Shown in pieces: positions 1-64,000 of a stretch of DNA of 64,000 nt. Positions within the stretch are counted from its first letter, which is position 1. The number at the start of each line of letters is the position of its first letter. Under the pieces are notes generated by a model. That model worked only from the letters and a program-made list of their open reading frames with translations. It did no database searches and was not told where the DNA came from. The position numbers and the translations under genes were made by a program. Origin of the DNA: Nitrospirota bacterium (lineage in GTDB: Bacteria > Nitrospirota > Thermodesulfovibrionia > Thermodesulfovibrionales > Dissulfurispiraceae); the NCBI GenBank assembly GCA_040752355.1, contig JBFMHE010000009.1, positions 1-64,000 of the forward strand. The letters run 5' to 3'.

Positions 1-178
1 GCAACACCGCTGAACATGCCCTGGAGCGATAGTAACCCGGGAGGTTGTTTGAGCGTGAGTGGACTCAAGGTGACCACAGGGGGAGATGAAACAACCAATG
101 ATCCTATCGCCGTAAGGGCATACTGATAATCCAACGTTGCATTTGTAAAGCTCCGAGTGCGCTCCCTCTCCCGAAAGA
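1..178. other. Unassigned sequence at window edge, possibly structured RNA
   Basis: No convincing reading frame is present on either strand. The segment carries RNA-like phrases such as GGACTCAAGGTGACC followed by a purine-rich GGGGGAGATGAAACAAC stretch. This vaguely resembles domain I of bacterial group II introns, but no domain V hairpin or reverse transcriptase is visible and pgi starts immediately to the right. It may be a fragment of an element lying outside the window. The assignment is a weak impression only. Confidence 0.2.
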
Positions 179-1507
179 TTACACCCCGATCCTATTTTTA
201 CGCTGCCGGTATTTTTCGAACTCCTCTCTCTTCGCTTCATATCCCTTCTTGCCCATCATGCCGTAGGTGAGGTTCTTCCCTTCTTCCACGCCGGGCTGAT
301 CAAACGGGTTCACGCCGATGAGGGCGCCGGTAAGCGCGGTGACGACCGCAAAGAAGTGGAACAGCTGTCCCAGGTGGTAGGCATCGATCCTCGGCACGGT
401 CACGGTGATGCTCGGCCTCCCGTTCTTGGCGAGAGCGATCTCCGAGGCTTCCTGCTCGACCTTGATGAGCTCGGCGAGCGTATGGCCCGAGAGGTAATTG
501 AGCCCTTCCATCTCTTTGAAGACCGGGGGGATCCGGATGTCCGTCCCGTACTCCTCGACCGCGATGAAGACGACCACCTTGTCCTGCGGCCCCTCCATCC
601 AGAGCTGCAGCTGCGAATGCTGGTCCGTGGTCCCGGTCGAGGGATACGGCGTCAGGCCTTTTCCCTCTTTGCCGAGGCTCTCGCCCCAGAGCTGGCAGAA
701 CCACTCGGAAAAGGACTTCAGGCGGTCGGCGTAAGGGACCAGGACCGTCATGGTTCTGCCTCTCTTCGCCTGCATGAGGGAGATGCCCGAGGCGATCAGG
801 TACGCGGGGTTCTGCCGGAAATCCTCATGCGTGCACCGCGCATGAATGTCCCGCGCCCCCCTGAGCAGCTCCGCTGCATCGATGCCGACCGCTTCGGCAA
901 GCAGCAGGCCGACGGCGCTCAGGACCGAATACCGTCCCCCTACTCCCGGGGGAATGGGCAGCGACTTCAGGCCATGGTCCTGGACGATCTTCCTGAGATT
1001 CCCCTTGGCAGGATCGGTGGTAACGATGATATGCTCCTCCGGCTCGAGAGCGGCTTCCTGCAGCCGCTGCCAGAGGATCATGAACGAGGCGATCGTTTCC
1101 GCGGTGCTGCCCGACTTGGTGATGACGTTGATGACGGTCCTGCCGAGGTCGGTCATATCCAGTATGGCGGCCAGCGTCATCGGATCGACATTGTCGTAAA
1201 TGAAGACCTTCGGCGCAGCGCGCAGGTTATGAAAGGGGTGCAGGGCCTCGAGGATCGAGCGCGGCCCCAGGGCCGAGCCGCCGATCCCGAGGATAAGGAG
1301 CGTCTCGAAGCGGCCGGCGAAGCGCCCCATCTCTTTTATGGGGGCGATATCCTGACCGGGCAGGTCGAGCCACCCGAGCTCGGCATACCGCCTCGCCCGG
1401 AGCATGCCGTCGAATCTGGCGGTGTCGATCTGTCTGAAGTCGTCGGTCGTGAGCCCGTTTTCGCCGATGGAATCCCGCATCAGGTTGGAGCAGTCGATTC
1501 GGATCAT
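179..1507 (-). CDS. pgi: Glucose-6-phosphate isomerase
   Basis: Cytosolic enzyme interconverting glucose-6-phosphate and fructose-6-phosphate in glycolysis/gluconeogenesis. The 442-residue protein matches the short bacterial Pgi type. Visible family motifs are GIGGSALG (about 74-81), the phosphate-binding TKSGSTAET (130-138), GVGGRYSVLS (188-197), the catalytic Glu in GESLGKEGKG (about 276), a His in TDQHSQL (about 297) and the C-terminal FDQPGVEEGK segment with the expected lysine. The ATG at 1507 is followed at once by the normal Pgi N-terminus. It is read in the same direction as the two AtpZ/AtpI-like genes upstream but is separated from them by a 150-nt hairpin-rich gap. Its product feeds GlmS, encoded at 13.5 kb. 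Confidence 0.95.
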   Translation of the reverse strand: MIRIDCSNLMRDSIGENGLTTDDFRQIDTARFDGMLRARRYAELGWLDLPGQDIAPIKEMGRFAGRFETLLILGIGGSALGPRSILEALHPFHNLRAAPKVFIYDNVDPMTLAAILDMTDLGRTVINVITKSGSTAETIASFMILWQRLQEAALEPEEHIIVTTDPAKGNLRKIVQDHGLKSLPIPPGVGGRYSVLSAVGLLLAEAVGIDAAELLRGARDIHARCTHEDFRQNPAYLIASGISLMQAKRGRTMTVLVPYADRLKSFSEWFCQLWGESLGKEGKGLTPYPSTGTTDQHSQLQLWMEGPQDKVVVFIAVEEYGTDIRIPPVFKEMEGLNYLSGHTLAELIKVEQEASEIALAKNGRPSITVTVPRIDAYHLGQLFHFFAVVTALTGALIGVNPFDQPGVEEGKNLTYGMMGKKGYEAKREEFEKYRQRKNRIGV

Positions 1508-1566
1508 TATGGGTCTCCCTTCGAAAATGAAAATTAAAACAAGAAGCAGAAACTGAGGAGCTATTT

Positions 1567-1662
1567 AGAGCGCCTAACTGCCTAACTGAATGCGGAGAGG
1601 GAGTTGAGCGAATGTACTCTACCTTGCCCGACTCCAAGCTCGTTCATTTCGTTAGGGGCTCT
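1567..1662. repeat. Intergenic hairpin repeat, family D copy 1
   Basis: The left arm begins AGAGCGCCTAACTG and the right arm (1644-1662) ends CGTTAGGGGCTCT. The right arm is identical to 46070-46088 in copy 2. An inner imperfect hairpin lies around GGGAGTTGAGCGAATG / TTGCCCGACTCC. It lies between the AtpI-like gene and pgi. Confidence 0.6.
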
Positions 1663-2042
1663 TAACTTTTAGTTTTTAACCTTTCACCATTACGTGCTGC
1701 AACCAGCCCCTCTTTGAGAATGATGATGAAGACCACGGTCAGGCCGAGGAGCAGGCCGAAGAGGTCGATCGCTTTCAGCGCAGCGAGGACCAGGAGAAAG
1801 GCGAAGACAACGAGAAGCCTGAAGATGCTCAGGAACACGATTTTTCCCTGGGGCCTCTCGACGCCGATGAGGGCTGTCACGCTCCACGCCAGTCCCTTCA
1901 GGTTGCTTGCCGCAACGAGACCGCCGACAAGAACACCGAGGGCGAAGCGCCGGCCGCCCCAGGGAGTGAGCAGCGAGAGGAGCGCGAGCGGGATCAGGAC
2001 CAGCGCTGACTGGACGTTAACCCGTTTGATTATTGTTTCCAT
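1662..2042 (-). CDS. ATP synthase subunit I-like membrane protein
   Basis: Small integral membrane protein (126 aa) of the ATP synthase subunit I/AtpI type, thought to help c-ring assembly or Mg2+ handling for F1Fo ATP synthase. Four hydrophobic segments are visible, for example ALVLIPLALLSLL, FALGVLVGGLVAA, LVVFAFLLVLAAL and LLGLTVVFIIIL. I chose the ATG at 2042 because GGGAGGG lies 6 nt before it; a longer open frame upstream has no ribosome site. It overlaps the end of the upstream AtpZ-like gene by 26 nt, so the two are probably translationally coupled. No atpB or atpE follows; pgi does, which is unusual for this pair. Confidence 0.7.
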   Translation of the reverse strand: METIIKRVNVQSALVLIPLALLSLLTPWGGRRFALGVLVGGLVAASNLKGLAWSVTALIGVERPQGKIVFLSIFRLLVVFAFLLVLAALKAIDLFGLLLGLTVVFIIILKEGLVAARNGERLKTKS

Positions 2043-2268
2043 TGTTCCCTCCCTGCTGCTTGCGGGCCATTTTGACAAGCTCCCTGAATCCTGCAATTAT
2101 ACCGAGAATGAGAAAGACGAACGTGAGATAAGGCTCCGTTCCGAAGAGATAGTCGAGGCCGTATCCCATGGCGAGCCCGACAAAGGTCGAGACGACGAGC
2201 TGGATGCCGATGGTGCTCGCATCGAGGAGCTGCGCAAATACCGATTTTTCGGGCTTCTTTTCTTCCAT
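2017..2268 (-). CDS. AtpZ/AtpI-family protein
   Basis: Protein of 83 aa with two transmembrane helices (IGIQLVVSTFVGLAMGYGLDYLFG and TFVFLILGIIAGFRELVKMA). This is the typical AtpZ/ATP synthase protein I architecture with the GYxLDxLFGT...GxxxGF pattern. In the family it acts beside Fo in the inner membrane. I favour the ATG at 2268 (MEEKKPEKS) because homologous proteins begin with a short charged tail; an upstream ATG at 2364 would add an atypical 32-residue stretch. The ribosome site is weak. It overlaps the downstream AtpI-like gene. Confidence 0.7.
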   Translation of the reverse strand: MEEKKPEKSVFAQLLDASTIGIQLVVSTFVGLAMGYGLDYLFGTEPYLTFVFLILGIIAGFRELVKMARKQQGGNNGNNNQTG

Positions 2269-2404
2269 CGGTTGTGTCAGAGGCTCTGATAAAAGAATTT
2301 GATAATTACTATAATTGTAACGGATTTGCCGAAAAAAAATAGCGGGGATTGCAGGACGCCTCACCTGTATCGGCCGGCACCGGGATGGCGCCGGACGATA
2401 CGGA

Positions 2405-3703
2405 TCACTTCCTGAACCCGCTCAGTGTTTTATAGGCGGCGCTGATCGTTTTTTCGATATCAGCCGCGGTATGGGCGAGCGAAATGAACCCCGCCTCGAA
2501 CTGCGAGGGCGCCAGGTTGACCCCCTGCTCGAGCATCGCCCTGAAGAAGCGGGAGAAGAGGGCCGTATCCGCGGTCTTGGCGGTCTCGTAATCGACCACC
2601 TCCCGGTCGGTAAAATAGGTGCAGAACATGGTGCCCGCGCGGTAGAACCTCGCCGCAACCCCTGCCCTGGCCGCAGCATCTTTCAGCCCTTCTTCGAGGC
2701 GCTGCATCGTTTTTTCGAGCGTCTTGTAAGTCCCCCGCTTCGAGAGTATCTTCAAGGTCTCTATGCCCGCGGTCATCGCCAGGGGATTCCCCGAAAGCGT
2801 ACCGGCCTGGTAGACCGGCCCTTCTGGAGAGATGATGGACATGATCTCCTTCCTGCCGCCGTAGGCGCCGACCGGCAGCCCGCCGCCGATCACCTTGCCG
2901 AGGCAGGTCAGGTCAGGGGTTATCCCGTAGTGCGCCTGGGCGCCGCCGTAGGCGACCCTGAACCCTGTCATCACTTCGTCGAAGATGAGGACAATGCCGT
3001 ACTTCTCCGTCTCGGTCCGGAGCGTTTCGAGAAAGCCCGGACGGGGGAGCACGCAGCCGATATTGCCCACCACCGGCTCGACAATGACACAGGCTATCTC
3101 CTTTCCCGCCTTCCCGAGCATCTCCTTGAACGCGTCGATGTCGTTATAGGGAAGCGTTATCGTATTCTCAGCATACGAGGCCGGCACACCCGGGCTGTCG
3201 GGGAGCCCGAAGGTGGCAGCGCCGGACCCCGCTTTGACGAGCAGGCCGTCGGCATGGCCGTGATAGCAGCCCTCGAACTTGATGATCTTGTCCCGCCGGG
3301 TGAACCCGCGGGCTGCGCGTATGGCACTCATAGTCGCCTCGGTTCCCGAATTGACCATGCGGATCTTCTCGATCGAAGGATACGCCTTCATCACCATATG
3401 GGCGAGCTCTACCTCGAGGGGTGTCGGCGCGCCGAAGCTCGTCCCGTTCTCCGCAGCCTTCTTGAGCGCCTTGACGACCGCAGGATGGGCGTGCCCCACG
3501 ATCATGGGACCCCAGGAGAGGACATAATCGATAAAGGCGTTTCCGTCCACATCGTAAATCTTGGAACCTTTCGCCTTTTTTATGAAAAGCGGCGAGCCCC
3601 CCACTGCCTTGAACGCCCGCACCGGGCTGTTCACCCCTCCGGGCATCACTGCCTGCGCCTTCTGAAAGAGCATCTTCGACCTGGACTGTTTCATCATCTT
3701 CAT
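2405..3703 (-). CDS. hemL: Glutamate-1-semialdehyde 2,1-aminomutase
   Basis: PLP enzyme converting glutamate-1-semialdehyde to 5-aminolevulinate in the C5 route to heme. This fits an organism that needs heme for the decaheme cytochromes at 21-25 kb. Hallmarks are [10 protein letters not shown] near the N-terminus, the [15 protein letters not shown] cofactor segment, [14 protein letters not shown], and the PLP-lysine context [17 protein letters not shown]. The start is ambiguous: ATGs occur at 3709, 3703 and 3694, with AGAGGG just ahead, and 3703 has the best spacing (6 nt). An ATG at 3739 exists but would prefix residues unlike the family. A triple CCTCTGG repeat lies directly upstream. Confidence 0.95.
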
Positions 3704-3884
3704 CTTCATCCCTCTGGCCTCTGGCCTCTGGAAATTCAATAGTTTTCACTGAATGTAGCATAAGTTTCGACGGCATGTCAAAAACTGCCGCGTACTTAAT
3801 TATACTCTCTTGCAGCGCCTCTTTTATTGACAAGGGGACGGTAAAAAAATTAAAGTGGTGGATTCACCCCCGGAGGAGCACGCA

Positions 3885-4676
3885 ATGGAACCGCTACCCT
3901 TCAAAAACGGGATATACATAACGGAGCCGGGCAAGGCGTCGCCCCTGGCGAAGGCGCTGCCCTCCGCAAGCTTCTACCGGAGAATGGCGGGGATCGTCCT
4001 CAGGTCGAGCAGGCTGGCGAAGCGCGGGCAGTACAAGACCCCCGAGTGGGCGGAGAGCAGCCGCGCCATCCTCGATGCCCTCGAAGCGTCGGGCGTCGTC
4101 TTCGAGATAACCGGTGCCGGGCATGTGGCCGGCCTCGCGGAGCCCTGCGTATTCATCGCCAATCACATGAGCACCCTCGAAACCTTTGTCCTGCCCTGCA
4201 TCATCGCCCCTTTCCGGGAAGTGACCTTCGTGGTGAAGCAGAGCCTCATCGATTACCCCGTCTTCAGGCATGTGATGCGCTCGCGGGACCCGGTCGTGGT
4301 CGGCAGGACGAATCCCCGCGAAGATCTAAAGGCGGTGCTGGAGGGAGGGACCGAACGGCTGCATGCCGGCAGATCGGTCATCATCTTTCCGCAGACGACC
4401 CGGACAGCGGACTTCGACGCCGCGGCCTTCAACACCATCGGGATCAAGCTCGCCAGGAAAGCGGATGTCCCGGCAGTCCCCATCGCGCTCAAGACCGATG
4501 CCTGGGGCAACGGGAAGCATATCAGGGATTTCGGCAGGATCGACCCTTCGAAAAAGGTCTGGTTCTCTTTCGGCGAGCCGCTCCGGGTTGCGGACCGGGG
4601 GACCGGGGAGCATCAGGCGATCATCGCATTCATCGAGAGCAGGCTGCGGGAGTGGACTCGGCAGCCCCGCCCCTGA
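3885..4676 (+). CDS. PlsC-like 1-acyl-glycerol-3-phosphate acyltransferase family protein
   Basis: Protein of 263 aa with the glycerolipid acyltransferase fold. The catalytic box reads NHMSTLE (HX4E rather than the usual HX4D), and the substrate box reads FPQTTRT where FPEGTRS is typical. VPIALKTDAWGNG is also visible. In the family it transfers an acyl chain to a glycerophospholipid intermediate at the inner membrane. The ATG at 3885 has GGAGGAG 6 nt upstream; an in-frame GTG at 3855 has none. It is divergent from hemL and has no obvious operon partner. The altered motifs leave substrate and even activity uncertain. Confidence 0.75.
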   Translation: MEPLPFKNGIYITEPGKASPLAKALPSASFYRRMAGIVLRSSRLAKRGQYKTPEWAESSRAILDALEASGVVFEITGAGHVAGLAEPCVFIANHMSTLETFVLPCIIAPFREVTFVVKQSLIDYPVFRHVMRSRDPVVVGRTNPREDLKAVLEGGTERLHAGRSVIIFPQTTRTADFDAAAFNTIGIKLARKADVPAVPIALKTDAWGNGKHIRDFGRIDPSKKVWFSFGEPLRVADRGTGEHQAIIAFIESRLREWTRQPRP

Positions 4677-4682
4677 CGCCGC

Positions 4683-6191
4683 TCAGCGCAGCGCGCCTCC
4701 CCCCATCTCGGCCTCATAGAATTGATAGGTGTTCCGCCCCCGCTGCTTGGCATGGTACATCGCTATGTCGGCCCGCTTCAGAAGGGTCTCGGCATCCTCG
4801 CCGTCTTCCGGGTAGAGACTCAGGCCGATGCTGGCCGTGACGCGGAGCACCCGGTCCTCGATGGCAAAAGGCTCCTGGAACACGGCGAGCAGTTTTCCGG
4901 CCACCACGAACGCGTCCTCGGCGCACTGGATCTCCGTAAGCACCATGATGAACTCGTCGCCGCCGATTCGGGCTACCATATCCGATTTCCGTGTGCAGCA
5001 TTTGAGCCTGCCGGCGACCTCCTTCAGCAGCTGGTCACCGACGGCGTGCCCCAGGGAGTCATTAATAGCCTTGAACCCGTCGAGGTCGAGGAACATCACG
5101 GTCAGCATCGCGTGCGTGCGGCCGGCCTGGTGCAGGGCGCTGTTGAGGCATTCCATGAAGAGCACCCTGTTCGGGAGATCGGTGAGCAGGTCGTGGTTCG
5201 CCTGGTAGGTGATCGCCTCCTCCATCCTTTTGCGCTCGGTGATGTCGACGAGACTCTCGATGAGGTACTTCCTGCCGTGGAGCATCACCGGGACGACCGT
5301 CTTCAGGATGGGAACTTTTTCACCGTCCGCTCGCAGCAATACCCGCTCCGCATTGTCGACGGTGCGGCCCCTGTCGGTAATGGGGCACTCGCCCGCCTGG
5401 GTGGGACAGACGAACTGGTGACAGATATTCCCGATGATCTCCTCCTTGGCGAGGCCGATGGCCCTGACCGCCACGGGATTCGCCTCGACGATGCGATGTG
5501 TTTCCGCATCGATGATCAGGATGCCGGTCTGGATCGCATCCATGACGGTCTTGAGGTACTGTTCGCTCTCCCGCAGCGCGGCGACATGCATGGAGTTCTT
5601 GATCGCCACGGCAGCATGGTTGCCGATGTTCTGGTAGAGCGATATCTCCTCGCCGGTAAAGACGCGGCGATTACGGATATGGCCGACGAGCACGCCGAAG
5701 ACCTCTTCCTCGATCATCATGGGCACGCCGATAGCGGAAGTAATGTCCCTCTCTCTCACCACCGAGGGCACTTCGAAGCGGGTCTCTGTCCTGAAATCGA
5801 GGACCGTACCGGGCTGCCGGGTTTTGGCCACATACGAGGCCAGCCCCTCCCCCTCGACAACGAAGAAGCTGCCGATCAGGGACTCGGGATAGCCGAGCGT
5901 GTCCTCGATCACGAGCCGGGTCCCGTCTTCGGAGAGGATCATCAGGGTGGAATAATCGAGGGCGAGCAGCTCCTTCGCGATGCCGACCACCTTCCGGTAG
6001 AGCCGCTTCAGGTCGGTGGTGGTGGTGATCTCCCTGGACACGAAGAGCAGCCGCTTGAGGGTCCCTGTCTGCCGCTCTATCACCTCGTTCAGGACAGGGC
6101 CGGGCACCGGCTTCCTCAGTTCGTTGAGCAGCTCACGAAGCTCGACGAGCTCGCGGATGAGCTGTTCTCTCGATTTGTCCTCGTCTCTCAT
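4683..6191 (-). CDS. GAF-PAS-GGDEF diguanylate cyclase
   Basis: Cytoplasmic sensor that probably makes cyclic di-GMP. Order in 502 aa: an N-terminal helical segment (about 1-45), a GAF domain (about 50-200), a PAS domain (about 208-320) and a GGDEF domain (about 330-495). The active-site motif is intact (GGDEF at 410-414). An allosteric inhibition site RxxD (RKSD, 401-404) lies exactly five residues before it, so product feedback is expected. The PAS domain holds a cysteine-rich CHQFVCPTQAGECP stretch (257-270) that could bind metal or sense redox. No transmembrane helix is seen. It ends just past the convergent PlsC-like gene. The signal sensed is unknown. Confidence 0.92.
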   Translation of the reverse strand: MRDEDKSREQLIRELVELRELLNELRKPVPGPVLNEVIERQTGTLKRLLFVSREITTTTDLKRLYRKVVGIAKELLALDYSTLMILSEDGTRLVIEDTLGYPESLIGSFFVVEGEGLASYVAKTRQPGTVLDFRTETRFEVPSVVRERDITSAIGVPMMIEEEVFGVLVGHIRNRRVFTGEEISLYQNIGNHAAVAIKNSMHVAALRESEQYLKTVMDAIQTGILIIDAETHRIVEANPVAVRAIGLAKEEIIGNICHQFVCPTQAGECPITDRGRTVDNAERVLLRADGEKVPILKTVVPVMLHGRKYLIESLVDITERKRMEEAITYQANHDLLTDLPNRVLFMECLNSALHQAGRTHAMLTVMFLDLDGFKAINDSLGHAVGDQLLKEVAGRLKCCTRKSDMVARIGGDEFIMVLTEIQCAEDAFVVAGKLLAVFQEPFAIEDRVLRVTASIGLSLYPEDGEDAETLLKRADIAMYHAKQRGRNTYQFYEAEMGGGALR

Positions 6192-6229
6192 AAGCGCTCC
6201 CGTGCCGGCAGGCGCACCTCTTCATTGTT

Positions 6230-8359
6230 TTACCGCTTGAGCGAAAGAGAGATCCTCTTTCTTTCACTATCGACGCCCAGCACCGTTACTTTAACCTTCT
6301 GGTGCACCGTAACCACCTCGGCGGGATTCCGCACAAACCGGCCGGCGAGCTCGCTGATATGCACCAGGCCGTCCTGGTGCACGCCGATATCGACGAACAC
6401 GCCGAAAGCGGTGATGTTCGTCACTATCCCGGGCAGCTTCATGCCGGGCTGTACGTCCTCGATCTTTTCGATCCCGTCTGCGAACGCGAACGCTTCGAAC
6501 CGCTCGCGCGGGTCGCGGCCCGGCTTCGCGAGCTCGGCCATGATATCGTTCAGCGTGGGCATGCCCACCGTATCGGTGACGTACCGCGCGAGGTCGATGC
6601 GCTTCCTCAGTTCGTCGTCGCACATCAGATCGAGCACCGAACAACCGGCGTCATCCGCCATGGTATCCACGATCGGGTAGCTCTCGGGATGGACGGCGCT
6701 GGCATCGAGGGGATGCTCACCATCCCTGATGCGCAGGAACCCCGCAGCCTGCTCGAAGGTCTTCGACCCCAGGCGGGGGATGTTCTTCAGTTCCTCCCGC
6801 GAGCGGAAAGGCCCGTGCTCGTTCCGGTATGCCACGATAGTGCCGGCGAGCTGCGGCCCCAATCCCGAGACATAGGCGAGGAGCTGTTTGCTCGCGGTAT
6901 TCACCTCCACGCCGACCTTGTTCACGCAGCTGGTCACCACGTCATCGAGGCTGCGCTTGAGAGCGCCCTGATCGACATCATGCTGATACTGTCCTACCCC
7001 GATGGATTTCGGATCGATCTTCACCAGTTCCGCGAGGGGGTCCATGAGCCTTCTGCCGATCGATACCGCCCCGCGTACCGTCACATCGTGCTCGGGGAAT
7101 TCCTCCCGGGCGGCTTCAGAGGCCGAATAGATCGAGGCGCCGCTCTCGTTGACCATGACGATGGTGAGACTCTTCGGCAGAGCGAGCCCCCTGATGAAGG
7201 TCTCGGTCTCTCTTCCCGCGGTGCCGTTTCCTATCGCAATCGCCCCGATGCCGAACCGTTCGCATGCCTTCTTCACCGCGGCCGCAGCCGCTGCCCTCTC
7301 CCGCTCCGACTGGTGGGGATATATGGTTTCGTTGTGCAGCAATTTCCCCTGCCGGTCGAGGCATACCATTTTGCAGCCGGTGCGAAAGCCGGGATCCAGG
7401 GCGAGCACGCTTCTCTGCCCCAGGGGGGGAGCAAGGAGAAGCTGCCGGAGATTTTCGGCGAAGACCCTGACCGCCTCCTCATCGGCGCGCTCTTTTGTCG
7501 CAAGGCGCATCTCGGTCTCGATGGACAGCGAAAGGAGCCTCTTGTAACCGTCATGCACCGCCGCCCTCACCTGCTGTGCGGAAGCCCCCCCGCCTTTCAC
7601 AAACACTGCCTCAAGCAGCGGTACCGCGTCCTCCTCAGGCGGCACGATCCGGAGCATGAGAACGCCCTCGCTCTCTCCGCGCCGCATAGCGAGGACCCGG
7701 TGCGAGGGCGCCTTTGCAACCGGCTCTTCCCACTCGAAATAATCCTTGTACTTGACGCCTTCCCCCTCTTTGCCGGCGATCACCCTTGACCTGAAGACGC
7801 CTTTCGCTGCATAGAGATCACGCATCGCTGCACGGGCATGCCGGTCCTCGCTCACCCGCTCGGCAATGATGTCCCGCGCGCCGGCGAGGGCCTCCTCTGC
7901 CGTCCCGACGCCCTTTCCGGCATCGATGAACGCAGCAGCCTCTGCTGCGGGGTCCCGCTCATCCTGGGCTAAGATGATCCCGGCAAGGGGCTCCAGCCCT
8001 TTCTCCCTGGCGATGGCAGCACGGGTGCGGCGCTTCGGCCGGTACGGCAGATAGATATCCTCGAGATCGACCATGGTCGCGGCGGCCCCGATCCTCTCCC
8101 GCAATTCATCGGTGAGCAGCCCGCGCCCTTCGAGGGAGGCAAGGATCGCCGCGCGCCGCTTATCCAGCTCTTCGAGCTGGACGAGCCGGTCGCGGACGGC
8201 GGCGATAACCACCTCATCCAGGCTGCCCGTCGCCTCTTTCCGGTAGCGCGCTATAAAGGGCACGGTGGCGCCCTCCCCGAGCAGCGCCGCTGCCGCCTTT
8301 ACCTGCTTCGGCGCAAGCGTTCGCTCGTGTGCGATCTTTGCAATATGTGCCTCGTTCAT
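6230..8359 (-). CDS. tex: Tex-family S1 RNA-binding protein
   Basis: Nucleic-acid-binding transcription accessory protein (709 aa). Visible regions are the Tex N-terminal helical domain with VPFIARYRKEATGSLDE (about 33-48), the YqgF-like RNase H fold with LALDPGFRTGCK (about 325-337), helix-hairpin-helix repeats with LGPQLAGTIVAYRNEHGPF (about 510-530), and a C-terminal S1 domain (GMKLPGIVTNITAFGVFVDIG...LVHISELAG). The ATG at 8359 has AAGGA at good spacing; an ATG 39 nt upstream lacks one. It stands alone, downstream of nothing obvious. Confidence 0.95.
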   Translation of the reverse strand: MNEAHIAKIAHERTLAPKQVKAAAALLGEGATVPFIARYRKEATGSLDEVVIAAVRDRLVQLEELDKRRAAILASLEGRGLLTDELRERIGAAATMVDLEDIYLPYRPKRRTRAAIAREKGLEPLAGIILAQDERDPAAEAAAFIDAGKGVGTAEEALAGARDIIAERVSEDRHARAAMRDLYAAKGVFRSRVIAGKEGEGVKYKDYFEWEEPVAKAPSHRVLAMRRGESEGVLMLRIVPPEEDAVPLLEAVFVKGGGASAQQVRAAVHDGYKRLLSLSIETEMRLATKERADEEAVRVFAENLRQLLLAPPLGQRSVLALDPGFRTGCKMVCLDRQGKLLHNETIYPHQSERERAAAAAAVKKACERFGIGAIAIGNGTAGRETETFIRGLALPKSLTIVMVNESGASIYSASEAAREEFPEHDVTVRGAVSIGRRLMDPLAELVKIDPKSIGVGQYQHDVDQGALKRSLDDVVTSCVNKVGVEVNTASKQLLAYVSGLGPQLAGTIVAYRNEHGPFRSREELKNIPRLGSKTFEQAAGFLRIRDGEHPLDASAVHPESYPIVDTMADDAGCSVLDLMCDDELRKRIDLARYVTDTVGMPTLNDIMAELAKPGRDPRERFEAFAFADGIEKIEDVQPGMKLPGIVTNITAFGVFVDIGVHQDGLVHISELAGRFVRNPAEVVTVHQKVKVTVLGVDSERKRISLSLKR

Positions 8360-8398
8360 AGGTTCCTTCACACCGTTCTCGTGCAGAATTGCATACAC

Positions 8399-8563
8399 GT
8401 AAAGGGAGGTAGATTACCAGAAGAAACGCAGGGGAGTAAAGGGCGGGGGGAGAAACAGGGGAACGGAGGGCGATAGTCCCGCAGCAGGCGCTGCCGCATC
8501 GCCGGCCCTGTACGTTGTGTCCGGCAGATTTTTTCGCTAGAATTCATATCATGCACTGCCGGC
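8399..8563. other. Divergent intergenic region, tex / M28 peptidase
   Basis: 165 nt between divergent genes. I see no convincing promoter pair, repeat or RNA. Confidence 0.3.
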
Positions 8564-9445
8564 ATGCGGGATAAGCAAACCTTGAGCGCTACCCTACAGC
8601 ATCTCTCTGCTACGGTTCACCACCTGGCCCATACCATCGGCACGCGGAGTTATCGCGAGGTCGAGAAGCTGAACAGGACCGCCGATTATATAGAGGCGAC
8701 CTTCCGTTCTTATGATCTCGTGGCAGAGAGGCAGGCCTTCACGTATCAAGGGAACACCTATTACAATGTGATCACGTCGGTGCGGGGCGCCGGCTCCGCA
8801 CCCGGCGGGGACCTCGTCATCGGCGCGCATTACGATACCGTTGCAGGGACGCCCGGCGCCGACGACAACGCGAGCGGCGTTGCGGGCCTGCTCGAATTGG
8901 CGCGGCTTGCCGCCGCAGAGCCGCTGCGGAGGACGGTACAGTTCGCCGCCTTCACCCTGGAAGAGCCCCCGGCCTTCATGACGAGCAGGATGGGAAGCTA
9001 TGTCTACGCCGGAAGCCTTAGAGAAAAAGAGAGGGATGTCTACGGAATGATCTCCCTCGAGATGCTCGGCTACTATACCGACGCCCGGGGCTCCCAGCTG
9101 TACCCGCTCCCGCTCCTGCAGTGGCGGTACCCCGACCGCGGCAACTTCATCGCCTTCGTGGGAAATACCACGTCCCGCCCGTTTACGCTCGAAGTAAAGA
9201 GCGCCTTGAACGCGGTCTCGCCCTTTCCCGTCGAGTCGCTCAATGCATCGCCCCTTATCCCCGGGATCAGTTTTTCGGACCACTGCAGTTTCTGGAGATG
9301 CGGCTATCCCGCCTTCATGATCACCGATACCGCCTTCTTCAGGAATCCGCACTACCACGGGCCGGGCGACACCCCCGAAACCCTCGACTACGAACGGATG
9401 TCCCGGCTTGTCGAAGCCCTCTCCCGTGCGCTCCGCATGCTGTAG
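8564..9445 (+). CDS. M28-family zinc metallopeptidase
   Basis: Aminopeptidase-like protein of 293 aa. The cocatalytic two-zinc site is visible as HYDTVAGTPGADDNASG (about 88-104), an EE pair (TLEEPPAF), the SDHCSFW segment and the final histidine in HYHGPGDTPETLDY. The family removes N-terminal amino acids from peptides, or in some members cyclises glutaminyl termini. There is no signal peptide at the ATG used, so it is predicted cytosolic; the start is uncertain because no Shine-Dalgarno sequence is clear. The phosphorylase gene begins 89 nt downstream on the same strand. Confidence 0.85.
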   Translation: MRDKQTLSATLQHLSATVHHLAHTIGTRSYREVEKLNRTADYIEATFRSYDLVAERQAFTYQGNTYYNVITSVRGAGSAPGGDLVIGAHYDTVAGTPGADDNASGVAGLLELARLAAAEPLRRTVQFAAFTLEEPPAFMTSRMGSYVYAGSLREKERDVYGMISLEMLGYYTDARGSQLYPLPLLQWRYPDRGNFIAFVGNTTSRPFTLEVKSALNAVSPFPVESLNASPLIPGISFSDHCSFWRCGYPAFMITDTAFFRNPHYHGPGDTPETLDYERMSRLVEALSRALRML

Positions 9446-9534
9446 CCCCTGCACTCCGAGGGGAAGCCGACTGCTCGCTCTTCCGTGCGTACCAAGCCTT
9501 GCGCTCCTCTTCTCCCATGACCTACAATAAAGCC

Positions 9535-10320
9535 ATGACACTGGGAATCATCGGCGGCAGCGGGCTGTATGGGATCGAGGGGCTCGAGATCACCAGGGAG
9601 GTTACCCTCTCGACGCCCTGCGGCGAACCGTCGTCGGCGTATGCGCTCGGTACGCTCGACGGCAGGGACGTCGTCTTCCTCGCCCGCCACGGGATACCGC
9701 ACCGGCTCCCTCCTCACAAGGTGAACTACCGCGCCAATATCTGGGGTTTCAAATCCCTGGGAGTCGAGCGCCTCATCGCCGTGAGCGCCGTCGGCGGCAT
9801 ACACCGGGCAATGTCCCCGGGCTCGCTCGTGCTCCTCGACCAGATCATCGATATGACCCAGGGGGCCCGGGCCTCGACCTTTTTCGACGGCGAGGAGGTC
9901 GTCCATGTCGATTTCACGTTTCCCTATTGCAGCGAGATGCGGACCGCCATCATGGAGGCGGCGCTGCAGCGCGACCTGCCCCTTGTCGATTCAGGGACTT
10001 ATATCTGTGTCAACGGCCCCCGCCTCGAGACAGCGCGGGAGATCGCCTTCTTTTCCTCGATCGGCGCCGATGTGGTCGGCATGACCGCGATGCCCGAGGC
10101 GGCGCTCGCCCGCGAGGCCGAGCTCTGCCTCGCGGGTATCGCGGTGGTGACGAACTATGCGGCGGGCATGGTCGAAAAGAAGCTGACCACGACCGAGGTG
10201 GTCGAGACCATGAAGGGCTCCCTCGAGCGCATAAAGGCGCTGGTCAGGGAAGCCCTCGTCCGCATCCCTCCCCGGCGCGCCTGCTCCTGCGGCGAAGCCC
10301 TCAAAGACGCGAAACTGTAA
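9535..10320 (+). CDS. Methylthio-purine nucleoside phosphorylase (probable S-methyl-5'-thioinosine type)
   Basis: 261-aa member of the MTAP/PNP-II family, which cleaves 5'-methylthio-nucleosides to methylthioribose-1-phosphate and a base in methionine salvage. It begins with the conserved LGIIGGSGLYGIEGL and has RHGIPHRLPPHKVNYRAN, GTYICVNGPRLETAREI and VVGMTAMPEAALAREA. The base-recognition loop reads TNYAAG, where adenine-specific MTAPs carry TDYDCW. Asn in place of Asp favours 6-oxopurines, hence the thioinosine suggestion. ATGs at 9535 and 9517 are both possible; 9535 matches the family start. A CXC motif (ACSCGEA) near the C-terminus is typical of the family. Confidence 0.85.
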   Translation: MTLGIIGGSGLYGIEGLEITREVTLSTPCGEPSSAYALGTLDGRDVVFLARHGIPHRLPPHKVNYRANIWGFKSLGVERLIAVSAVGGIHRAMSPGSLVLLDQIIDMTQGARASTFFDGEEVVHVDFTFPYCSEMRTAIMEAALQRDLPLVDSGTYICVNGPRLETAREIAFFSSIGADVVGMTAMPEAALAREAELCLAGIAVVTNYAAGMVEKKLTTTEVVETMKGSLERIKALVREALVRIPPRRACSCGEALKDAKL

Positions 10321-10333
10321 CCGATAGCCCGCA

Positions 10334-10432
10334 GCAGCGGAAAGAGCGGAAATCAAAAGAAAAAGTTTAAAAACAAGGAGCTCCTTGATTTTTATTTCCC
10401 GCTCTTTGCTCTTCGATCGTTCCGCCGCTCTT
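10334..10432. repeat. Intergenic hairpin (family G) with terminator-like core
   Basis: The arms AGCGGAAAGAGCGGAAATC and TTCCCGCTCTTTGC...GTTCCGCCGC flank a perfect palindrome CAAGGAGCTCCTTG (10375-10388) followed by ATTTTTA. It sits after the phosphorylase stop and could act as its terminator. Confidence 0.5.
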
Positions 10433-10453
10433 AGCTGCCAGTTTCGCGTATCC

Positions 10454-10483
10454 TTGACAGTGTTTGTACAATCTTATTATCAT
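10454..10483 (+). promoter_or_regulatory. Probable sigma-70 promoter of yebC
   Basis: TTGACA (10454-10459), an 18-nt spacer and TATCAT (10478-10483), about 80 nt before the yebC start. Confidence 0.5.
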
Positions 10484-10565
10484 AAAAAGTAGACTTCATT
10501 CGAAACTGCACCGCGCATATCAGCAGAGTACGTGTCCTAATTTTTTATATACAGGGGGACCTCAC

Positions 10566-11318
10566 ATGGCAGGGCATTCCAAATGGGCTCAGATCAAGCA
10601 TAAAAAAGCCCATACCGACGCGAAGCGGGGGAAAGCGTTCACCAAGATCGTGAAGGAGATTTCCGTTGCCGCGCGGATCGGCGGCGGGGATCCCGGCGGC
10701 AACCCCCGCCTCAGGACCGCTATCGAAAAGGCCAAAGAGGCAAATATGCCCTCCGATAACGTCAAGAAAGCGATCATGAAGGGCACGGGCGAGCTGCCCG
10801 GCACCACCTACGAAGAAGGGATGTACGAGGGATACGGCCCCGGCGGAGCGGCGATCCTCATCGAGGTGCTCACCGATAACAAGAACAGGACCGTCTCCGA
10901 GATACGCCATATCCTCTCGAAGAACGGCGGAAATCTCGGGGAGGCCGGCTGTGTTGCCTGGATGTTCGAGAAAAAGGGCTATATCATCGTCGAGAAGACC
11001 AGGGCCGATGAAGACACCCTGATGTCGCTCGTCCTCGATGCAGGAGCGGAAGACCTGAGAAACGACCCGAAGGAAGACAACTACGAAATCATCACCTCTC
11101 CCGACGCGCTCGACGCGGTCAAGGAGGCGGTCGTAAAGGGGGGCATCCCCGTATCCCTTGCGGAGGTCACCATGCTCCCGAAGAGTTATGTCCCGCTCGA
11201 GGGGCAGGCCTCGGAGCAGATGGTGAGGCTGATCGACGCCCTCGAGGACAACGACGATGTCCAGAATGTCTACAGCAATTTCGATATAGCCGACGAATCG
11301 GTAGCGCTTCAGAAGTAA
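10566..11318 (+). CDS. yebC: YebC/PmpR-family regulatory protein
   Basis: 250-aa member of the YebC/TACO1 family, which includes DNA-binding regulators and ribosome-associated factors that relieve stalling. It opens with the invariant [15 protein letters not shown] and contains [18 protein letters not shown] and [14 protein letters not shown]. The ATG at 10566 has GGGGGA upstream; the longer open frame has no ribosome site. In many bacteria ruvC follows; here a DUF502 protein does, 57 nt downstream. Confidence 0.95.
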
Positions 11319-11375
11319 GAGGGACAACGTGAGCAGCAGGAAGTAAGCCCGTCCTCAACGGTACCAGGGAGTCAT

Positions 11376-12020
11376 ATGAGTGAATCGATACGCATCACCT
11401 TCAAGAGGAAATTCCTTGCCGGCCTCATCATCACCATTCCCGTCGTCCTCACCATCTCCGTCCTCGTCAGCCTCTTCAATTTCATCGACGGGATCCTGGG
11501 GCCGTTTTTCGACGCGCTCCTCGGTACGCACGTTGCGGGGCTCGGCTTCGTTACCGCCGTCGCCCTCGTCTTCTTCGTCGGCATATTCTCGACCAACATG
11601 TTCGGCAAGAGGGTCCTCGGCCGCGTGGAGCGGGTATTCCTCAATATCCCCGTGTTCAAGAGCATCTATAACGCCATAAAGCAGCTCGTGGACGCCTTTT
11701 CCCCGGAGAACAGCGCATCCTTCAAGCAGTTCGTCATTGTCGAATACCCGCGGCCGGGCTCCTACGCCTTCGGCTTTCTCACGAAGGAGTGTTCCGTGAC
11801 GGCGGCGGACCGCGAGCTCACGCTCAAGGCGGTCTATGTGCCGACGAACAATCTCTATCTCGGCGACGTCGTCCTCCTCGACGACCGGAGCATCATCCAC
11901 ACCGATATTCCCATAGAGAACGGCATCAGGATCATCCTCTCCGGCGGCATCGCGGCGCCGTCGAAGATCCTCGAGGCCCCTTCCGTCCCGTGCGACACCC
12001 TCCTGAAGAGGAGCGCCTAG
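11376..12020 (+). CDS. DUF502 membrane protein
   Basis: 214-aa inner-membrane protein of the DUF502 family, with two transmembrane helices near the N-terminus (FLAGLIITIPVVLTISVLV and GFVTAVALVFFVGIF). It has a conserved linker (RVERVFLNIPVFKSIYNAIKQ) and a C-terminal cytoplasmic domain with YPRPGSYAFGFLTKE and VYVPTNNLYLGDVVLL. The biochemical function is unknown. GGGAG precedes the ATG. The glmU GTG follows after 1 nt, so the two are probably co-translated. Confidence 0.85.
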   Translation: MSESIRITFKRKFLAGLIITIPVVLTISVLVSLFNFIDGILGPFFDALLGTHVAGLGFVTAVALVFFVGIFSTNMFGKRVLGRVERVFLNIPVFKSIYNAIKQLVDAFSPENSASFKQFVIVEYPRPGSYAFGFLTKECSVTAADRELTLKAVYVPTNNLYLGDVVLLDDRSIIHTDIPIENGIRIILSGGIAAPSKILEAPSVPCDTLLKRSA

Positions 12021-12021
12021 C

Positions 12022-13473
12022 GTGGCGCGCATCCGGCATATCTCGGGCAAGAAACGGGCAAAGGAACGGGCAGCGGTAGTGCTTGCTGCCGGGCTCGGCA
12101 CGCGCATGAAATCATCGCTGCCGAAAGTGCTGCATACGATCAACGGAAAACCCCTCGTCCGGTACGTGGTCGAAGCGGTGAGCGCGGTATCGCCGCAGCG
12201 CATCGTGGTCGTCGTCAGCCCTGCCACGAATGACGGCATCCGGAAGGCGCTCGCCGGTCTTCCCGTCCTCTTCTCCCTCCAGAAAGAGCCGAAAGGCACC
12301 GGCGATGCGCTGAAGACAGCGGCGCGGAAGCTCCGGGATTTCGACGGCACGGTGGTGGTCGTCAGCGGCGACACCCCGCTGGTAACCGGAGAGACGCTCG
12401 AGACGCTCCTCGCGCTCCATGCAAAAAACAGGGAGCAGCTTTCCATGATTTCCTTCGTCGCCGGCGGTCCGCATTCCTACGGAAGAATCGTGAGGGCGGG
12501 CAGCAGGGTCGCCGCGATCGTGGAGGACAAGGATGCCGATGCAGAGCAGAAGAAGATAGACGAGGTCAACAGCGGTATCTACGCCATCGCCTCGTCGCTG
12601 CTGCCCCTGCTGAAAGAGATCAGGCGCAATCCCGTGAAGGGTGAATACTACCTCACCGACCTCGCCGGCATCGCCGTGAAGAAAGGATACACCGTGGGGG
12701 CGCACTCCCTCGGTAACGAACGGGAGTTGACGGGCATCAACACGCCTGAAGAGCTCTACCGCGCCGGCCACTACCTCAGGGAGCGCGTCCTTTCGCAGCT
12801 CCTGGAGCAAGGGGTCTCCTTTGTCGACCGGGCGTCGGTCTACATCCATCCCTCGGTCACCGTCGGCCCCGGCACGCTCATCTACCCCAACGTGCACCTC
12901 GAAGGGGCCACGTCGGTCGGCAGCGGCTGCATCATCTGCCCGAATACGCGTATCGTCGACAGCACTATCGGCAATGCCGTCACTGTCAAGGACTCCACGG
13001 TCATCGAGTCGTCGGTGGTGCACGACAGCGCGGCGGTCGGGCCCTTTGCGCATCTCAGGCCGGGCTCGGTGATCGGCGCCTCGGCAAAGATAGGGAATTT
13101 CGTCGAGGTCAAAAAATCCGTTATCGGCGAAGGGACCAAGGCGTCGCACCTCAGCTATCTGGGCGATGCGGAGATAGGGAAGGACGTGAATATCGGGGCG
13201 GGCGCCATAACCTGCAATTATGACGGGACCCGTAAGCACAAGACCACCATAGAGGACGGGGTCTTCATCGGCAGCGACACCCAGCTGGTCGCACCGGTGA
13301 CGGTGGGGAAAGGCGCCTACGTAGGCGCAGGCTCCACCATCACGAAAGATGTCCCGCCCCTCGCCCTCGCCCTGAGCAGGGCCCCGCAGAAGCAGCTCGA
13401 GAACTGGGCGCTGCGGAAACAGCAGGACCGAAAGCGTGCGACGGCACGCAAACCAATGAAAAAAGGGGGGTAG
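12022..13473 (+). CDS. glmU: Bifunctional N-acetylglucosamine-1-phosphate uridyltransferase / glucosamine-1-phosphate acetyltransferase
   Basis: Makes UDP-N-acetylglucosamine for peptidoglycan and LPS. In 483 aa, the N-terminal pyrophosphorylase carries LAAGLGTRMKSSLPKVLH (about 21-38), and KGTGDAL and SGDTPL are also seen. From about 270 the left-handed beta-helix begins (hexapeptide repeats), with YLGDAEIGKDVNIGAGAITC and NYDGTRKHKT giving the acetyltransferase active site. The start is GTG at 12022, with GAGGAG at good spacing, 1 nt after the DUF502 stop. The N-terminal extension of about 16 residues before the nucleotide-binding motif is longer than usual. glmS follows, so consecutive steps are encoded together. 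Confidence 0.96.
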   Translation: MARIRHISGKKRAKERAAVVLAAGLGTRMKSSLPKVLHTINGKPLVRYVVEAVSAVSPQRIVVVVSPATNDGIRKALAGLPVLFSLQKEPKGTGDALKTAARKLRDFDGTVVVVSGDTPLVTGETLETLLALHAKNREQLSMISFVAGGPHSYGRIVRAGSRVAAIVEDKDADAEQKKIDEVNSGIYAIASSLLPLLKEIRRNPVKGEYYLTDLAGIAVKKGYTVGAHSLGNERELTGINTPEELYRAGHYLRERVLSQLLEQGVSFVDRASVYIHPSVTVGPGTLIYPNVHLEGATSVGSGCIICPNTRIVDSTIGNAVTVKDSTVIESSVVHDSAAVGPFAHLRPGSVIGASAKIGNFVEVKKSVIGEGTKASHLSYLGDAEIGKDVNIGAGAITCNYDGTRKHKTTIEDGVFIGSDTQLVAPVTVGKGAYVGAGSTITKDVPPLALALSRAPQKQLENWALRKQQDRKRATARKPMKKGG

Positions 13474-13512
13474 AGTAACCCATCACCCGTTACGCGTTAC
13501 TCGTTACAGTAT
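13474..13512. repeat. Short GTTAC-rich intergenic repeat before glmS
   Basis: The 39-nt glmU-glmS gap contains degenerate repeats of the word CGTTAC (13489-13507), similar in style to the GCGTAATGCGT words near 28.9, 62.0 and 63.4 kb. It leaves no recognisable Shine-Dalgarno sequence for glmS. Confidence 0.4.
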
Positions 13513-15339
13513 ATGTGCGGCATTATCGGCTATATCGGCAATAAGAACGCCATTCCTCTCGTTATGGATGGCCTGAAGCGCCTTGAGTACCGGGGGTATG
13601 ACTCGGCGGGCATCGCCTACATCGAAGGGGACCGTATCGAGGTGAAGCGGTGCAAGGGCAAGATCAGCGCGCTCGAGAGCATCATCGGCTCGCTCCCTGT
13701 CGCGAGCAGTCTCGCCATCGGCCATACGCGGTGGGCCACCCACGGCAAGCCGTCCGACAATAACGCCCACCCCCACCGCTCCGACGGCATCGTCGTCGTG
13801 CATAACGGGATCATCGAGAATTACGTCGAGCTGCGGCACCAGCTCCAGCAGGAGGGCTTCGTCTTCACCTCGGAAACGGATACGGAGGTGCTCGCCCACC
13901 TGATCAACAAGCATGCCCGGAGCAGCGGGATCGAGGATGCGGTGCGGACCGCGCTCAAGGAGGTGCGCGGGGCGTACGCCTTTGCCGTCATTGACGAGAA
14001 AGAGCCCGACAAGATCCTCGCGGTGCGCAAGGAGAGCCCCCTGGTCATAGGACTCGGAGAGGGAGAGTGCTTCCTCGCCTCCGACGTACCCGCCTTCCTC
14101 AGCCACTCGCGCGACGTCATCTTCCTCGACAACAACGAGATGGCGATCCTCCACCGCGACGGCGTCACGATCACCGACCTCGACGGCGCGCCGCTCGATA
14201 AGACGGTCACGACCATCTCCTGGAGCCCCTCGATGGCGGAAAAGGGCGGGTACCGCCACTTCATGCTCAAGGAGATCTTCGAGCAGCCGCGGGCGATCGC
14301 CGATACGATCAGGGGAAGGGTCTCTCCCGAGCGGGGCGACGTAGCGATCGAGGAGTTCGGCCTCAGCCCCGAGGCGATCACGAGCATCGACAAGATATTC
14401 ATCGTCGCCTGCGGCACCTCCTACCATGCGGGCATGACCGGCAAATACATGATCGAGGAGCTCGCACGGATACCGGTCGAGGTGGACATCGCCTCCGAGT
14501 TCAGGTACCGCACGCCGATCATAACGCGCAACACCCTCTTTGTCGCCATAACGCAGTCGGGCGAGACCGCCGACACCCTCGCCGCTTCCCGCGAAGCGCG
14601 CCGCCTCGGCGCCAGGGTGTTGAGCATCTGCAATGTCATCGGGAGCACCGCCTCCCGGGAGTCGGATTTCGTCTTCTATACCCATTCGGGGCCCGAGATC
14701 GGGGTCGCCTCGACCAAGGCCTTCACCACCCAGATCGTCGCGCTCTATCTCCTGGCGATCGCCCTGGGCAGGGTCCGCGGAACGCTCCCCGGCGCTCAGG
14801 CGGCGGCCCTGATCGACGACCTCCTCCACCTCCCCGCGAAAGTGGAGCACGCGCTGGAACAGGAGGCGCTGATCAGCACGATCGCAAAGGAGCTCTTCAA
14901 GGCGAAACAGTTCCTCTACCTGGGAAGGGGCATCAATTATCCCATCGCCCTCGAGGGGGCGCTGAAACTGAAGGAGATCTCGTACATCCATGCCGAAGGC
15001 TATGCTGCGGGCGAAATGAAGCACGGCCCCATCGCCCTGATCGACGAGGAACTCCCCGTCGTCGTCCTCGCCCCCGCAGGGAGGCTGTACGAGAAGGTCG
15101 TCTCGAACATGGAGGAGGTGCGCAGCAGGGGGGGCACCATCGTCGCCGTAACCTCGCCCGGGAACAGGGGGATACGGGACCTCGCGAAGTACGCCCTCAC
15201 CATAGAGGAGAGCAACGACTATCTGAACACCGTCTTCCTGACGGTTCCCTTGCAGCTCCTTGCCTACCACATCGCCGTGCTGCGGGGGTGCGATGTGGAC
15301 CAGCCGAGGAACCTGGCAAAGAGCGTAACGGTTGAATAG
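13513..15339 (+). CDS. glmS: Glutamine-fructose-6-phosphate aminotransferase (isomerizing)
   Basis: First committed step of amino-sugar synthesis: fructose-6-phosphate plus glutamine gives glucosamine-6-phosphate. In 608 aa, the N-terminal glutaminase begins MCGIIGYIG with the Cys2 nucleophile and has RWATHG and HNGIIENY. Two SIS domains follow (CGTSYHAGM, TQSGETADTL, STKAFTTQ, KEISYIHAEGYAAGEMKHGP), ending in the canonical DQPRNLAKSVTVE. The start is forced because Cys2 must follow the initiator Met, yet no ribosome site is present, so coupling from glmU or leaderless-type initiation is possible. No glmS-type ribozyme precedes it. Confidence 0.97.
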   Translation: MCGIIGYIGNKNAIPLVMDGLKRLEYRGYDSAGIAYIEGDRIEVKRCKGKISALESIIGSLPVASSLAIGHTRWATHGKPSDNNAHPHRSDGIVVVHNGIIENYVELRHQLQQEGFVFTSETDTEVLAHLINKHARSSGIEDAVRTALKEVRGAYAFAVIDEKEPDKILAVRKESPLVIGLGEGECFLASDVPAFLSHSRDVIFLDNNEMAILHRDGVTITDLDGAPLDKTVTTISWSPSMAEKGGYRHFMLKEIFEQPRAIADTIRGRVSPERGDVAIEEFGLSPEAITSIDKIFIVACGTSYHAGMTGKYMIEELARIPVEVDIASEFRYRTPIITRNTLFVAITQSGETADTLAASREARRLGARVLSICNVIGSTASRESDFVFYTHSGPEIGVASTKAFTTQIVALYLLAIALGRVRGTLPGAQAAALIDDLLHLPAKVEHALEQEALISTIAKELFKAKQFLYLGRGINYPIALEGALKLKEISYIHAEGYAAGEMKHGPIALIDEELPVVVLAPAGRLYEKVVSNMEEVRSRGGTIVAVTSPGNRGIRDLAKYALTIEESNDYLNTVFLTVPLQLLAYHIAVLRGCDVDQPRNLAKSVTVE

Positions 15340-15403
15340 AGGGGACAGGGACCGCTCTTCCTTGTCTTTGTTCTCAGGGATTTATTAATATAGTTAAGGA
15401 GCC

Positions 15404-17524
15404 ATGATGTCAAAGGATGTTTTACTAGACGATCTCAACGCCCGGCAGCGCGACGCCATCCTTCACGCGAAAGGTCCGCTCCTGGTGCTCGCGGGCGCGG
15501 GAAGCGGCAAGACGCGGGTGATCACCTATAAATTCGCCCACCTGGTCAAGAAGAAGAAGTATGCGGCCCCGTCGATCCTTACCGTCACCTTCACCAACAA
15601 AGCCGCCGAGGAGATGAAAGAACGCATCGGCGCGTTTATCGACGGCGATCTCAAGAGCGCCTGGATCGGCACTTTCCATTCGCAGTGCAACAAGATCCTC
15701 CGGAGAGAGATCAGGGCCCTCGGCTACAAGCCCGACTTCACGATCTACGACGAAGGGGATCAGTGCGGTCTCATCCGCCACATCCTCAAGGAGTTCAACA
15801 TCTACGAGGCGCTCTACAAAGGGGTCGCCGGGCGCGTCAGCATCCTGAAGTCGTCCCTCATCTCTCCCGAGCAGTTCCTCTCGCAGGGAGACGGGTTCAG
15901 CTTCGACGAGAAGCTCGGCAGGGTCTACCTGAAATACCAGGACGAGCTGAAGCGCTGCAACGCCCTCGACTTTGACGACCTCATTACGCTCACCGTACGG
16001 CTCTTCGAGGAGTATCCGAAGATACGCGAAAAGTATGTCGAGCTGTTCCCCTATATCCTCGTCGACGAGTTCCAGGATACGAACCGCTCGCAGTACCGGC
16101 TCCTGCACCTCCTCGCCTCGGCTCATAACAACATCTGCGCAGTCGGCGACGACGACCAGAGCATCTATAAGTTCCGGGGCGCGGACGTAAGCAACATCCT
16201 CGACTTCGAAAAGGATTTTCCGGGGGCGACGATCATCAAGCTCGAGCAGAACTACCGCTCCACCCAGAACATCCTCGATGTCTCCGGCTCGGTCATCGCC
16301 AGGAACCCCCTCCGCCGGCCTAAAAAACTCTGGACCGACCGCGGGCCCGGGGAGCGCGTCTGCTATTACCAGCTCAACACCGAGGACGACGAAGCGAAGT
16401 ACGTGGCCCGCGCCATAAAAGACCTGTACCTCAAGAACAATTACGAGTACAGCGACTTCGCGGTGCTCTACCGCATCAACCTCCAGGCGCGGGCGATCGA
16501 AGACGCCCTGCGCGAAGAGGGTATCCCCTACACCGTGGTGAGCGGCATAAGCTTCTATCAGAGGAGAGAGATCAAGGACCTCATCTCCTACATGCGGGTT
16601 GCGCTGAACCGCGACGATACGGTGAGCGTCAGGAGGATCATCAACAGCCCCTCGCGGGGGATCGGGGCCTCGACGCTCGCCAAGATCGAGCAGGAGGCGA
16701 AGAAGCACTCCGTCAATCTCCTCACGGCGATAGCGTCGATGCTGAAATCGAATAACGTGGCCGTCTCGCTCAAGGACAAGCTCGGCGAATTCATCAAGAT
16801 CATCGACAGCCTCTCTCCCGCCTCCTGCAAGACCGCTGCCGAGATGCTGAAGGACATCGTCGAGAAGACAGGATACATCCAGGACATCGAGGAGGAGCGG
16901 CTCCAGAATATCATGGAGCTGATCGCCTCGGCGGAGAACATCGGCGTCAAGGACTTTCTCGAACGCGCCTCGCTCGTGACCGGGGCGGACGGCGAGACCC
17001 CGAGGGACGCCGCGGTGTCGCTCATGACGCTGCACAGCGCCAAGGGCCTCGAGTTTCCGGTCGTGTTCATCGTCGGCCTCGAGGAGGGCATTCTGCCCTA
17101 CTTCAAAGCCATTGATGACGAAGCGGAGATGCACGAGGAGCGGCGGCTCTTCTACGTGGGCATGACCAGGGCGAGAGATATGCTCTACCTCCACGGCGTC
17201 AAAAAGAGGAGACTCTTCTCCAAGGTCCAGGACCAGGAGGCGTCCCGCTTTCTCGACGATATCCCGAGGGACTGCTGCCAGTGGCTCGAAAAGACTATCC
17301 CCCAGCAAAAGCCGGTTGCGGCCCCGAAACCGGTCAGGATAGCTCCTGCGCGGCCGAGCGGCCCGGCCTACATCGTCGGGAGCAAGGTGAAACACCCCTC
17401 CTGGGGGATCGGCATCGTGCGGGACTGCTGCGGCGACGGCGACGAGACGAAGGTGACCGTCAACTTCCCGAACGTCGGCCTGAAGCGCCTCTCGGTCAAG
17501 CATGCAAACCTGGAGAGGATATAG
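15404..17524 (+). CDS. pcrA: UvrD/PcrA-type ATP-dependent DNA helicase
   Basis: Superfamily 1A 3'-5' helicase for repair and replication restart (706 aa). Motifs in order: Q-motif LNARQRDAI, Walker A GAGSGKT, TFTNKAAEEM (Ia), LVDEFQDTN (II), GDDDQSIYKFRGAD (III), QNYRST (IV), LMTLHSAKGLEFPVVF (V) and EERRLFYVGMTRA (VI). The C-terminal 50 residues (VGSKVKHPSWGIGIV to the end) form the PcrA/UvrD Tudor-like RNA-polymerase-interaction region. ATGs at 15404 and 15407 follow AAGGAG. Calling it PcrA rather than UvrD or Rep is a judgement. gatC starts 22 nt after its stop. Confidence 0.92.
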   Translation: MMSKDVLLDDLNARQRDAILHAKGPLLVLAGAGSGKTRVITYKFAHLVKKKKYAAPSILTVTFTNKAAEEMKERIGAFIDGDLKSAWIGTFHSQCNKILRREIRALGYKPDFTIYDEGDQCGLIRHILKEFNIYEALYKGVAGRVSILKSSLISPEQFLSQGDGFSFDEKLGRVYLKYQDELKRCNALDFDDLITLTVRLFEEYPKIREKYVELFPYILVDEFQDTNRSQYRLLHLLASAHNNICAVGDDDQSIYKFRGADVSNILDFEKDFPGATIIKLEQNYRSTQNILDVSGSVIARNPLRRPKKLWTDRGPGERVCYYQLNTEDDEAKYVARAIKDLYLKNNYEYSDFAVLYRINLQARAIEDALREEGIPYTVVSGISFYQRREIKDLISYMRVALNRDDTVSVRRIINSPSRGIGASTLAKIEQEAKKHSVNLLTAIASMLKSNNVAVSLKDKLGEFIKIIDSLSPASCKTAAEMLKDIVEKTGYIQDIEEERLQNIMELIASAENIGVKDFLERASLVTGADGETPRDAAVSLMTLHSAKGLEFPVVFIVGLEEGILPYFKAIDDEAEMHEERRLFYVGMTRARDMLYLHGVKKRRLFSKVQDQEASRFLDDIPRDCCQWLEKTIPQQKPVAAPKPVRIAPARPSGPAYIVGSKVKHPSWGIGIVRDCCGDGDETKVTVNFPNVGLKRLSVKHANLERI

Positions 17525-17546
17525 CGACCGTGGTGAGAGGCAAAGG

Positions 17547-17834
17547 ATGAGGATAACAAGGGACGATGCAGCCCACATAGCGAAGCTCTCGCGGCTCGCC
17601 CTCTCCGGTGAGGAGCTCGATACCTTCAGCAGCCAGCTCAGCACGATCCTCGACTATGTGGAGCAGCTCAACACGCTCGACACGAGCGGGGTCGAGCCGA
17701 CCTCGCATGTGCTGCCCCTGAACAATGTCGTGAGAGAGGACGTACCGGCAGCGTCGCTGCCGCGCGAGGAGGCGCTGAGGAACGCCCCCGACCGGACCGA
17801 GAAGTTCTACCGGGTGCCGAAAATAATAGAATAA
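17547..17834 (+). CDS. gatC: Asp-tRNA(Asn)/Glu-tRNA(Gln) amidotransferase subunit C
   Basis: Small chaperone-like subunit (95 aa) of the GatCAB complex that amidates mischarged Glu-tRNA(Gln) and Asp-tRNA(Asn). Typical features are ITRDDAAHIAKLSRLALSGEEL, the helical SQLSTILDYVEQLNTLDTSGVEPTSH and the C-terminal FYRVPKIIE. The ATG at 17547 has GAGAGG upstream. gatA, the usual next gene, is not here; panD follows instead, so gatA/gatB must be elsewhere. Confidence 0.93.
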   Translation: MRITRDDAAHIAKLSRLALSGEELDTFSSQLSTILDYVEQLNTLDTSGVEPTSHVLPLNNVVREDVPAASLPREEALRNAPDRTEKFYRVPKIIE

Positions 17835-17845
17835 AATGACGGCAA

Positions 17846-17927
17846 GTCCGAAATTCGAAACTCTAAATCCTAAACAAAAACAGATAATAAGAAAAATCTC
17901 CTTTGCTTAGAGTTCCGTGCTTCGGAT
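17846..17927. repeat. Intergenic hairpin repeat, family F copy 1
   Basis: The arms GTCCGAAATTCGAAACTCTA (17846-17865) and TAGAGTTCCGTGCTTCGGAT (17908-17927) are complementary with a few mismatches. A related hairpin sits between nifH and nifD (49400-49455). Confidence 0.6.
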
Positions 17928-17948
17928 TCAGTGTTTGAGGTAATAGTT

Positions 17949-18299
17949 ATGCTGAGATGTTTTTTAAGATCGAAGATTCACATGGCAACGGTGACGGAAT
18001 CGAACCTCGCCTACGAGGGGAGCATTACCATTGATCGTGAGCTCATGGACCAGGCGGGCATACTGCCCTATGAGCAGGTCATGATCAGCAACCTGAACAA
18101 CGGCGAGCGGTTCGAGACGTATGTGATACCCGGGAAGCCGGGCTCCCGCGAATTCTGCCTCAACGGCCCCACCGCGCGCAAGGGCATGGTCGGCGACCGG
18201 ATCATCATCTTCGCCTATTGCTATCTCGACAAGGCGGAGATGGAAGGGTTCTCCCCCGTCATCATCAAGCTCGACGGGAATAATAACCCCCTCGGGTAA
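17949..18299 (+). CDS. panD: Aspartate 1-decarboxylase proenzyme
   Basis: Pyruvoyl-dependent enzyme making beta-alanine for pantothenate and CoA. With the ATG at 17949 (GAGGT 7 nt upstream) the self-cleavage site YEGS falls exactly at Gly24-Ser25, as in known PanD proteins, which fixes the start. Other features are MLRCFLRSKIHMATVTESNL, NGERFETYVIPG, the GPTARKGMVGDRIIIFAY segment and a short C-terminal tail (116 aa in total). It is monocistronic as far as visible. Confidence 0.95.
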   Translation: MLRCFLRSKIHMATVTESNLAYEGSITIDRELMDQAGILPYEQVMISNLNNGERFETYVIPGKPGSREFCLNGPTARKGMVGDRIIIFAYCYLDKAEMEGFSPVIIKLDGNNNPLG

Positions 18300-18302
18300 C
18301 TC

Positions 18303-18797
18303 TTATCGCTCCCCCTCTTCTTTTTCCTGCAACAAAAGAAAGAATTGAAGATCTGCCTTATCTCTTTCTCTAACGCCCTGTTTGCTCCGGATCATGGTTT
18401 TCAGGTCGGCAATGGGAACAGGAATACCATCCAGGTCATATATCTCGATTCCGGCGTTCCGATAGGTTAAGTCCCCGACTTTACCGATCAGACCGATGAC
18501 TATCTCATCAGCGATTCTCACGACGGTATAGTTCCTTACATCGTCCGGGCGAACCTCCAGCGACGCCTTATCCTGCAAGAACGATAAGGCCTCTCTGATC
18601 CTCTCTATGTTCTCCTCGGTATCCTCTACAAGCAGGTCAATATCCTGCGTAGAACGGGGCAGCCCATAGTAGTTGACCGCCAGACCGCCTACCAGGATAT
18701 ACTTGGCGCCGGCCTTATTGAGATGCTCACATACGCTCTTGAGATCGTCTACTGTCGGCGGCGCTAAAGCAAAAGGAGAGAGCTTGCGCTCTCTCCT
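18303..18797 (-). pseudogene. 5'-truncated nucleotidyltransferase (AbiEii/MNT-like fold)
   Basis: Reading upstream from the TAA at 18303 gives a continuous frame to 18797 that encodes a nucleotidyltransferase fold: YILVGGLAVNYYGLPRSTQD followed by IDLLVE, i.e. the GG...DxD active-site pattern. IYDLDGIPVPIADLKTMIRSK follows near the C-terminus. Before it lies LAPPTVDDLKSVCEHLNKAG, but no ATG, GTG or TTG opens the frame, and an in-frame TGA lies at 18798-18800. The frame runs into the terminator hairpin of the upstream barrel gene. A TTG at 18578 could start a product lacking the active site. Such proteins occur in toxin-antitoxin or antibiotic-type nucleotidyltransferase families. I read it as a remnant cut by arrival of the cytochrome operon. 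Confidence 0.65.
18771..18796 (-). terminator. Rho-independent terminator of the MtrB-like operon
   Basis: A perfect 9-bp stem GGAGAGAGC / GCTCTCTCC (18775-18783 with 18788-18796) with loop TTGC is followed on the minus strand by TTTT, 50 nt after the barrel gene stop. Confidence 0.8.
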
Positions 18798-18847
18798 TCA
18801 GGGAGGGTCAGGAAATGAGCCATGCTCATTCCTGGCGGGAAAGCACC

Positions 18848-21031
18848 CTAGAACTTGTAGGCGACCGTGGCGAAGACCACGTTGGCGTTGTACGACTGAT
18901 CCGCGTAGGCGCCGGTCAAGAACGTATTCGGTGTAGCAATAGGGAAGGCGAATATGTATCCGTCAAGCGTTGCGTCATTATACTTATACTGCTCATAAGC
19001 ATATCCCGCGGAGAGAGAAAACGCCTTTGTGACATTGAAGATGACCTTGGCTATGAAGAGGTCTTTCCGGTAGTCGTCCCAATTGTCGATATCGATGTTC
19101 TCGTTGGTGCGCCCCAGCGTAAGCGCATCGGCAAAGAAGTAGGTATAGTCCGCGGACCCGTCGGAATCCACATGGTTATACTGGAGCTGAAGCGTCAGCT
19201 TCCTGGGAATGAGATAGATGTCGGTAGCGGCTCCGTAGTCGTAGCTCTCGTTGACCTGCGTAACGTCCCAGTTAAATACAGGGCCCCCCGGAGGAGGCGG
19301 AGGAACCAGCACCACAGGCGGGACGGTCGGATCCATCAAGCCGGCATCCGCATTGAAAGGAGCCTGGCGCTGGAATTGATACAGCTTGGTCCTTTCGTAG
19401 TCGAAGTAGGCAAACAACCGTGCAAATCTCCCTATGGCGTAATCCGCATCGACATTGAATTCATACCTCTTGTCATCATGCAGACCGAACACCGTATCCT
19501 TATAGTCCGACTTTTTGTATTGGAACCCGAATCCCACGTTAAGAGCTTCCAGGGGATACAGCTCAACCGACGCCCGGTACGTATCCCTGTCCTGCGGCCC
19601 TGCATCGAACCTCCTCAGGAAAGGCTCGACCACATCTGCAACGTCCTGCTCTGCCTGAACACCCGTAACGACCGTCAACTGCCCGTGCTCCGCATCCCTT
19701 TCGAGCCGCTCGTACCCTGCCCTGACAGTCAGGAAGTCGAGCCCGGTCCACCGCGCGTCGATCGAGTAGATGTCGTCCTCGGTCTCCGGGAGGTCCTCCC
19801 TGCTCCTGTTGGTCTTCACATATTTGTAGGCAGGAGTAATATGGAAATTCGCCGGCAGCCTGAAGCCGAGCTCGATGCCGGCGCTGTTTTTATGATAGTC
19901 GAAAAGCCGGTTCGTAAGAGTGACGCCGCTCCCGCTGTCGGTATGGGTTATCCTGTCGGACTTGTTTTCCCATTCATAATACCGGTAGAAGAGCTTGGTA
20001 TCCAGGAAGCGTACAGGACGCGATGTCAGGGCAAAAGCGTAATTCTGGGTATCGATCTTCCCGTCAAACGTAGTCCTTCCTCCGTAATCGACGCTCGCAG
20101 CAGCACCTTCAAAAACATAGGAGGTAATAAGCAGCGGGTTTGACTCTTTTCTCGAAAAGCCGAGATTGACATCGAACTTGCTGTTGAAGGGGAGATTGAC
20201 TGCTCCTTTAAAACTTCCCTTGTAATACTCGTTGCCGGGCGGAAGACTCGTATTGTCGACGCCGCCGGTCACCGGGTGCTGAAAGCTCAACACCTCGTTG
20301 TCATTGTCGAAGTTGCTGTACAGGAAGCTCACCGATGCATACAGGGGCTTCCTCGAGTAGCCCGCCTCTGCTTTCAAGGTATTGGTCACATAGTCGATCG
20401 GCGCCGGAAGCTCTACAGCCCCCTGTCCCGGGGTGCCTGTTGAGGCGGCCGTCGGTCTTATGCCGTCCCGCTCTTCCCTCGCTGCCGAGACATCGAAGAA
20501 AAACGGTCTTATCGCGTCGAGTCGTATACCGCCGCCGTACTGTTTACGCTTCAGGGAGTAATCAAAGGCATTCCATGCGTCAGCTATCGTGACATCACCG
20601 GGGGCAAGAGGGATAGGCGCTCCGGTGAGGCTCCCCGTGCCGATGCCTGAATAGAAACTCCGCGCTCCATAGGTGATGTTATGAGGAATCTCATCGTAGA
20701 AAAAATCGTATTTGAATTTCCCCCATATGCCGCCGCTGAGATCGTACCGCTGGTTGTCGAAGCCCCAATCTTCGCTGTTATGGGCATAGCCGAAATTCGC
20801 CGCTTTGAGATCGAAGTAGTATCTCCCGCTTTCGTAGCCGAGCCGGATGTCGCCGTACACGCCGTCCTGGGTGTCCCGGTACTCATTGAACTTCGCCTCG
20901 CTGCCGTTCACCTCCGTGAGCATGCCGGTCACACTGATGCCGCCTTCCATCTTCTTTTCCTCAGCGACAGCATTCGACGAGAGCGTCATGAGCCCTAGTA
21001 TGATTGCAAGGGTAATCAACGTTGTTTTCAT
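18848..21031 (-). CDS. MtrB/PioB-family outer-membrane beta-barrel (copy 1)
   Basis: 727-aa barrel of the MtrB/PioB decaheme-associated family, which sheathes a periplasmic decaheme cytochrome in the outer membrane for electron transfer. A Sec signal peptide (MKTTLITLAIILGLMTLSSNAVA) is visible. Family features are FNEYRDTQDGVYGDIRLGYESGRYYFDL, the EIPHNITYGARSFYSGIG segment, periodic amphipathic strands with aromatic girdles, and a terminal Phe (VAYKF). The N-terminal CXXC of Shewanella MtrB is absent. It is last in a four-gene operon, 13 nt after the copy 1 cytochrome, and is paralogous to the barrel at 22197-24350. Confidence 0.88.
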   Translation of the reverse strand: MKTTLITLAIILGLMTLSSNAVAEEKKMEGGISVTGMLTEVNGSEAKFNEYRDTQDGVYGDIRLGYESGRYYFDLKAANFGYAHNSEDWGFDNQRYDLSGGIWGKFKYDFFYDEIPHNITYGARSFYSGIGTGSLTGAPIPLAPGDVTIADAWNAFDYSLKRKQYGGGIRLDAIRPFFFDVSAAREERDGIRPTAASTGTPGQGAVELPAPIDYVTNTLKAEAGYSRKPLYASVSFLYSNFDNDNEVLSFQHPVTGGVDNTSLPPGNEYYKGSFKGAVNLPFNSKFDVNLGFSRKESNPLLITSYVFEGAAASVDYGGRTTFDGKIDTQNYAFALTSRPVRFLDTKLFYRYYEWENKSDRITHTDSGSGVTLTNRLFDYHKNSAGIELGFRLPANFHITPAYKYVKTNRSREDLPETEDDIYSIDARWTGLDFLTVRAGYERLERDAEHGQLTVVTGVQAEQDVADVVEPFLRRFDAGPQDRDTYRASVELYPLEALNVGFGFQYKKSDYKDTVFGLHDDKRYEFNVDADYAIGRFARLFAYFDYERTKLYQFQRQAPFNADAGLMDPTVPPVVLVPPPPPGGPVFNWDVTQVNESYDYGAATDIYLIPRKLTLQLQYNHVDSDGSADYTYFFADALTLGRTNENIDIDNWDDYRKDLFIAKVIFNVTKAFSLSAGYAYEQYKYNDATLDGYIFAFPIATPNTFLTGAYADQSYNANVVFATVAYKF

Positions 21032-21044
21032 TTCATCACCTCCC

Positions 21045-21983
21045 CTATCTCACGAACCGCAGGCCATGCGTCCCGGGCCCGTTGCTTCCGTGAATGTTCG
21101 TGTGGCAGTTCAGGCAGCTCCGGCCGACGAGCTTATTCGATATGGGAACAGTAACGCCGGGAGGCTTGATGAAGGCATCGGCCTGCGTGTATGCAGTCGC
21201 CGGATGGCCGCTCCATTCGTGGCAGCTCTGGCAGAGCTGCGGCAGTTTCTTATCGAGAAGCCGGTTATGGTTGCTGCCGTGGGGAGTGTGGCAGGTCAGG
21301 CAGTTCTCTTCGACCGGGGGATGCTCCCACATGAAGGGGCCGCGCATTTCTGCATGGCACTTATAACAGAGCTCGTTGACCGTGTCGGCCTTGATCATCT
21401 TCGGGTTCATGGTCCCGTGGGTATCGTGGCAGCTCGTGCACATCACTTTTCCCTCACGTATGGGGTGGTGCGACTGTTTATTAACCTGAAAGTTGATGCT
21501 CCGGTGGCAATCGAAGCAGAGGTCGGGCTCCGGTCCTCTCAGGTTCTCGTCGCCGCCGAAATGCGATGAATGGCACTGGTCGCAGGAGACGCCTGACGAC
21601 TGGTGCTCGCTCAGGTTCCAGAAGGCGAGATGCCTGGAGTCCTCGTGGCAGGACAGGCACTGTGCCGACTTCTTCTCGGCAGCAACGCCCCGTTCGAACG
21701 TGAAGATACCGGTGCCTCTCCCGCCGCCTTTCTGAACATGTTCCGCTCCGGGCCCATGGCACGACTCGCAGCCGAAGCTGCTGGCAGGGGTGCCGGGCAC
21801 CGCCTTTTTGCCATGCACCGAGCGCGCATAGCTTTCGTAGTACGCCTCATGGCAGCCCCTGCAGGTTTCGGAGCCGACATAGCCCGCCTTGCCCGCCGTA
21901 TCGCGCTGCGACAAGGCGCTCCCCGAAAAGATGACCAGCGAGGAGAGAAATATGACCAGCAACAAGATTACCTTTTTCATCAT
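21045..21983 (-). CDS. DmsE/MtrA-type periplasmic decaheme c-type cytochrome (copy 1)
   Basis: 312 aa with a Sec signal peptide (KKVILLLVIFLSSLVIFSGSALS) and ten CXXCH heme-binding motifs: CRGCH, CESCH, CLSCH, CDQCH, CFDCH, CTSCH, CYKCH, CLTCH, CQSCH and CLNCH. The number, spacing and SSVSCDQCH-like segments match DmsE/MtrA/PioA proteins, which pass electrons across the outer membrane inside an MtrB-like barrel. Paired ATGs at 21983 and 21980 follow GAGGGGG. The barrel gene follows after 13 nt. Maturation needs a cytochrome c assembly system that is not encoded in the window. Confidence 0.93.
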   Translation of the reverse strand: MMKKVILLLVIFLSSLVIFSGSALSQRDTAGKAGYVGSETCRGCHEAYYESYARSVHGKKAVPGTPASSFGCESCHGPGAEHVQKGGGRGTGIFTFERGVAAEKKSAQCLSCHEDSRHLAFWNLSEHQSSGVSCDQCHSSHFGGDENLRGPEPDLCFDCHRSINFQVNKQSHHPIREGKVMCTSCHDTHGTMNPKMIKADTVNELCYKCHAEMRGPFMWEHPPVEENCLTCHTPHGSNHNRLLDKKLPQLCQSCHEWSGHPATAYTQADAFIKPPGVTVPISNKLVGRSCLNCHTNIHGSNGPGTHGLRFVR

Positions 21984-22143
21984 CAACCCCCTCGAGCGCA
22001 CAAAGTTTCCCTGTCCGGTTTTTCATCAAACCGGCATAGTCGTTCATCAACGATGTCGTCAGTGATTTTTAAGGAACCGCTACTTTAAATCTTAGCAAAG
22101 GTTTGTAGCTTGTCAAGAAATTTTTATCGGCGGGTAAAAACCA

Positions 22144-22173
22144 AAAAGGAGAGGGCCGGAGCCCTCTCCTTTT
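22144..22173 (-). terminator. Strong hairpin between the two cytochrome-barrel pairs
   Basis: The arms AAAGGAGAGGGC and GCCCTCTCCTTT with loop CGGA lie 24 nt after the copy 2 barrel stop and are flanked by A/T runs on both sides. It would end or attenuate transcription from the first pair into the second. Confidence 0.8.
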
Positions 22174-22196
22174 GCAGGGGACTGCCGGAATGGCTG

Positions 22197-24350
22197 CTAG
22201 AACTTGTACACCAATCCTGCGAAGAGTATGTTCGCCCTGTATGACGGTGCGCTGTAGGCCCCGGTTAATGTGCTCACATTCGCCTCCGCGGTACCGTAGG
22301 AGTACTGATATCCATCTACAGCGATATCGTTATAGGTGAACTTCTCGTAAGCGTACCCCCCGGTTATGCCGAGCCTTTTGCTGACAGCATACTTCGCTTT
22401 CACGCTGAACGCAGTCTTCCTGTAGTCATCCCAGTTCGAAATATCACTAGTTTGGGGAGGCGGCCCATCAAAGAAGGAAAAATCCGCAAACCCGTCCGAC
22501 TTCATACGATCAAACTGCACATTGAAGACTAACGTTTGTGGGATCGCGTCTATTTCAGCGCCTATACCGTAATTATAGGTCTTGTCCTTCTGATCCAGTC
22601 GCCACGTATACTGATACGTAGTGGTATTGGTAAAGAAACTGGCGGCGTTCGGATCGAGGCCCGCACTTGAGGTGCTCGCGCGTTGCACCTGTGATACCTT
22701 TGTCTCCTCGTACTCTACATAGCCGCTCACCGCAATAAAACTGTTTATTCTCCAATCAGCATCTATACCGTACTCATTCGTCTTATCATCTCTCAGGCCA
22801 AGGACGGTATCGGTGAATTCGGATTTCTTGTTTTTGTAATGCAGACCGAAGCTAAGTGTGTCCAATGGATAGATATCAATCGATGCCTTATAGGTATCAC
22901 GATCCATTGGAGCGGCATCGAAACGCCTGATATACGGCTCTACAACATCTGCAGCAGCCTGGTCGGTTGCAAAGAGGGTTTCCGTTCTCCCTTTCGTAGA
23001 CTGCCTGTCCAGCCTCTCATACCCGACCTTCGCGGTCATAAAGTCCACGCCGCTCCACTTCAAATCCACTGCATAGATGTTATCGGTCGTCTCGGGCAAA
23101 TCCGTCCTGTTCCTCTTGGTGTTCAGACGCGAATAGGCCGGCGTCAAGGAGAACTTGGCCGGGAGCTTGACATCGAGCTCCACTCCGTAGCTCCTTTTCT
23201 CGTAATCAAAGAGGTGGTTAAAAAATTGGCTTCCGCCGTTGACGTTAGAATCTGTGTGACCAATCTCGTCGGACTTGTTCTTTTTATCGTAGTACTTGTA
23301 AAATGCTTTTGCGCCGAGAAAACCCACTGGTCGTGAGGTAAGGACAAAAGAGTAACTATTAGCAGTGAGCTTACCGTCAAATTCCGAATCGGTTAAAGTA
23401 ACCTCCTGAATGCCGCCAGCGACATCTCTTACCCAGTAGCTTTTGGTGGCATTCAACATGGGGAACGCGAAGTCCGATCTTGTATCTGAACGGGCAATAT
23501 TGACATTCAAGGCGCTGTAGAGGGGAAGCTTTACTACACCTTTGAAGCTGTAATTATGGTACTTGTTATCTGGCGGGAGCGTTAAATAGTCGTCTCGCGT
23601 AGCATTCAAGGTGTTAATGCTATTCGGATTCACAAAGAATAATTTATCCTGCTCATTCGAAAACTCACTGTAGAAGTACGCAAATGAAAAGAACACGGGA
23701 TTCTTTGCATATCCTACTTCGGCCTTGAGGCTGTTCGTTACATAGTCAACCGGCTCCGGGATCTCTGCAAAGAACGAACCGCCTCCGGTTCTCAATGCTA
23801 CCCCGGCAGGCTTGATGCCGTCACGATCTTCTCTGGCGTAGGATAGATCAAGGTAAAGCGGTTTCAACACATCCAGTTTAACGCCTGCTTCGAACTGCTT
23901 TCTGTCTACCGAGTAATCAAAAAAATTGGTGGGATCTGCATTCGCTGGCACCAGAACAGCGCCGGTCGTCAGCCTGTATGTTCCGGCCCCGCTGAAGATT
24001 GTTCTGGCATTATAGGTAATATTATGGGGAATTTCATTGTACTTGAGATAGAACTTGAATTTTCCCCACATGCCGCTTTCAAGCTTGTAGCTCTGGGTAT
24101 CGTACGCTATATCACCTGCATTGAATTTCATGAAATACCGGTTGTTGTCGTACTTCAGGCGGATATCTCCATACACTCCGTCCTGGAGATCCCGGTATTC
24201 ATTGAACTTCGCCTCGTTTCCGTCCACATTCACAAGCTTCCCGACAGCCTTGATCTCGCCGCTCAAGGGCTTCGCTTCATCTGCATAGGCTCCGGTGCTC
24301 AGCAAGAAGAGCGCGCAGAGAACTGCCGTATATGTTAATATCTTTTTCAT
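22197..24350 (-). CDS. MtrB/PioB-family outer-membrane beta-barrel (copy 2)
   Basis: 717-aa barrel with a signal peptide (KKILTYTAVLCALFLLSTGAYA). It aligns end to end with copy 1: FNEYRDLQDGVYGDIRLKYDNNRYF, KFYLKYNEIPHNITYNAR, RPVGFLGAKAFYKYYDKKNKSDE, DLPETTDNIYAVDLKWSGVDF and a terminal VYKF. It has no CXXC. AGGAGG precedes the ATG at 24350. The base composition looks slightly more AT-rich than copy 1. It partners the decaheme cytochrome 11 nt upstream. Direction of electron flow (metal reduction or oxidation, or DMSO-type respiration) cannot be told from sequence. Confidence 0.88.
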   Translation of the reverse strand: MKKILTYTAVLCALFLLSTGAYADEAKPLSGEIKAVGKLVNVDGNEAKFNEYRDLQDGVYGDIRLKYDNNRYFMKFNAGDIAYDTQSYKLESGMWGKFKFYLKYNEIPHNITYNARTIFSGAGTYRLTTGAVLVPANADPTNFFDYSVDRKQFEAGVKLDVLKPLYLDLSYAREDRDGIKPAGVALRTGGGSFFAEIPEPVDYVTNSLKAEVGYAKNPVFFSFAYFYSEFSNEQDKLFFVNPNSINTLNATRDDYLTLPPDNKYHNYSFKGVVKLPLYSALNVNIARSDTRSDFAFPMLNATKSYWVRDVAGGIQEVTLTDSEFDGKLTANSYSFVLTSRPVGFLGAKAFYKYYDKKNKSDEIGHTDSNVNGGSQFFNHLFDYEKRSYGVELDVKLPAKFSLTPAYSRLNTKRNRTDLPETTDNIYAVDLKWSGVDFMTAKVGYERLDRQSTKGRTETLFATDQAAADVVEPYIRRFDAAPMDRDTYKASIDIYPLDTLSFGLHYKNKKSEFTDTVLGLRDDKTNEYGIDADWRINSFIAVSGYVEYEETKVSQVQRASTSSAGLDPNAASFFTNTTTYQYTWRLDQKDKTYNYGIGAEIDAIPQTLVFNVQFDRMKSDGFADFSFFDGPPPQTSDISNWDDYRKTAFSVKAKYAVSKRLGITGGYAYEKFTYNDIAVDGYQYSYGTAEANVSTLTGAYSAPSYRANILFAGLVYKF

Positions 24351-24361
24351 TCCCGTTCCTC

Positions 24362-25282
24362 CTATCTGGTGAATTTAGGGCCTCTTCTGCCGACTCCGAA
24401 GCCACCATGGATGTTCGTATGGCAGTTGAGGCACGAGCGTGCGACCAGCTTGTTCCTGCTCGATAACGACCCTGCCCCTCCGAAGCCGAACTCAGCTGTA
24501 TAAGGAACACCGGGATGCTGGGTCCAGTCGTGACAGCTCTGGCAGATATTAGGCATCTTCTTTGTCAGGAGCTTGTTATGATTGCTGCCGTGTGCCGTGT
24601 GACAGATCATACAGTTCTCCTCGACCGGAGGATGCTCGAACATATACGGACCCCTCTTCTCTGCATGACATTTGTAGCAGAGCTCGTTCACGGTATCCGC
24701 CTTCACCATTTTCGGGCCGAAGGAGCCGTGCGGGTCGTGGCAGTCGCTGCACGAGACCTTCCCCTCTTTTATAGGATGATGGGACTGCTTGTTCGTCTGG
24801 TGCCTTATGTCGCGGTGGCAGCTGTTGCAGAGCTCGGTCTGTTTTTCCTTCAGGCCTTTGTAGCCGCCGCCGTGGCCGGAATGGCACTGATCGCAGGAGA
24901 CGCCGGCGGATTTGTGTTTGCTCATATTCCAGAACGCAAGGTGCCTGGATTCCTCGTGGCAGGAGAGGCATTGAGCCGATTTCGCCTTCGCCTTTTCCTT
25001 CCGGTCGAAACTGATAATGCCGGTATCCTTTCCGCCGCCCTTTTCCACATGGGCGGCGCCGGAGCCGTGGCAGGACTCGCAGCCCGCGCCCGTTGCCGGG
25101 CTGCCGGGAATGGACTTCTTCGCATGGATCGAGTGCGCATAGCTTTCGTACGCCGCCTCGTGGCACCCTTTACAGGTATCGGCGCCTGCATAACCTTTGC
25201 CGCCTTCAGCAGCACTTTGAGATGAAAAAGCCATCGTGCAGACCAGCAGCAGGATGGGTACGACCGGTAAGAAGCGTTTCAT
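24362..25282 (-). CDS. DmsE/MtrA-type periplasmic decaheme c-type cytochrome (copy 2)
   Basis: 306 aa with a signal peptide (RFLPVVPILLLVCTMAFSSQSAA) and ten CXXCH motifs: CKGCH, CESCH, CLSCH, CDQCH, CNSCH, CSDCH, CYKCH, CMICH, CQSCH and CLNCH, in the same order and context as copy 1. AAGGAGG lies 7 nt before the ATG. It is the first gene of the four-gene operon. About 80-100 nt upstream is a CRP/FNR-type palindrome (25363-25378), pointing to respiratory control. No extracellular MtrC-like multiheme protein is visible nearby, as in PioAB/MtoAB-type systems. Confidence 0.93.
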   Translation of the reverse strand: MKRFLPVVPILLLVCTMAFSSQSAAEGGKGYAGADTCKGCHEAAYESYAHSIHAKKSIPGSPATGAGCESCHGSGAAHVEKGGGKDTGIISFDRKEKAKAKSAQCLSCHEESRHLAFWNMSKHKSAGVSCDQCHSGHGGGYKGLKEKQTELCNSCHRDIRHQTNKQSHHPIKEGKVSCSDCHDPHGSFGPKMVKADTVNELCYKCHAEKRGPYMFEHPPVEENCMICHTAHGSNHNKLLTKKMPNICQSCHDWTQHPGVPYTAEFGFGGAGSLSSRNKLVARSCLNCHTNIHGGFGVGRRGPKFTR

Positions 25283-25582
25283 ACACTGCCTCCTTTGCAG
25301 ATTTCACCGCTATCAATTGAAAGCACGTCCATGCATGCCCTTCTTGCAGAGGCCACTCTCTTGTGACCTGCATCACTAATCCGTTATCGACTTAAATTCA
25401 TTTCTCTTGAATTAAGTGTTTGTTTTATATCTCTAAATATATATCCAGGAGAACATGTGGCAATCGCAACTTTAGGGTAAGCTCTGACCGCCTTGCATGG
25501 ACATCCGGGGAGATTTCGGAGACATAGAGGGCTTGAGGAAGGGAGAGGCAGTGTGGGGGTGCGGACTAAGAGCGGTGAGATG
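25283..25582. other. Intergenic region upstream of the cytochrome operon
   Basis: 300 nt between the cytochrome start and the bioD stop. It holds the CRP/FNR-like palindrome (25363-25378) and an AT-rich stretch (25381-25450). A tiny plus-strand frame MWQSQL (25456-25476) has AGGAGA before it but is unlikely to be meaningful. The strand and function of the remainder are unclear. Confidence 0.4.
25363..25378. promoter_or_regulatory. CRP/FNR-superfamily operator upstream of the decaheme operon
   Basis: TGTGA-CCTGCA-TCACT: only one position departs from the TGTGA-N6-TCACA consensus. It is centred about 88 nt upstream of the first cytochrome start. A second, perfect copy of this consensus lies at 41640-41655 in front of the secreted-protein pair. 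Confidence 0.6.
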
Positions 25583-26329
25583 CTATGTACGCCCGAGAAG
25601 GCTCGCGGCGAGGGAGTCGCCGGCCGTGAGCGCGAGGGTATCGAGGATACCTCTGGTGATGCCCTCGATATAAGGGACCGTCCCGAGGATGGGTACGGGA
25701 CAGAGCTCGCGCAGGGCATCGGGATTCGTTTTTTCGGCTATGCCGCCGGCGCCGGGGGAGGAGTAATTGATGATGACGCCGAGCACGTTCAGCCCTTCGC
25801 TCAGGGCGTGCTCCACGGTGAGGAGGGTATGGTTGATCGTGCCGAGGGTCGCCCGCGCGACGATGACGAGGGGCAGCTCCATATCCCTGGCGAGATCTCT
25901 CATGAAATAAGGCGACCCATGATGCGGAGCGGGAAGTGGTGAGGCGTCCCGTGCGATCGGCACGAGCAGGCCGCCCGCTCCCTCGACGACGAGGAATTCG
26001 TAACGCTTCGAGAGGGCCTCGTAAGCGCTCATTACCCTGGAGAGGTCGACCGGCTTTTCCTCCAGTTCCGCGGCCACCAGGGGAGCGAGGGGATAGCGGA
26101 ACCGGAGCGGCGTCACCAGGTCAATGGAGTCATCCGCCTCGGCCATGGCCCTGAGATAGGTCCCGTCCTTCGGCATAAGGGCGCCATAGATCGATTCGCA
26201 TCCCGTCTCTATCGGCTTCATCACGCCGGCGCGAACGCCCCGCTGCCGGAGCAGCCGGATGACAAGCGCGGCTATAATGGTTTTTCCCACGCCGGTATCC
26301 GTGCCGGTTATGAAGACACCCTTTTTCAT
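25583..26329 (-). CDS. bioD: Dethiobiotin synthetase
   Basis: ATP-dependent carboxylation of 7,8-diaminopelargonate to dethiobiotin, the penultimate step of biotin synthesis. In 248 aa: MKKGVFITGTDTGVGKT (P-loop), KPIETG with the substrate-binding lysine, VVEGAGGLLVP, and ATLGTINHTLLTVEHA. The ATG at 26329 overlaps the stop of the HAD gene (ATGA), so it is translated from the same mRNA. bioA, bioB and bioF are not in the window. Confidence 0.95.
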   Translation of the reverse strand: MKKGVFITGTDTGVGKTIIAALVIRLLRQRGVRAGVMKPIETGCESIYGALMPKDGTYLRAMAEADDSIDLVTPLRFRYPLAPLVAAELEEKPVDLSRVMSAYEALSKRYEFLVVEGAGGLLVPIARDASPLPAPHHGSPYFMRDLARDMELPLVIVARATLGTINHTLLTVEHALSEGLNVLGVIINYSSPGAGGIAEKTNPDALRELCPVPILGTVPYIEGITRGILDTLALTAGDSLAASLLGRT

Positions 26330-27069
26330 TGCGCTCTCTCTTCCTCCAATCCCTTCAGGGCAGCGGCGAGCTCATGGTAATGGTCGAACCCTCCGTCCGC
26401 CTCGATGCCGTCATAGCGCATCGACTCGGGCCTGAAGAGGAGGCACCGCATACCCGCCCTCTTTGCACCGACGAGGTCGCGCGAAGGGTTATCCCCGATG
26501 TAGACCGCCTCGCCCGGGGGGACGCCCAGCCGCTCCAGCGCAGCGGTGAACAGGCGGGCGTCGGGCTTCCTGAAGCCGAGCCGCGACGAGAGCAGTACGG
26601 CGCCGAAGAGCCGGTCGAGGCCGCACATCGCCATCTCGGGCTCGGTGAAGACCCACTGGGCATCGGAGACGAGCGCCGTCCTGTAGCGCTTCGTAAGGTC
26701 GTGGAGCGTGTCGTAGCAGCCGTCGTAGAGACCGAAATTCCTGATCGTCAATGCCCTGAAGAGCACGGCCGTATCGACGATCGTGCTCTTCGCATAGCAG
26801 CTTTTTCCGTACTGGCCGTACCGGCCGTACCGGTGCATGAGGTCCGAGAATATCTTGTAGACATCGACTTCGGGATGCTGCTCCCCGCTCTCCTCCTGGC
26901 ATTTCTTCACGCCGGCGAAATACGCGGCCTTCAGCTCGCCGGGAGCGATCTTCACCGCGTGGTACGCAAGATACCGGGCGAGCGTTTCATAGACCACCGG
27001 ATCGTGCTCATCCGTGGTGATGTCGATGATCGTGCGGTAGAGGTCGAAGAGCACCGCCCTGATTACCAC
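26326..27069 (-). CDS. HAD-superfamily hydrolase
   Basis: 247-aa haloacid-dehalogenase-fold enzyme. Motif I reads FDLYRT, so the second Asp of DxDxT is Tyr, as in dehalogenase-like members. Motif III is in GFRKPDARLF and motif IV in YIGDNPSRDLVGAKRAGM. The start is GTG at 27069, overlapping the upstream phosphotransferase stop by 7 nt; GGAGGG lies a little further upstream. It sits between a small-molecule phosphotransferase and bioD in a coupled operon. The substrate is unknown; a sugar- or nucleotide-phosphate role is possible. Confidence 0.8.
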   Translation of the reverse strand: MVIRAVLFDLYRTIIDITTDEHDPVVYETLARYLAYHAVKIAPGELKAAYFAGVKKCQEESGEQHPEVDVYKIFSDLMHRYGRYGQYGKSCYAKSTIVDTAVLFRALTIRNFGLYDGCYDTLHDLTKRYRTALVSDAQWVFTEPEMAMCGLDRLFGAVLLSSRLGFRKPDARLFTAALERLGVPPGEAVYIGDNPSRDLVGAKRAGMRCLLFRPESMRYDGIEADGGFDHYHELAAALKGLEEERAQ

Positions 27070-28064
27070 CGTCCGAGCCCTCCGTCGAGGCACGCCATCG
27101 CCTCGGCGACCAGCCGCCTCCGGTACCCCCGGTCGAGATAGCTGTTCCGCGCGATCCTCAGCTCGGTCAATGCCATGTAAAAGGGATTCCGCGCGGTAAA
27201 GCGATGGAACACCGTCTGCGGATCGGGGGAATGACGCGCATAGGCCTCGAGGAAGTGCCCGATGAACGGCTCGGACGCGGCGGCGCTGCCGGTGCGCCAC
27301 AGAAAGGCATGCTTCAGCTCGCCGCATATCATGCTCACGTCGATGGCGGCATCGCTCTCCCTCATCCGTTCGAGGTCGATGGCGACCACCTCGCCCTTGC
27401 CGGTGAAGAGAAAATTGGTCGGCGTGGCGTCGCCGTGGACGATCACCCGCTCCGCCCTCCGGAGCAGCGGCTGTTCCAGCCATGCGTCCATGAGCATCAG
27501 GAAGGTCCGCTCCTCGCCGGCAGTGACAATCCCGTGGCGGTAGAGGGAGTCGAGCACCTTGATAAAGTAGTCCTCCACCGGTTCGAGGTCCACGGCAAGG
27601 GCCGTGGCGGTCCTCGTATGCAGCGCGAAGAGAAACGAGGCGAGCGCCGAGAGCTTCTCTTTCAGCAGCGGGCCGTCTCCCCTGAAGGCCGCGCGCTTGA
27701 AGAAATGGTCCAGGGGCTTCCCTTCGATATATTCCTCGACAACGGCGAGCCCGATCGCCTCGTGCCGGGCGAAGGGGCGCACGACATAGTGGGGAGAGGA
27801 ATCGAAGCCGAAGCCCCGTATCTTCCGGAGGTTGTCATACTCGGCCTTCAGCCTCAGCATGCGATCCGATCCGGCGTCCTGCAGGTGAAAGAATTTGCCG
27901 ATCAGCGCGCGCTGCGTCTTCTCCTCGGTGTATTTGTATACACGCCGCGACGACGTGCTGCTGACATGGAACCGTGGCTCCTCCACCTCCCGGCAGACCT
28001 GGGTGGTGAGGACTTCATACAGCGGATCCGCATAATCGAGTGTCCCGAGGTACCCATTACTCAT
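27063..28064 (-). CDS. Aminoglycoside-phosphotransferase-family (APH) kinase
   Basis: 333-aa protein-kinase-like fold. The catalytic loop is VIVHGDATPTNFLF (HGDxxxxN) and the metal-binding segment VVAIDLERM (IDLE where IDWE is common). Upstream are VYKYTEEKT and VVEEYIEGKPL, the lobe hinge. Such proteins phosphorylate small hydroxylated molecules; antibiotic resistance need not be implied. It overlaps the HAD gene and lies 22 nt after the FabG-like gene, forming one minus-strand operon ending in bioD. A phosphotransferase next to a HAD phosphatase suggests a phosphorylated intermediate, but this is inference. Confidence 0.78.
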   Translation of the reverse strand: MSNGYLGTLDYADPLYEVLTTQVCREVEEPRFHVSSTSSRRVYKYTEEKTQRALIGKFFHLQDAGSDRMLRLKAEYDNLRKIRGFGFDSSPHYVVRPFARHEAIGLAVVEEYIEGKPLDHFFKRAAFRGDGPLLKEKLSALASFLFALHTRTATALAVDLEPVEDYFIKVLDSLYRHGIVTAGEERTFLMLMDAWLEQPLLRRAERVIVHGDATPTNFLFTGKGEVVAIDLERMRESDAAIDVSMICGELKHAFLWRTGSAAASEPFIGHFLEAYARHSPDPQTVFHRFTARNPFYMALTELRIARNSYLDRGYRRRLVAEAMACLDGGLGRW

Positions 28065-28086
28065 AGAGTAATTCTATCATTTTTCA

Positions 28087-28824
28087 TTATATGATCCTGC
28101 TGTCAATGCAGAACACCTGACCGGTGATATTCCCGGTGCCGGCGAGATAAACGGCGAAGCGCGCCGCTTCGTCAGGGTCGGAGAGCGTCCGGAGCAGGCT
28201 CGCCGCACGCGCCCGTTCCAGCGCGTCGCCCGCGGCCCTTCCCATGTCCGTGGGCAGGTACCCCGGCAAGAGCGCATTCACCCTGATGTCCCGTTCGGCC
28301 AGCTCGAGGGCCAGGGTACGGGTAAGGCCGAGGACCGCGGCCTTCGAGGCGCTGTAAGCCGCCTGCCCCGGATTGCCCTTGAGCCCCGAATAGGAGGAGA
28401 GGTTGATGATATGCCCTCCCTTTTCCATATGGGGCGCAAAAGCGCGTACGGTATTGAAGATGCCCTTCAGGTTCACCGCCAGTACCCGGTCCCACTCCTC
28501 TTCCCGCTGCCGCAGCAGCAGCGCATCATGGGTGATGCCGGCGTTATTCACCAGGACATCGATGCGCCCCCACTCCCTGAGCACGCGCTCGGCCATGCAG
28601 CCGACCTCGGCAGCGCTGCTTACGTCGGCCCGGATCGGGAGCACCCTGCCTCGCACAGGGTCCGGCGTATGCGCGGCAAGCTCGCGGGCGTCGCTTTCGG
28701 ACCGGTGGTAGTTCGCGACGACCCGGTATCCCTGCTCGGAAAAGGCCGCAACGAGAGCCCTCCCGAGCCCTCGCGTACCGCCGGTGACAACAGCGACCCT
28801 GTTCGTCATAAGGTGTCTATTCAT
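28087..28824 (-). CDS. FabG-like short-chain dehydrogenase/reductase
   Basis: 245-aa NAD(P)-dependent reductase. Motifs are the cofactor loop TGGTRGLG (about 15-22), NNAGIT, the catalytic Ser in NLSSYSG, the YSASK tetrad (AAYSASKAAVLG), and NALLPGYLPTDMG. It resembles 3-oxoacyl-ACP reductases and could act in fatty-acid or pimeloyl precursor synthesis given the bioD gene three positions downstream; that is inference. The start may be 28824 or the ATG at 28809; neither has a strong ribosome site. A perfect 24-bp inverted repeat lies directly upstream. Confidence 0.82.
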   Translation of the reverse strand: MNRHLMTNRVAVVTGGTRGLGRALVAAFSEQGYRVVANYHRSESDARELAAHTPDPVRGRVLPIRADVSSAAEVGCMAERVLREWGRIDVLVNNAGITHDALLLRQREEEWDRVLAVNLKGIFNTVRAFAPHMEKGGHIINLSSYSGLKGNPGQAAYSASKAAVLGLTRTLALELAERDIRVNALLPGYLPTDMGRAAGDALERARAASLLRTLSDPDEAARFAVYLAGTGNITGQVFCIDSRII

Positions 28825-28852
28825 GGTATAATTTCAGACAATTTTAACAGGC

Positions 28853-28924
28853 TTTGAGCGTAATGCGTCAAGCGCCATGGTCTTCTGCAGTTTGACACAC
28901 GGCGCTTGACGCATTACGCTCAAA
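28853..28924. repeat. Perfect 24-bp inverted repeat in divergent promoter region
   Basis: Positions 28853-28876 are the exact reverse complement of 28901-28924, separated by a 24-nt loop. Each arm contains the word GCGTAATGCGTCAAGCGCC or its complement. It lies between two divergent genes (starts at 28824 and 28941), so it is not a simple terminator. Related GTAATGCGT words occur at 61994-62025 and 63423-63445. Confidence 0.85.
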
Positions 28925-28940
28925 ACGTCCCGGAGGGCCC

Positions 28941-29501
28941 ATGACGCGTTTTGAAGAAGTCCAGATGAAGATAGCCGAGACGGCTAAGAACTACCTCGAG
29001 ATATTCAACATGCAGGTATTCATAGAACAGTTTACGCTCGACCGGGAGAGCGTCTTCTCTCTGACCCTTCCCGATATGGAGCCCCCTTATCCCCTCTCGG
29101 CCACGGTATCCTTCACCTATGACGCCTTCCAGACCGGCATAACGCTCTACGAGGACAGCTCGCCGGAAGAGGGAGAAGGGGATATCGATACATCGTTCGA
29201 GCTCGAGATCACCGTCAAGCTGCCGGTGCTGGTGGCCTATCCCCACATCGAAGGGCTCCTCGACGAGATCGAAGAGAACTACCCCGACACGCAGCCCCTC
29301 CTCATCGCCCGGGAGATGATCCCGAGCGACGAGCCTGTCAAGGAGTACGAGATCACCTATTCCTACGATGTCGAGGCCGAAGACGTTGCGGACAGCGACC
29401 TCTTCGAACAGATATTCTCCGAGCTCAAGGGAGTGCTCGAGCTCATCAACGAGCGGACACGCGACTATATCGATCACACCTGGTACAGCGGGGAGGAATG
29501 A
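28941..29501 (+). CDS. Acidic protein of unknown function
   Basis: 186 aa, strongly acidic, with no signal peptide or membrane segment. It looks alpha/beta with repeated beta-rich stretches (ATVSFTYDAFQTGITLYED, FELEITVKLPVLVAYP, KEYEITYSYDVEAED). I do not recognise the family. GGAGGG gives a good start at 28941. Its stop overlaps the start of the YrfG-like nucleotidase by 4 nt (ATGA), so the two are probably made together and may act on a common substrate or complex. Confidence 0.75.
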   Translation: MTRFEEVQMKIAETAKNYLEIFNMQVFIEQFTLDRESVFSLTLPDMEPPYPLSATVSFTYDAFQTGITLYEDSSPEEGEGDIDTSFELEITVKLPVLVAYPHIEGLLDEIEENYPDTQPLLIAREMIPSDEPVKEYEITYSYDVEAEDVADSDLFEQIFSELKGVLELINERTRDYIDHTWYSGEE

Positions 29502-30157
29502 TACCGCTGCACGCCATCGACTTCGTGCTCCTCGATATGGACGGCACGCTCCTGGACCGGTACTTCGACGACTACTTCTGGGAGCACCTCGTCCCCGAGA
29601 AGTACGCCGAGAAGCACAAGGTGACCTTCGGCAAGGCGAGGGAGGTGCTGCTCGCCCTGTACAAGGCGCACGAGGGGACGCTCAACTGGACCGACATCGA
29701 CTTCTGGTCGCGGGAGCTGCACCTCGACATCCCCGCCCTCAAAGAACAGATCCGCCACCTCATCGAGGTACATCCCCACGTGATCGATTTCCTCGGCGCG
29801 ATGAAAGAGAAGAACAAAAAGGTCTGCCTGCTCACCAACGCCCACTACAAGGTCCTGGATATCAAGCTGAAGAAGACCGAGATCGGCGGGTACTTCGACC
29901 GGTGCATCACCTCGTTCGAGATGGGTTATCCGAAGGAGATGCTCGAATTCTGGGAAAAGACGCAGCAGCTCCTGGGGTTCGATAAGGAGCGGTCGCTCTT
30001 CATCGACGATACGCCCGGGGTGCTGAGGACGGCAAAGGCCTTCGGCATCAAATATCTCTTTCTCAAGATCGGGGCGAACTCGAAAAAGAAAGACGCTCCC
30101 TCACACGAGTTCCCCATCCTCAAGGACTACCGGGAGCTCCTGGAGCCGGCTGCGTAG
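29498..30157 (+). CDS. HAD-family GMP/IMP nucleotidase (YrfG-like)
   Basis: 219-aa HAD phosphatase. Motif I is complete (FVLLDMDGTLLD), then YFWEHLVPEKYAEKH, motif II in CLLTNAH, a lysine in YPKEMLEFW, and motif IV SLFIDDTPGVLRTAKAFGIKY. The DMDGTLLDRYFDDYFW signature is characteristic of YrfG/GMP-IMP nucleotidases, which dephosphorylate purine monophosphates. Substrate assignment is from family likeness. It is coupled to the acidic unknown gene upstream. Confidence 0.82.
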   Translation: MIPLHAIDFVLLDMDGTLLDRYFDDYFWEHLVPEKYAEKHKVTFGKAREVLLALYKAHEGTLNWTDIDFWSRELHLDIPALKEQIRHLIEVHPHVIDFLGAMKEKNKKVCLLTNAHYKVLDIKLKKTEIGGYFDRCITSFEMGYPKEMLEFWEKTQQLLGFDKERSLFIDDTPGVLRTAKAFGIKYLFLKIGANSKKKDAPSHEFPILKDYRELLEPAA

Positions 30158-30201
30158 AGGCACTGCTCCGGCCTGCGGCCGTTCGGCCGGCAGAGAAGCG
30201 C

Positions 30202-30390
30202 TTATGCGCTGTCGGAGCAGTCGTTGCGCCAGAGACAGCCGTGCTGCTCGCAGGTCTCGATCCTCCCGGTAGCAAAGCATGGCTCGTTCCCCTCGTCCTG
30301 CTGAATCGCCCTGATGAGCTCCTGCTTTTTCATCTTACCGCCCTTGATGCCCCGCTCCTTCGCGATCTCCCTGATCTCCTGCAGCTTCAT
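30202..30390 (-). CDS. Small SAP/Rho-N-like protein with Cys cluster
   Basis: 62-aa protein. The N-terminal half (MKLQEIREIAKERGIKGGKMKKQELIRAIQ) matches the helix-extended-helix of Rho N-terminal or SAP-type nucleic-acid-binding domains. The C-terminal half (CFATGRIETCEQHGCLWRNDC) has four cysteines that could bind zinc. GGAGGGG lies just before the ATG. It may bind nucleic acid; no operon partner is clear. Confidence 0.75.
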   Translation of the reverse strand: MKLQEIREIAKERGIKGGKMKKQELIRAIQQDEGNEPCFATGRIETCEQHGCLWRNDCSDSA

Positions 30391-30505
30391 ATCCCCCTCC
30401 TGAAAAGTGATGAGCAGCGACCTCTTTAAACTTTAGCACATTCTCCCTGTTTAGCAACTCTTCATTGCGGCAACACGCATCAGAAGAGGGGGAGTGAGGC
30501 GGGCG

Positions 30506-30880
30506 CTAGGAGGCGATGCCCAGCTCCTTTTTGAGCCAGGCCTCGATCTTCTTGCTGATCGGGTACATCCTGAAGCACGCCCGCTCCTTGTTCTCCTCCA
30601 TCGCCTCGAGCAGAAGCTCCTCGGGTACTTCATCGATCTTGGCCAGGGTCTCGGCATACTCCGCTGCCGTGTGGCGCATCAGGAAGAGCTGCGGCTTCTT
30701 ATCCGCTGCATCGATATAGAAGATATACCCCTTGATCGGCTCGCGGAACGTGGGCCCCTCGTCGCCCGCCTTGCAGCGCGGCTCCATAAGGTCCTTCGGT
30801 TCGAGGTCCCACCGTATATGGTCGATGACGAACTGCTCCTTCTTGATCTGCTCCAGTGACAACATCTCGCTGAACATCAT
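30506..30880 (-). CDS. Unknown protein in glutaredoxin/FTR operon
   Basis: 124 aa, soluble and mixed charge: LEQIKKEQFVIDHIRWDLEPKDLMEPRCKAG, GYIFYIDAADKKPQLFLM, ISKKIEAWLKKELGI. I do not recognise it. It overlaps the end of the FTR-like gene by 4 nt and is the third gene of a redox operon, so it may be a target or partner of that relay. Two cysteines (PRCKAG, ERACFRM) are present. Confidence 0.75.
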   Translation of the reverse strand: MMFSEMLSLEQIKKEQFVIDHIRWDLEPKDLMEPRCKAGDEGPTFREPIKGYIFYIDAADKKPQLFLMRHTAAEYAETLAKIDEVPEELLLEAMEENKERACFRMYPISKKIEAWLKKELGIAS

Positions 30881-31233
30881 GGCTTCCTGCCTCCTTCTTC
30901 CTCACTGCTGTCCTTTCCGGGCGGCCGCCGCTCGGGCACCCTCCGGTGTCTCACTGTCCCCCGGTTCCACGCCTCTGACACGTACAGGCCGCAGTAGCAG
31001 CTTCCGTACTCGTCTATATCGGGATCTTTATAGACGCAGGGACATATTATATCATTATCCCCCTCCCTGGTTCCCGCAGCGAGGCGGCAGGGGCAGGAGC
31101 GGTAGCCGTAGCGCTGCTCATTGGCGAGCAGGCCCTCCAGCAGTTCCATTACATACTCTTTATCGCTGTTGAGCCGGATGCCCTGCGATGCGGCATACCG
31201 GGCAAGGAGCTCATAGAGGCGCTCGGGCGTCAT
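30877..31233 (-). CDS. Ferredoxin-thioredoxin reductase catalytic-chain-like protein
   Basis: 118-aa protein with the FTR catalytic cysteine pattern, here CPC-x14-CPC-x12-CYC (RSCPCRLA, IICPCVY, GSCYCGLY). In FTR, four of these cysteines hold a [4Fe-4S] cluster beside a redox-active disulfide that reduces thioredoxin with ferredoxin electrons. The usual His of the CHC triad is Tyr here, and spacings differ from the plant type (x16 and x8). The basic C-terminal tail is unusual. It is coupled by ATGA overlap to an upstream glutaredoxin, suggesting that protein is its partner. Confidence 0.85.
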   Translation of the reverse strand: MTPERLYELLARYAASQGIRLNSDKEYVMELLEGLLANEQRYGYRSCPCRLAAGTREGDNDIICPCVYKDPDIDEYGSCYCGLYVSEAWNRGTVRHRRVPERRPPGKDSSEEEGGRKP

Positions 31234-31490
31234 GGGGCGAGCAGCGCTGCTTTCAACCGCTCTTCGTCGAAGCCGGTGATCACTTCACGAATGACCACCG
31301 TCGGATAACTGCCGGACGGGTTGTACTTCCTGACCTCCTTGGAGGCGAGCCACTGTTCGCCGCTGTCGAGGAGGTCCACTTCGACAAGGTCGAACGCGAT
31401 GCCGTTCTGCTCGAGAAAACGCCGCACCCTTTTACACATCGGACAGGTGCTCAGGGCATAAACGGTTACGCTCTTCTTCTGTTCGGCCAT
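31230..31490 (-). CDS. Glutaredoxin-family protein
   Basis: 86-aa thioredoxin-fold protein with a CPMC active site (VYALSTCPMCKRVRRFL), a cis-Pro region (GSYPTVVI) and the VITGFDEERLK C-terminus. It is probably a dithiol/disulfide oxidoreductase in the cytosol. First in the three-gene operon with the FTR-like protein, it may receive electrons from that Fe-S enzyme rather than from glutathione; this is inference. The unknown gene at 31500 ends 9 nt before this start. Confidence 0.87.
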   Translation of the reverse strand: MAEQKKSVTVYALSTCPMCKRVRRFLEQNGIAFDLVEVDLLDSGEQWLASKEVRKYNPSGSYPTVVIREVITGFDEERLKAALLAP

Positions 31491-31499
31491 GGGTGCGTG

Positions 31500-31865
31500 C
31501 TACGCATTGCCGACCGGGCCGCCCTCCGGCATATCGGGACTGCTCCGGCGGTAGAGCTCTGCCGCGGTCAGGCCCACGTCTTCGAGCATCTCCCGGTGGG
31601 CGGCAGCGACCCTGGTGAGCGGCACCATCAGGGTCTCGGCGACCTGGGGGAGCGCCAGCCCTTTGCCGTAATGCAGCTCGGCAATCTGGACTTTGAGAGC
31701 GTCGTCGAGAATATATGTCTTCAGCTCCTCATCCGGCACATCTATAGCAGCGCAGGCCTCGTTGAAGGAGAGCCCGTTCTGCATGCCCTGCTTTATCTTC
31801 GCCATTGCTTCGTTATAGATCTTGTCCTCTTCGGGCGTATACTGCTTGTACTGGGGATCGGGCAT
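31500..31865 (-). CDS. Unknown helical protein, possible DNA-binding
   Basis: 121 aa, almost entirely helical, with two segments that could be helix-turn-helix (GLSFNEACAAIDVPDEELKTYI and GLALPQVAETLMVPLTRVAAAH). I do not recognise a named family. AGGAG precedes the ATG at 31865. It is read into the glutaredoxin gene 9 nt downstream and probably shares its transcript. Confidence 0.7.
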   Translation of the reverse strand: MPDPQYKQYTPEEDKIYNEAMAKIKQGMQNGLSFNEACAAIDVPDEELKTYILDDALKVQIAELHYGKGLALPQVAETLMVPLTRVAAAHREMLEDVGLTAAELYRRSSPDMPEGGPVGNA

Positions 31866-31940
31866 AAAACTCCTTTCACGAGAGATAGGTAATAAACTTT
31901 ACCACACTGAAGAACCTTTTAGCTATGGACGGCGTTTGCT

Positions 31941-32094
31941 CATGCAGAGGAGGGGGCGAGGTGAGGCATTTGGAGCAGCATGGGCAGCCCAGGCGAAGCC
32001 AGGATGGCAGAGCGGGCTGCCCCGCCTCGGAGGACGGCGTGGATGCCGTCCGAGAATGAGCACAAATGCTCCGCCTCGCCCCCTCCTCTGCATG
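31941..32094. repeat. Long structured inverted-repeat element, family A (copy A)
   Basis: The outer arms 31941-31961 and 32074-32094 are perfectly complementary over 21 bp and continue inward with GU-compatible pairs. Inside, GGGCAGCCC pairs with GGGCTGCC, and GGACGGC / GCCGTCC forms a second hairpin (32032-32051). The core from about 31971 to 32061 is shared with the element at 46165-46300, but the outer arms are different sequences. Not coding. Confidence 0.75.
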
Positions 32095-32114
32095 CTGCAT
32101 CTATATTGTTCAGC

Positions 32115-33530
32115 TTACGAGGCTTCGGGGAGGTCTTTGCAGATATCGGGGTAGAGATTCCTGGCGCATTCGGGGCAGATGCCGTGGCTGAAGACCGCAT
32201 CGGAGTGGTCGTGGATATAGACCTCGATCTGGTTCCAGTACCCCCGGTCATCGCGGATTTTCTTGCAGGAGGCACAGATAGGCAGCAGCCCGCTCAGCAC
32301 TTTCACCCGCGCGAGCGCGTCCCGCAGCTGCGCGATCAGCTGCTCCCGCTCGACCTCGGCCTGCTTGCGCTCGGTGATGTCCTCTCCGGAGCTGAGCGTA
32401 GCCGCGACAGCGCCGTGCCGGTCCCGCAGCACCGCATTGCGCCAGGCGATCAGCCGCTCTCCCTTCTTCGTGATGACGGGATTTTCGAAATAGTCGGCCG
32501 GTTCGACATTTCCGGCTATCAGCCTCTCGAACCCGGCTCTTACGCTGCCCCGTATCCGCTCCGGCACGAAGAGATCGAACCAGTTTTTTCCCACGATATC
32601 CTGCTCCCGGAGCCCCAGGACCTCGCAGCCCTTGCGGTTGATAAGCGCCACCTTCTGGTCCGCGCCGATCGCGAGCAGGATGACGCCGGCGATGTCGAGG
32701 TATTCCTGCAGCTTATTCTTCTGCTCCCTGAGCAGCTCCTCGCTCTGTTTCAATTTGCGGAACAGGAGATTGTACGGCTGCTCGAGCCCCGTCTCGATGA
32801 TCGCCTTGTAGATGCAATAGAACGAAACGATCTTGAGATAGTGGCCGATCATATTGGAGAAGCCGTAGAGGTGGACATAGATCGTGAAGGAGAGCTCCGT
32901 TCCTATCGTCGCGATGATCGAGAGCACCAGCAGGCGGAGCACCCGCGGGTCGAATTCCCGGCGCTGGCGCAGCAGGAGCACCATCGCCCCGAGGAGGATT
33001 GCGCAGATGACGTACTCATTGATGATCTTGAAGCGCGTCAGTCCCACCCCCTTGACGAAGGCCGCAGGGAACACCTGCCAGTAAAAAATGGTCGTCAGCA
33101 TGAGCGCGCTCACGGCAGCGTAGACGAAGAACGCTGCCGGCGCATGCAGCTTCCTCCTGATGAACCAGGGGGCGACGAGGAGCGAAACGCTCTCCACATA
33201 GCGGGCGACGAGCCATATCTGGGGAGGGAGGTTATCGTCATCATATCCCCTGAAGACCCCCATCCCCTTGTAGGCGAGCGTGTGGAGCAGGTCGAGGCCT
33301 GCGACGAAAAGATAGGCGACCCCCAGCAGCAGGAGATAGTCGTTGTTCATGAAGCGCCGCGAGTGCCAGGCGATCATGAACATGCCGCAGGCGATGACGA
33401 TGCTGAAAATCTCGGCGATAGTATGGAAAAGAAGATAATTTCTGACCTGAATAATGTAGAGCGCCAGGAGGACAAGAACGCCGACGAGGATCGTCAGCAC
33501 GGTGCGGATCAGCGACGATTGTCTCTCCAT
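32115..33530 (-). CDS. MASE3-like membrane sensor with PAS domain and CxxC tail
   Basis: 471-aa inner-membrane protein. About seven or eight transmembrane helices (residues about 8-225) with LLGVAYLFVAGLDLLHTLAYKGMG and ARYVESVSLLVAPWFIRRK indicate a MASE3-type sensor. A coiled linker and a PAS domain with ENPVITKKGERLIAWRNAVL and SSGEDITERKQAE follow. The end carries LSGLLPICASCKKIRDDRGY and, later, ICPEC: two CxxC pairs that could bind zinc. No kinase, GGDEF, EAL or HD-GYP output is present, so how it signals is unknown. The ATG at 33530 or 33545 may start it. Confidence 0.85.
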   Translation of the reverse strand: MERQSSLIRTVLTILVGVLVLLALYIIQVRNYLLFHTIAEIFSIVIACGMFMIAWHSRRFMNNDYLLLLGVAYLFVAGLDLLHTLAYKGMGVFRGYDDDNLPPQIWLVARYVESVSLLVAPWFIRRKLHAPAAFFVYAAVSALMLTTIFYWQVFPAAFVKGVGLTRFKIINEYVICAILLGAMVLLLRQRREFDPRVLRLLVLSIIATIGTELSFTIYVHLYGFSNMIGHYLKIVSFYCIYKAIIETGLEQPYNLLFRKLKQSEELLREQKNKLQEYLDIAGVILLAIGADQKVALINRKGCEVLGLREQDIVGKNWFDLFVPERIRGSVRAGFERLIAGNVEPADYFENPVITKKGERLIAWRNAVLRDRHGAVAATLSSGEDITERKQAEVEREQLIAQLRDALARVKVLSGLLPICASCKKIRDDRGYWNQIEVYIHDHSDAVFSHGICPECARNLYPDICKDLPEAS

Positions 33531-33594
33531 GATACTCTCTCTCATTCAGGGTACTGGCAGGGTACCGGCAGGCCGCGGTCCGGCCGTACCGTGG

Positions 33595-36276
33595 TCACTT
33601 CTGCAAAAGCATTATAACATTTTCGCGAACCGTATCGGCAAAGGCCTGATACCGGTCAGCCTGCGGTCCTGCAGTCTCTGCGCCTGCAGCCTCTGCGGTG
33701 GAAGGGAGGAGGGGCGCCCCGAAGACGACGCGCAGGCGCGAAGGTCTTATGAAGGCCGCACCCCGCGGGAGGGCCTTGTGGGCTCCCTCGATAGCGGCGG
33801 GGACGACCGGCGCCCCCATCTCGAGGGCCAGGATGCCGATCCCTTTCTTGAAGGGCAGGACCTCTGTCGTGGAGGAGCGGGTCCCCTCGGGGAATATGCA
33901 GAGGGACTGACGCCTCCGGATCACGTATGCCGAAAGCTGGAGCGCCTTGGTAAGGTACACTTCGGAATCGATGGGGATCACATGCGCCAGCCGGCCGAAC
34001 CATGAGGTGAGCGTCCCGGTAAAGTACTCCTGCAGGCCGAGGAAGTAGAGCCTCCTGAACGTCCTGAAGGGGACGGCGGCGGCTATGATGAAGCCGTCCA
34101 GATAGCTCGTGTGGTTGGGGGTGATGACGAACGCTCCCGCTTCCGGTATGCGATCGGCCCCCTCTACCCTGAGCCGGAAAAAGAGCTTGAAGAAAGACTT
34201 CTGCAGCATGAACAGGCCGAAGGTGATGCCCAGCGCCAGGGGGCCCTGCGCATAGCCGATCCTTTCCGCCTCTGCCGGCGAAGGCTCACGGCCGAGGATA
34301 TCCTTCCATGCCACCGCAGCCCCTCCGGCAGCTCCCTCGTCCTCACGGTAGGTCTTCACCGCCGCGACAATCTCGCCCACGGTCTGCACCCCGGCAAGAA
34401 ACGTATCGGGCAGGTCTATGGAAAAGGCGCTCTCGAGGAAAGATACGAACTCTATCTTCTTCAGGGAATCGAAGCCGAGATCGAGCTCGAGATTGTCGGC
34501 GGCGCGGAGGGGGACCTCCTCTCCCATTACTGTCCTGATGCCCTCCACGACCGTTCTTCCCGTCGCATCCCGGAGCAGGGAGCTCTCCGTGAGAATCCCG
34601 GGCTGCATTTCCGGCCGTCCTGCAGTGCGCTCCCTCTTCGCAAGCATCTCCTGCACCATGAAGCGCCGCAGTTTGCCCAGGGGCGTGCGCGGGAGCGGAT
34701 CGGAGACGAGCGTGAAGCCCCTGATCCTCATATACTCCGGGAGCTTCAGGGAGACGGCGGTGATCGCGTCGTTCAGCGCCTCGGTGATATTCCCGATCGA
34801 CGCCTTCTTCGCATACTCGACATCGGGAACGATCACGGCATGAATCGAATCGGCTGCCGCCGATCCCGCCAATCCAGAAGGAGCAGGCACCACGCACATC
34901 TCTTTTATGAGCGGGGTGGTCATATAGGCCTTCTCGACATCCTCGGGGTAGATGTTCTTCCCCGAGCTCAGTACGATCACCTCCTTCTTGCGGCCCGTGA
35001 TGAAGAGGTATCCTTCGTTGTCCAGCGCACCCATATCCCCGGTCAGGAACCAGCCGTCCTTCATCACCTCGGCCGTGGCGACCGGATTCCGGTAGTAGCC
35101 CTTCATCACCATGGGCCCCCGCACCATCACCTCTCCGGCATCGCTGAGCGCGATCTCCGCTCCGGGCAGCGGTCTGCCGACCGACCCCGGCTTGCGCCGC
35201 TCCGGGGGAGTGAAGGTGACCACCGGCGCCGTCTCGGTGAGCCCGTATCCCTCGAGCACCGTGAACCCGAGCGCCTCGAGATCCCTCATCACCGCGGGGT
35301 CGAGCCGCGCGCCGCCGCTCGCGAAAAACCGCACCGCGGGGAAGCTGGCATGGACCGAGCCGAACACGATCCTGCCTATATTGAGGCCCGTCACTTTCCG
35401 GACAGCTCCGCAGAGCCGCATCATCCTGAAGAGAGCTCCTGCGAGTGCCCCTTTCTCCCTCATTTTTGCCGTAATGCCGTTGCGGATCATCTCGTAGAGG
35501 CGTGGCACCCCCACGACGACGGTCACGCGGGTATCCCGGATCGCTCCGATAAGCTCTGCCGACTTCAGCCCCGGGCCGAAGGTGACGGCAGCGCCGAGGA
35601 AAAGGGGGACGAGAAAGGTGCACATGAACGGATAGGTGTGGTGCAAGGGAAGGATCGAGAGCACCGTATCCTCATGGGTCACGACGCGGGCTGCGATGAC
35701 CGCTTCCGCATCCGAGCAGAAATTGCGGTGGGTGAGCACCACTCCTTTGGGCGTTCCCGTCGTCCCGGACGTATAGATGATCGAGGAGATATCATCGGGG
35801 GAGAGGGAGGCTGTTGCAGAGAGAGAGGGCGGCTGCGCTGCGGCAGGGTCGCCCTCGCCGGCGGCGCTCCGGGAGGCAGCGACCTCGTCGAGGTCCAGGC
35901 CCTCCCGTCCTTTGAGCGCCGCGGCAACGTTCGCCGCTGTCCTGGCGCTGTAAACGATGATCGTTGCTTCCGCAGCGGTGATGAGCGTACCGATCTCCCC
36001 GGCGCCCAGCTGCATGTCGATGGGTACGGCGACAGCGCCGCGCTGCACGATCGCGAGATACGCCGCACACCACTCGGGCCTGTTCTCCGCGACGAGGGCG
36101 ATGCGGTCGCCGCGCCGCGCACCGCACCCTCCCAGCAGGTCATCAATATACTGCACCAGGGAGCGCACTTCGCCGTAGCTCATGGAGCGCCAGGAGCCGG
36201 CGAAGTAGGTGAAAGCGATTCGGTCGTTGTTGCGTTCTGCAGCGGCAAGAAACAGCGAGGGGATCGTCTCAGCCAT
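33595..36276 (-). CDS. Three-domain acyl-activating enzyme / acyl carrier / acyltransferase
   Basis: 893-aa lipid enzyme. Residues about 1-560 form an AMP-binding acyl-CoA/ACP synthetase with YTSGTTGTPKG (168-178), GYGLTETAPVV, TGDMGALDNEGYLFITGRKKE and a final PRTPLGKLRR. A carrier domain follows with the phosphopantetheine serine in LDLGFDSLKKIEF. The C-terminal third is a PlsC acyltransferase with NHTSYLD (HX4D) and FPEGTRSST. It can in principle activate a fatty acid, load it on its own carrier and pass it to a lysophospholipid, like Aas-type recycling. The start overlaps the upstream phosphatase gene by 8 nt. Confidence 0.88.
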   Translation of the reverse strand: MAETIPSLFLAAAERNNDRIAFTYFAGSWRSMSYGEVRSLVQYIDDLLGGCGARRGDRIALVAENRPEWCAAYLAIVQRGAVAVPIDMQLGAGEIGTLITAAEATIIVYSARTAANVAAALKGREGLDLDEVAASRSAAGEGDPAAAQPPSLSATASLSPDDISSIIYTSGTTGTPKGVVLTHRNFCSDAEAVIAARVVTHEDTVLSILPLHHTYPFMCTFLVPLFLGAAVTFGPGLKSAELIGAIRDTRVTVVVGVPRLYEMIRNGITAKMREKGALAGALFRMMRLCGAVRKVTGLNIGRIVFGSVHASFPAVRFFASGGARLDPAVMRDLEALGFTVLEGYGLTETAPVVTFTPPERRKPGSVGRPLPGAEIALSDAGEVMVRGPMVMKGYYRNPVATAEVMKDGWFLTGDMGALDNEGYLFITGRKKEVIVLSSGKNIYPEDVEKAYMTTPLIKEMCVVPAPSGLAGSAAADSIHAVIVPDVEYAKKASIGNITEALNDAITAVSLKLPEYMRIRGFTLVSDPLPRTPLGKLRRFMVQEMLAKRERTAGRPEMQPGILTESSLLRDATGRTVVEGIRTVMGEEVPLRAADNLELDLGFDSLKKIEFVSFLESAFSIDLPDTFLAGVQTVGEIVAAVKTYREDEGAAGGAAVAWKDILGREPSPAEAERIGYAQGPLALGITFGLFMLQKSFFKLFFRLRVEGADRIPEAGAFVITPNHTSYLDGFIIAAAVPFRTFRRLYFLGLQEYFTGTLTSWFGRLAHVIPIDSEVYLTKALQLSAYVIRRRQSLCIFPEGTRSSTTEVLPFKKGIGILALEMGAPVVPAAIEGAHKALPRGAAFIRPSRLRVVFGAPLLPSTAEAAGAETAGPQADRYQAFADTVRENVIMLLQK

Positions 36277-37072
36277 GCAAAAGCGTCAATGCCCTTTCAT
36301 GGAGTGCCCGGTTTCCTGCTGCGAGCAGCGGAACGCTCCGCTCGACGCCGAGGGAGACCCCGTCGAGGGAATTGCCGTCCATATCCGTACAGAGGCCGCC
36401 CGCCTCCTTTACCAGCAGGTAGCCGGCAGCGAAATCGAAGGGCCGCGAGGGCGAGGGCATGGCGAAGATACTGATGGAGCCGTACGCGAGATAGGACAGG
36501 TCGAGCGCCGTAGCGCCGAGGCAGCGGGTCCTCCTCGCCTCGGCGAGGAGCGGGAGTATGCGGGGAAGATCGAGCTTCGGGTTCGGCGTCTCGTAGGCGA
36601 TGAGATTGAAGATATCGCTTTCCTGCGCGTGCACCGGCTCGCCGTTGAAGAACGCCCCCTTGCCCCGTTCCGCCCAGAATTCGTCGCCCGAGAGCAGGTT
36701 GATAACATAGGCGAGCGAGACGCCGCCCACCGTGGTATCCTCGGCGATCGCGATGGACGAGCAGTAGAAGGGGACGCCGCTGACGGCGTTCTTGCTGCCG
36801 TCGATCGGATCGATCACGGCGATGGTGCCGTTTCCGGTCATCCCCTCGCGCGCAGACTCCTTGATGCCCATCTCTTCCGATACGATGGTCATGGGCTCAT
36901 CGAGCGATTCGAGGGAGCCGACGATGATCTCTTCGGCCTGCCGGTCGATCGGAAAGGTCTTGTCGCCGGCCGCCCCTTTGCCGATCGATTCGGAGGCGAA
37001 CGGTTTGAGTCTCGTCTCTCCTATCTCGAAGAAGAGCTCCCTGCCGATCTTTCTAAGGTTCTCCACGTTCAT
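36269..37072 (-). CDS. Inositol-monophosphatase-family phosphatase
   Basis: 267 aa. Mg2+-dependent phosphatase motifs are SEE (IVSEEMG), IDPIDGSKN (DPIDGT-type) and PFDFAAGYLLVKEAGG (WDxAAG-type, with Phe for Trp). GVPFYCSSIAIAED is closer to archaeal-type inositol/fructose-bisphosphatases than to SuhB. AGGAG lies 6 nt before the ATG at 37072. It is coupled to the acyl-activating enzyme, suggesting a shared lipid or sugar-phosphate path. Substrate not determined. Confidence 0.85.
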   Translation of the reverse strand: MNVENLRKIGRELFFEIGETRLKPFASESIGKGAAGDKTFPIDRQAEEIIVGSLESLDEPMTIVSEEMGIKESAREGMTGNGTIAVIDPIDGSKNAVSGVPFYCSSIAIAEDTTVGGVSLAYVINLLSGDEFWAERGKGAFFNGEPVHAQESDIFNLIAYETPNPKLDLPRILPLLAEARRTRCLGATALDLSYLAYGSISIFAMPSPSRPFDFAAGYLLVKEAGGLCTDMDGNSLDGVSLGVERSVPLLAAGNRALHERALTLLHG

Positions 37073-37149
37073 GGCAAACTCCTGCATCAGGTGCGGCCGT
37101 CGGGTTATTCATGATGATAGCATAAAAGAACGCCGAGGGGGAGAGCCAG

Positions 37150-37596
37150 CTACAATTCCACCCTCTCCTTGTGAGCGAAGCCTTTCGAATAATCGAGGTA
37201 GAAGCCGGAGACCGGCTCGATCTTGACGAAGACGATCTCGAAGCTCTGCGGGAAGCTGACGATAAAGGGGAACTTCTCGATATAGAGCCGCGCCGCCTTG
37301 CCGATCTCGGTCCTCTCCGCAAGCACGGTGGCGACGCCCTCCACCTGGACCCCCTTGATCGTGAACCAGTCCTCGTAATCCTCATCGACCGTATACGCCA
37401 CATGGGGGTTCTTGCGGATATTCTGTACCTTTCTCGAGCTCCTATTCGTGGCGAAATAGACGGTGACGCCCTCGGAGGCATACTCGACCGTGTGCGCCAT
37501 CGGCCTGCCGTTCGCGGATACGGTCGCGAGGGTCATCTTTTTATGGGACTGGAGATAAGAGGTTATGTTCTCCCGTATCTCGTCGGTCGTATCCAT
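37150..37596 (-). CDS. Pyridoxamine 5'-phosphate oxidase-like split-barrel protein
   Basis: 148-aa flavin- or heme-binding split-barrel fold: MTLATVSANGRPMAHTVEYA, VYFATNRSSRKVQNIRKNPHVAYTV, KGVQVEGVATVL. Members bind FMN, F420 or heme; true PNPOx activity is not implied. The ATG at 37596 follows GGGGGG; an upstream ATG at 37638 lacks a site. It probably reads toward the phosphatase gene 77 nt downstream. Confidence 0.82.
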   Translation of the reverse strand: MDTTDEIRENITSYLQSHKKMTLATVSANGRPMAHTVEYASEGVTVYFATNRSSRKVQNIRKNPHVAYTVDEDYEDWFTIKGVQVEGVATVLAERTEIGKAARLYIEKFPFIVSFPQSFEIVFVKIEPVSGFYLDYSKGFAHKERVEL

Positions 37597-37758
37597 GCGC
37601 CCCCCATTCCTCCCGTACACCGCTGCAGCGTTCATCACGGTGTCCGTTCTCTATTCATATCATAGACCAGATATATAGTGTTGGCAAGACAGGGAAGCGA
37701 GCATCATACACCCGTTATCGCGCTTCTCCTGCGGCGTGCATCACGAGAGTCACGCCGT

Positions 37759-38103
37759 CTACGAGAACTTCGCCTGCTGCTTCACCACCTGGGGAGCAAC
37801 GCCCTTCGGGTCTTTCATCGAGAGGATCACGAGGGCGCCGTCGGAGAGCATGACGATATGAATCCCCTTATCGCTCTTGTTGAGCATCTTGCCTATCGTA
37901 ACCGCTGCAGACGGCTCATAGAGCACTTTCATCTTGAGCGCATCCTCCTCGAGCCAGGCCATCATGAGCGAGCACTTCTGGCGGATCATATCGGTCACGG
38001 TGAAGACCGCGGTATCGGCGACAAAGTACATCATCGAGCTTATGGTGAGCTTCTCCTGATCGGTCTTGTTCTTGATGCGGAACATCAGTTTCTTCTGGTC
38101 CAC
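37759..38103 (-). CDS. Unknown small protein
   Basis: 114 aa if started at GTG 38103 (AAGGAG 6 nt upstream); an ATG at 38154 would give 131 aa with a very basic lead. Sequence such as FRIKNKTDQEKLTISSMMYFVADTAVFTVTDMIRQK and VKMLNKSD-like segments suggests a mixed fold without membrane helices. I recognise no family. It stands between the split-barrel gene and the permease-tail remnant. Confidence 0.65.
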   Translation of the reverse strand: MDQKKLMFRIKNKTDQEKLTISSMMYFVADTAVFTVTDMIRQKCSLMMAWLEEDALKMKVLYEPSAAVTIGKMLNKSDKGIHIVMLSDGALVILSMKDPKGVAPQVVKQQAKFS

Positions 38104-38225
38104 GACACGCTCCTTTTTTCGCCCCGGCCTTTCCTTGCGGCGGTAACGCCACATCTCATGGGTATCGGTACTCTACACTATTCGGAAGATTTTTGACATG
38201 GTATGCAGCGGATCGATCGGGATGC

Positions 38226-38263
38226 TCAGCTCGCGCGGAGGGCGTCGACGATATTCATCCGCG
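38226..38263 (-). pseudogene. 3' tail remnant of a MacB/FtsX-like permease gene
   Basis: The minus strand reads RMNIVDALRAS then TGA, the same ending as the intact permease at 41701 (RMNIVDALRAT). Positions 38241-38263 are identical to 41716-41738 over 23 bp, while flanking codons differ. Upstream of the tail an in-frame TGA occurs within 30 nt, so nothing else of the gene remains. Confidence 0.65.
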
Positions 38264-38324
38264 AACCGTTGAGCGATAAAAGTATTCATCTCGTTATGAC
38301 AGGAGACTTGAAGCCCTGGAGAAA

Positions 38325-40397
38325 TCACTGTCTTTTGTCCAGTACGCCTTCAGAGTGTGTTGAGTCATATAGAGGTCCTTCATCAATGCATTGGGCTCTC
38401 TTCCCTTGGTCATGCGGCGCGCAGACTGTCACGACCCCGCTGCATTCACCACCTCTCCTATCAGAGGCAGTAAACCCTATACGATATATCCTTCCGTTGC
38501 CTTTGCCAGAGCGCTCGGAACGGATCTGGAGTGGTTGAAGAGCTCCATCAGGGCCGGTGTCACCGTCTCCGAGGCCATTGACCGGCTCATCCTGATGAAC
38601 ACTGCTTATAGTTATGCTTACAAGGTCGTTATCAGGATCAGTAATACCGTTTATCGATACCGCTCTAAACTTATGGTCAGGCGGCCACAACGATGCTGGC
38701 GAGGGCTTCGCCCGGGAGCAATCCGGCGGATTATTCCCTGTGGACTCAACAAAACCAAACATTTGCACCACTAGAGTCCGGCAGTTGTTCTCCTCATTCA
38801 GCTCTGCAATCTCCTTGGCAGCATCGGTGCACCCAAAGAGCCAGTACAAACCCGGCTCCAAGTCCTGAGGCACCGGCACTTCCTCCTTATGCTCACTGAA
38901 CTGTTCAACTGCCAGCTCCGGAGCCAGACGCTCTCCGATAACCATATCATTCATATCTAACTGCTGGTCCTTGGAAAGGTAGTACCGTGTCTTACTGGGA
39001 GGTACGGCAACTGTTCCGATATTTATCGTCGTCTCTTCGAGGGGGATAGTCGGGCGGCCAAAAGGAATTTTAATGAGAGGCGGGAAAAAAGTCCTCAGCA
39101 TAAGATCAGGCCCGCCTTTCCATGTGACATATATAGGCGCACTCTCTCCCTCTCCACTCCAGTAGTAATCTGCATTATAGGCGAGCATGCTCACAAAGAT
39201 GATCTTATCGGTCCCAATTCTCTCTCCCTTGTAACTGAAGCTCCACTTCCCCTGGTCATCCGAACTGCCATACCATTCAAGTCCTTGGTGAGGTCCGGCG
39301 ACAACCATTGCATGGAGAGGGTAGTTTGAATCAGGTTGTATGCCGTCCATAACCCGCACTTCAGTCTTATGGATTTCATTTAACGTACGCTCTATAGTGC
39401 GAGGCGTTAATATCTCGATGGCGGTAGGGATATAATCGACAATCCGATCATATAAATACTGCATGTTGTAATAGAGGAGTGCCGCTGCCTCATCCGTCCT
39501 CTGCTCATGTGTTCCCTCGTGGACAAGCGTAATGAGCTGCTGGAGAATCGTCTGCGCATCAACATAGCGTTCCTCTCTTAAAGCGTGATCGCTTTGTGCC
39601 AACAATTCTCTTACTTTCTGCGCCAGAACAGCATCTCTGAGCCATCCGAGCAATGCTGCCTCTTCCACATAGCCCTGAATCAGCCTATTAAATTCGACGG
39701 GCAGGAAAGCAGCAGGAAGCGCTGTAGGCCCAATGGTTTTTATTACATAGCCTAGACTCTCTTGTTTGCGCCACTTCTCATCCATTATCTCACTTGTGTC
39801 ATCTTCCTGCTCAGTCCAGTCATCCGGCAGGTTCAATTTAAAAACATCCGGTTTGGCTACCATGTTACGAATTCCAGGAAGCCCATAACTAATCAACTGA
39901 AACTCACCAAGTGTCTGGCCAGGCATAATAGGCGGTACAGACTCCCTCCAGCGAGCCCAGGACGCCGCCACGCGAGAGCCTAGCAATGAAACCCCTTTTT
40001 TATGCTCAAAGGTAAGCCCGTAAGAATCCCAGCCCGACACCGACAAGGCAGCAAAGGGCACAACACGATACCCTCTCTGCTCGGCAAGAACAAGCTGTGA
40101 GAAGGATGGCTTTTTATATCCCATCGGTAGAGAATATAGCTCGGAGGGTTTGACCCCGCCGGGAGATACCTCGACATCAAGCGCAATCTCGCTAATGCTC
40201 AGAGTGTTTTCTTGCGGATTGCTAACTGTGTAGTAGTAATTATACTTGCCTGTGTCATCAAGAGTAGCACGTGCCTGAATTTTTACATTATCAAGTGGAG
40301 ATGGTGGCGCAATTTGGGCATCAACAAATTCTACCGCAAACAGTATAACAATCACCAAAACCGTAAAAGTAGATAGACTATTCCTCAGCTTCATCAT
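38325..40397 (-). CDS. Large secreted protein with CARDB-like region
   Basis: 690 aa with a Sec signal peptide (LSTFTVLVIVILFAVEFVDAQ). A helical middle region is followed by a beta domain with RVMDGIQPDSNYPLHAMVVAG (carboxypeptidase-regulatory-like). A CARDB-like segment then runs from TRYYLSKDQQ to ELNEENNCRTLVV. The C-terminal domain has DPDNDLVSITISSVHQDEPV and eukaryote/HYR-like character with paired cysteines. It has no membrane anchor or sorting tail. Its reduced GC compared with neighbours suggests transfer. It is the second gene after the metallopeptidase-like gene (18 nt apart). Function unknown. Confidence 0.7.
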   Translation of the reverse strand: MMKLRNSLSTFTVLVIVILFAVEFVDAQIAPPSPLDNVKIQARATLDDTGKYNYYYTVSNPQENTLSISEIALDVEVSPGGVKPSELYSLPMGYKKPSFSQLVLAEQRGYRVVPFAALSVSGWDSYGLTFEHKKGVSLLGSRVAASWARWRESVPPIMPGQTLGEFQLISYGLPGIRNMVAKPDVFKLNLPDDWTEQEDDTSEIMDEKWRKQESLGYVIKTIGPTALPAAFLPVEFNRLIQGYVEEAALLGWLRDAVLAQKVRELLAQSDHALREERYVDAQTILQQLITLVHEGTHEQRTDEAAALLYYNMQYLYDRIVDYIPTAIEILTPRTIERTLNEIHKTEVRVMDGIQPDSNYPLHAMVVAGPHQGLEWYGSSDDQGKWSFSYKGERIGTDKIIFVSMLAYNADYYWSGEGESAPIYVTWKGGPDLMLRTFFPPLIKIPFGRPTIPLEETTINIGTVAVPPSKTRYYLSKDQQLDMNDMVIGERLAPELAVEQFSEHKEEVPVPQDLEPGLYWLFGCTDAAKEIAELNEENNCRTLVVQMFGFVESTGNNPPDCSRAKPSPASLWPPDHKFRAVSINGITDPDNDLVSITISSVHQDEPVNGLGDGDTGPDGALQPLQIRSERSGKGNGRIYRIGFTASDRRGGECSGVVTVCAPHDQGKRAQCIDEGPLYDSTHSEGVLDKRQ

Positions 40398-40415
40398 CAA
40401 CCTCCGGTTCTCTCC

Positions 40416-41462
40416 TTAATCACGCCTTAAGTGGCCTGGATCTCCTTTCAGTGGCCGCAGCATGCATTGGCCTGCAAGTCTACGCAATACTGTATCTTTC
40501 CATACCGGGTCAAACGTCCCGCCAGAAGGCCTCGGTCCGCATATGCCATTTGTGGGAACACTCTTGGCCGATATATCGGTATCCTCTCCCATCCGGTGGC
40601 TTTTATGAGGAGTGCTCCAATTTTCATTTACGTCGAGAAGCCCACCTTTCGGAAGGCTCATATCCGATATGACCAGATCGGTTCCACACGCTGCATACCA
40701 TTCTCTGCTGAGACACCATAATGCATCGATAACATAGTCCTCTCCCCAATGGACATGGGGATGAGCGGGCCAATTATAGGGGTCATCCACAACAGGCTCA
40801 GAACAGCGTGCGGTTCTGCCGCACCGAACATAACCGTCCCACTCGCCGTCATCAAGCGATACCCCTGAAGATGTGCGCGGAAGCGGCGCAGGCAATTCGG
40901 AAAAACCTTTATATCCTACGTCCATGACGCTATATACCGTACACGTTTGATTGCTTTCACACGGAGGAGACAAAAAGTAATATCCCGCTGGAGGACGGCT
41001 CGCAAAAATACTGACTTCCATTCTTCCCGAAAGCGCTCCTGAATGATAGGTGAACCTGTAATCAGGGGCCAGCGTAGTGGTGTATCGCTCCGGCAAAGAG
41101 GTGCTGGGAGCCGTCTGCCACTGGTCGGTAACGCCACCGAGATTCGATACTTTGCTGCTTTCAGGCATGTCGTTACGATGTGCGGGTGCATGATGGACAT
41201 CGACATGTCCGCACTGCAGTGATTCCGGCTGGGGACACTCCTCGGGCTCTCCCTTGAGAAACACTTCAAAGGGACACGGCACATGCGTACCTGTGAATAT
41301 ATCGTAACAATAAGTCAAAAAATCCCGGGATGGTTTTATTCTCTTTTGAGGGGAATAAGGCTCAATAGTATTTACGCCGGCAAAAATTTCTGAATACACA
41401 GGCTGGCTAAAAGCAAGAATAGAAAGGAGCGCCATCAAAAACACACGGCTGTCAGCTTTCAT
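40416..41462 (-). CDS. Secreted protein with M74/M15-like metallopeptidase motif
   Basis: 348 aa with a signal peptide (VFLMALLSILAFSQPVYS). Near residue 290 is SLPKGGLLDVN followed by HKSHRMGEDTDIS. This resembles the HxSHxxGxDxD metal-binding motif of MepA/M74 murein endopeptidases and M15 peptidases. WGEDYVIDALWCLSREWY and several Cys pairs also point to an exported, disulfide-bonded protein. GGAGG precedes the ATG at 41462. It is transcribed first in a two-gene unit with the CARDB-like protein and is preceded by a perfect CRP-type palindrome. Enzymatic role is inference. Confidence 0.65.
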   Translation of the reverse strand: MKADSRVFLMALLSILAFSQPVYSEIFAGVNTIEPYSPQKRIKPSRDFLTYCYDIFTGTHVPCPFEVFLKGEPEECPQPESLQCGHVDVHHAPAHRNDMPESSKVSNLGGVTDQWQTAPSTSLPERYTTTLAPDYRFTYHSGALSGRMEVSIFASRPPAGYYFLSPPCESNQTCTVYSVMDVGYKGFSELPAPLPRTSSGVSLDDGEWDGYVRCGRTARCSEPVVDDPYNWPAHPHVHWGEDYVIDALWCLSREWYAACGTDLVISDMSLPKGGLLDVNENWSTPHKSHRMGEDTDISAKSVPTNGICGPRPSGGTFDPVWKDTVLRRLAGQCMLRPLKGDPGHLRRD

Positions 41463-41639
41463 CACAAACCTCCATTCAGGCTTAAATGCTGAAAGGCATC
41501 TTTATAGTGCTAAGCGGAGCCCCGACGCATCCGCACTTTTGTCGCTGCTATATATATCCGGCCGGGCAGGCGTACTATACCATGTCCGCACTACTTTTCA
41601 ATCCAAAAAAGACAGGAGGAGCGACTATTTTGGTATTCC

Positions 41640-41655
41640 TGTGATGTTCATCACA
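41640..41655. promoter_or_regulatory. Perfect CRP-type palindrome upstream of the secreted pair
   Basis: TGTGATGTTCATCACA: complementary 7-nt arms and an exact match to TGTGA-N6-TCACA. It lies about 180 nt upstream of the ATG at 41462, in the gap after the exporter operon. A close relative sits at 25363-25378. Confidence 0.65.
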
Positions 41656-41700
41656 ATTGGGGGCGTGCAGTGGATGCACAAATGATTTGTCCGCTCGATT

Positions 41701-42867
41701 CTATGTCGCTCTCAAGGCGTCGACGATATTCATCCGCGCGGCCTTGATCGCGGGGAGCACGCCGCCGATGAACCCCATGACGAGGGAGAAGAGCAGGGAG
41801 CGGACGACGATATCGGCGGTGAGCGAAAAAGAGAAGGCGAGCTCCGAAAAGGTCTGGAAGTTGACGGTCGAGATGGTAATCAGCTGCATGAAGGAGGCGA
41901 AGAAGAGCCCGGTCAGCCCGCCGATGAAGCCCAGGAAAAGCGACTCCATGACGAAGGCTGCCAGGATGCTCCGCCGCTGGAACCCCAGGGCGCGCAGGGT
42001 GCCGATCTCTCCCGTGCGGGTCGCCACGGCGGCATACATGGTGATCATCGCCCCGATGATCGCGCCGATCGAGAAGATGACCGTCAGCGACATGCCGAGG
42101 ATGCGGAGGAACGTCGCCATCGCCTTCGACTGCTCCTCATAGTAGAGCGATTCCCGTTTGGCCTCGACGGTCATGCGCGGGTCGCTCTCGATGCGCTCCC
42201 GCACCTGAGTGAACTCCGAGGAGTCCCGCAGTTTGAAGAGCACCGACGAGTAGACCGGCCTGCGGAAGGCCTGCATGAGCTGGTCGGCATCGCCCCAGAT
42301 CTCGGAGCTGAAGCCGGTGCTCCCTGCATCGAAGACCCCCACCACGGTCCAGTCTCGCATGCCGAAGCGGAGTGTCTCCCCGATGCCGCCTCCCCTGAAC
42401 CGCGCGGCGATGCTCCGGCCGGCGATGATCTCGGACGAGCCCGGCTTCGGCATGCGTCCTTCTACGAGCTTCACCTGCGGCCGCAATTTCAGCGACTGCT
42501 CCGAGATACCCCTGATCACGACGTTCGAGGGCTTGTCGCTGCCCCGCTTCGGAAGGCTGATGAGCACCACCACCTCCTTTGCGAGGAGACGCTGCCCGTC
42601 GGGGCCGATCGCGACCTCGGGCTGCGCCTCGATGATCGCCGCCTGCTCGCGCTCGACGCCGCTCTGGACCTCGGAGTTCGATCCCTTGCGGATGACCACG
42701 ACATTGTCGTACGATCCCGTGGCGATCAGCGTCTTCCGCAGGCCCTCGGCGAGCATCAGGATCGAGGCGAAGACGAAGACGACGAGGGCCATGCCCGATG
42801 CGGTGAGCACGGTGGTGAGCCGGCGCGTCCAGAGGTTCCGAACGCTGTAGGATATCGGCACCGTCAT
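41701..42867 (-). CDS. ABC transporter permease, MacB/FtsX type (second)
   Basis: 388 aa with the MacB-like layout: one N-terminal helix (LTTVLTASGMALVVFVFASILML), a periplasmic domain of about 220 residues (VVVIRKGSNSEVQSG, SSEIIAGRSIAARF), and three C-terminal helices with the FtsX-type TRTGEIGTLRALGFQRRSIL motif. The ATG overlaps the previous permease stop (ATGA). It is last of a four-gene exporter operon. The final MNIVDALRAT codons are duplicated at 38226-38263. Confidence 0.9.
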   Translation of the reverse strand: MTVPISYSVRNLWTRRLTTVLTASGMALVVFVFASILMLAEGLRKTLIATGSYDNVVVIRKGSNSEVQSGVEREQAAIIEAQPEVAIGPDGQRLLAKEVVVLISLPKRGSDKPSNVVIRGISEQSLKLRPQVKLVEGRMPKPGSSEIIAGRSIAARFRGGGIGETLRFGMRDWTVVGVFDAGSTGFSSEIWGDADQLMQAFRRPVYSSVLFKLRDSSEFTQVRERIESDPRMTVEAKRESLYYEEQSKAMATFLRILGMSLTVIFSIGAIIGAMITMYAAVATRTGEIGTLRALGFQRRSILAAFVMESLFLGFIGGLTGLFFASFMQLITISTVNFQTFSELAFSFSLTADIVVRSLLFSLVMGFIGGVLPAIKAARMNIVDALRAT

Positions 42868-44010
42868 CAGCCGATCCTCCTCAGGCCGTCGGCGATGCGT
42901 ATGCTGACGGCCCGCCAGGTCGGCACTATGGCAGCGACGATACCGACTACAAACGCGGCGGCGATATCCATATAGATGGTCTCGACAGCCACATTGAAGA
43001 TCGGGAAATAGGTGCTGAGGGCGTTGCCGAAGGCCTCTGCAGCAGGAAAGGTCGCCGCAATCCCGAGGGCGCAGCCGAGCAGCGAGATGACCAGCGACTC
43101 GCCGAAGATCAGCCCTGCGATGTGATAGCTCCGGAACCCGAGGGCCTTGAATATGGCGTACTCCCCGATCCGCTCCCGTGCGGTCATCGCCATGGTATTG
43201 GCGACGACCGCCATGATAATGATGATCACGACGAACGAGACGAGCTGTATGGCCATGACGATCGCCTCGGTCATCGAGATGAAGCTGAGCTGGAAGGCCT
43301 TCTCGGTCTCGGTGAGCGTCTCGGCGAGAGAATTCTTGAACAGGGCATCGATCGCCACCGCCACCTCGGCGGCGCGGTTCGGGTTGTCGATGCCAACCAG
43401 GAAGAACCCGGCCTGGTCCGCGCGGCGGGGCGTCACCTTCTTCATCATCTCGTTCAGGTAGTCCCAGTGGAAAAAGAACTGGCTCTCGTCGGTGCTCTCG
43501 TAGCGGCCGGTGTAGATGCCGCGCAGTACGAAGTCCCAGTTGCCGGGATAGATGGTGCCTTTCAGCGTAATAGTATCGCCGATCTCCCATCCGTACTTCT
43601 GCGCGAGCGTGCGCCCCGCCACCGCGGCCTTGCGGTCGCGGACAAAGTCGGTCTCCTGACCGGGCGGGAGGACGAACTCGGGATAGAGCTCGAGATAGGG
43701 CTTCGGCTCGACCGCGAAATTGGCGAAGAAATTCTTCTCGTCGATGTAGATGCCGCCGAACCAGTTGCCGGCGGAGACGATCTCGACACCCTCGACCTGG
43801 CGGATCTTCTCCTTGTACGAGATCGGCAGCTGGAAGACGAGCGATATGGCGTTCCTGACGACCAGGCGGTTGGCTGCGGACGCCTCGACCCCGGCATACC
43901 AGGCGCTGATCACCGTCCGCAGGAGGCCGAAGGCGAGGATGGCGACGGTCATGCCGAGAATGGTGAGCGAGGAGCGGAGCCTGTGCCGGAAGGCGTTCCT
44001 GACGAGGAGC

Positions 44011-44024
<14 letters not shown>
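42867..44024 (-). CDS. ABC transporter permease, MacB/FtsX type (first)
   Basis: 385 aa with the same architecture as its partner: N-terminal helix (LRSSLTILGMTVAILAFGLL), periplasmic domain (about 45-270), and three C-terminal helices including VSFVVIIIIMAVVANTMAM and the cytoplasmic ARERIGEYAIFKALGFRSYHI motif that contacts the ATPase. It overlaps the ATPase gene by 14 nt and the second permease by 3 nt. Two different permeases suggest a heterodimer, unlike homodimeric MacB. Confidence 0.9.
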
Positions 44025-44724
<700 letters not shown>

Positions 44725-44769
44725 TCCTCTTCGCCTGGAGTTTCGTGCTCAGGGTTTCGGCTTTTTATT

Positions 44770-45987
44770 TCATTTCTCTTCGATTGTTATCGCTGCGCCG
44801 CTCTTGAGCCCTTCGGGAGGGTTGACGACGACCCGGTCGCCCGGCTTCACCCCGCTCAGGACCTCGACGACATCGCCGATGCGGCTTCCGAGCGTAACCG
44901 CGGTCAGCACCGCCCGGTCTTCCCTTACCACGAATACGACGCTCCTGCCGTTGCGGGAGACGACGGCAGCGGGATTCACCGTCACCCGCGGATACTGCTC
45001 CTTCTCGGGCACCGGCTGGGAGAGGAAGGCGACCTTCGCGCTCATCTGGGGCAGTATGCGTTTATCCTTCTCGAGAAAACGGACCTTGACCATGACCGTC
45101 GCCTTGGTCCGGTCCGCAGTGGGGACGACCATATGAACTGCGCCGTCGAAGCGGCTCTCGGGCAGCGCATCGAGCTGTATTACGCTCGGCTGGTCCGTCC
45201 TGATCTTGCCGATATTCGATTCGGAGACATCGGCCTCGACCTGGAGCGACTCCATATCGGCGATGGTCACGACCGCAGCCTGGACATTGGCGGCAGCGCC
45301 GATAGGGGTAATGATGTCTCCTACATCGGCATTCTTCGTCAGGACGACGGCGTCGAACGGAGCGCGGATCAGCGTATACTCCACGTTGACATCGGCCCTC
45401 CTGAGCGCAGCCTGTGCAGCCCTGATCGCGGCCCGGGCACCTTCGACCGCGGCCTCCGCCTTCCGGTAACGGGCGAGCGCGGCATCGTACTCCGCCCTGG
45501 TCGTATAGCCCTGCTCGAGCAGCCCCTTCTCGCGGGTGAAGCTGGCTTCGGCATCGCGCAACTCGGCCTGCGCCTGCTCGAGCTCCGAGCGGGCCACGTT
45601 CAGCCGGGCGGCTGCTTCGTTCCTCGCTGCTGCCACATCCTCGCTCTCGAGCCTGGCGATGATCTCTCCTTTTCTTACGCGGCTCCCCTCCTCGACGCCG
45701 AGCCAGACGAGCCTGCCGGTGGTCTTCGCCGAGACCGCGGCCTTGCGCTGGGCCACGACATACCCGCTCGCGTTAAGGACCGTCTGCGCCTGGTAGGGAT
45801 AGGTCTGCGAAACGGTCGCCACCCTGACCGCTGCCGCAGGCGTGAAGACGCCGCTCGCATAGAGAACGACCAGCGCGAGGATGACGACACCCGCCGCTAT
45901 CCAGTAGAACGGTTTCCTGCGCCGTGCAGGACGGAATCCCGCGGACGATTTATCAATACGTAATTTCGAAAGATCCTCATTGGCCAT
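44770..45987 (-). CDS. HlyD/MacA-type periplasmic adaptor
   Basis: 405 aa. One N-terminal membrane anchor (KPFYWIAAGVVILALVVLYASG, about 26-47), then a lipoyl half (GYVVAQRKAAVSAKTTGRL), a coiled-coil hairpin (about 105-190), the second lipoyl half (LIRAPFDAVVLTKNADVGD), and a beta-barrel/membrane-proximal region ending GLKSGAAITIEEK. It would link the inner-membrane ABC complex with an outer-membrane channel to export a drug, lipid or peptide. It is first gene of the operon; no TolC-like gene is in the window. Confidence 0.92.
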   Translation of the reverse strand: MANEDLSKLRIDKSSAGFRPARRRKPFYWIAAGVVILALVVLYASGVFTPAAAVRVATVSQTYPYQAQTVLNASGYVVAQRKAAVSAKTTGRLVWLGVEEGSRVRKGEIIARLESEDVAAARNEAAARLNVARSELEQAQAELRDAEASFTREKGLLEQGYTTRAEYDAALARYRKAEAAVEGARAAIRAAQAALRRADVNVEYTLIRAPFDAVVLTKNADVGDIITPIGAAANVQAAVVTIADMESLQVEADVSESNIGKIRTDQPSVIQLDALPESRFDGAVHMVVPTADRTKATVMVKVRFLEKDKRILPQMSAKVAFLSQPVPEKEQYPRVTVNPAAVVSRNGRSVVFVVREDRAVLTAVTLGSRIGDVVEVLSGVKPGDRVVVNPPEGLKSGAAITIEEK

Positions 45988-46036
45988 AGGGTGCGGTACT
46001 CTCCCTTTCCGGTAAACAGCATGCGAAACATTACTG

Positions 46037-46088
46037 AGAGCGTCTAACGGAATGAGGAGGGGGAGTCGGTCATTTCGTTAGGGGCTCT
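46037..46088. repeat. Intergenic hairpin repeat, family D copy 2
   Basis: AGAGCGTCTAACGGAATGA pairs with TCATTTCGTTAGGGGCTCT (16 of 19 positions by strict complementarity) around a GGAGGGGGAGTCGG loop. The right arm is identical to 1644-1662. It lies 50 nt upstream of the adaptor start. Confidence 0.65.
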
Positions 46089-46164
46089 AAACAATTATAG
46101 CAAATAGCAGCGTTGCTTACGGGAAAGCGCAGAATAAGAATCCCTAACAAAATAATGCAGCATG

Positions 46165-46300
46165 GAGTCGGACGAGGTATAGTATGTGGAGCGGTATCAG
46201 CAGCCCGAGCGGAATCATGGATGATGGAGCGGGCTGGTGCCTCGGAGGACGGCTGGATGCCGTCCGAGAATGAGCGAACATACTGTGCCTCGTCTGACTC
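46165..46300. repeat. Long structured inverted-repeat element, family A (copy B)
   Basis: The outer arms 46165-46187 and 46278-46300 pair over 23 positions; all three deviations are GU on the plus strand. The core repeats copy A: CAGCCC...CGGGCTG stem, then CTCGGAGGACGGC and GATGCCGTCCGAGAATGAGC. The outer-arm sequence is unrelated to copy A although the pairing is kept. Confidence 0.75.
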
Positions 46301-46374
46301 CCCTGCTCATTCAGTTAGCGCTCTACGAACGCACGAGGCAGTTATGGAAAAAAGCATTGCCCGGAGAGGCAAGG

Positions 46375-46410
46375 AGACAAGGGCGGAGCCGGAAGGCTCC
46401 GCCCTTGTCT
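46375..46410 (-). terminator. Terminator hairpin of nifHDK
   Basis: A perfect 16-bp stem (46375-46390 with 46395-46410) with loop GGAA starts inside the nifK stop codon. T-rich sequence appears only about 20 nt later. Confidence 0.75.
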
Positions 46411-47933
46411 CATCTGATAACGTCGAAGCTCGTGGTGTGCATGGTCTTTCGATCCATCTCGTCGAGGACCGTATTGACCACCCAGTTCACGAGGTTGATC
46501 ACGCCCTGGTAGCCGATGACCGGGTAGCGGTGGAGATGATGCCGGTCGAAGAGGGGGAACCCTATCCTGACGAGCGGGGTGCCGGTATCCCTCCAGAGGA
46601 ACTTCGCATAGGAGTTCCCGATGAGCAGATCGACGGGATCGGTGAACAGCAGGGAGCGCAGGTGCCACATATCCTTGTTGACGTAGACCTTTCCCTCGCT
46701 GCCGAACGGGCTCTCCGCGAGGAGGGCGGCCGCCTCCTCTTCGAACTTCCTGTCGCCGTTGGTGCAGACGATGTGGACCGGGACGCCGCCCATCTCCATC
46801 ACGAAGCCGATCAGTCCGAGCAGGAGGTCGGGATCGCCCACGAACGCAAACCGCTTGCCGTGGACATAGGCATGGGAGTCGACCATCGCATCGACCGCCC
46901 GGCCCCGTTCATCCTCGATCTCCCGGGGTACCGGCTTCCCGGTGATGGCGCTCAGTGCTTCGAAGAAGGCGTCGGTGTTCTTTATGCCGATCGGGGGCAG
47001 GACCGCCGTCTTCTGCTCCCACTCCTTCCTTATGTACTCCATGGTCTTCAGGGTCGAATATTTCTGGAGCGCGATGGTCGCCCGTGCATTGATCGAGTCC
47101 GCCGCGCCGGCGAGCGGCGTGCCGCCGGGATAGAGCTTGTACTCGCCCGTGTTGGGCGAATCGAAGGTGTCGCTCACATCCGCGAGAATCGTATGCTTCA
47201 CGCCCATGATGTCGAGGAGCCGCTTCATCTCGCGGTAGTCTCCCGTGTAGGTGTCGAAGCCGGGGATGATATTGACCGTGCCGTTCGGCTCGCCCTTCTT
47301 GCCCGCGGTGATGGTCGAGAGGATCGCCTTGAGCTGGTTGTCGTACCCCGTGATCTGCGAGCCGACGAAGCTCGGCGTATGGGCGAAGGGCACCGGCAGG
47401 TCCTTCGGGATGGCGCCCTTGTCCCGCGCCGCCTTCACGTACGCATTCAGGTCGTCGCCGATCACCTCGGCGATGCAGGTGGTCGAGACGGCGAGCATCT
47501 TGGGTTTATAGAGGGCGTACGCATTCTCGAGGCCCTCGAGCATGTTGTTGAGGCCTCCGAAGACGGCTGCGTCTTCGGTCATCGAGGTAGAGATCGCTGC
47601 CAGCGGCTCCTTGAAGTGCCGGTTCAGGTGGCTCCTGAAGTAGGCGACGCAGCCCTGCGCTCCCTGGACAAACGGCATGGTCCCGGCGAACCCCGCTGCG
47701 CAGAAGATCGCCCCCAGCGGCTGGCACGCCTTGGCAGGGTTGATCTTTATGTGCTGCCGGGCGAAGTTCTTCTCCTTGTACTCCTCGGTCTTCGTCCACT
47801 CCGCGACCTCCTGCACCGTTTCGGCAGGCCACGGCCTCTCGAACTCCCTCTTCCGCTCGAATTGCTCGAGGTACTCCTGCTCCCGGAACAGGTCGTTGTG
47901 GTCTTTCACCTGCATCAGCTTCATCGCTTTCAT
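46410..47933 (-). CDS. nifK: Nitrogenase molybdenum-iron protein beta chain
   Basis: 507-aa beta subunit of MoFe protein. P-cluster cysteine contexts are [29 protein letters not shown] and [13 protein letters not shown], with [13 protein letters not shown] and [18 protein letters not shown] also conserved. The ATG at 47933 is fixed by GGAGGAAG upstream and by the ATGA overlap with the nifD stop; a longer open frame upstream is only the nifD shadow. It is shorter at the N-terminus than group I proteobacterial NifK, compatible with an anaerobe-type nitrogenase. Last gene of nifHDK. Confidence 0.96.
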
Positions 47934-49357
47934 TTCTTCCTCCGTATAAGGCTCCAGGTCGGGCTGTTCACCGTCATGTCCATATCGCGCGCGAATACCG
48001 GGAAGCCGTCGAAGCCGTGATAGGGGCCCGAGTAGTCCCATGAGTGCATCTGCCTGAAGGGCACTCCCAGCTTATGGTAGGAGTACTTCTCCTTGATGCC
48101 CGAGCCGACCATATCGGGCCTGAGCCTCCTCGTGAGCTCCTCCAGCTCGTAGAGCGTGGCGTCGTCCATGATGACCGCGCCCTCTTTCATCTCGGGATAG
48201 GTCCTCTTGTAGTCGTCGCTGTGGCCGAACTCGTAGCCCGACGCCACGACCTCCATCCCGAGGTCCTCGTAGGCGCCGATCGTATGCCGCGGCCGCAGGC
48301 CGCCCACATAGAGCATCACCTTCCTGCCTTCGAGCTTCGGCCGGTACGTTGCGATCACCTCGTCCATCAGGGGTTTGTACTTCGCGATCAGCTGCTCGGC
48401 CTTCTCCTTTACCGTATCGTCGAAGAGGGAGGCGATCTTCCTGATGCTCTCGTATATCTTGGTCGGGCCGAAGAAGTTGAACTCGACCCAGGGTATCCCG
48501 TACTCCTCTTCCATGTGCCGGCAGATGTAGTTCATCGAACGGTAGCAGTGGATGAGGTTCAGCTTCGCCTTGTGGGCGATGCCCATCTCGTTGACCGAGG
48601 CGTCCCCAGTCCACTGGGCGATGACCCTGAGACCCATCTCTTCGAGGATCTTCCTCGACGCCCAGGCATCGCCGCCGATGTTGTAGTCGCCGATAAGCGC
48701 CACGTCGTAAGGAGTCGAGGTATCGAGCTGTCCCGTGCCGAGCACATGGTCCTTGATCGTGTCGTTCGCGATGTGGTGCCCGAGGGACTGGCTCACCCCC
48801 CTGAACCCCTCGCACCGCACCGGCACGATCGGCATCTTGAACTCCTTCTGCACCTTCTTCGCCACTGCCTCGATGTCATCCCCGATGAGTCCTACCGGGC
48901 ATTCCGAAAGGATCCCGATGCCTTTGGCGAGCGGGAAGAGCTCCTTCAGCTCGTGCAGCGCCGCGTCGAGCCCCTTGTCTCCTCCGTAGACGATATCCTT
49001 CTCCTGGAAGTCGGTGGTGAACTGCATGGCGCCGAACGTATCGATACCGGTCTGTCCGTTGTAGTAGTTCCTCCGCGACCACCAGCTGTACTGCCCGCAC
49101 CCGATGGGGCCGTGGCTGACGGTGATCTGGTCCTTCACCGGTCCCCAGACGACGCCCTTCGCCCCTGCATAGGCGCATCCCCTGACCGTCATGACGCCAG
49201 GCCGCGACTTGATGTTCGACTTGACCTGGCAGGCGCTGCACTGGCCGCTCGGATCGTTGGCAGCCAGGTGCTTCGCCCGGTCCTTCTTCGCCTTTTCCGG
49301 GTAGGCTTCCAGGACCTCCTCTATCATTTTCTGCGTATCTTTGATCGCCGTGCTCAT
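47930..49357 (-). CDS. nifD: Nitrogenase molybdenum-iron protein alpha chain
   Basis: 475-aa alpha subunit carrying the FeMo-cofactor. P-cluster cysteines sit in [33 protein letters not shown] and [12 protein letters not shown]. FeMoco ligands are Cys in [12 protein letters not shown] and His in [15 protein letters not shown], and LGHHIAND holds the active-site His. These identify a Mo rather than V or Fe-only enzyme (no anfG/vnfG between D and K). Starts at 49366 and 49357 are possible; AGGAGG spacing favours the latter. The gap to nifH carries a hairpin that may tune stoichiometry. Confidence 0.96.
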
Positions 49358-49399
49358 CGTCCTCATTCCTCCTTTATGGTGTCACGCTCGAAATACGAA

Positions 49400-49455
49400 T
49401 ATCGAAATCCGAAACTTCAGAAGTATTAGAGTTTCGTGCTTCGCTTTTCGGATTT
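49400..49455. repeat. Hairpin between nifH and nifD (family F copy 2)
   Basis: ATATCGAAATCCGAAACT and AGAGTTTCGTGCTTCG...TTTTCGGATTT are largely complementary. It resembles the hairpin before panD (17846-17927). In this position it could stabilise or partly terminate the nifH mRNA, which is usually needed in excess. Confidence 0.6.
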
Positions 49456-49460
49456 GTTTT

Positions 49461-50321
<861 letters not shown>

Positions 50322-50342
50322 TTAGTGACCGATGCCCTCTCA

Positions 50343-50358
50343 GAGCAACTGTCGTGCC
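50343..50358 (-). promoter_or_regulatory. Sigma-54 (-24/-12) promoter of nifHDK
   Basis: On the minus strand TGGCACGACAGTTGCT matches the TGGCAC-N5-TTGC consensus exactly. The -12 element is about 40 nt before the nifH start. Confidence 0.92.
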
Positions 50359-50445
50359 AGCGGAGGCGGGGGTTGATATGCAACGAGAAACAGCGGTGCC
50401 CTGAAGGACCGCCTTGCTGCATTTTGGTATGCATTAAAACATTTT

Positions 50446-50461
50446 TGTTTCGTATGCTACA
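50446..50461. promoter_or_regulatory. NifA upstream activator sequence
   Basis: TGT-TTCGTATGCT-ACA fits TGT-N10-ACA, about 90-100 nt upstream of the -24 element, the usual NifA enhancer distance. It lies in an AT-rich tract. Confidence 0.8.
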
Positions 50462-50548
50462 ATAATTACGCAGCCGGGACGAGTCTTCCCGGACGAGCGG
50501 CGCGCCGCTCGTTGACATCCGCCGCCTTTGTACGTTATATTATTCTTT

Positions 50549-50622
<74 letters not shown>

Positions 50623-50766
50623 CTAAACAGAAAGGTTTACTTTATAAGGCTATCCGACGGATGTCGGATAGCCTTACTGCTTTTCGGGCAGGATTTTCAG
50701 CGGACATTCCAGCAGATGTGAACGATGCTTCCAGAAGCTCTGCACCGTCCGGCATTACAGGGCGCC

Positions 50767-51135
50767 TCACCCGACTGCTATCTCCAGCGATATTTTATCG
50801 TAGGTGATCACCGGCGCCGTCTTGTGATCGGTCGCTTTCTTTTCAATGAGCCCTATCCGCTCCAGGTAGTTCACGTCATCGGCGATGTTCTTTACATCTC
50901 TCTTTGCCATCCGTGCGAGCTCGTTGATGGAAGAAGGCTTCCGCGTCTTGATGATATGCAGCAGCTCGAGCCTCTTCGGCGTCAGCGCCTTCCTGAACGC
51001 CTCAAAGCTGGTGAAATAGAGTCCGGTCTCTTTCTTTACCTTCTCTCCCCGCTCAATAGCTTTGGCTTTTTCTGCAAACTCATTAAGTGCTGTCTTTAAA
51101 TCCTTGATGCCTATTTTTATCTTCTTCACTTTCAC
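50767..51135 (-). CDS. HTH protein, putative antitoxin partner of DUF6516
   Basis: 122 aa. The N-terminal half is basic and helical (MKVKKIKIGIKDLKTALNEFAEKAKAIERG). The C-terminal half is a winged helix (LTPKRLELLHIIKTRKPSSINELARMAKRDVKNIADDVNYLERIGLIEKK), of the type seen in putative transcriptional regulators paired with DUF6516 proteins. The start is GTG at 51135, overlapping the reconstructed DUF6516 stop (GTGA), so the two genes form one coupled module and it probably represses its own promoter. Confidence 0.8.
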   Translation of the reverse strand: MKVKKIKIGIKDLKTALNEFAEKAKAIERGEKVKKETGLYFTSFEAFRKALTPKRLELLHIIKTRKPSSINELARMAKRDVKNIADDVNYLERIGLIEKKATDHKTAPVITYDKISLEIAVG

Positions 51136-51421
51136 AACTCACCTCTCTTATATTTCTCGACATCCCCGAAAAAGTCCCGTATCAGTCTATCGACATCGAT
51201 AAATCGGTACGTACTCACCACCTCTCTAATATGCCGGGGTCTCCTTTGCTCTCTGCATTGTCATAGCCAATCACCCTGAGATCATCGACTATGTAGACCA
51301 GAGAATACTTATAGCCATGCGGCTTATCTGTGGTCGGCGCCTGCAATTTCCACAACTTAATCTCGACAATATTGCCCGCATCGTCTACGAGCTTTGTATG
51401 TTCAAGCAAATCGGCCTTCAT
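51132..51421 (-). pseudogene. DUF6516-type putative toxin, frameshifted
   Basis: The ATG at 51421 opens a frame encoding KADLLEHTKLVDDAGNIVEI, KLWKLQ and YKYSLVYIVDDLRVIGYDN, typical of DUF6516. It stops early at 51215 after ESKGDPGILERW. The family-like C-terminus (STYRFIDVDRLIRDFFGDVE then KYKRGEL) continues in another frame and ends at 51132, overlapping the HTH gene start. Adding one C to the CCCC run (around 51240-51243) restores the whole gene. Either a real single-base deletion has silenced the toxin or the run was misread. Confidence 0.75.
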
Positions 51422-51426
51422 CTATT

Positions 51427-51439
51427 GGTATAGTATACC
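51427..51439. promoter_or_regulatory. Palindromic operator of the DUF6516/HTH module
   Basis: GGTATA-G-TATACC, a perfect 13-bp palindrome 5 nt upstream of the toxin ATG, overlapping a probable -10 region. It suits autorepression by the HTH partner. Confidence 0.55.
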
Positions 51440-51621
51440 CTTAAAAAGCGCCCTGTCAATTCTCCCTCCTTCTAACCGATTTCCCAACGTACCGACATAA
51501 AGCAACGCGAAACAGTTGCCGGTCGATCGAAAGCCTCCGTTGCACCCTTTCTCTTTTTCGCTACAATAGAGGTATGCCCTCTCTTGCTGAGAAAACCCGC
51601 GCTTAAAGGATACGTGCACGC

Positions 51622-52968
51622 ATGACGGAACCGGAAGTCCTCAGCCCAAAGATCAAGGAGCTCATCGAGCAGCGCAAGTGGACCGACCTGCGGGAGATAC
51701 TCGTGGGCTACCCGGCTCCCGATATCACCGCGCTCCTCCGCGATCTGGAGAAACCCGAACGGGTCCTGCTCTTCCGGCTCCTGCCGCGGCAGCTCTCGTC
51801 CGAGGTCTTCTCCTACATGGACGCGGCGGATAAGGACAGTCTCCTGAAGGACCTCACCGATGAGGAGACGCGCCACATCCTTTCGAACCTGAGCCCCGAC
51901 GACCGGACCGACCTGCTCTCCGAGCTCCCCGGACAGGCAACGCAGCGGCTGCTGAATCTGCTGAGCTATGAAGACCTGCGGGAGGCGCGCCAGCTCCTCG
52001 GCTATCCCGAAGAGAGCGTGGGCAGGCTGATGACGCCCGATTATGTGGCGGTCCGGCCCGACTGGACCATCGAGCAGGCCCTGGAGCATATACGGAGCAG
52101 GGGCAAGCGGAGCGAGACGGTCAATGTCATCTACGTGACCGATGCGTCCTGGACCCTGCTCGACTCCCTCGAGCTCGGCAGGTTCATCCTCGCCCCGCCC
52201 TCCGCCACGGTGCAGCAGATCATGGACTACTCCTTCGTCAGCATAGCGGCGTTCGAGGACCGGGAGGAAGCGGTGCGGATGATACAGCATTACGATCTCT
52301 ATGCCCTTCCGGTGGTCGATTCCCAGGGAGTGCTGCTCGGCATCGTAACGGTCGACGATGTCCTCGATGTGGCCCAGAAGGAGACCACCGAGGACTTCCA
52401 TAAAGCAGCGGCAGTAGCCCCGCTCAAGACGAGTTATCGCGAATCGAATATCTGGTCGCTCTACCGGAAGAGGATCGGCTGGCTCGCCGGTCTCGTGCTC
52501 GTGAACCTCGTTTCAGCAGGGGTCATCGCCGCATACGAAGAGACGCTCGCCGCCTCCATCGCCCTCGCTTTTTTCATTCCGCTGCTCATCGCGAGCGGCG
52601 GCAATGCAGGCGCGCAGTCGGCGACCCTGATGATACGCGCCATCGCCACCGGCGACGTCACCATGAAGCACTGGCTCTGGGCAGTGGGGAGAGAGGTCGG
52701 GATCGGCGTCATTCTGGGCATCACCATGGGCCTGGCCGCCTGGGCGATCGGCTTCGTCAGAGGCGGTGTCGAGATCGCTGCCGTCGTCGCGCTCTCGATG
52801 GTCGCGATCGTCGCCGTCACGAACCTCATAGGCGTCGTACTCCCCTTCCTCCTGGTGCAGCTCCGGCTCGATCCGGCGGTCGCGAGCAATCCCCTCATCA
52901 CCTCGGTAGCCGATGTCGCGGGGCTGCTCATCTACTTCTCCGTAGCCACAAGAATCCTGGGATCATAG
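51622..52968 (+). CDS. mgtE: MgtE-family magnesium transporter
   Basis: 448-aa channel-like Mg2+ importer. The N-terminal helical domain (about 1-125) with FSYMDAADKDSLLKDL and LPGQATQRLLNLLSYEDLREA is followed by tandem CBS domains (about 130-250; GRLMTPDYVAVRPDWTIEQA, VVDSQGVLLGIVTVDDVLDV). Five transmembrane helices carry PLLIASGGNAGAQSATLMIRA and the pore-lining ITSVADVAGLLIYF. The start ATG at 51622 has AAAGGA about 14 nt upstream, which is a weak site. No M-box riboswitch is seen in the 180-nt leader. Confidence 0.93.
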   Translation: MTEPEVLSPKIKELIEQRKWTDLREILVGYPAPDITALLRDLEKPERVLLFRLLPRQLSSEVFSYMDAADKDSLLKDLTDEETRHILSNLSPDDRTDLLSELPGQATQRLLNLLSYEDLREARQLLGYPEESVGRLMTPDYVAVRPDWTIEQALEHIRSRGKRSETVNVIYVTDASWTLLDSLELGRFILAPPSATVQQIMDYSFVSIAAFEDREEAVRMIQHYDLYALPVVDSQGVLLGIVTVDDVLDVAQKETTEDFHKAAAVAPLKTSYRESNIWSLYRKRIGWLAGLVLVNLVSAGVIAAYEETLAASIALAFFIPLLIASGGNAGAQSATLMIRAIATGDVTMKHWLWAVGREVGIGVILGITMGLAAWAIGFVRGGVEIAAVVALSMVAIVAVTNLIGVVLPFLLVQLRLDPAVASNPLITSVADVAGLLIYFSVATRILGS

Positions 52969-52973
52969 GCTTG

Positions 52974-53155
52974 GGAGTAGGGATATGCGGTTTTTTGGCG
53001 GGCGTGTCCGGGTTCTCTGGAGGCAAAGCAGGGTCTTGCCCCCGCCCCTTTGCTCGTGAGTAAAGTTCTGTATTCCGTACTTGCTTCGATCAGGCATCAA
53101 CGACAAATTCACGCCCGACAGAGAGCCGCATATTCCCGCTCTCCCCGCTTACTCC
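52974..53155. repeat. Extended imperfect inverted repeat downstream of mgtE
   Basis: GGAGTA / TACTCC ends, GGGATATGCGG (52980-52990) with CCGCATATTCCC (53126-53137), and CGGGCGTG (52999-53006) with CACGCCCG (53110-53117) form one long interrupted stem. An inner GCAAAG / CTTTGC hairpin lies at about 53023-53053. No gene lies here. Confidence 0.55.
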
Positions 53156-53171
53156 ATCAGGCTCATCGGGG

Positions 53172-53807
53172 CTATTTAAGAAAGCCGAACAGTTTCCCCG
53201 TCTTTCTCGCATCGACGCCGTGATACGTGCCCCGTTTCAGCACTTCGAGGAAGTTCTCATAGGTCACTTCGCCGTCGAACTCCGTGTAGCAAGCGCCCAC
53301 CTCCTTCGGCTCATGGGCGTCTGACCCGCCGGTGTACCGAATGCCGAGCTTCAGGGCGGACTCGATCGCTTTTTCGTTGTAGAGCTGCATATTGCTTCCG
53401 TTGTATCCCTCGAGAGCGCAGATCCCCTGCACCGTCTCGACCAGCGCGCCCAGGCTGTTCCCTTTGCGGTAGGGATGCGAGGGGATGACCACCCCGCCGC
53501 GGCGGTTGACCGCCTTTATCAGCTCGCTCACCGGCGCATACTTCAGGGCCAGCGTATCCGTATCCACCCCGAAGACGAGGCAGTGGCCTTCGGCGGAAGA
53601 AAATTCGACTCCCCGGAATATCCTGATGCTCCCGTCGTACTTTTCCCTGAGCCGCTCGGCCGGCTCCGACGCCTCGTACGAGTAGTGCTCGGTAAAGGCG
53701 ATGCCCTGGAGCCCCTGCTCGACGGCGCGGATAATCATCTCTTCGGGGTCGGCATCGGTGTCGCCGCTGTGCATCGAATGGACATGCAGATCGATCCTCG
53801 ATTTCAT
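53172..53807 (-). CDS. PHP-domain metal-dependent phosphoesterase
   Basis: 211 aa. PHP motifs are DLHVHSMHSGD (7-17), FTEHYSY, GVEFSS, IPSHPYRKG and GGSDAHEP. Related proteins hydrolyse nucleotide or sugar phosphates or serve as 3'-5' RNA/DNA exonuclease-like enzymes; the exact substrate is unknown. It is convergent with mgtE and divergent from the OsmC gene. Confidence 0.88.
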   Translation of the reverse strand: MKSRIDLHVHSMHSGDTDADPEEMIIRAVEQGLQGIAFTEHYSYEASEPAERLREKYDGSIRIFRGVEFSSAEGHCLVFGVDTDTLALKYAPVSELIKAVNRRGGVVIPSHPYRKGNSLGALVETVQGICALEGYNGSNMQLYNEKAIESALKLGIRYTGGSDAHEPKEVGACYTEFDGEVTYENFLEVLKRGTYHGVDARKTGKLFGFLK

Positions 53808-54022
53808 ACCACCTATCTTAGCAGGGACCGCCGCAGCTTTCCACGACTTTCTTCACCGCTTCGGCAAAGCTCAATTTGACAGCATAGCCTTAATGCGCTA
53901 CTTTTTAAGCAGGAAGGAGGACCTCCTGCAGCAGCGATAAGGAGATGCCTTTGCCCGAGTCATACCGCTCGTTTCGCCCCACTGCTCGGAACCTCTTTCA
54001 CTCCTCTATCCCGGAGGCGCCA

Positions 54023-54499
54023 ATGGCAGAGAGAGTCATCGTCCACCAGGACAAAGATTTTCAGACCGCGTACTGGGCGCTCGACCCCGCAGACCCCGAA
54101 TCGCCGGAAGCGCGGGAGCCCCGGTCGGTAGCGCATCTTCACGACCTCACTCCCTACGGAATGCTCCTGGCGAGCCTCGGCACCTGCACCGCCGTCGTCC
54201 TTCATACATACGCACAGCACCACGATGTCGCCCTCGACGACGTAGAGATCGTCCTCGACTACCAGCGCCTCTATAGAGAGGACTGCAAGGACTGCGAGGA
54301 GATCGGCGAGTACATGGAGCAGGTCGCCATGGACATCCGGCTCTCGGGCGACCTCACCCCCGATCAGCGGGAGCGGCTCTACCGGGTATCGAAGCACTGC
54401 CCTGTCCATCGCATGCTCGGCGACGGGATCACCATACAGTCGCACCTTGCCGAAGATGCCTTTGTCGCCGGACAGCAGGGGTTCAGGGGAGATATCTAG
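54023..54499 (+). CDS. OsmC/Ohr-family protein
   Basis: 158 aa with both redox cysteines: LLASLGTCTAVVLHTYA and VSKHCPVHRML. The family reduces organic hydroperoxides or handles reactive sulfur. GGAGG 6 nt before the ATG at 54023 supports this start; a frame open further upstream has no site. An extra CKDCEE motif in the middle is unusual and could be a further thiol pair. Single gene. Confidence 0.87.
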   Translation: MAERVIVHQDKDFQTAYWALDPADPESPEAREPRSVAHLHDLTPYGMLLASLGTCTAVVLHTYAQHHDVALDDVEIVLDYQRLYREDCKDCEEIGEYMEQVAMDIRLSGDLTPDQRERLYRVSKHCPVHRMLGDGITIQSHLAEDAFVAGQQGFRGDI

Positions 54500-54805
54500 T
54501 CGCTCCCTTCTTTCCGGCAGCGCAGAAACTCCTTGACAGAGAGCGTCTCCTGGAAGATAATTTGCATAATGGGCTGCTTACGCTCTTTCTGCTGCAGTTT
54601 TACTGCGCTCATCACAGTGACCGGGAGGTGCGGCTGCTGATAACCATTCATTAAGGACATCAGGGGAATCTTGTTCGTATTCGAAGAAGCGCCTTTTCAA
54701 CAATGATGCGACGTGCACACCTCTGTCCCGGATACGGAGCTCGACAGACAGGGAACGCGTTACCTATCGGCAATTATTCCATCTTAACTATCTGGAGGTG
54801 CGGTC
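54500..54805 (+). other. Long leader region of the TorF-like gene
   Basis: 306 nt. It contains a consensus sigma-70 promoter (54533-54561), giving a 5' leader of about 235 nt. I see no known riboswitch. A short frame (54703 onward) overlapping the leader looks like a shadow of the next gene. Confidence 0.45.
54533..54561 (+). promoter_or_regulatory. Consensus sigma-70 promoter
   Basis: TTGACA (54533-54538), a 17-nt spacer, and GATAAT (54556-54561). It drives the outer-membrane protein gene at 54806. Confidence 0.75.
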
Positions 54806-55666
54806 ATGAAAGGGTTAAGGACGGTTGCAGCGGCAGTCGCAGCAGTGCTTTTGAGTACGAGCGGTCTCTTTGCTCAGGAGCTTCTGGGCACCAAATTTCC
54901 CCAGACGCAGACGCTCGAGCGGCAGACCAGGGGCGCAGTGGAGGCCAAGGGAACCCAGGACACCAGGGGAATGGCCTCCCTGGGGTTCTTTTCAACCTAT
55001 CTCTGGAGGGGCTTCAAGCTGGGCGACGGCGTCGTCTTCCAGCCGGTGGTCGGGGTGCAGAGCAGGGGATTCGGCGCGAGCATCTGGACCAACTACGACG
55101 AAAACCAGAACGACCTCACCGAAACGGATGTCATATTGACCTACACGTATCCGATGGACAGGTTTACCTTCGGGTTCGGCTATGCCTTCTACAACTGGAA
55201 CTTCGAGGCAGGCGGCCCCTCACTCTTCTTCCGCGGCAATACCCACGAGATATTCGTGAGCGCAGCCTATGAGCACCCGATCATCACCCCGAAGCTCACC
55301 ATTTACGGGGATATCGATGACGGCGAGGGCGGATTCCTCACGCTGTCGCTCAGCCATGTCCTCGACGTGGCCCGCAACGTCCCCTATTTCAACCTCCCCA
55401 AGGAGACGACCCTCACCATAGCGGCGCTGATGAGCGTCAACCTGGACAACGAGCTCATGGGAGCGGGTGACGACTATACCAACTTTCACCATATCGAGGC
55501 CGCCGTTGCCATGAACATTCCGCTCACCACGACGATCACCTTCGAGCCGAAGATCGGCTTCAGTACGCCGCTCAGCAATGACGCGGAGGATGCCCTGAAG
55601 CGTGCCAGTTTCGACGGCGACGACGACAATATCTATGCGGGCGCTGCCCTGACCTACCGCTTCTAA
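54806..55666 (+). CDS. TorF-like outer-membrane protein
   Basis: 286 aa with a signal peptide (VAAAVAAVLLSTSGLFAQ). MASLGFFSTYLWRGFKLGDG is the hallmark start of the TorF-family putative porin. It ends with regular amphipathic strands and a terminal Phe (ALTYRF). Probably a beta-barrel; substrate unknown. GGAGGTG precedes the ATG. Confidence 0.82.
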   Translation: MKGLRTVAAAVAAVLLSTSGLFAQELLGTKFPQTQTLERQTRGAVEAKGTQDTRGMASLGFFSTYLWRGFKLGDGVVFQPVVGVQSRGFGASIWTNYDENQNDLTETDVILTYTYPMDRFTFGFGYAFYNWNFEAGGPSLFFRGNTHEIFVSAAYEHPIITPKLTIYGDIDDGEGGFLTLSLSHVLDVARNVPYFNLPKETTLTIAALMSVNLDNELMGAGDDYTNFHHIEAAVAMNIPLTTTITFEPKIGFSTPLSNDAEDALKRASFDGDDDNIYAGAALTYRF

Positions 55667-55674
55667 CAAGGGAA

Positions 55675-55704
55675 GGGGCTGCCGGCGCGGCTGCCGGCAG
55701 CCCC
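55675..55704. terminator. Bidirectional terminator-like hairpin
   Basis: A 12-bp GC stem GGGGCTGCCGGC / GCCGGCAGCCCC lies between the convergent TorF-like and helicase genes. T-runs are weak on both sides. Confidence 0.6.
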
Positions 55705-55715
55705 TCCCTGATCAC

Positions 55716-57614
55716 TCAGCGATACAGGCTCTCCATGAAGGTCCTGCCGTACGCCCTGGTCTTTATCCTTCCGTCGCAGATGACCACCCTGCCGCGGTCG
55801 CTCCCGGAGCGTATCAGTCTGCCGAAGCCCTGCTTGAACTTCAGCACCGCCCGCGGGAGCGAATAGGCGTAGAAGGCATTGCCGCCGCTCTTCTCTATCT
55901 CCTCGGTCCTGGCCCTGACGATCGGCTCGGTCGGCACTTCGAACGGAAGCTTCGTGATGATGAGGCACTTCAGTGCATCGCCCTTCACGTCAACGCCCTC
56001 CCAGAAGGAGTCGAGGCCGAAGATGATGCTGTCCCTGCTCTCCCGCATGATCTCGAGCATCGTCCTGTTCGGCAGCTCGCCCTGGAGCATGGGGTTGAGC
56101 CCGAGCGCCTCGAGAGATCCTGCGGCGAGCTCCCAGGTCCTCTTCATCGTCTCGCGCGACGTAAAGAGCACGAGCACACCGCCGTCCCGTTTCGCGCACT
56201 CCGTGAGGACCACTGCGGCGAGCTTCTCGGCGTTGTCCACATCCCGGGGATCGATCTCCCGCCTGATGTCGACGGAGACCTGTGCGCTGAGGTCGAACGG
56301 CGAGGGCACCGTTATCGTCCGTGCATCCTCCAGGCCGAGGACCCGGCCGATGAAACCGAAATCGCCCGAGACCGAGAGCGTGGCTGACGTAAAAATGGCG
56401 GAGCGGTAGTCGGGGAGGAGATTGTTCCGGACGAAATCCTTCGGATAGACCGGCGCCATCCTGAGGGCCGTATTTCTCTCTTCGATCTCCGCCCAGCGCA
56501 CGGAATCGGGCATCCCCTCCGCAAACACCTCCATGCCGTCGGCGAAGGCGGTGAGCTTGCCGATCGCCGCCTTGAGCTCGAGCTCGTCATCCTCGAGGAA
56601 AAGCCCCACGGTGGTCGTCTGTATCTGACGGGTAAAGTCCCGGAGCGAAGAGGCGACGGACTCGAGCGGCTCTTCGAGGATACAGGTACCCTGCACGGTC
56701 TCCCGGTGGCCCAGTTCGCGCCGAACGCGCATCCAGAGCTCCCCCATCGCCGTCTTTATCCCTTCGGCTGCGGGAAAGAGGTGCGGCGAGTTCGAGAGGA
56801 TGCCTTTGTATGCGCCGCGCTCATCCATACGCAGAAGGGTGCTGAAGATCCGGTCGAATCCCCGTGCGGCGAGGGTCACGCCGGCAACTTCGGAGAGGAC
56901 GCTGTCGAGCGCATGCGCCTCATCGACGATGAGCACCTCGGTCTCGGGCAGCAGGCGGGATTCGCGCTCGAGCAGCGCGTTGATGCCGACGAGCGCGTGG
57001 TTGGCGACGACGATCCGGGCCTTTCCCCACTGCTGCCGCGCCTTGAAATAGAAGCAGTCCCTGAAGAAGCCGCACTGCGCTCCTTTACAGGCGTCGGCGT
57101 CCGACGACACTGCATCCCAGACCCCGGCCTTCAGAGCGCCCCACTCCTCCCTGTCGCCGGTCTCGGTCTTCGCTCCCCACTGCACCAGCTCGTGGTATTC
57201 TCCCCTGCTGTTGTCGTCCGATGTCCTGAAGGCAGCGAGCCGCCGGAGGCAGAGATAGTTGCTCCGGCCCTTTGCGATCGCATAATCGAACTCCCTCAGG
57301 GAAGCGAGCAGGGAGAGATCTTTCGTAACGATCTGCTCCTGGAGGTTGATCGTCCGCGTCGAGATGGTCGCCCGCTTGCCCGAGAGGAGGAGCGGGATGA
57401 GATAGGCGAAGGTCTTGCCGGTTCCGGTCCCTGCCTCGGCCAGGAGCATCCCTCCCTCTTCTATCGCGCCGGCGCAGGCCCCCATCATCGTCACCTGGGA
57501 GTGCCTGATCTCGTAGTCGTCCAGGGCGCTGCCCACCACCTCTTTCAGAAACCACGCCGCCCGCCCGGCGAGGGCCGGCGCCTCGCCCCTGTTACGCTCT
57601 TCTATTCCGTCCAT
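55716..57614 (-). CDS. DinG/XPD-family ATP-dependent DNA helicase
   Basis: 632-aa superfamily 2 helicase with an iron-sulfur domain. Walker A AEAGTGTGKTFAYL, four Fe-S cysteines (NYLCLRR and CKGAQCGFFRDC), DEAH box VDEAHAL, FTSATLS, FGLDSFWEGVDVKGD (motif V) and QGFGRLIRSGSDRG (motif VI). Unlike E. coli DinG it seems short, similar to YoaA-type. It unwinds 5'-3' and acts on R-loops or stalled forks in the family. An ATG at 57695 would add 27 residues. Confidence 0.92.
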   Translation of the reverse strand: MDGIEERNRGEAPALAGRAAWFLKEVVGSALDDYEIRHSQVTMMGACAGAIEEGGMLLAEAGTGTGKTFAYLIPLLLSGKRATISTRTINLQEQIVTKDLSLLASLREFDYAIAKGRSNYLCLRRLAAFRTSDDNSRGEYHELVQWGAKTETGDREEWGALKAGVWDAVSSDADACKGAQCGFFRDCFYFKARQQWGKARIVVANHALVGINALLERESRLLPETEVLIVDEAHALDSVLSEVAGVTLAARGFDRIFSTLLRMDERGAYKGILSNSPHLFPAAEGIKTAMGELWMRVRRELGHRETVQGTCILEEPLESVASSLRDFTRQIQTTTVGLFLEDDELELKAAIGKLTAFADGMEVFAEGMPDSVRWAEIEERNTALRMAPVYPKDFVRNNLLPDYRSAIFTSATLSVSGDFGFIGRVLGLEDARTITVPSPFDLSAQVSVDIRREIDPRDVDNAEKLAAVVLTECAKRDGGVLVLFTSRETMKRTWELAAGSLEALGLNPMLQGELPNRTMLEIMRESRDSIIFGLDSFWEGVDVKGDALKCLIITKLPFEVPTEPIVRARTEEIEKSGGNAFYAYSLPRAVLKFKQGFGRLIRSGSDRGRVVICDGRIKTRAYGRTFMESLYR

Positions 57615-57728
57615 CCCGAATCTCTTCTCTCCGACCTTCCCGCACCTGCTCACCTTGCCTCTCTGAAAGGCGTCTCTGTATTTTACCGCACCCATGACAG
57701 TGAAGTCATGGCGGTGCGCCCTGCTGGG

Positions 57729-57984
57729 TGTAATCAAAAGTGAGGGCAAGTAAGAGGTTAGGCAGGAGGAGGGGAAGAGGGTTGGGGAGGAGCGAATCGG
57801 GACGGTTTCGTCGCGGCTCTTAGCGAAGTGGAGCGTTACGCCGCAGCAACTGTCCGAGGTCGGTACGACCGAGTTTTGCTGCGGTAGCGCAATGAGCTTA
57901 GAGCCGCAGAAAGCTCACGCCTGAGCGATACCCCTGCCCTCTTCCCCGACCCCACAGAGGTACATGCCCTCGCTTTTGATTACA
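57729..57984. repeat. Long nested inverted-repeat element (C)
   Basis: The outer arms 57729-57748 and 57965-57984 are complementary apart from one G:T. A second stem pairs GGGGAAGAGGG...GGGG with CCCC..CCCTCTTCCCC. Inside, GCGGCTCTTAGC / GCTTAGAGCCGC encloses GCCGCAGCAA / TTGCTGCGGT and a GTCGGTACGAC tip. The whole 256 nt folds into one branched hairpin. Not coding; upstream of the helicase gene and before tRNA-Val. Confidence 0.7.
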
Positions 57985-58045
57985 ACCCCCTGCTGCCGCA
58001 GGTTTGACGATGATACGGAGAAAGTGCTATTTTATCAGTAGCTGC

Positions 58046-58120
58046 GGGCGATTAGCTCAGTGGGAGAGCGCTTCCTTCACACGGAAGAGGTCGTGGGTTC
58101 GATACCCTCATCGCCCACCA
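58046..58120 (+). tRNA. tRNA-Val (CAC)
   Basis: 75-nt cloverleaf including an encoded CCA. Acceptor GGGCGAT/ATCGCCC, D-arm GCTCAGTGGGAGAGC, anticodon stem CTTCC/GGAAG with loop TTCACAC, T-arm GTGGGTTCGATACCCTC. Anticodon CAC reads GUG. Confidence 0.95.
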
Positions 58121-58136
58121 TTCTTTTCTTTTCAAA

Positions 58137-58266
58137 AGCTCTCAGCAATCAGCCGTCAGCTATCAGCAAAAAACAAAGAAAGTAAGTATCTGCGTAAAGC
58201 CGCCATCAAAATATGCTGAGAGCTGAGAGCTGAGAGCTGATAGCTGAGAGCTGATTGCCGATGGCT
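58137..58266. repeat. AGCTGATAGCTGA-type inverted repeat (family H copy 1)
   Basis: AGCTCTCAGCAATCAGCC...AGCTATCAGC (58137-58167) pairs with tandem GCTGAGA/GCTGATA words (58215-58266). Related words flank the four-helix-bundle gene at 60.1-60.5 kb. Confidence 0.65.
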
Positions 58267-58828
58267 ATTTCCCTTCTATCAACGTGCTGAAGCACGGGGC
58301 GTGGCGGATGTTCCGGTAGGTCTTCGAGGTCTTCAGGTAGGTCCAGTTGGTGTAGCCGTTCTCTATCGCCTTGCGCAGCCAGCGGCAGGCCTCGTCCGGC
58401 TGGTCCTTTGCCGCGCAGAGCTCGGCCATGCTGTTGAGGGCGTAGACGTTCTTCGGGTTCATCTCCAGAGCGCGCGTGATGTCCCGCTCCGCCTCGGCGA
58501 GCTGTCCGGTCAGCAGGTAGACGAAACCGCGGTTGTTGTAGGCCATATCGTTATTCGGATCGAGCGCTACCGCACGGTCGAAGTCGGCGATCGCCTGTTC
58601 GTAATAGCCGATCTCCTGGTAGGCGTTCCCCCTGTTGATATACGAGGGAAGGAAGTCGGGGTTCAGCTCGACGGCCCGGTCGAAGTCGGCAAAGGCGCGG
58701 CGGTACAGGCCTTTCTTGAGGTAGGCGAGGCCGCGATTATTGTAAGCGCCGTAGCTCTTCGGGTTCGCCGCAATAACCTTCGTGTATTTGTCGATGGCGT
58801 GGTCGTACTTTCCCTTTTTATCCATCAC
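58265..58828 (-). CDS. Tetratricopeptide-repeat protein
   Basis: 187 aa built of four to five TPR units: YDHAIDKYTKVIAANPKSYG, AYNNRGLAYLKKGLYRRAFA, DFDRAVELNPDFLPSYINRG, AIADFDRAVALDPNNDMAYN, AERDITRALEMNPKNVYALN. No signal peptide or membrane segment, so probably a cytosolic scaffold for protein-protein contacts. Partner unknown. A last degenerate repeat ends with CRWLRKAIENGYTNWTYLK. Confidence 0.88.
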   Translation of the reverse strand: MMDKKGKYDHAIDKYTKVIAANPKSYGAYNNRGLAYLKKGLYRRAFADFDRAVELNPDFLPSYINRGNAYQEIGYYEQAIADFDRAVALDPNNDMAYNNRGFVYLLTGQLAEAERDITRALEMNPKNVYALNSMAELCAAKDQPDEACRWLRKAIENGYTNWTYLKTSKTYRNIRHAPCFSTLIEGK

Positions 58829-58918
58829 ACGCTCTCCCCGCCCCTAATCTTACACCGCCCCCCCGTCTATGGTCAAACTGCGGACGGAATTAACGTGCCT
58901 CTTCGGCAGGAGCAGTCG

Positions 58919-59380
58919 TTATTTCCACATCCTGGGGTCAAAACTGAACTCCGAAGGATGTCCGGTGTTTACCTTCGGAAAGTCGGGATGAAGAGGGTTC
59001 AAGACGAGGTTGAACTCGTGGGGTACGATTACGGAGGGAACCTTGAGGAGAGCGGTCCTCCCCTCTTCAGCCCATCGGTCCCCGAGCTCCTGTGTAGTTT
59101 TCGGCGGAGGCTCCTCCCTCCACTCTTTCGGCAGCTCGCCGGCGCTCACGGTCTCGATGGGAAGGGAGTCGGGAATCTCGACCGGGACAGCGGCGAAGAC
59201 AATCCCCGAATCCCGCCTCGTCAGTCGGACGAACATCTCGAGCGCTGCCAGCGATAAGTGCTCGCCGAGGTATACGACGGCCGTACCTTTCGAATTCCAG
59301 CGGCCTCCATAGAGACTGGCGCCCTCCCCGGAAAAGGCCTCCCGGAGAAACTCCTTCCTGAGCAGTCTCCAGGCCCTCAC
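58919..59380 (-). CDS. RES-domain toxin
   Basis: 153 aa. The RES fold is marked by W-R-L (RAWRLLRKEF), GGRWNSKGTAVVYLGEHLSLAALEMFVRL and the late VPHEFNLVLNP region. RES toxins such as MbcT and ParT degrade or modify NAD+ or ADP-ribosylate targets. It overlaps the upstream antitoxin gene by 4 nt (ATGA), the normal order for this type. Confidence 0.92.
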   Translation of the reverse strand: MRAWRLLRKEFLREAFSGEGASLYGGRWNSKGTAVVYLGEHLSLAALEMFVRLTRRDSGIVFAAVPVEIPDSLPIETVSAGELPKEWREEPPPKTTQELGDRWAEEGRTALLKVPSVIVPHEFNLVLNPLHPDFPKVNTGHPSEFSFDPRMWK

Positions 59381-59805
59381 AGGACTACCCCATGCTTGAT
59401 ACGGCCCAGGAGACTTTCCACTTCTCCGGCGCCCGCGTCGGTCCTCATCATGTCGAGCGGGGTCCTGTTGCCGAGCGCAATCTGCGTGTCATGCAGCCAC
59501 TCCCGGGCGTGCTGCTCGTCGCCAAGCACCTCGACCGCAAAGGCGAAGATCCGTGCAAGCCGGTACAATCGATCACTGGCGCCCGTCGACAGCCTCGTGG
59601 ACGCCTTCTTCTTCCGGATAAGAGTCCGCTGGCTCAAACCGATTGCCTCGGCAAACTCCTTGTCCGAGAGACGCAGCAACTCCTTGATGTAGTTGCCTGC
59701 AGCGACGGGTATTCCTTTCCTGATAATAGAATCGAATTCAGAGTTCTTCTTCGGCTCTGCCCCCAGATGTTTTCTCCCGCCAAAAGCCGTTATGACGCTG
59801 TACAT
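59377..59805 (-). CDS. Xre/MbcA/ParS-type antitoxin
   Basis: 142 aa. An HTH (LSDKEFAEAIGLSQRTLIRKKK) precedes the DUF2384 toxin-binding region (RLYRLARIFAFAVEVLGDEQHAREWLHDTQIALGNRTPLDMM). It neutralises the RES toxin downstream and represses the operon, with operator palindromes just upstream (59823-59854). GGGAGG precedes the ATG. Confidence 0.92.
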   Translation of the reverse strand: MYSVITAFGGRKHLGAEPKKNSEFDSIIRKGIPVAAGNYIKELLRLSDKEFAEAIGLSQRTLIRKKKASTRLSTGASDRLYRLARIFAFAVEVLGDEQHAREWLHDTQIALGNRTPLDMMRTDAGAGEVESLLGRIKHGVVL

Positions 59806-59822
59806 ACAAACACCTCCCTTAT

Positions 59823-59854
59823 GCCATATGTCAATATTTTATACGACATATGTC
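59823..59854. promoter_or_regulatory. Twin operator of the Xre/RES module
   Basis: The perfect palindrome GACATATGTC (59845-59854) and a near copy GCCATATGTC (59823-59832) are 22 bp apart, two helical turns, and flank a TATAAAAT -10-like element on the minus strand. Confidence 0.7.
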
Positions 59855-60131
59855 TAAATTGCAATCTGAAATCGCGGGCGCGGAAAGACATGCCACGCGA
59901 CAGGAGCAGCAGGAGCCGATCTCGTCACTTTTTTGACCATGTTTCCGCAATTCACATTGTGTTGCCGATTGACCACAAAAAAGATTGACACCCCAACAAC
60001 TGTTTTTATTTACATTTCAATATCTTATTTATACATAACCTTATGGCACAGGAGTTGCTACTTACAATATCCGGTTGCATCGATCTTTGAAAACAGCTAT
60101 CAGCTATCAGCTATCAGCAAGGAGGCTCGGG
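59855..60131. other. AT-rich intergenic region
   Basis: Lower-GC gap between the Xre gene and the four-helix-bundle gene. It ends in tandem AGCTATCAGC words (60095-60118). I see no gene in it. Confidence 0.5.
60095..60118. repeat. Family H repeat, left of the four-helix-bundle gene
   Basis: Three tandem CAGCTAT units, complementary to the right-hand copy at 60515-60546. Confidence 0.6.
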
Positions 60132-60491
60132 TTGCGAGACTTCAAAGCCTTAAAGGTCTGGCAGAAGAGTCATCGACTGGTGCTGGCGGTTTATACAGCT
60201 ACCCGGTCGTTCCCGAAAGAGGAAGTGTACGGGCTTACAAGCCAGATTCGGCGCTCCGCCTCCTCTATAGCCGCTAACATCGCCGAAGGCTGCGGGAGAA
60301 GCGGCAGCAGTGAGCTGAGCCGATTCCTGCACATAGCGATGGGCTCCGCAAGCGAGCTTGAATATCACCTGCTACTTGCGTGCGACCTTGATCTGGTGAT
60401 AGCTTCTGAGTATGAGGAGCTATCGACCGCGGTGAGCGAGATCAAGCGAATGCTCACCGCCCTGATAAAGAAGCTGAGGGCTGAAACATGA
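60132..60491 (+). CDS. Four-helix-bundle protein (23S rRNA intervening-sequence type)
   Basis: 119 aa. LRDFKALKVWQKSHRLVLAV, SQIRRSASSIAANIAEGCGR and ELSRFLHIAMGSASELEYHL are the family signature; these proteins are often encoded within rRNA intervening sequences or free in genomes, and the function is unknown. I chose TTG 60132 because AGGAGG lies 6 nt upstream and family proteins start at this point. It is framed on both sides by complementary family H repeats, suggesting a small mobile cassette. Confidence 0.85.
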   Translation: MRDFKALKVWQKSHRLVLAVYTATRSFPKEEVYGLTSQIRRSASSIAANIAEGCGRSGSSELSRFLHIAMGSASELEYHLLLACDLDLVIASEYEELSTAVSEIKRMLTALIKKLRAET

Positions 60492-60514
60492 GAGTTTTTG
60501 CTGTTGATATTTCG

Positions 60515-60546
60515 CTGAAAGCTGATGGCTGATAGCTGACAGCTAG
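60515..60546. repeat. Family H repeat, right of the four-helix-bundle gene
   Basis: GCTGAAAGCTGATGGCTGAT and AGCTGACAGCT words, the inverted partner of 60095-60118. Confidence 0.6.
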
Positions 60547-60609
60547 TTTTTTTAGTTGCCGTACGCCGCCCTTGGCGGTGAAACTGAACTAACCTAGGAG
60601 GGTTAGGAA

Positions 60610-61986
60610 GTGAAAAAATTCGTAGCAGTACTCGCAGGCATGTTGTTTGTTCTTGGCCTCGCAGCCAGCGCCTTCGCGGTCCATGCGGACATCCCGTCCG
60701 AGACCCAGGCAGTGGTTGCAAAAGGGACGACCCAGATCACACTGGGCGGAAGCGTAAGGGTTAGAGGTGAAATCAGGGATAATGCTGATTTCAATGATGA
60801 CACCAACGATAGCCAGTCTTACTGGGATCAGAGAGTAAGGCTCCGCCTCCAGGCTGATGTATCGAAGAACACCACTGGTGTAATTCACCTTGAGAGCCCG
60901 TCTGCAGCATCGAGCGACCGTCAGTGGGGCTCCTCTAGTGCCGCAGACAACGAAGGAACTGGTAGCTATCTCGGCAACGTGGACCAGGGCAACGGTAAAG
61001 CAGGCTCCATGTTCATCCTCGAGGCATGGATCCAGCACAAAGGCTCGGGACTCCTCGGCGTGCCCGCAGGCTTCAAGATCGGTCATATGCCGGTCAAGCT
61101 CGGCTACGGCCTCTTCTTCGATCATTCGAAGTTCGGCGATGATGCACTTAACGTCTTCATTGACCCGATGAAGGACCTCCATATCGAGCTCTTGACCGCT
61201 AAGCTCAGTGAAGGCACCCCTGCTAATGCTGATGACACCGACATGTACTCGGCGATAATCAGCTACAACTTCAACAAGGATACTTCAATCTCTTTTGATG
61301 CGACATTGCTCAATGAGCAGGCTCCGGTAATAGCTGCATTTGCCGGTGAGGACAATGTCCAGCTCTGGAACTTCGGTCTCCGCGGCCAAACCAGCATCGC
61401 CGGCCTCGGCATCAGAGCTGGCGCTGAACTGCAGACGGGTAATGTGGAAATCGCCGGTGGTGCCGATCAGGATTTCAATGGCTATGCTTTACTTGCCGGG
61501 ATTGATTACACTCTCAACCCGGTGAAGCTCTCTGTTGAATTCGCGTACGGCAGCGGCGATGATAATGCTGCTGACAATGACATTGATACCTTCCAGACGT
61601 TCCAGAGCAACATCCAGAAGTACACCTACGTGTACGATTATCGCGTGACATCCGCAGCTGGCGCTACCAATACCGGTATTGCCAATACCTGGTACATCAA
61701 GGCCGGCGCAAGCGCCGATATCATGAAGGATCTGAACGCTCTTGTAAATGTTTACTACTTAAGGGCTGCTAAGAACAACGTTGTTGCGCTTGCTGGCGGC
61801 AACACTCTTGGCACAGACAAGAATATCGGTATCGAAGTTGACGGCAAGCTCACCTACAAGATCGACCGCAACCTGGTCTACTGGGTCGAGGGCGGCTATC
61901 TCTTCGCAGGCGACTTCTATGACAGAGCCGGCGCATCTGCTGACGATGCATACGCTGTAAGGCACGGCATCGAGCTCAGCTTCTAA
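60610..61986 (+). CDS. Outer-membrane porin
   Basis: 458 aa with a signal peptide (KKFVAVLAGMLFVLGLAASAFA). A run of amphipathic strands starts with TQITLGGSVRVRGEIRDNAD and WDQRVRLRLQADVSKNTTG and ends with AVRHGIELSF, with a terminal Phe. It is probably a major general or alginate-export-type porin; substrate not determined. The start is GTG at 60610 with AGGAGGG upstream. Codon choice looks more relaxed and AT-richer than the core genes. A strong terminator follows. Confidence 0.85.
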   Translation: MKKFVAVLAGMLFVLGLAASAFAVHADIPSETQAVVAKGTTQITLGGSVRVRGEIRDNADFNDDTNDSQSYWDQRVRLRLQADVSKNTTGVIHLESPSAASSDRQWGSSSAADNEGTGSYLGNVDQGNGKAGSMFILEAWIQHKGSGLLGVPAGFKIGHMPVKLGYGLFFDHSKFGDDALNVFIDPMKDLHIELLTAKLSEGTPANADDTDMYSAIISYNFNKDTSISFDATLLNEQAPVIAAFAGEDNVQLWNFGLRGQTSIAGLGIRAGAELQTGNVEIAGGADQDFNGYALLAGIDYTLNPVKLSVEFAYGSGDDNAADNDIDTFQTFQSNIQKYTYVYDYRVTSAAGATNTGIANTWYIKAGASADIMKDLNALVNVYYLRAAKNNVVALAGGNTLGTDKNIGIEVDGKLTYKIDRNLVYWVEGGYLFAGDFYDRAGASADDAYAVRHGIELSF

Positions 61987-62013
61987 CAACAACCGTAATG
62001 CGTCACGCGTGAC

Positions 62014-62069
62014 GCGTGATGCGTGAAGGACTCAAAAGGCGGCTGCTTCGGCAGCCGCCTTTTTTGTTT
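62014..62069 (+). terminator. Porin terminator, first copy of a 56-bp direct repeat
   Basis: Hairpin AAAAGGCGGCTGC-TTCG-GCAGCCGCCTTTT (62034-62063) followed by TTTG. Positions 62014-62069 are identical to 63436-63491. Confidence 0.9.
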
Positions 62070-62114
62070 ATCGATCCCCTTAGCCACTACAGCCCTGAAT
62101 CCCGAATAAATATG

Positions 62115-62128
62115 CTATGCTAGTATAG
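62115..62128. promoter_or_regulatory. Near-palindromic operator of the UPF0175/PIN module
   Basis: CTATGCTAGTATAG, a 14-bp palindrome with one mismatched pair, 22 nt before the antitoxin ATG and overlapping a -10-like TAGTATAGAT. Confidence 0.45.
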
Positions 62129-62149
62129 ATAGTTGTCGAGGAGGCGCAT

Positions 62150-62407
62150 ATGAAGACAATGTGCATAAAATATCCCGAATCGGTGCTTGCAGCGCTCAAC
62201 CTCAGCCCCGAGATCTTTGAGCAGGAGGCGAAGACCGCCCTTGCAGTAAAGCTCTATGAGATGGGTCGCCTCACCTCGGGACAGGCCGCTTCTCTTGTCG
62301 GCATATCGCGAGTCGCATTTCTGTTGAACTGTTCCCGGTATGGCGCAGCAACTGTAGAATGGGATCAGAGTGAATTGGACAGCGAGTTTTCGGACAGTCT
62401 TCAATGA
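62150..62407 (+). CDS. UPF0175-family antitoxin
   Basis: 85 aa: YPESVLAALNLSPEIFEQEA, VKLYEMGRLTSGQAASLVGI and SRVAFLLN. This is the UPF0175 HTH pattern commonly found before PIN-domain DUF3368 toxins. GAGGAGG gives a strong start. Its stop overlaps the toxin start by 4 nt. Presumed autoregulator and toxin neutraliser. Confidence 0.9.
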   Translation: MKTMCIKYPESVLAALNLSPEIFEQEAKTALAVKLYEMGRLTSGQAASLVGISRVAFLLNCSRYGAATVEWDQSELDSEFSDSLQ

Positions 62408-62901
62408 CAGGCCGCCTGATCTCAAATACAGGCCCCCTCATCGCGCTTGCGCTTATCGATCGTCTGGACATTTTGCAGAAACTCTTTCGGCAGGTCACTG
62501 TTCCCGGCTTGGTTCATGCCGAACTGCTCGAAGGCGGCAGTTCCGGTTGCGGCCTTGCCTCGTATAACAAAGCATCGTGGATTGAAGTCCGTCATTTATC
62601 CAAGCCGGTAGAACCGTTGCTTCAAACAATTCTGGACCGTGGCGAGGCATCCGTCATTCAGCTTGCCGGGGAGATCGCGGCCGATTATGTCCTGATCGAT
62701 GAACGCAAAGCCAGAAAGGTCGCTCGTGATGTCTTCGGACTCAAGGTGGTCGGCACTGCCCGGGTCCTTGTAGAGGCCAAGAGGAACGGATATATCGACA
62801 GCGTCGGCGCTGCTCTCTCTCGCATGAAAGAAGGCGGCTACTATATCCATGATACTATCGTCTGGTTTGCATTGAAAGAGGCAAAGGAGACGGCGCGGTG
62901 A
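62404..62901 (+). CDS. DUF3368 PIN-domain toxin
   Basis: 165 aa. PIN acidic residues are seen in ISNTGPLIAL (Asn where Asp is usual at the first position), VHAELLEG, DRGEASVIQLA, and DYVLIDERKARKVA. DUF3368 proteins act as VapC-like ribonucleases. The final residues overlap the start of the next small frame (GTGA), linking it to the decayed module downstream. Confidence 0.88.
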   Translation: MTGRLISNTGPLIALALIDRLDILQKLFRQVTVPGLVHAELLEGGSSGCGLASYNKASWIEVRHLSKPVEPLLQTILDRGEASVIQLAGEIAADYVLIDERKARKVARDVFGLKVVGTARVLVEAKRNGYIDSVGAALSRMKEGGYYIHDTIVWFALKEAKETAR

Positions 62902-63050
62902 ACGCTTGTCCATTTTGCAAAGGAACCATCGAAGAAAATAGGAAATGGGGACGGTTCCAAGAAAATATTCATGAGGGAGTTGTCGTAATAATCACCACTT
63001 ACAGACCTGATCCCGAGCTGTGGATTGACTGGAAAGTAAGGAGGAAATGA
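62898..63050 (+). pseudogene. Chimeric DUF4258/YgiT remnant
   Basis: 50-codon frame from GTG 62898. The first 13 residues (MNACPFCKGTIEE) copy the start of the zinc-finger protein at 63053. Then comes a GAAATGGGGACGGTTC repeat, and the rest (NIHEGVVVIITTYRPDPELW, then IDWKVRRK) is the C-terminal tail of a DUF4258 toxin. A normal DUF4258-YgiT pair seems to have lost the toxin 5' end through repeat-mediated recombination. Confidence 0.7.
62942..62957. repeat. GAAATGGGGACGGTTC repeat, copy 1
   Basis: The same word occurs at 63328-63343 and, in shorter form, at 63309-63321. It sits at the junction inside the DUF4258/YgiT chimera. Confidence 0.7.
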
Positions 63051-63052
63051 CA

Positions 63053-63295
63053 ATGAACACTTGTCCGTTTTGTAAAGGGACCGTCGAAGAAAAAAACATC
63101 GAGCACATTCATCGCTGGGGCGATGAACTGTATCTGTTCGAGGATGTAAGGGCAGAAGTATGCAAACAGTGCGGAGAGGCTTTTTTATTTCCAGCGACCT
63201 TAAAGGCTATTGACACTATTATAAGAGAAAAGCCGAAAACTGAGCGGATCAAATGCATCCCTGTAATCAGCATGGCCGAAAATGCTGCGGCGTAA
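63053..63295 (+). CDS. YgiT-type zinc-finger antitoxin
   Basis: 80 aa: CPFCKG near the start and CKQCGEAF in the middle form the four-Cys zinc site, followed by LKAIDTII and IPVISMAENAAA. In complete modules it partners a DUF4258 (RelE-like) toxin encoded just before it, of which only a tail remains here. Start at 63053 by spacing to AAGGAGG; an ATG at 63047 overlaps the previous stop. Confidence 0.85.
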   Translation: MNTCPFCKGTVEEKNIEHIHRWGDELYLFEDVRAEVCKQCGEAFLFPATLKAIDTIIREKPKTERIKCIPVISMAENAAA

Positions 63296-63298
63296 GAC

Positions 63299-63352
63299 AG
63301 AAATGGACAGAAATGGGGACGATGGACAGAAATGGGGACGGTTCTATTTTCT
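63299..63352. repeat. Tandem GACAGAAATGGGGACG repeats
   Basis: Three imperfect units of ATGGACAGAAATGGGGACG follow the antitoxin stop, ending in GGTTCTATTTTC. The word matches that at 62942-62957 and resembles REP-like ends found near Y1-transposase elements in other genomes (from memory). Confidence 0.65.
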
Positions 63353-63435
63353 CGATTCTCTGCTCTCTGGATAACTCCGGAGAAGGAGGCTGAAAAGAAG
63401 CATCGGCGCTAAAAATAAAGATCGTAATGCGCAAT

Positions 63436-63491
63436 GCGTGATGCGTGAAGGACTCAAAAGGCGGCTGCTTCGGCAGCCGCCTTTTTTGTTT
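63436..63491 (+). repeat. Second copy of the 56-bp porin-terminator direct repeat
   Basis: Identical to 62014-62069, including the full terminator hairpin (63456-63485). No porin gene precedes it. Confidence 0.92.
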
Positions 63492-63524
63492 GCAATTCTT
63501 CCCTATCCTGTGGTATTTATAGTT

Positions 63525-63809
63525 ATGCAATCAGCCGAGTTTGTTTTCACCGGTATTGTTTTTAAAGAGGGAGAGCGATACAATTCCTTATGCCCGGAGC
63601 TTGATGTAGCATCGGAAGGTGAGACCGTCAAGGAAGCATCAGGATATTTAATTGAAGCCGTATCTCTCTATTTGGAGACGGCAATCGAAGCAAACCTTCC
63701 CTATCTGCGCCCTATTCCCCGGAATGAAGACCCACGGATAACAAATCCGGAATCTATCATAACGACTTTTAATCTGAAAGTTGATTTTCAGATAAAAGTC
63801 CATGCCTAA
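63525..63809 (+). CDS. HicB-family antitoxin
   Basis: 94 aa: FVFTGIVFKEGERYNSLCPELDVASEGETVKEASGYLIEAVSLYLE is the partially degraded RNase-H-like HicB core. The C-terminal part lacks an obvious HTH (it ends DFQIKVHA). Its gene overlaps the following hicA start by 8 nt; this order (hicB first) is common in short HicB types. Confidence 0.88.
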   Translation: MQSAEFVFTGIVFKEGERYNSLCPELDVASEGETVKEASGYLIEAVSLYLETAIEANLPYLRPIPRNEDPRITNPESIITTFNLKVDFQIKVHA

Positions 63810-64000
63810 GCTTCCTCCAGTAAAACCCTATGAGATTATCAGAATTCTGGAGAGTATCGGTTTCTATAAAATACGACAAAAAGGAAGTCATTTACAGATG
63901 AAGAGGGGTAATCTCTTGGTTACTATTCCGATCCATCCCGGAGATTTGAGTACAGGCACATTGAGATCTATACTGCGGCAGGCCAGATTGGATATTGATG
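63802..64000 (+). CDS. HicA-family mRNA interferase toxin (partial, runs off window)
   Basis: 66 residues to the window end. KPYEIIRILESIGFYKIRQK then GSHLQMKRGNLLVTIPIHPG shows the double-stranded-RNA-binding-like fold with the catalytic His in GSH. The remaining C-terminal residues lie beyond 64000. It is coupled to the HicB gene. Confidence 0.9.
   Translation, partial: MPKLPPVKPYEIIRILESIGFYKIRQKGSHLQMKRGNLLVTIPIHPGDLSTGTLRSILRQARLDID

Follow-up and report, generated by a model that had tools for sequence, protein, structure and literature searches.

Two intergenic sequences in a window of 64,000 nt from a Thermodesulfovibrionales-type Nitrospirota bacterium (the whole stretch of DNA that we analysed, to which all positions below refer) share a core but differ in the arms that enclose it, and they raise the question of whether selection maintains such a repeat as an RNA structure or whether it is a mobile element shaped like a hairpin. 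In copy A, we found a 90-nt core (31973–32062, plus strand, as for every copy feature given here) between outer-stem arms of 32 nt that are 91% complementary (31941–31972 pairs with 32063–32094), with one A-C mismatch present. The core, predicted to form a three-way junction, holds hairpin 1 (31982–32022; GGGCAGCCC...GGGCTGCCC) with the tip GCC-AGGAU-GGC, the conserved CCTCGGA that supplies a junction strand and a GGA bulge (32025–32031), hairpin 2 (GGACGGC-GTGGAT-GCCGTCC, 32032–32051) and a further conserved junction strand, GAGAATGAGC (32052–32061). A GGA lies within the apical loop of hairpin 1 (32002–32004) and another, 36 nt from it, within that of hairpin 2 (32041–32043); both are candidate CsrA sites. 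Copy B has outer-stem arms of 24 nt (46164–46187 and 46278–46301) with 21 Watson-Crick and 3 G-U pairs, a three-way-junction core (46188–46277), hairpin 1 with the tip ATCATGGATGAT (46214–46225; GGA at 46219–46221), hairpin 2 (GGACGGC-TGGAT-GCCGTCC, 46247–46265; GGA at 46255–46257) and GAGAATGAGC (46266–46275), and its loop GGAs are again candidate CsrA sites. It also carries an additional left terminal arm (TCCCTAACAAAATAATGCAGCAT, 46141–46163), typical of the second subfamily of this genome, and an additional right one (CCTGCTCATTCAGTTAGCGCTCTAC, 46302–46327). The first-pass annotation had described a shared core of about 90 nt with two hairpins, outer stems that are unrelated yet complementary, and departures from pairing in copy B that are all G-U. 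Each point was confirmed: CAGCCC/GGGCTG, GGACGGC/GCCGTCC and GAGAATGAGC are common to both cores, the arms of the two copies are unrelated in sequence, and copy B shows no departure other than its three G-U pairs. When folded with short flanks, copy A reached –113 kcal/mol (z –8.5) and copy B –85 kcal/mol (z –7.9), and in neither case was any of 200 dinucleotide shuffles as good.

Copy A is flanked by minus-strand ORFs at 31500–31865 and 32115–33545, and copy B by a minus-strand membrane-fusion-type ORF (44770–45987) and a nifK-like ORF (46410–48041), names that come from reading the translations. About 65 nt from copy B, a palindromic remnant (46037–46097) lacks the core while retaining the terminal arms of the copy-B subfamily, and a decayed copy of the same subfamily at 1564–1671 has kept its terminal arms and right outer arm while its core is deleted. 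The window contains other repeats as well: inverted arrays of short units (CAGCTATCAGC / GCTGAGAGCTGA) at 58134–58269, adjoining a tRNA gene (58046–58117), and at 60084–60549; two terminator-like palindromes, 93% alike, with common upstream GCGTGATGCGTGA repeats (62001–62069 and 63423–63491); and a diverged direct duplication of about 70% identity and 3.3 kb spacing that is probably coding (20832–21884 and 24148–25195).

To place the two copies, we searched their own 3.57-Mb genome. BLAST with copy A found about 45 copies, and a covariance model trained on 24 of the genome's copies found 48 at E <= 1e-11, so the likeness of A and B is not due to chance. Thus, copies A and B are members of a dispersed intergenic family with about 50 copies in this genome. 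By outer stem, these copies fall into two main subfamilies, a CGGAGGGGGCGAGGCGAGGCATTTG-type and a GAGTCGGACGAGGCATAGTATGT-type, the latter with extra ends of the form TTAGAGC..CTAAC...GTTAG..GCTCTAA. The stem of hairpin 2 has at least four interchangeable forms (GGACGGC, GACGGGC, GCAAGGC and GGTCG), the first three of which are each found in both subfamilies; the annotation's claim that the outer stems are swapped stands, with the addition, which it missed, that the hairpin stems are swapped too. Some copies have extra nested hairpins (L016, L021, L026, L028, L311 and L312). In four long-form copies, L028 (C15:38110), L311 (C13:78262–78584), L026 (C19:73383) and L312 (C5:175618–175856), nested hairpins with 3-nt loops, such as CCCCAAAAAGAC-GTT-GTCTTTTTGGGG and CCCCGAAGATC-GAA-GATCTTTGGGG, occur both within hairpin 1 and within the joining strand GAAUGA. 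Apart from core-deleted remnants, we found no solo outer-stem palindromes that could be pre-existing targets.

All copies share a three-way junction of the order GAGCGG – hairpin 1 – CCUCGGA – hairpin 2 – GAGAAUGAGCG, closed by the long outer stem. The constant parts are the GC/GC closing pairs, the basal GGC/GCC of hairpin 1, a CUC-GGA bulge beneath hairpin 2 and a joining strand, GAAUGA, that stays unpaired. Comparison of the copies showed that all three predicted helices are free to change provided that pairing is kept, while the junction nucleotides are conserved; in one copy (L217), hairpin 1 is replaced by a wholly unrelated long palindrome. In the model alignment of 92 diverse copies, 92.9% of cells are paired, double changes occur in 41 of 46 pairs, and the covariation score is 0.639, compared to 0.161 for shuffled and at most 0.102 for slid alignments. 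These alignments were fitted to the covariance model and hence lean towards it; when the test was repeated on 26 separately fetched copies, the score was 0.539 as compared to 0.165. Copies at orthologous sites also show co-ordinated arm changes (L236 and L207). In copies L113 and L146, the outer stem is palindromic without a mismatch over at least 70 bp and over 54 bp, respectively, possibly an artefact of short-contig assembly.

Pairing that is retained as sequence changes could be a by-product of DNA palindrome correction, in which quasi-palindrome template switching repairs one arm from the other and no RNA is selected. To count arm pairs independently of the model fit, we extended the arms of 164 distinct copies without gaps, with strand-symmetric scoring, and obtained 3525 Watson-Crick pairs, 215 G·T, 45 A·C and 221 others (counts over copies, not independent events). 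Counted by element, it was 108 against 12 in favour of G·T. Palindrome correction or neutral decay should give as many G·T as A·C, and a strand-symmetric process cannot yield 215 against 45; the excess therefore marks the GAGAATGAGC-bearing strand as the folding strand. The opposite orientations of some copies at orthologous sites could be produced by template switching across inverted arms, but the csrA-linked loops described below would also be left without explanation, and we give palindrome correction very little credence. As far as sequence comparison can show it, the predicted fold is selected, and on one strand. The annotation's inference that changing sequence with retained pairing points to a selected RNA structure is thus supported by extreme covariation across 92 diverse copies and by the excess of G-T over A-C on one strand.

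We found the element in 32 of 60 related genomes searched and in 22 of 38 genera, with copy numbers from 1 to 26 within one genus. A search of 84,980 species genomes with the conserved-junction pattern matched at least 120 stretches; among the matches listed, most are from Nitrospirota, and others are from Desulfobacterota, Latescibacterota, Handelsmanbacteria, a CPR genome, Gemmatimonadetes, Sulfurimonas and Halorhodospira. Three pattern matches, in Lachnospiraceae (L097), Streptomyces (L122) and Pyrinomonadaceae (L109), were dismissed as chance, each being single and isolated; the fold of L097 also lacks an outer stem. Copy A matched nothing in collections of plasmids and phages at the sensitivity of distant BLAST, and a single viral-contig match was taken as chance since it lacks a surrounding outer stem. 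Rfam gave no relevant family, either at the gathering score or at E up to 10, which agrees with the annotation's failure to match a named ncRNA class, and no description of the element was found in the openly accessible literature. The family is thus previously unnamed, occurs in several bacterial phyla and reaches about 50 copies per genome.

We scored the apical loops for GGA and the genomes for csrA with PF02599. In csrA+ genomes, (C)ANGGA(U/C)G is the sequence of the apical loops in most copies, and it is clearest in hairpin 1. This putative site has the sequence of the CsrA/RsmA motif, although there are no binding data: the element's loop consensus, CANGGAYG, is close to the SELEX consensus for CsrA, RUACARGGAUGU, in which GGA lies in a hairpin loop (PMC7652899). 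A CsrA dimer bridges sites 10–63 nt apart (PMC7652899), and the GGA-to-GGA spacing between hairpins 1 and 2 has a median of 36 nt and falls inside that range in 83 of 84 cases. The hairpin-2 loop has GGA in 117 of 134 elements from csrA+ genomes as compared to 12 of 54 from csrA– genomes (p 1.3e-17), and the hairpin-1 loop in 93 of the 134, with a chance expectation of about 6% per loop. Counted by genome, most hairpin-2 loops have GGA in 30 of 33 csrA+ and 4 of 26 csrA– genomes (p = 3e-9), and within Nitrospirota alone in 18 of 18 and 2 of 19, respectively (p 1.2e-8); when each genome was represented by a single randomly drawn element, p rose to 5e-5 at worst. Host phylogeny is controlled only via such phylum-restricted and family-level contrasts. 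Order families fetched later were kept unpooled because some of their genomes may duplicate named drafts already counted. Among them, f2, f11, f13 and genome G034 of f5 (all csrA–) lack the typical GGA hairpin-2 loop, while f7, f9, f12 and genome G046 of f5 (all csrA+) have it, except for one f12 copy (L297); family f5 therefore holds both states, G046 with csrA and GGA loops and G034 with neither. The csrA– exceptions with GGA loops are G009/JASEGS (96% complete), G010 (66% complete) and two small drafts, JAIPEK and DQWO, and some copies in csrA+ genomes have no GGA loops. The junction is conserved in csrA-lacking genomes too. In the genome studied here, csrA sits between flgL-like and fliW-like genes. 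Taken together, this co-distribution strongly suggests functional CsrA binding by the element without showing it. The first-pass annotation, whose structured-RNA reading is otherwise supported, had missed both the CsrA-type GGA loops and their link to csrA.

The CsrA-antagonising RNAs CsrB/CsrC and RsmX/Y/Z come from a single gene or a small number of genes, and each RNA has many hairpins. The element resembles them in its GGA-bearing apical loops, in having several unpaired GGAs per RNA and in a genome that encodes CsrA. Unlike CsrB or RsmZ, it is dispersed over up to about 50 loci, and each copy is a three-way junction with two hairpins; it has no promoter signal and occurs in genomes that lack csrA as well. 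TwoAYGGAY RNA (RF01731), a proposed CsrA-binding RNA (PMC4333381), has been reported from human gut, gammaproteobacteria and Clostridiales. In the present element the GGA loop is not obligatory, and the RF01731 model gave no match at E up to 10 in this genome or in the copies.

We then considered the genes around the element, which were called with a simple home-made scorer. Among 88 cases with co-directional neighbours, the folding strand is antisense in 62 and sense in 26, and this bias is alike in csrA+ and csrA– genomes. The distance to stop codons in co-directional arrangements has a median of about 20–40 nt, and a scan of the folding strand found no excess of promoters or of terminators (U-tracts). 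The nearness of stop codons would suit a cis-acting 3'-UTR hairpin that stabilises, attenuates or terminates mRNAs as REP/BIME do, but the selected strand is antisense in most co-directional cases, no U-run follows the stem, and a simple stem would need neither a conserved junction nor GGA loops, so we regard such a role as highly improbable. The element does resemble REP/BIME with their RAYT transposases in being a dispersed intergenic palindrome near stop codons with tens of copies; it differs in its length of 150–250 nt, its conserved internal junction with arbitrary arms, its strand-biased covariation and its lack of linkage to PF01797.

Mobility is inferred from the swings in copy number, from presence and absence at orthologous sites (L061 and L104, L136 and L176, L202 and L147) and from opposite orientations at such sites. 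In related species, copies at the same intergenic site are opposed in L209 and L088/L238, in L214 and L090, and in L239 and L143, which suggests inversion across the arms. We obtained no clean empty sites with a target duplication; the orthologous sites were not clean, and palindromic ends mask duplications. ERIC/RUP-type MITEs are long imperfect intergenic palindromes with nested insertions in some copies. The element is like them in both respects, but it is the centre and not the ends that is conserved, with no family-wide terminal repeats and no demonstrated target duplication: arms are unrelated between subfamilies and species, and TTAGAGC...GCTCTAA ends are shared only in one subfamily of this genome. 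The ends of the copy-B subfamily (in this genome and in copy L061 of G015) resemble the R''/R' boxes of integron attC sites (RYYYAAC / GTTRRRY); such boxes are confined to these ends, and the element's copies are dispersed, not arrayed.

These observations bear out the alternative that the annotation had allowed, a hairpin-shaped mobile element, and they leave room for a REP/MITE-like DNA element that is recognised as single-stranded DNA, with the G-T bias reflecting ssDNA folding and the GGA loops having some other cause. Persistence of the element in csrA– genomes fits such an origin, as do its dispersal, its variable copy number and its flips, and a Y1 transposase family (PF01797) was found in 9 of 10 element-bearing as compared to 3 of 7 element-free genomes. 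Against this, no terminal sequence is conserved family-wide, GGA loops that track csrA would go unexplained, by coordinates all six PF01797 genes of this genome are more than 5 kb from any element, and G022 has 32 copies yet no PF01797 match. We rejected PF01797 (RAYT) as the mobiliser on these last two grounds, and we consider a purely ssDNA element unlikely. The element appears to be both a selected RNA structure and a hairpin mobile element.

Our best reading, which we hold to be probable though far from settled, is a mobile or dispersed structured RNA that binds CsrA, and probably titrates it, in hosts that have CsrA; it is inferred from sequence comparison, without data on expression, on CsrA binding or on the mobilising enzyme. 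An amplifying intergenic repeat would be transcribed, for which there is no transcript evidence, and its plus-strand RNA would fold into the three-way junction on the long outer stem. One CsrA dimer may then bridge the loops of hairpins 1 and 2, 36 nt apart, and up to about 50 copies may jointly titrate CsrA, like CsrB or RsmZ, in bacteria whose CsrA sits beside its protein antagonist FliW. We know of no CsrA-antagonising RNA established in FliW-type bacteria. CsrA sequestration is the likeliest use, and its chief rival is that CsrA regulates the element: the GGA loops would serve the element, with CsrA silencing, stabilising or destabilising its RNA, and host CsrA would be a switch that is not titrated. 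A junction kept without csrA makes CsrA look like an add-on, and the antisense bias is independent of csrA; however, neither a mobilising gene nor an RNA intermediate is known, and about 100 sites per genome would affect CsrA anyway if transcribed, so we doubt that CsrA acts as a switch alone. In the titration reading, the junction itself, which genomes without csrA retain as well, is probably the recognition point of an unknown machinery that spreads or processes the element. A fuller proposal, which we put forward only tentatively, is that a cross-phylum mobile RNA family acts as a many-copy CsrA sponge in FliW-type bacteria, that the CsrA motif appears in or disappears from its loops together with host csrA, and that an unknown junction-recognising machinery spreads the element, whose paired arms are arbitrary.

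The element is a real, widespread, structure-selected repeat RNA, and it adds a large unnamed structured-RNA family that spans several phyla. The presence or absence of csrA is a natural experiment connecting a global regulator with RNA loops, and the combination of a conserved junction with arbitrary helices raises the question of which factor recognises and moves the element. A dispersed repeat of a kind usually dismissed as junk DNA may set the level of free CsrA where csrA adjoins fliW.
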